Position numbers and translations under genes: made by a program
Virus record (IMG/VR): IMGVR_UViG_3300027971_000262
Span: 1 to 21,023 of that record
Strand: one strand, 5' to 3'
From: a virus
Length of the DNA stretch: 21,023 nt
Shown here: positions 1 to 21,023 of the stretch, in pieces
Layout: the number at the start of each line of letters is the position of its first letter
How positions within the stretch are numbered: the first letter of the stretch is position 1
The notes under the pieces: model-generated
Database searches by the model: none
Told to the model about the DNA's origin: nothing
The model's input: the letters and a program-made list of their open reading frames with translations, nothing else

Positions 1-591
1 CACGGCATCGATTTCCTCCTCCGTCAACCACCCGCGCGGCTGCTCCACCATTTTGCTGGCGTCAGCGAAATGGTCCCCGCCGCCGCTCGCGGCCTGGGCG
101 GCGCACGAACCTTCACCGGGGGTTAATGTTCGTGCCTCCAGTTCGGCAACGCGGGCCCTCAGGCTGATCACCTTGTCGGCCAGGGCGCTGCACTTCACGG
201 AGTCGCGGTCTGCCCGCTGCTTCTCGCAATCTCGCTCGCGGATCGCGGAGTCACGCTCTTCTCTCGCCGCCATCACTTCGGCCAAAAGGACGCGGTAGCC
301 CTCCTCGCGGCTAACTCGGTCAGCGGCCTCGCGGTCCTCATCGACGACGCGGACGGATTCGCCGTGCAATAGACAATCTCCGATTGATTCAACAATGCAG
401 TCAGCCAGCCGCTCGTCGTGAGCGGACGTGATGTCCAACGTGAGCCGCTCCGTCCGCAGCCCACTTTGCCCCTCGCCCGTTTTGCTCACCGGCACTGAGC
501 ATTTGGCGGCATCGGCAAAGGGGCGGGCAATAGCCTCGGCCGTTCGCACAGCGGCGTCCCTTGCAATGTCGCGGCACCATGCGTGTGTCAT
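1..591 (-). CDS. Hypothetical protein, Glu/Arg-rich predicted coiled coil, C-terminus cut by window edge
   Basis: The minus-strand frame is open from an ATG at 591 to the window edge, giving 197 codons with no stop. A GGAGGG ribosome binding site lies six bases upstream, and the start overlaps the stop of the preceding 37-residue gene as ATGA. The N-terminal third starts MTHAWCRDIARDAAV and is mixed alpha/beta in character. The middle, about residues 85-150, is dense in Glu, Arg, Asp and Ala with repeats such as REEGYR and RERDSAIRERD, and reads as a coiled coil. It is followed by a Gly/Ala/Ser linker and the segment PRGWLTEEEIDA at the edge. I do not recognise a family. Position and composition suit a small phage accessory protein; no function is assigned. 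Confidence 0.8.
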   Translation of the reverse strand, partial: MTHAWCRDIARDAAVRTAEAIARPFADAAKCSVPVSKTGEGQSGLRTERLTLDITSAHDERLADCIVESIGDCLLHGESVRVVDEDREAADRVSREEGYRVLLAEVMAAREERDSAIRERDCEKQRADRDSVKCSALADKVISLRARVAELEARTLTPGEGSCAAQAASGGGDHFADASKMVEQPRGWLTEEEIDAV

Positions 592-701
592 CGGTGGCCC
601 TCCGGAATGAATCGCTCTATGAGATCGAGAATCTTCCCCAACGAGTCGAAGAAGACGTAGAAGGCCATTGCCCACAACATCGACCGCTCTTGCGTAGTCA
701 T
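588..701 (-). CDS. 37-residue small protein, amphipathic or membrane-associated
   Basis: The frame MTTQERSMLWAMAFYVFFDS continues through LGKILDLIERFIPEGHR to a TGA that overlaps the next start as ATGA. A GAGGGG ribosome binding site sits eight bases upstream of the ATG. The central stretch WAMAFYVFFDSLGKILDLI is hydrophobic but short and contains charges, so it could be a membrane-surface helix or a short membrane segment. The strong ribosome binding site and the overlap are the main reasons to believe it is real. Function unknown. Confidence 0.7.
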   Translation of the reverse strand: MTTQERSMLWAMAFYVFFDSLGKILDLIERFIPEGHR

Positions 702-714
702 GCCTTACCCCTCG

Positions 715-894
715 TTAAATGTCCCCAGCCCTGCCGATGTAACACTCATCGCACCACCATGTCGCATTGTTTTCTTCGTCCGGGCAAATCTCACGAACAT
801 ACGGATCGACGGTTAGCGTGCAGCGTTTTGCTTTGCCGCAATGATCGCAAGTGACTTCTTCGCCGTCGCTTTCATTCCAGTCCTGTGCGTCCAT
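715..894 (-). CDS. Small zinc-ribbon protein (59 aa)
   Basis: I place the start at the ATG at 894, giving MDAQDWNESDGEE, because AAGGAGG lies just upstream and the start directly follows the stop of the preceding gene at 899. A longer in-frame start at 969 would overlap that gene heavily. Two knuckles, CDHC near residue 17 and CDEC near residue 51, flank a segment with further cysteines, the layout of a zinc ribbon. Such tiny zinc-binding proteins are common in phage early regions and may bind nucleic acid or a host protein. The specific role cannot be told from sequence. Confidence 0.75.
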   Translation of the reverse strand: MDAQDWNESDGEEVTCDHCGKAKRCTLTVDPYVREICPDEENNATWWCDECYIGRAGDI

Positions 895-898
895 CCCA

Positions 899-1129
899 TC
901 ACCCCTCCTTCCGCTCGCGGGCTGCGAGCATCGCGTCTGCCGCCGTGAAAGCTTCAACCGCAAGTTCATCGTTCACCTCTGACGCATTTGCCAGCAGCCC
1001 CTGCAGCGCCGCCGCCGCGAAGTAGTCGCGGGCGTTGATTCCGTGCCACTTCAATACGCGTCCGTCTGCGTCGATTGTTTCCTGCGGATGCACCGGACCA
1101 CCACAATCCGCCAACGTCACTTCAGCCAT
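899..1129 (-). CDS. Hypothetical phage protein (76 aa)
   Basis: The gene starts MAEVTLADCGG behind a GGGAGGGG ribosome binding site. The C-terminal half, DYFAAAALQGLLAN followed by VEAFTAADAMLAARE, matches a pattern I know from many small phage proteins in which an AAALQGLLA helix precedes an A-D-A-M/L-L helix. The function of that group is not established as far as I know. It is the first protein gene after the tRNA-like pair in the leftward transcript. Confidence 0.8.
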   Translation of the reverse strand: MAEVTLADCGGPVHPQETIDADGRVLKWHGINARDYFAAAALQGLLANASEVNDELAVEAFTAADAMLAARERKEG

Positions 1130-1170
1130 CGCTTCCCCTCCCGCGGCGATGCCGCTGTTTGTCGAACCTA

Positions 1171-1245
1171 GGACGCGAGGCGGGACTCGAACCCGCGACC
1201 TCCCAACACACTTCGTGGGACTCTTCCAACTGAGTTACTCGCGCC
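1171..1245 (-). tRNA. tRNA-His-like gene (anticodon GTG), with degenerate anticodon arm
   Basis: The minus strand folds as a type I tRNA numbered without insertions. The acceptor GCGCGAG pairs with CTCGCGT and carries an extra G at -1 opposite C73, the bacterial tRNA-His identity signature. T8 and A9 are present. The D arm is ACTC/GAGT around AGTTGGAA, the variable loop AGGTC, and the T arm GCGGG/CCCGC around TTCGAGT. Canonical numbering then places GTG at 34-36, decoding His. The anticodon stem is poor: CCACG against TTGGG gives two pairs and a G-T wobble, and position 33 is A instead of U. A register shift gives four good pairs but a 10-base loop. CCA is not encoded. It may be a decaying phage tRNA or a tRNA mimic. 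Confidence 0.75.
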
Positions 1246-1249
1246 AAAT

Positions 1250-1322
1250 CGCCCGCGACGGAGTCCGAGTCCGCCCTTGCCGGTGTTGAGCCGGCCGTGC
1301 CCCACCACCGCGCCACCGGTGC
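1250..1322 (-). tRNA. Degenerate tRNA-like sequence with CAA in the anticodon loop
   Basis: This lies four bases upstream of the tRNA-His-like gene on the same strand and is 73 bases long. It has a perfect five-pair anticodon stem, GCCGG/CCGGC, around the loop CTCAACA, with U33 and the triplet CAA. A T-arm hairpin, GCGGA/TCCGT, surrounds CTCGGAC. The D arm, GCGC/GCAC, pairs three of four. The acceptor ends pair only about four of seven. CAA would be Leu, but the long Leu variable arm is missing. The body resembles elongator tRNA-Met with an altered anticodon. I read it as a decayed or mimic tRNA; a chance match is possible. Confidence 0.35.
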
Positions 1323-1373
1323 CTACACCACGCGAGCTATCTCCGAGATGTGTGGCGTCTCGGAGCGTATCGT

Positions 1374-1739
1374 TCACCGCTGACTGTACCGCCGGCAGGC
1401 ATACCACCGGCCATCCCGGCCCTGGGCGGTTCCCTCCTCAAGCACCGCGCCGCCGTTGTTGCAGCAGGCCGCCAGCGCCGCGTCCGGACTGCCGCCGACA
1501 CCGACACCCTCGTAGGTCGCGCCGTGGCTGGCCGCATGCACCAGCGAGCCAGACGAAGCCATCGCATCGGCGTGGCCTTGAGCCCCGCCGCGGCTGACCG
1601 TCCGGGTCGAAGCCGACGAGCAGTTGCCTCCGGTACAGGTGCTCGCCCTGGTCGTCGTCACCGAACGGCGAGAGAACGGGCCGGCGTGGGCCGCACCCGA
1701 GAGAACAGTCACCGCGAGCATCGCCATGAGAATCCGCAT
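1374..1739 (-). CDS. Small secreted protein with Cys-Cys C-terminal module
   Basis: The start at 1739 is chosen because GGAGG lies five bases upstream and the protein then begins with a textbook signal peptide: MRILMAMLAVTVLSGAAHA, with cleavage likely after AHA, followed by GPFSRR. A Thr/Ser/Arg-rich linker leads to a C-terminal module of about 45 residues containing GVGVGGSP, AALAACC and GRDGRWYACRRY. Exported proteins with a GPFxRR start and this Cys-Cys/WYAC module are familiar to me from planctomycetes, although this is memory and not a search. The mature protein would sit outside the cytoplasmic membrane. A phage gene for a secreted protein may alter the lysogen's surface; that role is inference. 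Confidence 0.8.
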   Translation of the reverse strand: MRILMAMLAVTVLSGAAHAGPFSRRSVTTTRASTCTGGNCSSASTRTVSRGGAQGHADAMASSGSLVHAASHGATYEGVGVGGSPDAALAACCNNGGAVLEEGTAQGRDGRWYACRRYSQR

Positions 1740-1784
1740 ATCCACCTCCGTGGGAAAGAGCATCGATCCATCGATCCCCAAACA

Positions 1785-2051
1785 CTAACACGCCCCGGAC
1801 TTGTCTCCGGCGGCCTCAAGCAGAGCGCGGAGCCGGCGGATCTCGGCTGCGGCATCCTCGAGAATCTCAAACGAGAACGGGCTATCGGCGGGCACCGCGG
1901 CGATAGCTTCCAGCCGATCGGCAATGTCCGGCTCCGGCGGTGCCGGCAGGCGGGCCAGCGGCTTGCCGTTCGCCGGCACGTGGCCGGCACAGAAGTGCCG
2001 GCCGTCGGCGTCTCGCCAGCGGGCAGGGGCTGAGCAGCGGGTGCAGGTCAT
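1785..2051 (-). CDS. Small protein with N-terminal zinc-binding knuckle and C-terminal helix (88 aa)
   Basis: The gene begins MTCTRCSAPARW and has a CxxC knuckle at residues 3-6, with C21 and H24 as possible further ligands (HFCAGH), suggesting a tiny zinc finger. The C-terminal half, EDAAAEIRRLRALLEAA, is a heptad-like helix often seen in short phage proteins. It is preceded by AAGGAG and overlaps the stop of the replication-like gene as ATGA, so the two are probably translationally coupled. No firm function. Confidence 0.8.
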   Translation of the reverse strand: MTCTRCSAPARWRDADGRHFCAGHVPANGKPLARLPAPPEPDIADRLEAIAAVPADSPFSFEILEDAAAEIRRLRALLEAAGDKSGAC

Positions 2052-2911
2052 GTCGTCTCCTTCGTGAGTGATTCCAAGACCTTCCGCTTCGTCGCCTCAA
2101 ACCGCTGGGCGTCGTCGCCCGTCCAGACCGCCGGCGGGGCCTTCTCCGGCTCCCTGCCGCCCCGCTTGGCCTTGGGGGCGTCGTACTGCCCGCCAAGGCA
2201 CAGATCCACGAACCGCGGGCCGACGAACTGCACAAGCGTCACCGGCGTCTCAAAGTACCGGCACTTGCCGAGCCGCTTTGTCGCCTCTTCCGCCTTGTCG
2301 CCCCAGCCGACTTCCGCCAGCCGATCCGACCAGCCGTCCGGGGGCGTGGTGGGCTTCCACTCGCGGCGATTACCGGCAGCCGCCCCGGCGTTCCAGGCAG
2401 CCCGGAACGCCTTCCACGTCTCTTCCGGGGATTCCGGCTTTCCTTGCGCAGCTTCTCGCGGAGGAGGAGGATCTTCTCCTGTATCTCCTCTATCTCCTCT
2501 CCCGCGCTTGAGCGCCGGATCTTCCGGCGCTTGAGCGCCGGGACTGCCGGCGCGTCGGCGTTTGTCCTCGTACGAGGTCGCCCGATCGGCCTGCTGGAGC
2601 CTCGACTTGGCCGCCTGGCTGAACCGGCGATCCCACCCTGGGATAGCAACGGTGGCGTCCGTCTCGTCGATCTCCAGCCACCCGACGGCGGCCACGTGAT
2701 GCCAAAAGGCTTGATCCTGGCCGCACGTCCGCACGAGCCGCGGAATGGTCATCCGTGCCCGGCCGTTGGCCGTGTTCAACGCCGCCCAGCCCCACAGCCG
2801 CAGGAGCGAGAAGACGATCTCCTCGACCGGCCGCCCGGTCGTGTCGATCAGCTCCTGCACCTCCGGCTTGTCTGGCAGACCGATGTCGTAGGCAATCCAT
2901 TCACCCGCCAC
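2048..2911 (-). CDS. Putative replication-initiation or DNA-binding protein (winged-helix-like N-terminus)
   Basis: The start is taken as GTG at 2911, which shares its G with the TAG stop of the upstream zinc-finger gene and has GGGGAGGA five bases before it. This gives 287 residues beginning VAGEWIAYDIGLPDKPEV. An upstream start would run through that gene. Residues 1-110, with TGRPVEEIVFSLLRLWGW, ARMTIPRLVR and VAAVGWLEI, resemble phage proteins with a DnaD/replication-protein-O-like winged helix that read DNA near the origin. A charged low-complexity linker follows (about 115-175). The C-terminal half has EETWKAFRAAWN and RYFETPVTLVQFV, the latter like the C-terminal part of DnaD-type phage replisome organisers. 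I assign a replication role tentatively. The immediate neighbours are small zinc-ribbon genes. Confidence 0.75.
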   Translation of the reverse strand: MAGEWIAYDIGLPDKPEVQELIDTTGRPVEEIVFSLLRLWGWAALNTANGRARMTIPRLVRTCGQDQAFWHHVAAVGWLEIDETDATVAIPGWDRRFSQAAKSRLQQADRATSYEDKRRRAGSPGAQAPEDPALKRGRGDRGDTGEDPPPPREAAQGKPESPEETWKAFRAAWNAGAAAGNRREWKPTTPPDGWSDRLAEVGWGDKAEEATKRLGKCRYFETPVTLVQFVGPRFVDLCLGGQYDAPKAKRGGREPEKAPPAVWTGDDAQRFEATKRKVLESLTKETT

Positions 2912-3168
2912 TATTCGTCCTCCCCGTAGTTCTCGCCGTGGTAGGACCGCTCCGCCCCGACGTTCCTGCACTCGTCGCAAAATCGCTTTTCGCCTCTGAA
3001 CTCTCGCCCGCACGATTCGCAAACGTCCGGGGCTGTCTTGTTGGAAATCGCGTCTGAATGGCTCGCCGGAAGCCCAAACGACTTGCGGCCCTCGCATCGT
3101 GAGCAAACGCCGCTCTTGCTCCGCGTGTCACGGCCGCAAAACAGGCAGCACACCAATTCACCCGCCAT
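2911..3168 (-). CDS. Double zinc-ribbon protein (85 aa)
   Basis: The protein begins MAGELVCCLFCGRDT and contains four CxxC knuckles: CLFC, CSRC, CESC and CDEC. That is enough for two zinc ribbons separated by about 25 residues. The stop TAG provides the first base of the next gene's GTG start, so expression is likely coupled to the replication-like gene. The start overlaps the end of the preceding gene by 11 bases. A nucleic-acid-binding or adaptor role is plausible from the fold alone. Confidence 0.8.
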   Translation of the reverse strand: MAGELVCCLFCGRDTRSKSGVCSRCEGRKSFGLPASHSDAISNKTAPDVCESCGREFRGEKRFCDECRNVGAERSYHGENYGEDE

Positions 3169-3403
3169 CCGCGTCCTCCTGTCCGTCCTCGTCCGCCGCC
3201 GCCGGCGTCGCGTCCCACAGTTCCTGAAGCTTCCGCCGCTCCTCCGCCAACGCCTTCCGCCTCGTCGCCAGCTCCTTCAGCAGCTCGAACGCCGCCACCG
3301 CCCCCAGCTCCTCGTTGCGGTCGAGGATCTGCTTCTTGATCGCGTCCAGCTCGTCGGCCTGGGCGATGGCGATGAGGGCGGCGTAGTCGGAGGGGAGGGT
3401 CAT
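3158..3403 (-). CDS. Hypothetical helical protein (81 aa)
   Basis: The start at 3403 (MTLPSDYAALIAIAQ) is chosen because the 71 residues further upstream in the frame are compositionally unlike coding sequence and overlap the DUF262 gene. The protein is almost wholly charged and helical, including ELATRRKALAEERRKLQEL, and ends in a very acidic tail (AADEDGQEDADGG). It is probably a coiled coil. The ribosome binding site is weak (AAAGG about eight bases upstream), making this start less certain than most here. Function unknown. Confidence 0.7.
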   Translation of the reverse strand: MTLPSDYAALIAIAQADELDAIKKQILDRNEELGAVAAFELLKELATRRKALAEERRKLQELWDATPAAADEDGQEDADGG

Positions 3404-3441
3404 GGGGTTTGCCTTTGGCTTGCGTGTCGTCTGCGTGCTGT

Positions 3442-4593
3442 TCACTCGCCAACTTGCCTTCTGCCCCTGGATCGGTTGAGAATCGCAGGCTCGGCGAACG
3501 TCTCCGTCCCTCCATCCGCGTGGGGAACGAGGTGGCTTTCGTCGTACCCAGCCTGGGCTACGATCCGCCGGGATCGCTTGAGCTGCTCGATCTTCGGTCC
3601 ACCAAAAGCCTCGCACTTAAAAAGCCACTTGAGCGAGACTTGATCGATGCGAAACAGCATCGGCGTGCCATCCACTTCGATCTCGTATCGCGCCGACCAC
3701 GTTTTCCTGTTTACGTTCGACGCCACGAACCAGCGGACCAACTCCACGAACGCATCAGACGGGCACCCGATGCTCTTGATGTGCAGGTAGGCCGAATACA
3801 TAGCGCGAACGGCCGTCATGTCCCAACGCTTGGCGTCGAAAGACTTCGTTTCTTCGGAAAGCAGGGCGTTCACACTCTCGATCGCTCTGATGAATCCGTC
3901 GCACTTTGATTGCCATTCATCTCGATTTCCATCGAGCCATCCTCGCACCCTCCGCTCGATCTGGTCGCTGATGCTTCGCTCAGACTTTGCGTAGAGCTGA
4001 AGGTCTTTGTGGCGGGTTGCGTACTTGTAGAACAGACCGAGGCTGTGCCTGTGCAACTGGCCGGCCTTCTTGCGGCCGTGCTCGCTTGAGCGACTGATAC
4101 CCGCCATGCCGACCGACAAATCGTCTACTGTCGTCCGGACCATCTGGTACAGCGATCGGCCGGCATCATCAGATTCCAAGTCGCCGCGGTACTTCTCGTA
4201 CGGAATCAGCCCAACCCCGTCGTTAAGGTGCTGAAAGTCCATCCGGGCATCGTCGTGGGTTTCGTACACCATTGACTGCTGGGACACCTGAGCGCCGCGC
4301 AGCGACTCAACCTGCTCCCTGCACAATCCGTACTCGGATGGACCATCGATTGCTCGCATGAGCGTTGTGATTCGTTGCCTTCCATCCTGAAGAAAACTTG
4401 TGTTCCCTCCCTTGAGACGGTAGGTCGTGATTACTCCGAGCACGTGACCGAGCGAAATCGTCCTAGCGAGGAAATGGTTGGCCTTTTTCTGCGTCCACAC
4501 GTACTCGCGCTGGTAGTCGGGATCAGTCAACTCCTTCGACCGATAGTCGTTGACGATGTCCCTGGCGTACCTCGTTGATGGTCCAAGATTCAT
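3442..4593 (-). CDS. DUF262 domain protein with C-terminal HNH-like nuclease motif
   Basis: The ATG at 4593 overlaps the methyltransferase stop as ATGA, giving 383 residues. Residues about 10-80 show the DUF262 (GmrS/ParB-like) pattern: DPDYQREYVW, the helix FLARTISLGHVLGVI, and the signature DGRQRITTL at 70-78, which in this superfamily is the nucleotide-handling motif. A helical middle follows. The C-terminus has ESHLVPHADGGTE (H354) and EPAILNRSRGRR (N373, R), the layout of an HNH/His-Me nuclease. DUF262 plus HNH/DUF1524 is the architecture of GmrSD and SspE restriction enzymes, which cut modified DNA using nucleotides. Here the partner is an adjacent DNA methyltransferase. I infer a restriction or superinfection-exclusion role. 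GC is visibly lower than in neighbours. The domain calls are by eye. Confidence 0.8.
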   Translation of the reverse strand: MNLGPSTRYARDIVNDYRSKELTDPDYQREYVWTQKKANHFLARTISLGHVLGVITTYRLKGGNTSFLQDGRQRITTLMRAIDGPSEYGLCREQVESLRGAQVSQQSMVYETHDDARMDFQHLNDGVGLIPYEKYRGDLESDDAGRSLYQMVRTTVDDLSVGMAGISRSSEHGRKKAGQLHRHSLGLFYKYATRHKDLQLYAKSERSISDQIERRVRGWLDGNRDEWQSKCDGFIRAIESVNALLSEETKSFDAKRWDMTAVRAMYSAYLHIKSIGCPSDAFVELVRWFVASNVNRKTWSARYEIEVDGTPMLFRIDQVSLKWLFKCEAFGGPKIEQLKRSRRIVAQAGYDESHLVPHADGGTETFAEPAILNRSRGRRQVGE

Positions 4594-6029
4594 TGGTTCA
4601 CCTTCGTTCCACTGAGCCTCACGTGTGCCACATCCGAAAACGTCTCGCTCTTCTCGACACCGACGTACTTCCGGCCGTTTCGCACTGATGCAACGCCGGT
4701 GGTTCCGCTTCCGTTGAACGGATCGACGACGAGATCGCCGGGCATGGAAGCACAAAGGACGATCGGCTCGACCAGGGCCAGGGGCAGTTGCGTGGGGAAG
4801 TCTGGGATACGCTCCGCGCAAGTCCCGGTCAGCCTCGGGATCTGCCACACGTCGTCCCAGAGCTTCCCGCCGGCTGAGGCGCGACTGTCGCCGTACTTCG
4901 TCTGGCGATCGCTCGGGCGAGTCACCGGCTCCGGGTTGAAGACGAAAGACTTCTCGTCCTTGACGGCATAGAAGATGTGGCGGCTTGTTCGGTTGAACTT
5001 GTTCTGGCAGTTCACGCCGAAAGTCTCGTACCACTTGATCCACGACCGGAGAGTCAGGCCCCGACGCTTGAGGATCATGGCGTATTCGGCAGCGTACTCG
5101 TCGCCAATCATCACCCACAGCGAACCATCTTCGGTAAGACAATCGCAGCACAGCCCGATCCATTCATCCACCCACCGCAGGTAAGCGCCGTCCGAGAGGC
5201 TGTCGGCATCCTTTCCTGGGCCATAGTCGATGCCGATGTTGTAGGGTGGGTCGGTGAAGATTAGCCGCGCCGGCCCGTGCTCGTCTCGCACGGAAGCTAG
5301 ACCGTCGAGGACATCGACGTTGAGAATCGACCACTCAGGACGGCCGGTTTCATGCTCGACGGCCTTCGCGGCCGCCTCCTCGAGCTCCAGGCGGCGCTTA
5401 CGGCTGCGAATCTCCCGCAGCGCTGCTGCGGGCTTCATTTCAAGTGCCGCGACTTTCTTGGCGAGATCGCTGTGGCTGCATATCTGCTCAGCACGGCCCA
5501 TAGTGCCGGTCGATGCACTGGCTTCGGCAGCGCGCGCCTCGCGTGCGACGTGCTTGCCGCTGTTGTTTAGACGCGGCTCATTGTGATCCGCGTCTAAAGC
5601 CTTTTGCTTGACAGAGGCGCGCCCAACTTTTCCGTCTGAAGCTGCTTGAGATTTTTTCCGATTCGCCTCCTTCTTGATCTCTCCGTGCTTCTTCTCCCAC
5701 TTCTCCGATTCCTTCTGATACCGAATAAAGATCACGCACTTGACCGTCTCGTCCAAGTCGCGCCGCGGGCCGTTCATCGTCCAGGCGTAGTCCCACGGAT
5801 TGCCTCGATACTCTCGAGTGATCGGCTTGAGACCTAGCTCGATGCAGGCGCGGTAGCGATTGCGACCGTCGAGAATCATGCCATCACAAATCGTGATTGG
5901 CTCTTCCTGCCCCTTCTTCTTGATGTCGTCTCGCAGTTGCGCAAACGCCTTGTCTTTCATCATGGGCCAGCCGTCTGCGGCCGGGTGACCCTTAAGCTCC
6001 ACCATCGTTGCTGGCATGCTTCCCTCCAT
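4590..6029 (-). CDS. ParB-like domain fused to beta-class DNA methyltransferase
   Basis: The start at 6029 follows the upstream stop by two bases and has GGGGGAGGG seven bases before it; an internal ATG at 6017 with GGAGGG is an alternative. The 479-residue protein has an N-terminal ParB-like nuclease/CTPase-fold domain (about 8-75: LRDDIKKKGQEEPITICDG, then LDGRNRYRACIELG). A basic helical linker with lysine-rich segments follows (about 95-230). The C-terminal SAM-dependent methyltransferase has catalytic DPPYNIG at about 260 and the SAM-binding DPFNGSGTTG at about 436. Motif IV before motif I defines the beta class, so the product is N6-methyladenine or N4-methylcytosine in DNA. ParB-methyltransferase fusions are known in phages. 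Here it overlaps the DUF262-HNH gene, suggesting it either protects against or works with that nuclease. Confidence 0.92.
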   Translation of the reverse strand: MEGSMPATMVELKGHPAADGWPMMKDKAFAQLRDDIKKKGQEEPITICDGMILDGRNRYRACIELGLKPITREYRGNPWDYAWTMNGPRRDLDETVKCVIFIRYQKESEKWEKKHGEIKKEANRKKSQAASDGKVGRASVKQKALDADHNEPRLNNSGKHVAREARAAEASASTGTMGRAEQICSHSDLAKKVAALEMKPAAALREIRSRKRRLELEEAAAKAVEHETGRPEWSILNVDVLDGLASVRDEHGPARLIFTDPPYNIGIDYGPGKDADSLSDGAYLRWVDEWIGLCCDCLTEDGSLWVMIGDEYAAEYAMILKRRGLTLRSWIKWYETFGVNCQNKFNRTSRHIFYAVKDEKSFVFNPEPVTRPSDRQTKYGDSRASAGGKLWDDVWQIPRLTGTCAERIPDFPTQLPLALVEPIVLCASMPGDLVVDPFNGSGTTGVASVRNGRKYVGVEKSETFSDVAHVRLSGTKVNQ

Positions 6030-6031
6030 AG

Positions 6032-6361
6032 TCACACCCTCCCCCCACACACCACCCGCCACTCCGTCTCGCCCCGCCTGGCGGCCGACTTGACCTCCAG
6101 CCCCGTCCGCTCGACCTTGCCGAGCCGCTCGAGCCGCTTCATGCGGCGGATCACCTGCTGATCGCTCATGGTGCCGATCCGAGCCGCCAGCTCGGTCTTG
6201 CCGGCCGGCCCGGCGGCCAGCGCCGCGAGGATAAGCCGTTCGTGTTCGTCAACCGCGGCGGCCGTCATCGCCTGCCCGGCCGCCACCGATGTCGGCGGAT
6301 CGGTGCGGCGGGCCGGGGCCGCGTCAAAGTCGAGGAAGTGCTGGCCCTGGAAGGTCGTCAT
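6032..6361 (-). CDS. Winged-helix DNA-binding protein (109 aa)
   Basis: The ATG at 6361 overlaps the preceding stop as ATGA and yields MTTFQGQHFLDFDAAPARRT. The N-terminal part contains DPPTSVAAGQA, a motif common in phage proteins that carry a MarR-like winged helix. Residues about 50-100 give the domain: HERLILAALAAG, KTELAARIG, SDQQVIRRMKRLERLGKVE, with a wing around TGLEVKSAARRGETEWRVV. It likely binds DNA and could regulate the methyltransferase/nuclease pair that begins two bases downstream of its stop. That regulatory link is inference from adjacency. Confidence 0.8.
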   Translation of the reverse strand: MTTFQGQHFLDFDAAPARRTDPPTSVAAGQAMTAAAVDEHERLILAALAAGPAGKTELAARIGTMSDQQVIRRMKRLERLGKVERTGLEVKSAARRGETEWRVVCGGRV

Positions 6362-6744
6362 GTGCTCACCAGCCCTTCCGCCTCGAGCAGCTGCCGGCAC
6401 CGGAAGATCAGCGCCTCGCGAGCCCCGTCGCGGTCCTCGGCGTCTTCGGCCTGGCGGTAGCGGTCGCAGGCAGCGGCCAGGAGGATGATGTACTGGTCGC
6501 GCCGGGTGGCGTACGTCTCGTCGCAGAAGTCTCCGCGGCTGTTCGTCTTCGCGTCACGCAGGATGCTCTTGCCGAGACTCTTGTCAGTCCGGTGCGAGTC
6601 GCGCCGCTCCTTCAGGCACCAGCGGCACACATCCATCCTTCCGCCGAGGAGTCCGGTGCGAGCGGCAAACGCCCCAGGCGGCTTCGTCTCGCGGCACTCC
6701 GTGCACGCCTTCGGCTGTTCGCCGATCGTTGTGATTCCCCCCAT
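6358..6744 (-). CDS. Zinc-ribbon protein resembling HNH-nuclease-associated ribbons (128 aa)
   Basis: The start has GGAGGA four bases upstream. Residues 14-46 hold CTECRETKPPGAFA and CRWCLKERR, two CxxC knuckles in the spacing of the ribbon that precedes many phage HNH endonucleases (CxxCxxxKPLxxF then CKxC). The rest is helical and charged, with a segment QYIILLAAACDRYRQAED, and no HNH His-Asn-His triad is visible. I treat it as a DNA- or protein-binding zinc protein and not a nuclease. It opens the four-gene group ending in the DUF262 gene. Confidence 0.8.
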   Translation of the reverse strand: MGGITTIGEQPKACTECRETKPPGAFAARTGLLGGRMDVCRWCLKERRDSHRTDKSLGKSILRDAKTNSRGDFCDETYATRRDQYIILLAAACDRYRQAEDAEDRDGAREALIFRCRQLLEAEGLVST

Positions 6745-6761
6745 CGACTCCTCCGTGTGTC

Positions 6762-6787
6762 AAAAACCCCGACGGCGGGCGGTTTTT
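6762..6787 (-). terminator. Hairpin terminator between zinc-ribbon gene and upstream GGPLDG gene
   Basis: On the minus strand AAAAAC pairs with GTTTTT around a second stem CCCG/CGGG and the loop CCGT, with a two-base bulge (CG). The 3' side ends in five T. Because A and T runs flank both arms it could work in both directions. It lies after the stop of the gene at 6851-7054 and 18 bases before the start at 6744, so it may partly insulate or attenuate the methyltransferase group. Confidence 0.6.
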
Positions 6788-6850
6788 GCCGTGGCCTTCC
6801 CGAGCCCGAAGCGATTCAGGTGTTGGTAAGTTCCCCGCCCGCCGCCGGGT

Positions 6851-7054
6851 TTACTGTGTCTTCTTCGGAAGCGGCAGCGTCCCGACGTGCCGCAGTACCG
6901 TCTTGTTCTTCGTCCCGGTCCAAATCTCGTCGATCGCGTGCTGATAGATCCGGCTGCCATCGGTCCACATCATGCAGTCGATCTCGGCATCCCAAATGAT
7001 CCGCCGGCCGTCGAGCGGCCCGCCGATGATCTCGATGCTGCGAAGGCGAGCCAT
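6851..7054 (-). CDS. Hypothetical phage protein with GGPLDG motif (67 aa)
   Basis: The start is preceded by GAGGAG. The N-terminus MARLRSIEIIGGPLDGRRI carries the GGPxDG turn seen in many short phage proteins, followed by beta-rich sequence (DCMMWTDGSRIY) and a basic tail PLPKKTQ. Its biochemical role is unknown to me. It is the last gene before the hairpin terminator. Confidence 0.75.
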   Translation of the reverse strand: MARLRSIEIIGGPLDGRRIIWDAEIDCMMWTDGSRIYQHAIDEIWTGTKNKTVLRHVGTLPLPKKTQ

Positions 7055-7063
7055 GTGAACTCC

Positions 7064-7432
7064 TCACCGAAACGACTGCGGGACCGTTGCCATCGACTCC
7101 GCAGCCTCCGCGATCCGCTCCGCCGCCACCGCCAGGCGGACGAGAGCAGCAAGAAGATCCTCATAAATCAACTTCTGATCGGCTAAAGGCGTCGCATTGA
7201 AGTTGTGATTCGCTGCGAAAACACCCTTGGCAGCCTCAAGAAATGCCGTTGCATCACCAACGTGCACGGCCCATGAGCTGTGTTGCTTGTAAGCACGAAT
7301 CTTTTGCGCCGCGGACGCTTTTAGGAGCCGCGCGTAATCACCGCTCGGGCCACATTTTGTGTGCTGTTCGCCAGTGCGAGTGTCCCAAGTGGAAAGCCAT
7401 CTCCAGCCATCAGGAAGTTCGTCTTCAGCCAT
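7064..7432 (-). CDS. Hypothetical protein (122 aa)
   Basis: The gene starts MAEDELPDGWRWLSTWDT with AAGGA seven bases upstream, and stops nine bases before the next start. It is mixed alpha/beta with a long C-terminal helix, ALVRLAVAAERIAEAAESM, probably a coiled coil. GC is visibly lower than in the flanking modules, as for the next gene upstream, suggesting the two arrived together. No recognised family. Confidence 0.75.
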   Translation of the reverse strand: MAEDELPDGWRWLSTWDTRTGEQHTKCGPSGDYARLLKASAAQKIRAYKQHSSWAVHVGDATAFLEAAKGVFAANHNFNATPLADQKLIYEDLLAALVRLAVAAERIAEAAESMATVPQSFR

Positions 7433-7469
7433 TATTTGTTCCTTCTAGTAAATGACGCTAATCACATGC

Positions 7470-8054
7470 CTACGAGGCATCGGCTGTCTTCTTAAAATGA
7501 ACCATTCCGCTGCCGTTGCGTACTTCGATGTCGATGACGATCGGAGGACGGCTGTAAGCCCCTTTCCCTTGATTAGACGGCTCGCGAGATGAGGCCGTGC
7601 CGACGATAGCCGCCGTCTGTTTCCTGCGGAGACGCTTGAGGGATTGGTATTCACGCTGAGCCTCAAACGTCATTGACGGAGTAATCTTTTTAAGAAGAAA
7701 TCCGCCTGACAGAGTCACTGGATTGCCTTTATCAAACTCCTCAATGAGACGACGCATATCGGCGGAAAGCTCGAATCTTTCGACGCGACGTGCGCCATCG
7801 CTCCCAGGAAGTTCAACGTAAGCACAAGACCTCCAAAACATCACCTTAGAGGCAGCAAACTGCCTTTTGCATGCTTGTGCAAAAAGGCAACACCCCGCAT
7901 CCTTGGCCTTCGCGTGCGCGTAGTCTTCTGGTTGGATGAAAACACGCAGATCTGCTTTAGCATCAACTACGGGGAGGTCGCCCCAATGCCGAACAATCTC
8001 CTGCTGCGACTTTCCACCATTGCCAACCATTGATGAACGCTTCTTCTTAGCCAT
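7470..8054 (-). CDS. Hypothetical protein in lower-GC patch (194 aa)
   Basis: The start MAKKKRSSMVGNGGKS at 8054 has AGGAG about eight bases upstream; the frame extends much further upstream but is there a shadow of the SSB-like gene. The N-terminus is very basic. The middle contains GCCLFAQACKRQF and SKVMFWRSCAYVEL, followed by KGNPVTLSGGFLLKKITPS. The C-terminal part YQSLKRLRRKQTAAI is basic, then VIDIEVRNGSGMVHF. I know no family. It may bind nucleic acid given the basic segments, but this is weak. Base composition near 50% GC contrasts with the 65-70% flanks, hinting at recent acquisition. Confidence 0.8.
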   Translation of the reverse strand: MAKKKRSSMVGNGGKSQQEIVRHWGDLPVVDAKADLRVFIQPEDYAHAKAKDAGCCLFAQACKRQFAASKVMFWRSCAYVELPGSDGARRVERFELSADMRRLIEEFDKGNPVTLSGGFLLKKITPSMTFEAQREYQSLKRLRRKQTAAIVGTASSREPSNQGKGAYSRPPIVIDIEVRNGSGMVHFKKTADAS

Positions 8055-8083
8055 CGCACTCGCTCCTAGTGCCAATCGATCCT

Positions 8084-8230
8084 CTAACCCATCCCACCCT
8101 GCCGCGTCGAACGGCACCCGGCCCGACTCCGAGGTGGTTGTCGTTGCTGCCGGCGGGAAATGTTCGCCACCCAACGATCGCCGGTGATTGCGGGCAAGTT
8201 TCCGCTCGCTCCTCCGGCTGACGAGCCCAT
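8084..8230 (-). CDS. Possible small ORF (48 aa)
   Basis: In the interval between the SSB-like gene and the gene at 7470-8054, a frame begins MGSSAGGASGNLPAITGDRW two bases after GGAGGGG and stops at TAG. The second half is Arg/Gln-rich. The close, strong ribosome binding site argues for translation. The low complexity and absence of a known relative argue against. It otherwise fills the only sizeable gap in this part of the operon. Confidence 0.4.
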   Translation of the reverse strand: MGSSAGGASGNLPAITGDRWVANISRRQQRQPPRSRAGCRSTRQGGMG

Positions 8231-8272
8231 TGCCCCTCCGTGAACGGCGCGGCCAGGGCGGGCCTGGTAGAC

Positions 8273-8773
8273 CTAAAAGGGTATGTCGTCCCCGCCGCCG
8301 GCCTCGTCGCCTCGAGCGGCGGCGATTTTCTGAGCCGGCAGCCGGTTGGCTGGCTTCTTCTCCGGTGCCGCGCCGACCGCCGGAAGGTAGTCGTTGACGA
8401 AGACGCGGGTCTTGCCGCTCTTCAACACGACCTGCTTCGTCGTGATCCGCAGCTCGCGGCCGACCAGCTCGGACGGATCGGCCTCGGCCCAGCCATCCGG
8501 CGTGTAGCCGAGGGCGGTCGCTAGGAGCCCGGCCTGAGCCCGGTCCTTCGCCGACGAGCCCAGCGACACCCACACGAAGCCGTACGAGCCGTTCGGTGCG
8601 AGCGTGAGGTGCAGGAAGTCGCCGGGATTGTTGTCGGCGAACTTGTGCGGCCCCTCGCTCGCCTCCTTGATCGTCACGCCGTGCGTGCCGTCCGGCAGCA
8701 TCTCGCGTTCGCCGGCCGGCGCACCGCCAGCCGTCGCCGCGTCGAACCCGTCATCGAAACTGTGAACCCTCAT
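8273..8773 (-). CDS. Putative phage single-strand DNA-binding protein (DUF669/SSB-like) with DDIPF tail
   Basis: The 166-residue protein starts by ATGA overlap with the preceding stop. The body shows LPDGTHGVTIKEASEG, DFLHLTLAP, VSLGSSAKDRAQAGLL, LVGRELRITTKQ and TRVFVNDYLPA, a beta-rich pattern like DUF669 proteins, in which an OB-like core binds single strands. A disordered Pro/Lys/Ala linker ends in GGGDDIPF, matching the acidic C-terminal peptide of bacterial SSB that recruits partner enzymes. Sak4-type recombinases tend to co-occur with a phage SSB, and a Sak4-like ATPase lies 1.2 kb upstream in the same transcript. Both hints agree. Exact family membership was not searched. Confidence 0.8.
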   Translation of the reverse strand: MRVHSFDDGFDAATAGGAPAGEREMLPDGTHGVTIKEASEGPHKFADNNPGDFLHLTLAPNGSYGFVWVSLGSSAKDRAQAGLLATALGYTPDGWAEADPSELVGRELRITTKQVVLKSGKTRVFVNDYLPAVGAAPEKKPANRLPAQKIAAARGDEAGGGDDIPF

Positions 8774-9009
8774 CGCTGATCCCCCGTCTGGATGTCCGGT
8801 CGAAACTCCTCACCGACACGGACGATCCGGTCGGCGTCACCGTTCAAAATGTCCCGCGTGATCTGCAAGAACTTCGCGTAGCTCATCTGTCCCGTTCGCA
8901 TAAATGGAACGAGATCTGCGATGCCCAACGCCTTCCGCTCGTGGTCTGCCTCGCGGTCGTGCTCCCGCTTGGCCTGCAAGTCCCGTCGAATCCCATCACG
9001 AAACGTCAT
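8770..9009 (-). CDS. Hypothetical charged protein (79 aa)
   Basis: The ATG at 9009 (MTFRDGIRRDLQAKREHDRE) has GGAGGA five bases upstream; the longer alternative at 9048 lies deeper in the previous gene. It overlaps the upstream gene by 14 bases. A charged N-terminal helix is followed by KALGIADLVPFMRTGQMSYAKFLQITRDIL. No family recognised. Confidence 0.75.
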   Translation of the reverse strand: MTFRDGIRRDLQAKREHDREADHERKALGIADLVPFMRTGQMSYAKFLQITRDILNGDADRIVRVGEEFRPDIQTGDQR

Positions 9010-9277
9010 CGGCGTCCTCCTCGACCCAGGCGGTCTTGATCGTGTCACTCATGCGGATCAACACGTTCGACAAGTTCTGCGGCGTAGCGCTCGCCTCCGG
9101 CCTGCGCCACTCGGCAATCGCCAGCCGGCAAAGTTCGACGAGCAGCGGCCCGTATGCGTTGCCCTGCTTCTCTGACAACTCCGGCGTGGCCGGCTCGGGC
9201 GACACGTACAGCAGCTCGTCGCGCACCCGCTCGGCGTGCATCAACACCCGAGCGGCGATCGTCGGCGTCTCTGACAT
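8996..9277 (-). CDS. Hypothetical helical protein (93 aa)
   Basis: The start MSETPTIAARVLMHAERVRD is preceded by AAGGAGGA and shares its A with the upstream stop (TGATG). The protein is helical, with GPLLVELCRLAIAEWRR and a conserved-looking PQNLSNVLIRMSDTI, and ends in a very acidic tail EEDADDVS. Function unknown. Confidence 0.8.
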   Translation of the reverse strand: MSETPTIAARVLMHAERVRDELLYVSPEPATPELSEKQGNAYGPLLVELCRLAIAEWRRPEASATPQNLSNVLIRMSDTIKTAWVEEDADDVS

Positions 9278-9531
9278 CACCGTCCTCCTTCCCTGATCCG
9301 CACCGCCTGGGCGGTGAGCGCCGCCGCCATCACATCGACCTTCGCCGCCGCCTCCTCGCGGGCCGCGGCTTCCGTCTCGTGCCACCGCGGCGAGGAGTCG
9401 GCGGCGTAGAGGTTGCCCGCCACCTCGGCGTACAGCTTGCCGTTCACGTCCACAGCCTCAGCGCTGCTGAGGTGCAGGAAGACGCCGTCGCTTCGGATTT
9501 TTTCAAAGACCGACGCTTGGAAGAGTTTCAT
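9277..9531 (-). CDS. Hypothetical small protein (84 aa)
   Basis: The start at 9531 (MKLFQASVFEKIRSDGVF) overlaps the upstream stop as ATGA and has GGAGGTGATCGGAG before it. It is beta-rich in the first half (FLHLSSAEAVDVNGKLYAEV), then RWHETEAAAREEAAAKVDVMAAAL. The second part resembles phage proteins with a short beta module and a helix that handles modified residues such as TEAAAREAA, but no function is known to me. The much longer upstream reading of this frame is a shadow of the repeat gene. Confidence 0.75.
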   Translation of the reverse strand: MKLFQASVFEKIRSDGVFLHLSSAEAVDVNGKLYAEVAGNLYAADSSPRWHETEAAAREEAAAKVDVMAAALTAQAVRIREGGR

Positions 9532-9980
9532 GCTCCGATCACCTCCCATTTCGGCGTTGTGTTCGCTCGCAGCCATTCGGCCTGCGCGGCCCTGGCTGCG
9601 TCCCAGGCTGCGTCCCTGGCTGCGGCCCCGGCTGCGGCCCAGGCTGCGGCCCTGGCTGCGGCCCAGGCTGCGTCCCAGGCTGCGTCCCCGGCTGCGGCCA
9701 ACTCTTCGTCCGTCGCTTCGCCGTTTGCATACCTTTCGGCCACGCCAAGAGCCGCCAGCGATCGAGCGTCGGTCATCAAGTGCTGCACCTGACGGGCCGA
9801 CCACACCGCAAAAAGCCGCAACTCACGATCAGTAAGGACGCCCGGTCGCCTCGCCACCCAAAGCAGCCAGTCATGCCGTGCCCATCGCCAAACCTCGTCC
9901 ATCGTCTCGCATGTGCTTTCAGCCCACTCGCGGCCTTCGCGGCAAGCGCGGTGCTTATCCATGAACTCTTTGATTGTCAT
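9528..9980 (-). CDS. Phage protein with Ala/Trp-rich tandem repeats (150 aa)
   Basis: The N-terminal 95 residues (MTIKEFMDKHRACREGREWA, VWRWARHDWLLWVARRPGVL, TDRELRLFAVWSARQVQHL) form a family I know from many phages that ends in a variable repeat tract. Here the tract is about 36 residues of AAWDAAWAAARAAA type, encoded by about nine copies of a 12-base unit. Repeat number varies between relatives in this kind of protein, as expected for slippage. The gene overlaps the ATPase stop as ATGA. The function is not established. The C-terminus, EWLRANTTPKWEVIGA, resumes non-repeat sequence. Confidence 0.85.
   Translation of the reverse strand: MTIKEFMDKHRACREGREWAESTCETMDEVWRWARHDWLLWVARRPGVLTDRELRLFAVWSARQVQHLMTDARSLAALGVAERYANGEATDEELAAAGDAAWDAAWAAARAAAWAAAGAAARDAAWDAARAAQAEWLRANTTPKWEVIGA
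9586..9698 (-). repeat. Tandem 12-base repeat, about nine units
   Basis: On the plus strand the unit is gcgKCCCNGGCT (K is G or T), repeated head to tail and differing only at a T/G position and an a/t/c position. It lies in frame in the Ala/Trp-repeat gene and encodes four residues per unit, so changes in copy number keep the frame. Confidence 0.85.
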
Positions 9981-10876
9981 GCCGTCACCTCGATCTCGAT
10001 CTCGCCATGCCGCTGGTCGATCAGGATGTCGAGCTGATCCCGCTGCTCCGCCGTCAGCTTGCCGTCGCTGACGGCCTTCTCGGCGTCGTCGGCGATCCGG
10101 CCCAACTCGTCGACGGTCACCGCCTGGGCGACGCGGTCACGCCAGCCGGGCCGCTTGGCAGGCTCGGCGAAGATCGGACCGAGGCTGTCGATCGTCATGG
10201 GCAGCTCGGCGTCGAGGCCGTACCTGTTCTTCGCGTCCCACGCCGCGGCCCGCTCAAGGTGCAGGAGCCGACGCTTGCCGCCGGTGGCCTTCTTGCGGCC
10301 GTCCGATCCCTCGGTGACGTTTGTCTTGTAGTTGCAGAACGCCAGGAGGTCGCACCACTCCTTGAGCAACGGCGCGGTCTGCTTCGTCAGCTTCAGCTCG
10401 TAGCGGTCGAAGCCGTCCGCCATGTCCGGCGGCGACGTTCGCTGCACCTTGGAATGAGCCACGAAAGCCACGTTGAGCCCGACACCGATCAGCGCGTCGC
10501 ACTGCGTCAGGAACCGGCCGAAGCCTTCGGCAAGGATCGTGTAGCCCTTGCCGAATCCGAAGCCCTCGATCGACTTTTGCTTGTGCTCCACGAGCAGGCT
10601 CTCGATCAGCAGCCGCTCGGCCCAGTCCGCCGAGTCGATGACCACCGTGCGGAACTCGCTGGGCTTGCTGCCGATCTCGGCCACCGCGGCCCGCAGCTCG
10701 TCCCACGAGCCAATCGACACGCGGGCCACGTCGAGGTGGTGCGTCCCCTCTTCCGTGTCAAGGATCACCGGCGACGGGAACGCCGCTGCCAGCGTCGATT
10801 TCCCGATGCCCTCCGTCCCGTAGATCACCGCCCGTACCGGCGTGTGCCGGCGTCCCCGCTGAATGTTCAAAGCCAT
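9977..10876 (-). CDS. Sak4-like RecA-fold ATPase (phage recombinase, AAA_24 type)
   Basis: The 299-residue protein has Walker A GTEGIGKST at residues 20-28 near the N-terminus, an acidic strand VILDTEEGTHHLD (37-49), and Walker B TVVIDSADWAE (77-87). These are followed by GFGKGY and FVAHSKVQ, which match the sensor region of phage RecA-fold ATPases of the Sak4 type. Sak4 proteins promote single-strand annealing and strand exchange with a phage SSB. The position in an early operon with an SSB-like gene supports this. The C-terminal 60 residues (ITVDELGRIADDAEKAV-like helices) resemble a DUF-type tail that binds partners. The start has AGGAG nine bases upstream. Alternative: a generic phage AAA ATPase without recombinase activity. 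Confidence 0.85.
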   Translation of the reverse strand: MALNIQRGRRHTPVRAVIYGTEGIGKSTLAAAFPSPVILDTEEGTHHLDVARVSIGSWDELRAAVAEIGSKPSEFRTVVIDSADWAERLLIESLLVEHKQKSIEGFGFGKGYTILAEGFGRFLTQCDALIGVGLNVAFVAHSKVQRTSPPDMADGFDRYELKLTKQTAPLLKEWCDLLAFCNYKTNVTEGSDGRKKATGGKRRLLHLERAAAWDAKNRYGLDAELPMTIDSLGPIFAEPAKRPGWRDRVAQAVTVDELGRIADDAEKAVSDGKLTAEQRDQLDILIDQRHGEIEIEVTA

Positions 10877-10881
10877 CTCCG

Positions 10882-11388
10882 CTAACTCCTCTTTGCATCC
10901 CAGTCACAGTGCAGCGCCTGGAACCTCTCCTGGCGCTTCCTCATCTCTTCCACCTTCTCAGCCGTCCCCGGCAGAGCCGTCGTCGCCTTCGGCTGCACCA
11001 CCACTTCGATCTCTCGCCCCACCCCTTGCAGCTCGCAGATCGACTCGACGATCGTGTCGAGCAGAATCCGCGGATCGCCGGCCAACGCCGCTTCGACGTA
11101 ACAGTCACCAGCCAGCGATCTGCCGCCCGCTCGCCGCGGATCGGCGTACATATTTCCGGTGTGCGTTAGCCGGGCCAGCACCTTCTTTCTGATCCGCCGC
11201 AGCCAATCCGCCATCCGCGGTTTGACTTCGCTCCTGATCCGCACCCGCTTCGCACCCCGCGTCTCCGGCTTCCGCTGCTTCTTCGCAGCACAGAGCCGCA
11301 CGGCTGGCCTGCGTGATCCAGCCGCAGGCGTCCGCGCCGGCATCCACCGGAACGTCCGCTGAACGTGGATCACGCCTTCGCCTGCCAT
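10882..11388 (-). CDS. Hypothetical basic protein (168 aa)
   Basis: The start at 11388 (MAGEGVIHVQRTFRW) is preferred because GGGAGGG lies five bases upstream. An ATG at 11439 would add 17 Arg-rich residues encoded across a perfect hairpin. The N-terminal half is very basic (KKQRKPETRGAKRVRIR), the middle contains WLRRIRKKVLARL, and the C-terminal part has LLDTIVESICELQGVGREI and a coiled helix EKVEEMRKRQERF. It ends five bases before the recombinase gene start and may be a DNA-binding accessory of it. No family recognised. Confidence 0.7.
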   Translation of the reverse strand: MAGEGVIHVQRTFRWMPARTPAAGSRRPAVRLCAAKKQRKPETRGAKRVRIRSEVKPRMADWLRRIRKKVLARLTHTGNMYADPRRAGGRSLAGDCYVEAALAGDPRILLDTIVESICELQGVGREIEVVVQPKATTALPGTAEKVEEMRKRQERFQALHCDWDAKRS

Positions 11389-11403
11389 GCGGCCCTCCCT
11401 GAT

Positions 11404-11428
11404 CCGCCGGCGGTTCCACCGCCGGCGG
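11404..11428. repeat. Perfect GC-only hairpin
   Basis: Arms CCGCCGGCGG (11404-11413 and 11419-11428) are self-complementary around the five-base loop ttcca. There is no following T run on either strand. It lies 16 bases upstream of the chosen start of the basic protein and would fold in its 5' region, possibly limiting translation or pausing RNA polymerase. Confidence 0.7.
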
Positions 11429-11492
11429 GCCTCATCCATGACCACCCGCTCCGCGGGCTCCCTGCCGAAGGCTTCGTGCCCCGGCCCGTCCT

Positions 11493-11720
11493 TCACTCGA
11501 TCTCGATGTCCGAAGGCGAGACGGTCACGAACACCTCGTCGTCGATCTCCACGATCACCCGAAACTGATCCGAGTGGCAGCACGTGCCGGACCAACGCTT
11601 GCCGGCCGTCGTGCCGCGAATCGCTTCGCCACGCTCCGGCAGCCGCCGGCCGTAGAGATCGATCATCCCGGCGATCGCCCCAGCCGCTTCTCGATCACCG
11701 ACCATCGTTTCGCTCGCCAT
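11493..11720 (-). CDS. Hypothetical protein (75 aa)
   Basis: The start MASETMVGDREAAGAIAG has AGGAG upstream and overlaps the end of csrA by 26 bases. The sequence contains GKRWSGTCCHSDQFRVIVEI and ends VFVTVSPSDIEIE. The second half is beta-rich. Function unknown. It is followed by about 100 bases that hold a hairpin before the next gene. Confidence 0.7.
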   Translation of the reverse strand: MASETMVGDREAAGAIAGMIDLYGRRLPERGEAIRGTTAGKRWSGTCCHSDQFRVIVEIDDEVFVTVSPSDIEIE

Positions 11721-11910
11721 GTCCCGTCTCCTGTTGCTCGAGCCGCTTGAACAGCTCGGTCCTGTAAATCGCTTGGTCGTGGTTCGCCACGACCTCCAAT
11801 CTCACGCGGTCGCCTCTGATGCTGTGGACAACGACCACAACGTCATCTGATGGACGATCACCGGGCACGGTGATGGATTGGCCTTCTCTTCGATCAAGCC
11901 GGAGCGGCAT
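11695..11910 (-). CDS. csrA: CsrA-family RNA-binding translational regulator
   Basis: From the ATG at 11910 (GAAGGA six bases upstream) the 71-residue protein reads MPLRLDRREGQSITV, then DDVVVVVHSIRGDRVRLEVV, then QAIYRTELFKRL. This aligns with the CsrA/RsmA core: strand 1 with the LxRREG motif (R7-R8), the middle strands ending in RGDRVRLxV, and the C-terminal YR (R50) matching the RNA-contacting Arg44 of E. coli CsrA, followed by the helix start ELFKRL. About five extra residues lie between strand 1 and DDVVV. CsrA dimers bind GGA in mRNA leader hairpins and control translation. Here it is the second gene of the leftward operon and would be positioned to control phage or host messages. The start lies within the upstream gene's 3' end. 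Confidence 0.85.
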   Translation of the reverse strand: MPLRLDRREGQSITVPGDRPSDDVVVVVHSIRGDRVRLEVVANHDQAIYRTELFKRLEQQETGHGERNDGR

Positions 11911-12257
11911 TCCTGTTCCTTCGCCTTTTTGGTGGACTTCCACCGCTGATGGACTTCCTGTCTCTGACGCTGCCGGTACTCGACCGTCTTGCTGCTCGGA
12001 CGAGCCGTGCAGCCGAACTGTGCGAGCTGCCTCTGCTCTTCCGTCCAGCCGGCCTGCACTTCCTTCGCCCGCTTCTTAATCACGCTGCTGATCGGGTCGT
12101 GTGGCGTCGGAAGGCCGGTCCGCACCGACCACTCGTGCCACACCCGATCAACCGAATCCCGCACCACCCAAGCCGTCGTTTTCACGCTCAAACCGATCCC
12201 GAAGCAGATGTCGATCAGGTCTTGATCGAGCCTCCCGTTCCCGCCGTGCGTTTCCAT
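11802..12257 (-). CDS. Hypothetical first gene of the leftward operon (151 aa)
   Basis: The start METHGGNGRLDQDLIDICF is preceded by AGGGGATTCA. The first 75 residues, with IGLSVKTTAWVVRDSVDRVWHEW, RTGLPTPHDPISSVIKKRAK and VQAGWTEEQRQ, look like a compact helical domain that is plausibly conserved. The last 36 codons lie on top of the 5' half of csrA in another frame and read as less structured (NPSPCPVIVHQMTLW), so the natural end may differ, for example through a frameshift in this copy. Nothing in it is diagnostic of a function. As operon leader with csrA it may be regulatory. Confidence 0.75.
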   Translation of the reverse strand: METHGGNGRLDQDLIDICFGIGLSVKTTAWVVRDSVDRVWHEWSVRTGLPTPHDPISSVIKKRAKEVQAGWTEEQRQLAQFGCTARPSSKTVEYRQRQRQEVHQRWKSTKKAKEQECRSGLIEEKANPSPCPVIVHQMTLWSLSTASEATA

Positions 12258-12440
12258 TGAATCCCCTAACGCTGTACACCCGTTCACTTAGATGAATCGA
12301 TCCTACCGACGTTTGCAGTTGGGTCACCCCCATAGAAACGCGGGAGAAACGGGCGTCCTTGCCAAGGTGTCCAGTAGTGTTCTTCGACGAACACTGTCTC
12401 CACCAAAAACGTCCTGGGGGTTTCAATCCCCGGACGCATG
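12258..12440 (-). promoter_or_regulatory. GGA-rich 5' leader of the leftward operon
   Basis: Between the predicted transcription start near 12440 and the first ATG lie about 183 bases. The minus strand carries seven GGA triplets, several in contexts such as CCAGGACG, AAGGACG and TAGGATCG. Near the 5' end a hairpin GTCC/GGAC plus GGGG/CCCC (12411-12435, one-base bulge, eight-base loop) can form. GGA is the core of CsrA sites, and csrA is the second gene of this transcript, so autoregulation is plausible but inferred. Confidence 0.4.
12377..12394. promoter_or_regulatory. Operator-like imperfect palindrome, copy 1
   Basis: GTGTTCTTCGACGAACAC is symmetric except for one base pair and is followed by TGTC. 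It shares a 20-base block with copy 2 at 12454, their starts 77 bases apart. Its flanks give only a weak promoter (GAGACA and TACTGG on the minus strand). It lies within the leader transcribed from the copy 2 promoter, so a protein bound here could block elongation. Confidence 0.6.
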
Positions 12441-12447
12441 GGGGGGG

Positions 12448-12477
12448 AATCTAGCGTTCTTCGACGAACACTGTCAA
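12448..12477 (-). promoter_or_regulatory. Leftward promoter with operator copy 2 filling the spacer
   Basis: On the minus strand -35 TTGACA (12477-12472) and -10 TAGATT (12453-12448) are separated by exactly 18 bases. Those 18 bases are the palindrome GCGTTCTTCGACGAACAC (12454-12471). This fits a repressible early promoter for the gene at 12257, csrA and the recombination genes. Hexamer and palindrome are read directly; repressor identity is unknown. Confidence 0.65.
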
Positions 12478-12526
12478 GCCACGTTTTTTCACGACTGGGA
12501 AAACGCTTGCGGGGGCACGATTCAGG

Positions 12527-12763
12527 CTACTTGCGGCGATTCCGCCGAGGCGCTGGATCGGATTTTCTTTCAGCCCCAAGGCTCCGCGGAAGAGATCCGC
12601 GGAGGGATGCCGCCGCCTTGGCGGAAACCAGCCATTCACGGCCGATCTTCTTGCAGTCGATCGCCCCGGCTCGGCACAGCCGGGCGATGTGTGTCGGCGT
12701 GCAGCCGGCCAACGCTGCGGCCTCGAGCGTCGTCACGATGTCGTTGATGTCGATCGTTGCCAC
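12527..12763 (-). CDS. Excisionase-like helix-turn-helix protein (78 aa)
   Basis: The start is GTG at 12763, chosen because GGAGGT precedes it by six bases. Upstream ATG codons at 12913 and 12850 have no such site and would pull the start into the operator region. The protein reads VATIDINDIVTTLEAAALAG, then THIARLCRAGAIDCKKIGREW, then VSAKAAASLRGSLPR. This is the helix-turn-helix 17/MerR-like layout of phage excisionases: an AAALAG recognition-helix segment, RAGAI wing and REWLVSAKA. It is divergent from the integrase with a 218-base gap. The C-terminus is basic (APRRNRRK). A transcriptional regulator of similar fold is the alternative. Confidence 0.75.
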   Translation of the reverse strand: MATIDINDIVTTLEAAALAGCTPTHIARLCRAGAIDCKKIGREWLVSAKAAASLRGSLPRSLGAERKSDPAPRRNRRK

Positions 12764-12839
12764 GCCGCACCTCCGCCGCGCATCAGCTTTCGCCTCTGCG
12801 TACTGTTCACTGCCGACCGATAGTTCAACGGAGAGGGCG

Positions 12840-12884
12840 GGATTGTACATCCGTCTAGTACTGACCAAGCGTACAGTACAATCC
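12840..12884. promoter_or_regulatory. Inverted repeat with divergent TACAAT -10-like boxes between xis-like gene and integrase
   Basis: GGATTGTAC (12840-12848) is repeated exactly inverted as GTACAATCC (12876-12884), with 27 bases between. Each arm contains TACAAT reading outward: leftward towards the excisionase-like gene and rightward towards the integrase. TACAAT is one base from the consensus -10. A smaller inverted pair, GTACTG/CAGTAC, lies between. No convincing -35 boxes were found. The rest of 12764-12981 shows no gene I can support. Confidence 0.5.
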
Positions 12885-12981
12885 TTCTTGCACCTTCGGT
12901 CGGCGCAGGACACGGGAGGTAGGACGCCGAGCCTACTGACCGACGCGCACGGATGCGAGGGCGTTTAGCGGAGCCTTTGCC

Positions 12982-13887
12982 TTGAAACTTACGGAAGCAC
13001 TGAGCCGGTACGTGGTGATCCAAGACCTGTCGGCACGGTCGGAAGTTCTCTACCGGCACTCGATCGCAAAGTTTGCCGAGCACCTCGGCCACGAGCCGAC
13101 GGCCGACGATCTCACCAGCATGCGTGTTGCCGAGTTCCTTCGGTGGCGGGCCACCAACACCCGAGCCGGCAAGCCGATCTCGCCCGACAGCGTAAGCAAG
13201 GATCGGTCGCAGATCCTTGCCCTCTGGCGTTGGATGCGTGAAGAGGATTTGACCGTCGGCAAGATGCCGAGACTGAAGCGTCGGCCGAAGATCGCACGGA
13301 CGCCGCGGGCGTACACGTCGAACGACATCGCCCGGCTGATCGTGCAAGCTCGCAAGCGCCGCGGCCGCACCGGCGGCCTGCCGTCGGCCTGGTGGTGGTC
13401 GTCGATCTTGTACGCGCAGTGGTGCTGCGGTGCCCGCATCGGCGAGTTGATGCAGCTCCGGTGGCGGAACGTCGATCTCGTCGCCGGTCGCGTGCTCTTC
13501 GAGGCTGACACGCGGAAGGGCAGGCGGGCCGACATCTCCCACGCCTTGCCGGCCGATCTATGCCGGCAGCTCGAGGAGCAACGCGGCGGCCCCGACGATC
13601 TCGTCTGGCCGTGGGACCGTAATCCCACCAGCATCTACCCGTCGTTACGAGTCCTCTGCCGGACTGCCGGCGTCGCCTACCTTCCGTTCCATGCGGTCCG
13701 GAAGTCCTCGGCGTCGTACGTTCACGCTGGGGGCGGGGACGCCACGGCCCACCTGGGGCACCACAGCACCGAGATGACGCGGACGCACTACCTCGCCCCG
13801 GCGATCACCCAGACCCGCTCGGCCCTCGACTACCTCCCCACCCTCGATCTCGGCGAGGAGGCCGAGTTCGTGCCGGACGCGGAATAG
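12982..13887 (+). CDS. int: Tyrosine recombinase / phage integrase
   Basis: The 301-residue protein begins at a TTG (GGAG about ten bases upstream) as MKLTEALSRYVVIQ. An N-terminal SAM-like core-binding domain covers about 1-95 (SARSEVLYRHSIAKFAEHLG, RSQILALWRWMREE). The catalytic domain carries the full set: R152 in CGARIGELMQL, K179 in DTRKGR, H237xxR240 in FHAVRKSSAS, H260 in LGHHS, and nucleophile Y270 in TRTHYLAP. It should integrate the phage and, with the excisionase, excise it. The divergent arrangement with the HTH gene is typical. An attachment site is expected nearby, but no core sequence can be identified without the host junction. A TTG start suggests low expression. Confidence 0.95.
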   Translation: MKLTEALSRYVVIQDLSARSEVLYRHSIAKFAEHLGHEPTADDLTSMRVAEFLRWRATNTRAGKPISPDSVSKDRSQILALWRWMREEDLTVGKMPRLKRRPKIARTPRAYTSNDIARLIVQARKRRGRTGGLPSAWWWSSILYAQWCCGARIGELMQLRWRNVDLVAGRVLFEADTRKGRRADISHALPADLCRQLEEQRGGPDDLVWPWDRNPTSIYPSLRVLCRTAGVAYLPFHAVRKSSASYVHAGGGDATAHLGHHSTEMTRTHYLAPAITQTRSALDYLPTLDLGEEAEFVPDAE

Positions 13888-13898
13888 GCAGTTTCCCA

Positions 13899-13929
13899 GC
13901 GGAAAACCGCCCCCCAAAAAATCTTTTTT
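13899..13929 (+). terminator. Weak hairpin after integrase
   Basis: GCGG/CCGC around AAAA (13899-13910), then CCCCC, an A run and TCTTTTTT ending at 13929. The T run is detached from the stem, so it would be a weak intrinsic terminator at best. It is followed by a promoter from 13938. Confidence 0.3.
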
Positions 13930-13937
13930 CACCCTAC

Positions 13938-13965
13938 TTGACCACAATGGACGATTGTCTATACT
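13938..13965 (+). promoter_or_regulatory. Rightward promoter with operator-like dyad in the spacer
   Basis: -35 TTGACC (13938-13943) and -10 TATACT (13960-13965) are 16 bases apart. The spacer includes ACAAT-GGACG-ATTGT (13944-13958), a dyad whose ATTGT half recurs in the inverted repeat at 12840-12884. It would drive the three small plus-strand genes from 14004. Confidence 0.65.
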
Positions 13966-14003
13966 GACACCAGACGAGAACGACACCACCAAGGAAACGA
14001 ACG

Positions 14004-14240
14004 ATGAACGCCACCAAGCAAGCCGACCTGATCGCCAAGCTCCAAGCCTTCGCCGGAACCCTGGACATCAACGACGCTCGCGTAGATGTCGGGACCACGG
14101 ATTGGGACCGCGATGTCGTGTGGCTCAAGTGGCGCGCGATTGGCTGCGAGCGAATCCGCAGCCGTCAGTGTGGGCTGACCACCCACGGCATCCGGTACAT
14201 CAAGCAGCAGATGAAGGAGGTCGAGTCCCAGTTGGCCTGA
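14004..14240 (+). CDS. Hypothetical protein (78 aa), first gene of the rightward short operon
   Basis: The start MNATKQADLIAKLQAFAGTL has AAGGAA about nine bases upstream and lies 39 bases after the -10 box. The sequence is mixed alpha/beta with WDRDVVWLKWRAIGCERI and ends in a helix RYIKQQMKEVESQLA. No recognisable domain. The position beside the integrase and under a dyad-containing promoter fits a lysogeny-linked gene, but there is no direct evidence of a repressor fold. Confidence 0.75.
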   Translation: MNATKQADLIAKLQAFAGTLDINDARVDVGTTDWDRDVVWLKWRAIGCERIRSRQCGLTTHGIRYIKQQMKEVESQLA

Positions 14241-14251
14241 CGCCCGCCCCA

Positions 14252-14276
14252 CCCGCCCGGCGCTTCGCCGGGCGGG
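14252..14276 (+). terminator. Strong GC hairpin after first rightward gene
   Basis: CCCGCCCGGCG (14252-14262) pairs perfectly with CGCCGGGCGGG (14266-14276) around CTT. There is no T run after it, so it may be an attenuator or a mRNA end-stabilising hairpin and not a simple terminator. Confidence 0.5.
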
Positions 14277-14305
14277 CCACACCCCAGGGAAAAGGAACGA
14301 CGACT

Positions 14306-14626
14306 ATGGCAAGACGACGAGACAGGATGCTTCGCTCAGTGTCGCGTGCGCACGACAACCTGATGTTGATGACGACGTTCCGCGGCAGCGTTCCATGCGT
14401 GACAGCCGCCACGGATTCAATGGTGGAGGTGGCTAACGGCGAGAGCCCGGCATGGGTTTACCTGCCGTTGGATTCCGTCATTCGTTCAATCGTCTCCGAG
14501 CACGACGACCACACGATCACGGAACTCCGGAAGATCGTCAGCAAGGCCGTCCGTGAAGGTTTCGCGCAGGGCGTTGCTGACCGGAAACGGAACGGCGGAA
14601 AGGCAAAGGTGTGCGCAAGCCTATGA
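14306..14626 (+). CDS. Hypothetical protein (106 aa)
   Basis: The start MARRRDRMLRSVSRAHDNL has AAGGA nine bases upstream. The N-terminus is basic. The middle is beta-like (SPAWVYLPLDSVIRSIVSEH), followed by helices ELRKIVSKAVREGFAQGVADR, the last with an F-x-x-G-x-x-D-R pattern. It ends RKRNGGKAKVCASL. The stop overlaps the next start as ATGA. No family assigned. Confidence 0.75.
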   Translation: MARRRDRMLRSVSRAHDNLMLMTTFRGSVPCVTAATDSMVEVANGESPAWVYLPLDSVIRSIVSEHDDHTITELRKIVSKAVREGFAQGVADRKRNGGKAKVCASL

Positions 14627-14823
14627 CAAGCATCAATACCACCGACTACGTCCGCCCTTCCACCGCGGCCACGCTCGCCGGCGTGAGCCGCGCCCTGGCG
14701 TACCGGATGGTGAAGGACGGCACGGTCCCGAGCGTCGAGATCGACGGCACGGTGTTCGTCCACCGGCGGGATGTCCGGCTGATCGTGGCGACGCCGGGGA
14801 TGGGGCGGCCGAGGAAGACTTGA
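14623..14823 (+). CDS. Small helix-turn-helix protein (66 aa)
   Basis: The ATG at 14623 overlaps the previous stop as ATGA; a GTG at 14611 would add four residues. The sequence shows PSTAATLAGVSRALAYRMVK, then GTVPSVEIDGTVFVHRRDVR, the layout of helix-turn-helix 17/excisionase-type domains (AAxLAGVSRxxxYRMVKxG, V-x-I-x-G-x-xFVxRxD). It could be the regulator acting at the dyads in the control region, or a second excisionase. It ends the rightward mini-operon and is followed by a strong hairpin. Confidence 0.8.
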   Translation: MTSINTTDYVRPSTAATLAGVSRALAYRMVKDGTVPSVEIDGTVFVHRRDVRLIVATPGMGRPRKT

Positions 14824-14830
14824 AGACCCC

Positions 14831-14881
14831 GCCCCCGGCGCGACGCCAGCCCGCGGGCATTGGCGGTCAGCGGCCGGGGGC
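14831..14881. terminator. Large nested hairpin between convergent genes
   Basis: GCCCCCGGC (14831-14839) is inverted as GCCGGGGGC (14873-14881). Inside, GAC-GCCA pairs with TGGC-GGTC with a one-base bulge, and a further palindrome GCCCGCGGGC sits at the tip. It separates the plus-strand HTH gene from the minus-strand gene ending at 14867 and could stop both transcripts. No T tract. Confidence 0.45.
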
Positions 14882-15142
14882 AGGGCTTTTACGGCACCCG
14901 CACGGGCAGTCCTTCTCGCAGGCCATGACGATCCGCCCATCGGGCCGATACTGTCCGTTTTCGCACTTCCCCCCGCATCCACACTTCCCCGGTGCCGGGG
15001 GCGGCGTCGGTGACGTGTCCGGGGCAAGGCTGGCGTAGGCCGCAGCGACGGCCGCGGCGGCGCGTGACGGTTCGCGGTCGATCTCAGCTGGGTCGGCGGA
15101 GAGGGCGGCAAGGAAGGCGAGGAGGGAGCGGTAGAGGGTCAT
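14867..15142 (-). CDS. Cys-rich small protein with CGCGGKC motif (91 aa)
   Basis: The ATG at 15142 shares its A with the upstream stop (TGATG). The N-terminal 45 residues (MTLYRSLLAFLAALSADPAE, then an Ala-rich helix) may be a weak membrane or signal-like segment. A Pro linker leads to KCGCGGKCENGQY and ACEKDCPCGCRKS, eight closely spaced cysteines suited to metal binding or disulfides. I associate such Cys-rich tails with planctomycete phage genes, from memory. It is the last gene of the right-hand minus operon. Confidence 0.75.
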   Translation of the reverse strand: MTLYRSLLAFLAALSADPAEIDREPSRAAAAVAAAYASLAPDTSPTPPPAPGKCGCGGKCENGQYRPDGRIVMACEKDCPCGCRKSPAPGR

Positions 15143-15414
15143 CACCAGCCCTCCCCATGATTCACGACCCGATGCCCATCGGCATCAACCGCCGGCGCGT
15201 GGACGAGCTGCCGGCCGTCGGCCTGCGGCGGTGCCTCGGCAGCGAGCGCGGCCCACAACCCGAGCCGGGCCGCCACTCGAGCGAGCCGGCCCACGGCTTG
15301 CAAGACCGGCCGTTGCGGCGTCGGGTTGATCGGTGAGCTGGGCGAGGAGCCGAGCCACCAGCCGAGGGCCAGGGCGACGAGGACGATGGAGACGATCTTG
15401 CGGTCGAGGATCAT
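15142..15414 (-). CDS. Small membrane protein with VNHGEGW C-terminus (90 aa)
   Basis: The start MILDRKIVSIVLVALALGWW gives one clear N-terminal membrane segment at residues 7-21. A short Ser/Pro stretch, a helix LARVAARLGLWAALAAEAPP and the tail DGHRVVNHGEGW follow. The closely placed Cys-rich gene downstream and cysteine peptidase upstream suggest a lysis or envelope role, which is inference. The longer overlapping frame upstream is a shadow. Confidence 0.75.
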   Translation of the reverse strand: MILDRKIVSIVLVALALGWWLGSSPSSPINPTPQRPVLQAVGRLARVAARLGLWAALAAEAPPQADGRQLVHAPAVDADGHRVVNHGEGW

Positions 15415-15422
15415 GGCGGGCC

Positions 15423-17996
<2,574 letters not shown>

Positions 17997-18000
<4 letters not shown>

Positions 18001-18356
18001 GCGGTCGGCTCCGGGGCGGCGGCACGGGTCAGCGTCAGGATTTGCTCGAGCGCCCCGCCGGCAGCAGCCAGGACGAGCGAGCGAACCGCCGGCCGGACGA
18101 TCCACCAGATCGGCTTGGCCGCGAACGGCACGCACGAGTCGGCCACGGCGTCGAAGAGCGTCCCGACGCACGACAACGCCCACGACTTCTTCGCGGCCCC
18201 GTCGAGCGTGGAGATCGTGTCGAGCCCGGCGACCGCCAGGCGGATGACCTCCACGACGAGCGATCCGAACTCGCTGACGGTGAGCCCGCCGGCAGACTTC
18301 AGCCGCGCACCGGCGATGAGAGCCAAGACGGCGGATTGAAGCTGTTCTGGAGTCAT
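17997..18356 (-). CDS. Hydrophobic helical protein, holin candidate (119 aa)
   Basis: The start MTPEQLQSAVLALIAGARLK follows the putative structural gene by one base. Helices of moderate hydrophobicity include EFGSLVVEVIRLAVAGL, SWALSCVGTLFDAVA, and WIVRPAVRSLVLAAAGG. Two to three of these could enter the membrane, but none is as clean as in classical holins. Placement between a likely virion gene and membrane/peptidase genes is the main argument for a lysis role. Confidence 0.7.
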
Positions 18357-18357
18357 G

Positions 18358-18870
18358 TCAGTACCCTGCGGGGCCAGTGGTGGCGGTGCCGGCGATCACG
18401 ATCGAATAGGAGACGGAGCCGGTCGGCCCGGTGGCGCGGATCGTCACGCCACGCTCGGTCGCGGTCACGCCCCAGGCGTGGGTCTGCTGGACGGCGATCA
18501 GCTCGCCGCCCGGCCCGATCTCGCCGGCGACGCGTCCCCAGCCGTTGGTGCCCGACGGGCCGACGACGATCCGCGGGCCGGTGGCCGTCTCGTTGTTCTC
18601 GATCCGCACGAGCCTGACCTGTCGCATCGTCTGGATGCCGGTCGCGCCCTGGATGGTGTCGGCGAGCGAGAGCAGATCGAGCGTCTCGGACGCGCCGACA
18701 GCCAGCGAGCGGTTGGACACCCAGAGCTGATCGACGAGCGGGCCGGAGACGCTGTTGAGAGGCAACGCCGACGACACGGAGACGGCCCGCGTCGAGCTGC
18801 CGACGGTGCCCGTCTGCGTCTGCGTCAGGCTGGTCGTGGTGGATACGATCCCGTCGAGAGAGTCAGCCAT
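18358..18870 (-). CDS. Putative virion or tail-associated protein, Ser/Thr/Gly-rich (170 aa)
   Basis: The start MADSLDGIVSTTTSLTQTQ has GGAGAT about eight bases upstream. The N-terminal quarter is Ser/Thr/Val-rich with repetitive short beta turns (TGTVGSSTRAVSVSS). The rest has alternating beta strands such as MRQVRLVRIENNETA, RIVVGPSGTNGWG and ISYSIVIAGTA-like segments ending in GPAGY. Such composition is typical of phage tail-tip, fibre or head-decoration proteins. I cannot assign the specific virion role. It is the only structural candidate in the window. Confidence 0.7.
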   Translation of the reverse strand: MADSLDGIVSTTTSLTQTQTGTVGSSTRAVSVSSALPLNSVSGPLVDQLWVSNRSLAVGASETLDLLSLADTIQGATGIQTMRQVRLVRIENNETATGPRIVVGPSGTNGWGRVAGEIGPGGELIAVQQTHAWGVTATERGVTIRATGPTGSVSYSIVIAGTATTGPAGY

Positions 18871-19102
18871 CGGTGATCTCCGTGCGTCCCCGTGCTATCG
18901 CTCGCCGGACTTCGGCCACCGTCCACCCGAGCCGGTAGGCGATCACCTCGATCTCGCGGTCCGTCCGTTCCGGCCTAGACGTGATCCGGCCAGACTTCTC
19001 GCCCGCTGTCAGCAGTCGCTCGAGCGAAACAAAGTCGCCGGCGGATGCCACCGCTTCCCGGCCGTTGGGGCCGGTCCGCCAGTGAGTCGGCCGTACGATC
19101 AT
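18863..19102 (-). CDS. Small HTH-like protein (79 aa)
   Basis: The start has GGGAGGTGACGC upstream. The N-terminal part MIVRPTHWRTGPNGREAVAS may be an extended arm. Residues 50-75, REIEVIAYRLGWTVAEVRRAIARG, give a helix-turn-helix with a LGWTVAEVRRA recognition helix. It overlaps the next gene by eight bases. It could be a small DNA-binding protein of the late region. Confidence 0.7.
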   Translation of the reverse strand: MIVRPTHWRTGPNGREAVASAGDFVSLERLLTAGEKSGRITSRPERTDREIEVIAYRLGWTVAEVRRAIARGRTEITDG

Positions 19103-19127
19103 GCGTCACCTCCCACCACGCTACGGC

Positions 19128-19673
19128 TCACGTCGTGCCGTCCGCAGGGGGTGCGGACGCTTGGCACTCGGCGAGACACGCCGCGTAGCCGGCGAGGTCA
19201 ACAGCGTTGTCGGGGTGGGGCCGCGGCCCGAGGTCGCGGGCAAGCTTGTCGAGCAGCATGATCCGAGCCCAATCGGAGGTCGTCAGCGGCCGTTTCAGCA
19301 CAGAGGCGAACAGGCTGTTGACCATGCCGACGGTGCGGGCGAAATGCTCCTGCGGCGGACCGTAGACGCGGTGGCGGTCGAGGACTGCGGCCCGTGCCGT
19401 GTCGAGGAGCTGGACCGCCACGGGCGGTCCTTCCGCCTCTTCGATCAACGTCGCCTCCGGCTCGATCTCGTCGCCGGGGTAGTGCTTCAATTCCCGCTCG
19501 CCTCGCAGGATGTGGTCGACCGGGTATTCATCTGCCATCTTCCGCGTCTCCTGAATGTGTCGCACCAGCCGCCGAGCGTCGCCGGCGAGAGAGCCAAGTG
19601 TGCCGGTCCAACAGTTGGCGGCACCGGCCCTCTGGATGCGTTGATCGATGGTAACGAGGTCGGCGTCTGTCAC
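19128..19673 (-). CDS. DUF6378-like protein (181 aa)
   Basis: The start is GTG at 19673, overlapping the phosphoesterase stop as GTGA. An internal ATG at 19538 (MADEYPVDHIL) with AGGAG upstream is an alternative start. The C-terminal 90 residues read LLDTARAAVLDRHRVYGPPQ, TTSDWARIMLLDKLARD and NAVDLAGYAACLAEC. This is the DUF6378 pattern (RxxxYGxPxExF, DxAxMMxLxKxAR, HxDNxxDxAGYA), a small helical phage family that may resemble nucleotide-pool enzymes. Its biochemical role is not established to my knowledge. Family assignment by memory of the motif. Confidence 0.8.
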   Translation of the reverse strand: MTDADLVTIDQRIQRAGAANCWTGTLGSLAGDARRLVRHIQETRKMADEYPVDHILRGERELKHYPGDEIEPEATLIEEAEGPPVAVQLLDTARAAVLDRHRVYGPPQEHFARTVGMVNSLFASVLKRPLTTSDWARIMLLDKLARDLGPRPHPDNAVDLAGYAACLAECQASAPPADGTT

Positions 19674-20698
19674 GATTGGCGCACCTTGCCGTTCTGGATG
19701 CGGAAGTTCTCAACGTCGAAGCTGCGGTCGGCGTGGACCGCCACCACCGCTGCGCCGTGGTTCCATTTGTTGAGCCGCGCGTAGGCGGGACGCATGTCAC
19801 AGAGACAGCCGGTCGAGAAACACACCGTTTCCGAGCCCATCATGTCGGGCTCGCTGTGGGTGCTGGTGCGGTGCCCGTGGCCCTCGAGCACCGTGTGATG
19901 CAACCTCATGAAAGCCCCGCGGGCTTGATTCACCGGCGAGCTGATCCCGTTGCCCTTTTCGTGGCCGTGCAGCACCGGCAACGCACCGCAGAGGATGATG
20001 CGTTTGTCCTTTACCAACTCGATCCCGAGCCGCTCAAAGCCGTACCAGTTGTCGATCCCCATGATCGGGTCGTCGCTGATTTCGGGGGCGTGCTGGAATA
20101 GCCACGATTCCCACCTCTCTTCATGATTCCCGAGTTTGGCGACGATCCGAATGCCGTTGAACTCTTGGCGAATCCACTTCAGGAGATCGCGGCCCGCGTG
20201 CAGCTCGTTGCGGAAGTTGCGGTGCTTTGGATTCTTCTCGTGCCTGCTGATCGAGTAGAAGTCGGCCCAATCGCCGTTGAGCAGCAGGGCGTCGATCTTC
20301 TCGCCCTGGAGGTGATCGACCGCGGCCCGCAGCGCCGTCTCGTCGTGGTACGGTACGTGGATGTCGGACAGGATGCCGACGCGGCCGGTAATGCCGAGGT
20401 CGAACGGCAGCCAGGGCTCGGCCTGCGATGGCGGCATCTGGTAACGACTGCCCGCGGCCCGCGGCTCGCGGTGCAGTTGCTTGCTGGGGGCTTTCTTCCG
20501 CCTGTCAGCCCCACACAGCCCGAGGGCGGCACGCACTCGCGTCCTGGCCTGCTCGAGCGTCAGTGCCCCGTTCGTCTCTTCGACGATCCGCCGGGCGAGC
20601 GTCCGCGCCGGCGCGTCCGGGTGGGCCTTGACAATCCGGCGGACCATAGGCGTGATCTCGTCGCCGGCAGCGGTGCCGGCGGCTTGTCTATTAGCCAT
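19670..20698 (-). CDS. Calcineurin-like metallophosphoesterase (phage type)
   Basis: The 342-residue protein overlaps the preceding gene by eight bases. After a basic N-terminal region (1-100; MVRRIVKAHPDAPARTLARRI helices and LTLEQARTRVRAAL, possibly a winged helix) the phosphoesterase core has LSDIHVP (D112, H114), LNGDWAD (G142-D143), KLGNHEER (N191-H192-E193), LHGHEKG (H244, H246) and EGHGHRTS (H274, H276). These form the full di-metal site of the superfamily. Phage members act on phosphodiesters such as nucleic acids or cyclic nucleotides, but the substrate cannot be told. Its presence near DUF6378 suggests nucleotide or DNA metabolism. Confidence 0.9.
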   Translation of the reverse strand: MANRQAAGTAAGDEITPMVRRIVKAHPDAPARTLARRIVEETNGALTLEQARTRVRAALGLCGADRRKKAPSKQLHREPRAAGSRYQMPPSQAEPWLPFDLGITGRVGILSDIHVPYHDETALRAAVDHLQGEKIDALLLNGDWADFYSISRHEKNPKHRNFRNELHAGRDLLKWIRQEFNGIRIVAKLGNHEERWESWLFQHAPEISDDPIMGIDNWYGFERLGIELVKDKRIILCGALPVLHGHEKGNGISSPVNQARGAFMRLHHTVLEGHGHRTSTHSEPDMMGSETVCFSTGCLCDMRPAYARLNKWNHGAAVVAVHADRSFDVENFRIQNGKVRQS

Positions 20699-20972
20699 CC
20701 TCGTCCTCCTCGCGGGTCACCCCGAACGCCTCAAGCACGGCCGACGCCTCTTCCGCGAACTCCGTCACCTCGCCCTCGTCGAGACACCACCAGCGGGCGT
20801 GAATCAATTCGTGGAGCAGCACTTCCACAAAGTCGACGCCCACCAACTTCTCGCTGACGCGGATCGTCGCCGTCTCGTCGTTGCAGTCGCCCAAGCGGTC
20901 GGCGGGCACCTTGCAGACGCGGATCTTCCACTTCTTTTGGCCGATGTGGACCGTGGCTGATCGCTTCGCCAT
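20691..20972 (-). CDS. Small HExxH metalloprotease-like protein (93 aa)
   Basis: The ATG at 20972 (MAKRSATVHIGQKKWKIRV) has GGAGGCGAGC before it. The core motif LLHELIHARWWCLDE has the zinc-binding HELIH, preceded by VGVDFVEVLLHE, with a likely third ligand in the LDEGEVTEFAEE helix. This resembles short phage SprT/ImmA-like zinc peptidases. It is smaller than typical peptidases, so it may be a minimal domain. The few bases to the right window edge leave an open frame (ending at 20987) that could be the tail of another gene. Confidence 0.75.
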   Translation of the reverse strand: MAKRSATVHIGQKKWKIRVCKVPADRLGDCNDETATIRVSEKLVGVDFVEVLLHELIHARWWCLDEGEVTEFAEEASAVLEAFGVTREEDEDG

Positions 20973-21023
20973 GCTCGCCTCCGCGGTCAATCGTGACGCT
21001 GGGGACGGTCACCCCGGCGGGGG

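What the first reader, a model, noticed from the sequence alone, without database searches (positions are those of the whole stretch)
3442..6029. Candidate two-gene system: ParB-methyltransferase fusion coupled to a DUF262-HNH nuclease
A ParB-like domain fused to a beta-class methyltransferase (DPPYNIG, DPFNGSGTTG) ends in an ATGA overlap with a DUF262 protein (DGRQRITTL) that has a C-terminal HNH-like HLVPHADGG...N...R motif. DUF262 nucleases (GmrSD, SspE) cut modified DNA, so placing one in tight translational coupling with a DNA methyltransferase in a phage could be a modification-linked restriction or superinfection-exclusion system. The pair is also lower in GC and sits downstream of a winged-helix and a zinc-ribbon gene, so it may be a four-gene cassette (3442-6744). 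This combination is not one I know as a named system.
Basis: partly seen in the sequence, partly recalled or inferred. Interest (0 to 1): 0.78.

Follow-up and report, generated by a model that had tools for sequence, protein, structure and literature searches.

The report
Phage methylase with swappable nuclease partner
A phage, probably of planctomycete bacteria, carries a DNA-methylating enzyme read together with a predicted DNA-cutting enzyme; in related phages the same methylase is paired with an unrelated small cutter, which suggests a mark-your-own, cut-the-rest system built into phages whose cutting part can be exchanged.

Summary
On the minus strand a ParB-N6 adenine methyltransferase (MTase; 4590-6029, start probably 6017) overlaps by ATGA a 383-aa GmrSD_N/DUF262 protein (3442-4593). 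The HNH-like C-terminus is real as a conserved motif but weak and incomplete: the central Asn and zinc Cys are missing and no model places it confidently.

Comparison explains the pair. In 27 non-redundant relatives (26 viral, one bacterial-MAG contig) the same MTase is followed, 20 times with the identical 4-bp overlap, by a different ~147-aa HNH endonuclease (AlphaFold pLDDT 91). Searching 2.9 million viral contigs with that HNH protein alone returned 28 loci, all beside this MTase. The DUF262 protein occupies exactly this slot, between MTase and replication-initiation gene, in only three phages. They form one MTase clade (98/96) nested among HNH-bearing phages, so the simplest history is one nuclease exchange.

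The likeliest function is a phage restriction-modification-like module: the MTase marks phage DNA and an interchangeable nuclease cuts unmarked DNA. How DUF262 reads the mark is unknown; SspE/DndI (modification-sensing, cut unmodified DNA) is a better model than GmrSD. Nothing has been tested at the bench.

The parts
3442..4593 (-). DUF262-HNH-like nuclease candidate, 383 aa
   Evidence: Pfam GmrSD_N E 1.5e-13; homologues 98% and 67% identical in L002, L003; dN/dS about 0.04 against L002
4228..4560 (-). DUF262 (GmrSD_N, ParB/Srx-like) domain, aa 12-122
   Evidence: Pfam match
4372..4386 (-). DGRQR motif, predicted NTP-binding loop
   Evidence: sequence; equals DGQQR of GmrS/SspE/DndI (PMC4619093, PMC9646914, PMC11662687)
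3457..3546 (-). HNH-like tail, aa 350-379 (H354 .. GG .. N373-R-x-R-G)
   Evidence: conserved in L003; aligns with the HNH motif of the alternative partner (hhalign P 0.008; shuffle test); incomplete motif
4590..4593 (-). ATGA stop/start overlap coupling MTase to DUF262 gene
   Evidence: same 4-bp overlap in L003, L002, and 20 MTase-small-HNH pairs
4590..6029 (-). ParB-like domain fused to beta-class N6 adenine methyltransferase, 479 aa (475 aa from the likely start at 6017)
   Evidence: Pfam PF01555 E 1.7e-46; nearest solved chains 8urk, CcrM 6pbd, RsrI
5856..5870 (-). DGRNR motif of the ParB-like domain
   Evidence: sequence; ParB PHROGs, ParB/Noc chains
5241..5252 (-). DPPY catalytic motif
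   Evidence: sequence; invariant in alignment A3
4704..4724 (-). DPFNGSG SAM-binding motif
   Evidence: sequence; largely invariant in A3
6032..6361 (-). winged-helix protein, 109 aa, upstream in the same gene run
   Evidence: phrog_1123 E 1e-8; upstream of the MTase in several HNH-bearing relatives
6358..6744 (-). zinc-ribbon protein, 128 aa, first gene of the run; overlaps the winged-helix start by ATGA
   Evidence: weak endonuclease VII / Lar-like PHROG matches; conserved only in L002/L005
2048..2911 (-). replication-initiation-like protein that closes the conserved gene order
   Evidence: phrog_2509 E 1.6e-18; follows the nuclease slot in most near relatives

Best explanation
A phage-encoded restriction-modification-like module with an exchangeable nuclease. 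The ParB-MTase methylates adenine in phage DNA at an unknown site; the translationally coupled partner is a nuclease that spares marked DNA and cuts or nicks unmarked DNA (host chromosome or a competing phage). In the common form the nuclease is a ~147-aa HNH enzyme; in the window's lineage the slot is taken by a DUF262-HNH-like protein, which probably uses its NTP-binding DUF262 domain to sense the mark and gate the C-terminal nuclease, as SspE and DndI do with phosphorothioate. Shown: the genes, the coupling, the slot exchange, the strict linkage of small HNH to this MTase, the predicted HNH fold of the small partner, purifying selection. Inferred: methylation and its specificity, nuclease activity, self/non-self logic, biological target.
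For: MTase followed by small HNH in 27 non-redundant relatives, 20 with exact 4-bp overlap; DUF262 in the same place in the window and two others. The small HNH searched alone was found in 28 loci, every one on a contig already known for this MTase: nuclease not seen without the MTase, MTase sometimes without nuclease, as restriction-modification predicts. Same flanks (winged helix - MTase - nuclease - replication gene) with only the nuclease exchanged. DUF262 carriers form one MTase clade, 98/96, within an HNH-bearing group. Small HNH model pLDDT 90.7 with beta-beta-alpha core; top fold matches are almost all HNH nucleases (Cas9 HNH, Gme HNH 4h9d, a type II restriction enzyme 4l0k), though none with E <= 0.001. 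A protein that looks like PD-(D/E)XK by eye fills the slot in L034/L049. dN/dS 0.03-0.04 for DUF262 and MTase core. SspE and DndI precedents: PMC9646914, PMC11662687.
Against: No activity or methylation data. The HNH-like tail of the DUF262 protein lacks the middle Asn and zinc ligands and is barely above chance by profile, so it could be inactive. The AlphaFold model of the DUF262 protein failed (pLDDT 42, three sequences). The DUF262-MTase pair is known from only three related phages, so its conservation could be vertical inheritance of neighbours. Recognition site unknown, so protection cannot be checked. 12 non-redundant MTases of the wider family have no recognised partner.
Confidence: 0.6

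Rival explanations
1. Type IV-like system: the DUF262-HNH protein cuts modified DNA (as GmrSD or BrxU do), and the MTase has a separate role such as anti-restriction of the phage's own genome.
For: DUF262 is the GmrSD_N family; GmrSD and BrxU cut modified cytosines (PMC4619093, PMC10952713).
Against: It sits in translational overlap with an enzyme that modifies DNA in the same cell; the exchanged partner in relatives is an ordinary HNH enzyme without a DUF262 reader; no DUF1524 match.
Confidence: 0.12
2. The nuclease serves replication or recombination (nicking, resolution, homing) of the phage and the MTase is a neighbour by chance in the early operon.
For: The slot lies between a Sak4-like annealing gene and a replication-initiation gene; HNH genes in phages are often homing or resolvase-type (general knowledge).
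Against: The small HNH was not found without this MTase in 2.9 million viral contigs, including phages with otherwise different surroundings (L022, L024, L026, L028, L030); the slot accepts unrelated nucleases.
Confidence: 0.15
3. The DUF262 protein is not a nuclease: an NTP-binding reader or regulator of the MTase, with a vestigial HNH-like tail.
For: Incomplete HNH motif; short DUF262-only proteins exist in T4-like phages.
Against: The tail is conserved at 67% protein identity and the protein occupies the slot of a clear HNH enzyme.
Confidence: 0.13

Closest known systems
SspABCD-SspE and IscS-DndBCDE-DndI (phosphorothioate-sensing defence)
   Same: A modification enzyme set encoded with a DUF262-HNH nuclease whose DUF262 domain has the DGQQR-type motif and the P-x-Y-Q patch; the nuclease spares marked self DNA (PMC9646914, PMC11662687).
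   Different: The mark here is predicted m6A by a single ParB-MTase, not phosphorothioate; the nuclease is only 383 aa; the tail is not a recognisable DUF1524; it sits in a phage, not a host defence island.
GmrSD / BrxU (Type IV restriction)
   Same: N-terminal GmrSD_N/DUF262 domain.
   Different: No DUF1524 match; coupled to a methyltransferase; no evidence of modified-cytosine targeting.
Type II restriction-modification with HNH endonuclease
   Same: Beta-class adenine MTase and a separate nuclease gene in strict linkage.
   Different: ParB-like domain fused to the MTase; phage-borne; recognition site and cutting not shown; the two small HNH partners tested match no PADLOC model.
Orphan phage ParB-MTases / CcrM- and YhdJ-like adenine methylases
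   Same: Catalytic domain nearest to 8urk, CcrM, RsrI; NCBIfam PRK11524.
   Different: Here followed by a nuclease gene in nearly all members of the near clade.

Membership tests
GmrSD family (Type IV restriction) | DUF262/GmrSD_N domain with DGQQR-type motif | tested here: met
   PF03235 E 1.5e-13, DGRQR aa 70-74
GmrSD family (Type IV restriction) | DUF1524 (GmrD) nuclease domain | tested here: not met
   no Pfam match beyond the DUF262 domain in the window protein or the L003 homologue; only HNH_5 E 0.09 on the L003 tail
GmrSD family (Type IV restriction) | cleaves glucosylated or otherwise modified cytosine DNA | not testable with these tools
   needs biochemistry
SspE/DndI | DUF262 NTPase plus C-terminal HNH nuclease in one chain | tested here: inconclusive
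   DUF262 met; HNH tail motif conserved but incomplete and weak
SspE/DndI | encoded with phosphorothioation genes (sspABCD or dndBCDE) | tested here: inconclusive
   none was named among the window proteins scanned, but no dedicated search was made and the window is a fragment
Type II restriction-modification system | DNA methyltransferase gene | tested here: met
   PF01555 E 1.7e-46 with intact DPPY and DPFNGSG
Type II restriction-modification system | endonuclease gene linked to the MTase and not found without it | tested here: met
   small HNH: 28 of 28 loci on contigs with this MTase; DUF262: 2 of 2 other close relatives; gene linkage only, not activity
Type II restriction-modification system | nuclease and MTase share a recognition site, methylation protects | not testable with these tools
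   needs methylome and cleavage assays
HNH endonucleases (the alternative partner, not the window protein) | beta-beta-alpha metal fold with H-N-H residues | tested here: met
   invariant N114, H122, N123 and near-invariant H100; AF2 pLDDT 90.7; top fold matches HNH, none with E <= 0.001

The most novel reading that the evidence does not exclude
The pair is the base-methylation counterpart of SspE/DndI: a DUF262 NTPase domain that reads N6-methyladenine laid down by its translationally coupled ParB-MTase and thereby gates a C-terminal HNH-like nuclease, carried by a phage and assembled by swapping a nuclease into an existing MTase-HNH operon.
Probability: 0.3. Interest if true: 0.72.

Novelty: new variant of a known kind. 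Interest (0 to 1): 0.55.

Why it matters
If true, it shows a restriction-like module living inside phages in which the methylase is fixed and the nuclease is interchangeable between unrelated folds, and it offers a compact two-gene case for asking whether DUF262 domains read base methylation. The natural swap within the same gene order is a built-in comparison: same MTase clade, same flanks, HNH or DUF262-HNH.

Tried and rejected
AlphaFold of the DUF262 protein: pLDDT 42 with three sequences, not used. Close DUF262 relatives elsewhere: none in plasmids, none confirmed in 85,000 bacterial and archaeal genomes by the pattern scan, eight weak N-terminal matches in 392 genomes of the phylum of a planctomycete MAG, short DUF262 genes in T4-like phages without any annotated DNA methyltransferase nearby. 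The C-terminal search returned only the two known records. Solved-structure sequence searches found no DUF262 relative. The macrolide phosphotransferase matches are chance. Considered and set aside: a free-standing four-gene cassette (zinc-ribbon gene not conserved). Wrong coordinates or handles were corrected and repeated.

Full report
What is there. The window is a 21,023-base virus record. It carries an integrase-like ORF at 12982-13887, which suggests a temperate phage. On the minus strand a run of genes reads zinc ribbon (6358-6744), winged helix (6032-6361), ParB-MTase (4590-6029, likely start 6017), DUF262 protein (3442-4593), a small gene (3158-3403), a zinc-ribbon gene (2911-3168) and a replication-initiation-like gene (2048-2911). 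Zinc ribbon/winged helix and MTase/DUF262 each overlap by ATGA.

The HNH-like tail. The 67%-identical homologue in L003 keeps SH-(I/L)-(I/V)-PHADGGTET-x-x-EPAI-x-NR-x-RGRR. Profile evidence is weak: hhalign against the alternative partner aligns this stretch with P 0.008; L003 scores above all of 2000 shuffles and the window above all but about five. SspE shows that a terminal Asn can replace the last His (PMC9646914), but the middle Asn is missing here. I treat it as a probable, divergent HNH domain.

What the slot holds elsewhere. The MTase is far commoner than this DUF262 protein. Thirty-eight viral loci encode close MTase relatives. Right after the MTase most encode a different protein of about 147 aa with a canonical HNH motif. 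After adding more distant viral loci and bacterial-MAG loci and removing duplicates, 27 MTases (26 viral, one MAG contig) have the small HNH, 20 with exactly the same 4-bp overlap; two, plus the window, have DUF262; 12 have no recognised partner. The small HNH matches Pfam HNH_5 and HNH weakly, models at pLDDT 90.7 with beta-beta-alpha topology, and its top structural matches are almost all HNH nucleases, although no match reaches E 0.001.

Linkage and direction. Searching 2.9 million viral contigs with the small HNH alone returned 28 loci. By contig name all 28 are MTase contigs. The scan uses short conserved peptides, so very diverged members could be missed. The reverse does not hold: some MTases have no nuclease. 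That asymmetry is what a restriction-modification pair predicts.

One exchange. In phages with the same flanks (winged helix, MTase, nuclease, replication gene) only the nuclease differs. On a tree of the MTase catalytic core the window, L005 and L010 form a clade (98/96) inside a 17-row group otherwise all HNH-bearing (97/89). The simplest reading is that a DUF262-HNH gene replaced a small HNH gene once. The pair has since diverged to 67% protein identity under purifying selection; against the near relative dN/dS is about 0.04 for the DUF262 protein and 0.03 for the MTase core. In L034 and L049, another branch, the slot holds a zinc-ribbon protein with conserved E89, D115 and E128-x-K130, which looks like a PD-(D/E)XK nuclease by eye only.

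Mechanism. The best-supported reading is a phage restriction-modification-like module with an exchangeable nuclease. For the DUF262 form the closest working precedents are SspE and DndI, DUF262-HNH proteins that sense a DNA modification through NTP hydrolysis and spare marked DNA (PMC9646914, PMC11662687). GmrSD and BrxU, which cut modified DNA (PMC10952713), are a poorer fit beside a methylase with intact motifs. The target may be the host chromosome or competing phages; gene position near replication genes points to expression during lytic growth, but this is inference.

Hosts and novelty. The nearest MTases in bacterial genomes are mostly in Planctomycetota assemblies, so planctomycete hosts are likely but unproven. 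Full-text searches turned up no description of a DUF262 protein coupled to a ParB-MTase among the titles, abstracts and passages I read; the library holds open-licence papers only. I file it as a new variant of a known kind: restriction-modification pairs and DUF262-HNH nucleases are both known, this coupling and swap are not known to me.

Noticed in passing
window 16562-17656 (-): A second N6_N4 methyltransferase (PF01555 E 4e-24), whose stop overlaps by ATGA the start of a 380-aa ORF (15423-16565) that looks like a papain-type peptidase by eye.
   Followed up: partly
window 12982-13887 (+): Integrase-like ORF (phrog_1 E 1.4e-29).
   Followed up: no
window 6358-6744 (-): Zinc-ribbon protein with weak matches to endonuclease VII-type (E 3e-5) and Lar-like restriction alleviation (E 7e-5) PHROGs.
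   Followed up: no
L034:6825-7505, L049:6437-7126: Third kind of protein after the same MTase: zinc ribbon plus E..D..ExK pattern suggestive of a PD-(D/E)XK nuclease, 60% identical to each other, no HMM match to a nuclease family.
   Followed up: partly
L045:6519-10440: Planctomycete MAG copy of the MTase beside an ABC-three-component CTD7 protein and a DUF3732 protein.
   Followed up: no
L038, L036 N-termini (alignment A3): The MTase catalytic core is kept while the N-terminal region differs (ParB-like in most, another region in these).
   Followed up: no

Follow-up and report, generated by a model that had tools for sequence, protein, structure and literature searches.

CsrA proteins are global regulators, and E. 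coli CsrA regulates itself through GGA sites. The family (Pfam PF02599) includes E. coli CsrA, RsmA of P. aeruginosa (1vpz) and RsmE of P. fluorescens (2jpp), and its RNA partners, among them the CsrB, RsmY and RsmZ sponges and leaders of the csrA and hcnA type, carry ANGGAN hairpins in tandem, together with a GGA within the Shine-Dalgarno (SD) sequence. The ANGGAN hexaloop is a high-affinity ligand of CsrA/RsmE (PMC4005645). That csrA genes also occur in phages is already published (PMC7366521, PMC9144972): the gene was reported in 30 of 2517 phages, where its purpose was recorded as unknown and loss-of-function tests were called for (PMC7366521), and the CsrA of Burkholderia phage JC1, gp47, is perhaps virion-associated (PMC9144972). 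A csrA-like gene is likewise carried by another kind of mobile element, the Legionella integrative conjugative elements that encode CsrT, which as cited in PMC7366521 is set apart by its description from the locus reported here, in both element and neighbourhood.

The csrA gene described here lies at 11695..11910 on the minus strand of the window, a linear IMG/VR virus record (21,023 nucleotides), and encodes a 71-residue protein of the CsrA family that is predicted to bind RNA. An earlier note had read the product as CsrA-like, with equivalents of the RNA-contact arginines at R7 and R50 and about five inserted residues before DDVVV, and each of these points was borne out. Against Pfam PF02599, residues 3-58 score 41.5 bits (E 1.3e-10), above the cut-off of 27 that 12/12 relatives tested also exceed, and PHROG 9500, annotated as a CsrA-like regulator, matches with an E value of 2.5e-7. 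In common with CsrA, RsmA and RsmE, the protein has the domain and the equivalents of E. coli L4, R6, R7 and R44, here L5, R7, R8 and R50. It differs from them in a five-residue insertion in the beta2-beta3 loop, placed directly before DDVVV by alignment with solved CsrAs, in R4 in beta1, in Y49 for H43, and in its linkage to sak4 in a phage. It also misses the NCBIfam equivalog cut-offs NF002469 (35.5 vs 73 bits) and TIGR00202 (26.4 vs 70.1 bits) and, scoring so far under them, is a CsrA-family paralogue that we do not file as an orthologous CsrA. The AlphaFold monomer is modest (pLDDT 70, pTM 0.46), and in a Foldseek search of the PDB with this modest model the best 11 matches were all CsrA chains, with probabilities of 0.96-1.00 but E values of 0.03-0.11.

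Homologues with 68-100% identity occur on 19 other IMG/VR viral contigs. Within this window clade L5, R7 and R50 are invariant, as are the stretches L3-T14 and R50-L53, and purifying selection acts on csrA in the clade, with a pN/pS over 16 distinct csrA sequences of 0.29 (domain 0.23-0.24, tail 0.75). The number of contigs with homologues, the invariance of R7 and R50 and the pN/pS value together show that the open reading frame (ORF) is not a chance match. The published phage CsrA/RsmM proteins, from Pseudomonas phi297 and its relatives, Vibrio VvAW1 and Burkholderia JC1, belong to different phage groups and reach about 36% identity to the window CsrA at best, although in the cultivated phages phi297 and VvAW1 csrA likewise sits among early recombination genes.

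The placement of csrA in a leftward operon of a temperate phage, also proposed earlier, agrees with the gene order. An excisionase-like HTH protein (12527..12913, minus strand) heads the leftward cluster, next to a tyrosine integrase on the opposite strand (12982..13887, plus strand) that marks the phage as temperate; both were assigned by Pfam and PHROG. There follow, all on the minus strand, the conserved ORF V (11802..12287), csrA itself, ORF U (11493..11720), whose conserved 75-residue product has a pN/pS of 0.41, and gene T (10882..11388), the first gene after a hairpin leader, whose start was re-assigned to the ATG at 11388 (MAGEGVIHVQRTFRW...). Next comes sak4 (9977..10876), a conserved downstream partner of csrA that encodes a Sak4-like single-strand annealing protein (AAA_24; Pfam, PHROG). 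The order int (opposite strand) / xis - V - csrA - U - T - sak4 is conserved in relatives extending far enough, with the xis match missing from some of them.

In all 20 contigs the csrA start lies within the terminal part of V, where the two genes overlap in the +1 frame by 109-115 nt; csrA and U share a further 26 nt, at the end of the former and the beginning of the latter. Within the V/csrA overlap, pN/pS is 0.24 in the csrA frame and about 1.0 in the V frame, compared with 0.21 for V upstream of the overlap. Constraint there falls on the csrA frame alone, which makes csrA the real coding frame in the overlap, and the tail of V was rejected as a constrained overlapping gene. Because the csrA start lies within V in every contig, it is probably reached by translational coupling to V.

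Elsewhere in the window, ARAGORN calls a tRNA-Thr(AGT) at 1171-1244 (minus strand) that Rfam does not report at the gathering threshold; given this and its degenerate-looking anticodon arm, it may represent what is left of a tRNA or of an attachment site. Among the relatives, a tRNA gene at L200:100-173 (59 bits) lies about 1.2 kb upstream of a csrA-sak4 unit, and L136, L139 and L146 have weaker tRNA-like matches. At 3442-6062 (minus strand) of the window, a ParB/N6-N4 DNA methyltransferase fusion is immediately followed by a GmrSD-N (DUF262-like) protein, and the two possibly form a phage-borne modification-dependent or anti-defence pair. Further DNA methyltransferase genes, of a different type, are found in the same phage group, at 16562-17656 of the window and at L129:7395-8636, some of them joined to ParB-like domains or adjacent to them. 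A clade-conserved product at 15423-16565 (minus strand) has the papain-like motifs GDCVSWGW ... SWAHCM ... LNSWG with no Pfam or PHROG match, and at 9528-9804 (minus strand) Ala/Arg-rich repeats are open in two overlapping frames, AAWDAAWAAARAA and RSLGRSLGRSQGR.

The association of csrA with sak4 extends well beyond the window clade. With Sak4 as query 80 viral loci were fetched, and the linkage counts use 71 of them, numbered L057-L127, one of which (L059) is the window-clade contig also numbered L018. CsrA lies upstream of sak4 on the same strand in 39/71 loci, at gaps of -65 to 817 nt that include several 4-nt overlaps, and a more sensitive CsrA profile added five further loci, bringing the count to 44/71. 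In the reverse search, close CsrA queries recovered 18 loci at 44-100% identity to the query, and every one of these has Sak4 187-218 nt past the csrA start; weaker CsrA matches, mostly on large contigs, were without that arrangement and probably represent other phages or host DNA. Diversity among the Sak4-linked CsrAs is high and extends to the length of the beta2-beta3 loop, but the R44 equivalent is present in 38/38 and the R6 equivalent in 35/38. A CsrA tree, for which few columns were available, joins the window clade to L061 (99/93) but does not resolve the deeper order, and no single origin emerges from it for the Sak4-linked CsrAs.

In relatives of the window phage, ANGGAN hexaloop hairpins lie by the csrA start codon, the arrangement expected of a Csr-regulated leader. 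In counts that treat related loci as separate, and whose p-values are for that reason overstated, such hairpins were found in 9 of 25 csrA leaders of the Sak4-linked group vs 0.17 expected by shuffling, and ANGGAN accounts for 20/51 hexaloop hairpins at most 130 nt upstream of csrA vs 15/2672 elsewhere on the strand, and 0/59 on the opposite strand. Leaders have up to four ANGGAN sites, evenly spaced, and several have four at similar spacing; sites are missing from some csrA leaders. Across an alignment of 11 leaders, two helices are 93% paired vs 19-46% when slid, and 17 doubly changed cells were counted vs 4.7 in shuffles; the loops are invariant and the stems covary. The first two ANGGAN sites of several relatives overlap the end of the upstream ORF at Gly-Asp-Gly codons, so that coding may account for part of the pattern. 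These arrays share tandem ANGGAN hairpins and an SD GGA with the CsrB/RsmY/RsmZ sponges and the csrA/hcnA-type leaders; unlike those, they form the leader of a phage csrA-sak4 operon and have no Rfam match, the eight relatives searched yielding tRNAs only and no Csr/Rsm RNA. Among the cultivated csrA phages, phi297 and Vibrio 431E45.1 showed no GGA-loop array ahead of csrA, and VvAW1 has one weak GGA-loop hairpin there. At L061:5900-6000, just before sak4, an ANGGAN hexaloop hairpin with a 10-bp stem is followed by a T run; this terminator-like element could possibly reflect CsrA-controlled attenuation.

The hairpin array of the window clade is placed between csrA and sak4, not ahead of csrA. 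A covariance model, R1, trained on csrA leaders of other phages and containing no window-clade sequence, finds its best place in the window in the U-T intergenic leader at 11386..11477 (minus strand), aligned to model positions 1-110 of 110, though the match is weak (17.1 bits, E 0.015 in a 523-kb search). This leader contains the hairpin GCCCGC-GGA-GCGGGT (11444..11458, minus strand), with a compensatory C-G to A-U change in L017 and L019, and an 11-bp hairpin, CCGCCGGCGGT-GGA-ACCGCCGGCGG (11404..11428, minus strand), with a C-G to U-A change in L020 and a GGA triloop that reads UGGAA if the U-A pair opens. Compensatory changes in the clade are few (2 pairs, 3 cells). One further GGA lies in the SD region of T, 3' of the leader hairpins, and GGA loops make up 20/22 of the T-leader hairpins of the clade vs 59/1034 elsewhere. 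No ANGGAN hexaloop was found at the csrA or T start of the window, where the T leader consists of GGA triloops and the SD GGA; a nucleotide search of the leader in phages gave no match, and no Rfam family, the Csr/Rsm RNAs included, reached its gathering threshold anywhere in the window.

GGA hairpins also precede sak4 or T in relatives that lack csrA (L058, L075/076/080, L089/090/103/105/109/110 and L096). GGA loops account for 31/47 leader hairpins of csrA-less phages vs 273/3589 elsewhere, and R1 picks positions directly ahead of sak4 in these phages; two AT-richer csrA-less groups have no GGA leader hairpins. With many csrA-less phages retaining the hairpins, the proposition that CsrA is present if and only if hairpins are present was rejected. 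One csrA-less sister phage (L058:4300-5390) has V extended over the csrA start site and retains a three-hairpin GGA leader before T. As the hairpins are retained without csrA, the phage CsrA is not their sole possible reader, and the leader is more constant than csrA, which most lineages but not all of them have.

On balance, these patterns incline us to think that the recombination operon is translationally repressed by CsrA through the leader hairpins and the SD GGA, much as at classical Csr targets. The window gene product would be a divergent, dimeric translational regulator of the CsrA type, its main target the phage's own early recombination operon. Bound to the GGA-loop hairpins and the GGA of the ribosome-binding site in the operon leader, CsrA would hold back translation of the first operon gene: csrA-sak4 in most relatives and, in the window clade, T followed by sak4, where the effect on sak4 would pass through coupling to T. 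What the sequences establish is the family, the conserved contact residues, selection on csrA, its conserved neighbourhood and, in relatives, GGA-hairpin leaders with covarying stems; we infer RNA binding, repression rather than activation, the coupling of T to sak4 and the physiological purpose. The physiological outcome would be a feedback limiting recombinase production, with the CsrA of either phage or host as reader, and titration of CsrA, perhaps through Csr RNAs of the host, would relieve it; phages without csrA would depend on host CsrA. Against this reading count the triloop form of the window's own hairpins and its weak R1 match, the GGA hairpins kept by csrA-less relatives, the possible share of coding in some ANGGAN sites, the relatedness of the loci counted, the csrA leaders that have no sites and the modest fold model.

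The earlier note had envisaged a regulator that reprograms host messages. Were the phage CsrA to act mainly on host mRNAs, supplementing or competing with host CsrA, it would change metabolism, motility or defence, which would suit the global role of CsrA proteins and the conservation of RNA-contact residues in phage CsrAs. The Burkholderia phage CsrA may, in addition, be packaged in the virion, as one peptide suggests (PMC9144972). We nevertheless consider this reading unlikely, for the detectable CsrA-type sites cluster at the phages' own csrA/sak4 leaders, and scans of genome contigs with the CsrA and Sak4 alignments found no relative and pointed to neither a host nor host targets. What stands of the earlier interpretation is a phage CsrA-family protein with its arginines and insertion; reprogramming of host messages is unsupported, the CsrA-type GGA hairpins pointing instead to the phage's own recombination operon.

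We give still less credence to the view that the hairpins are SD mimics, ribosome standby or processing sites, or terminators rather than CsrA sites, with csrA a passenger beside sak4. The occurrence of hairpins in csrA-less phages, the terminator-like L061 hairpin and the fact that GGA belongs to the SD sequence would all fit; the loops, however, conform to A-N-GGA-N and not to plain GGAG, csrA is under purifying selection, and csrA holds its position beside sak4 across very divergent copies. Least probable, in our judgement, is that the leader is an early-transcribed sponge titrating host CsrA in the manner of CsrB/RsmZ, with the phage CsrA resetting the balance. The series of as many as four ANGGAN sites at regular intervals in relatives and the persistence of hairpins in csrA-less phages speak for it, but the arrays sit right against start codons and ribosome-binding sites, the position of a regulated 5' leader, there was no sign of a separate sRNA, and Rfam Csr/Rsm RNAs go unmatched in the eight relatives and the window.

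The chances seem to us evenly balanced that these loci constitute an undescribed phage module: a Sak4 operon controlled by a leader RNA of its own with GGA hairpins, joined in most lineages by an operon-borne CsrA. Such a module would form a post-transcriptional, repressor-independent circuit that times phage recombination or lysogeny, and some phages would use the CsrA of their host instead. No paper joining Sak4 and CsrA was found in the literature searched, nor was the csrA-sak4 and GGA-leader context. The csrA-sak4 neighbourhood and its covarying GGA leaders are the first concrete, testable target of a phage CsrA found in this survey. Collectively, the data suggest that phage CsrA controls the phage's own recombination genes rather than the host at large, and that phages may set recombinase output through translational control by CsrA, with CsrA serving as a sensor of host physiology.

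Follow-up and report, generated by a model that had tools for sequence, protein, structure and literature searches.

A palindrome pair exchanged together with a small wHTH gene: a candidate immunity cassette at a predicted leftward promoter of an uncultured phage

Results

Layout of the Locus.

In the window—the whole 21,023-nucleotide stretch analyzed here, positions 1 to 21,023 of virus record IMGVR_UViG_3300027971_000262—a tyrosine integrase gene (12982..13887, plus strand) diverges from a small wHTH gene of the Xis/MerR-like, HTH_17-like kind (12527..12763, minus strand; 78 aa, GTG start), which we propose as a repressor gene and whose start is probably 12763, not 12913. Behind the wHTH gene lies a predicted leftward early promoter (12448..12477, minus strand; −35 TTGACA at 12477–12472, −10 TAGATT at 12453–12448) with an A6 tract directly upstream (12489–12484). 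Two candidate operators, O1 (12375..12398) and O2 (12452..12475), flank a hairpin followed by TTTTT (12405..12436, minus strand; loop ATTGAAAC). A conserved noncoding leader (12258..12374, minus strand) leads from O1 to the first gene of the leftward set (11802..12257, minus strand; 151 aa), which has no PHROG match. Further leftward genes encode a Sak4-like ATPase (9977–10876), a DNA methylase (4590–6062), a GmrSD-N domain protein (3442–5163), and a replication initiation protein (2048–3106). Gene order suggests a single leftward operon, and the GmrSD-N protein and adjoining methylase (3442–6062) are a possible restriction-like or defense pair. The window also carries a tRNA-Thr gene (anticodon agt; 1171–1244, minus strand) and, at 9590–9700, a run of near-identical, GCTGCG-rich 12-base units; an Rfam scan of the window gave no match.

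Two stretches near the integrase gene vary among relatives. The intergenic stretch 12845–12885, between the wHTH and integrase genes, has two or more alternative forms that do not track operator type, one GTAC-rich and present in the window, another reading ACACTTGT..ACAAGTGT; promoter control of the integrase and wHTH genes and an attachment site are both possible roles. Similarity to many relatives breaks directly after the integrase gene and resumes near 14811–14821, so that 13888–14820 is possibly another variable cassette, near attP.

A Palindrome Pair Confined to O1 and O2.

O1 is a near-perfect 20-bp palindrome (AGTGTTC.TCGA.GAACACT; 9 of 10 pairs), and O2 retains 8 of 10 pairs. Both copies of the near-palindrome named in the original prediction were recovered where it had placed them, at 12377–12394 and 12454–12471, with 20 consecutive identical bases; the 24-mers 12375–12398 and 12452–12475 agree at 23 of 24 bases, with one mismatch. 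Searching the window for the palindrome pattern with at most three mismatches gave four strand-matches (two sites on both strands) against 0.06 expected, a count reached by 0 of 100 dinucleotide shuffles. Within the entire 21,023-base record, the core GTTCTTCGACGAAC (at most one mismatch) is confined to O1 and O2. The symmetric form GTGTTCKTCGAMGAACAC occurs in four viral contigs among 2.9 million scanned: three are close relatives with the site at the same locus, and one is an unrelated contig with the site inside an ORF. The downstream repetition of the O2 spacer site in the window is significant against shuffles (P = 0.005). On the wHTH/integrase side, where the wHTH gene's own promoter would lie, the window has no copy of this site (P = 0.24), and autoregulation by the wHTH protein is therefore not visible in this phage.

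The original prediction also held that the second copy fills exactly the 18-bp spacer of a minus-strand promoter, TTGACA-18-TAGATT, and the coordinates bear this out. This is the sole promoter-like site in 11500–13500, where 0.3 would be expected by chance; the promoter match taken alone is weak evidence.

Operator Type Tracks the Adjoining wHTH Gene.

An integrase search returned 68 viral loci, of which 17 close ones reach far enough left to be aligned with the window, giving 18 sequences; L011 and L021, close as well, begin too near the integrase gene and were left out. The original prediction had pointed to relatives as the place to look for the motif, and in the 17 alignable ones the layout is kept and the palindromes are swapped as a pair. 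Four operator types are seen: type A, AGTGTTC..GAACACT (window, L007, L008, and L009); type B, AAGGGC..GCCCTT (L003–L006, L010, L012–L015, and L018–L020; n = 12); type C, AGCGAACG..CGTTCGCT (L016 alone); and type D, AAGGTT..AACCTT (L017 alone). O1 and O2 are of the same type within each of the 18 sequences, and the type tracks the adjoining leftward wHTH gene in 18/18, although these sequences are kin with only four types among them and hence amount to four cases, not eighteen independent ones. Measured against type A, wHTH protein identity is 68–69% for type C, 31% for type D, and 19–25% for type B. The alignment keeps the sequence left of O1 and the hairpin string TTTCAATCC, and the −35 hexamer and the TA of the −10 hexamer are retained in all 18 sequences despite differing spacer sequence. 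Type B is found beside integrases that share about 98% and about 71% identity with that of the window; the operator thus goes with the wHTH gene rather than with the integrase. Scanning for the conserved flank together with the loop yielded 13 contigs, all already among the loci analyzed, and no further operator type.

The same comparisons bear on whether the repeat is a chance or nonregulatory one, such as a hairpin element. That reading could draw on how little the promoter match says by itself, at 0.3 sites expected; the significance of the motif and the persistence of a palindrome pair in fixed positions while its sequence changes completely make it scarcely credible.

Symmetry is greater in O1 than in O2 for types A (9 vs. 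8 of 10 pairs), C (8 vs. 6), and D (7 vs. 6); in type B, O1 has 8 pairs and O2 8 or 9, and O1 is not the more symmetric. The downstream O1 could possibly be the stronger site.

Cassette Borders.

Pairwise identities locate the exchange. Between the window and L003 (type B), identity is 83% in the left flank, 38% in O1, 54% in the middle, 43% in promoter/O2, 44% in the wHTH gene, 78% in the wHTH–integrase stretch, and 94% in the integrase gene. The corresponding values against L009 (type A) are 83%, 96%, 98%, 100%, 97%, 81%, and 93%. In BLAST comparisons with all 12 type-B relatives, similarity breaks off at 12376 (at 12373 for L013) and picks up again at 12757–12759, so the unit exchanged in type B spans O1 through the opening codons of the wHTH gene. 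Such sharp borders are a feature of type B alone: against type D (L017), the break in similarity lies between 12432 and 12694, and against type C (L016) similarity continues through the cassette. The sites, the promoter match, the covariation of the operator pair and the linked gene, and these borders can all be read directly from the DNA.

The borders also bear on host LexA, which the original prediction had listed among possible binders, and on core sites of the integrase. The GTTC/GAAC words are reminiscent of SOS boxes, and the integrase gene lies nearby. Several type-B relatives, however, have integrase genes 92–94% identical to that of the window and yet carry different palindromes, which follow the linked wHTH gene. 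An SOS box would be conserved across phages sharing a host group, independently of linked phage genes, and these sites are not. We consider a LexA operator or integrase core sites highly improbable and reject both, together with any other host factor, as the partner of the palindromes. From the same list of binders, the protein encoded at 12527 stands as the likely partner and LexA does not fit; the other DNA-binding candidates (6032, 14623, and 18863), for which family scans alone were made, lie outside the exchanged cassette.

Recurrence in Distant Relatives and Probable Host.

Loci whose integrases are about 38–48% identical commonly have a promoter 29–54 bp behind the wHTH stop. A promoter of the form TTGA[CT]N, 15–19 bp, TANNNT was found by script behind the wHTH gene at 43 of 66 loci, to which L016, missed by the script, is added. 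The 66 comprise the window, 64 of the 68 integrase-search loci, and L105; L011, L021, L068, and L069 were omitted for too short an upstream stretch. Promoter matches at L035, L039, and L041 adjoin another ORF and were excluded from the count, and misses stem partly from scant upstream sequence (L022 and L066).

Of 18 representatives examined, 15 have a further copy of the spacer site downstream (P = 0.005–0.02, uncorrected for the number of tests); several representatives share a type, so that independent cases number fewer than 15. Among distant representatives the sites include CTGTACGAT..CGTACAG-like ones 77–79 bp apart and GTTCATACGC..GCGTATGAAC-like ones 31–39 bp apart. L045 and L023 lack a copy downstream and instead repeat the spacer site on the wHTH gene's own side (P = 0.02 each). 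L105 has the promoter, with the spacer site repeated neither downstream nor on the wHTH side.

A genome search with the window integrase as single query gave no relative; the same search with the integrase alignment gave two contigs of one Planctomycetaceae MAG, and one of them, L105, has by eye the gene order of the window. Whole-genome searches with the alignment matched 4 of 392 genomes of the MAG's phylum (at E 1e-15) and, within its family, 3 of 72 (at E 1e-40). L113, from one of two genomes of that family with an integrase relative, carries a TTGACG-16-TAAAGT promoter together with a wHTH gene and, downstream, a palindrome; the layout was not clearly shown at L110, L111, L114, and L115 on inspection. 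Searching with the wHTH alignment added L103 and L104, where a comparable domain forms part of a longer protein in another setting; these were excluded. In an annotated phage collection, 32 records had an integrase match, none covering 80% of the query, and Sak4 matches were widespread. The integrase relatives in the MAG and its family make a planctomycete the likely host of the window phage.

Hairpin and Leader.

The hairpin starts about 5 nt past the transcription start expected from the −10 hexamer. In each of the five sequences folded, it was more stable than in shuffled controls, with z ranging from −2.55 to −5.61. Its stems vary by type, but 14 of the 18 sequences retain GGATTGAAAC; the exact string is missing in L004–L006 and L014, with GGATTGAAAT in L004. 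The T run that follows has five residues in types A and C, three to four in type B, and three in type D. The hairpin may act as a weak terminator or attenuator or as a protective 5′ stem; the sequence scan that picked out the promoter listed no terminator. We take GGATTGAAAC to resemble the 3′ end of many CRISPR repeats, and nothing was found beyond that resemblance.

The leader (12258–12374, ~115 bp) is 71–90% identical to the 11 relatives compared and is conserved although the adjoining cassette differs in nine of them. Its conserved blocks are GGTGACCC, CTAAGTGAACGGG, and TGGACAC..TGGCAAGGA, and it is perhaps another control element. A 51-aa ORF across O1 and the hairpin (12284–12439) was set aside, as relatives differ there by one-base insertions and deletions.

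A Small wHTH Protein with Xis Kinship.

The wHTH protein has an HTH_17-like match below the Pfam cutoff and no CI-type match, and its PHROG matches are excisionases. A profile of 17 wHTH proteins matched mycobacteriophage Pukovnik Xis (4j2n; E = 2.9e-8), BldC (E = 0.013), and P2 Cox (4lhf; E = 0.016); unrelated proteins also appeared in this search, at E = 0.004–0.006. The structure predicted for the window protein (mean pLDDT 71.7, pTM 0.53) has a helix at 12–19, a recognition helix at 23–32, a two-strand wing, and a helix at 48–54. Structure comparison gave Z values of 6.0 for BldC, 5.4 for Pukovnik Xis, and about 4–5 for MerR proteins, a middling range. Foldseek found no PDB match at E ≤ 0.001, and the fold assignment therefore rests on the profile search and the middling Z values. 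Differences between type A and type C proteins fall on 6 of 11 positions in the recognition helix vs. 17 of 67 elsewhere (P = 0.058, or 0.071 when the window's own allele is used), which only hints that these changes are denser in the helix.

Such kinship raises the question of whether the protein is mainly an excisionase or Cox-like directionality factor, with the palindromes as its sites and promoter control as a secondary role. Like Xis/Cox proteins it is a small wHTH with Xis sequence kinship; its nearest solved relative is an excisionase, and its gene adjoins that of the integrase. The sites, however, lie 500–610 bp from the integrase start, beyond the wHTH gene, with one exactly in a promoter spacer, and distant relatives place sites of unrelated sequence in the same way. 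A predominantly excisive role is on this evidence unlikely; directionality and promoter-regulating roles can nevertheless be joined in one protein, as in P2 Cox.

The BldC and MerR matches likewise raise the possibility of a MerR-like activator acting from the spacer palindrome, a position typical of MerR regulators. Activators of this kind work from overlong spacers of 19–20 bp, whereas the spacers are 18 bp here and 16–18 bp in relatives, with good hexamers; 78 residues leave no effector domain, and a second downstream site is foreign to the MerR scheme. We regard MerR-like activation as decidedly unlikely. Because the spacers are of 16–18 bp with good hexamers, occlusion is favored over activation, and the wHTH protein is likely a repressor.

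Discussion

The original prediction placed the leftward operon under a phage regulator acting through the palindromes, a proposal now supported by the paired change of both palindromes with the wHTH gene while hexamers and flanks stay constant. We propose that the wHTH protein probably represses the leftward early promoter through O2 and O1 and that the cassette would set immunity type. A dimer on O2 would cover the promoter spacer and exclude RNA polymerase. O1, past the hairpin and 77 bp downstream, is slightly more symmetric, and another dimer bound there would reinforce repression by looping or by stopping elongation; the roadblock that the original prediction assigned to this copy and O1–O2 looping are equally possible. 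Without the wHTH protein, the promoter would drive the leftward recombination and replication operon. Exchange of O1, hairpin, promoter/O2, and wHTH gene as a unit between related phages would then change immunity type. Binding, dimer formation, repression, roadblocking, lysogeny, and immunity are what we infer from the DNA. Given the Xis kinship, an additional role of the protein in excision is possible.

Extended to the family, the proposal becomes tentative, and we hold it slightly less likely than not: a temperate phage family, probably of Planctomycetota, may use excisionase-fold wHTH proteins (~75–95 aa) as immunity repressors, diversify its palindromic operators by cassette exchange, and hold in the GGATTGAAAC hairpin a second control at the RNA level. 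If so, uncultured, probably planctomycete phages would have a readable immunity code, in which operator–wHTH pairs could be matched, several at a time, purely from sequence. A small Xis-fold protein would fill a role usual for CI-like repressors, and the types would form a natural protein/operator series for studying DNA choice by the Xis fold. A literature search found no Xis-like immunity repressor or planctomycete phage repressor described, which does not prove that none exists.

Several known systems share parts of this arrangement. In lambdoid phages, CI sites at the PL operators cover the leftward early promoter and the immunity region is exchanged between relatives, and the window resembles them in both respects. 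It differs in having just one operator within the promoter and another beyond it, downstream, and in a 78-aa Xis/MerR-like wHTH protein that lacks the CI-type C-terminal oligomerization domain and so falls outside the CI family. P2 Cox and Pukovnik Xis resemble the protein in size and fold, and some Xis/Cox proteins, Cox among them, also regulate promoters; here, in contrast, palindromic sites lie within a promoter well away from the integrase gene, and no link to an attachment site was found. To MerR and BldC proteins the wHTH protein shows structural similarity at middling Z values, and the locus has, like theirs, a palindrome in a promoter spacer, but the spacer is of 16–18 bp and not overlong, there is no effector domain, and a second site lies downstream.

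Cluster A mycobacteriophages provide the best parallel among the accounts consulted: their repressors and sites diverge together (PMC6550527; see also PMC9283540). L5 and Bxb1 have an operator within the early leftward promoter Pleft, stoperators beyond it, and heteroimmunity, much like the arrangement proposed here (PMC6550527). Their sites are many per genome, 13 bp long, and oriented (PMC6550527). Cluster A sites are also asymmetric, whereas the window has two palindromes only. Compared with the Cluster A system, the window has a very small 78-aa Xis-like wHTH protein and a hairpin inside the cassette. As in a heteroimmunity module, a DNA-binding gene is linked to operators at a predicted early promoter, and regulator and operators are exchanged together; the cassette would work like the repressor–operator systems of heteroimmune temperate phages.
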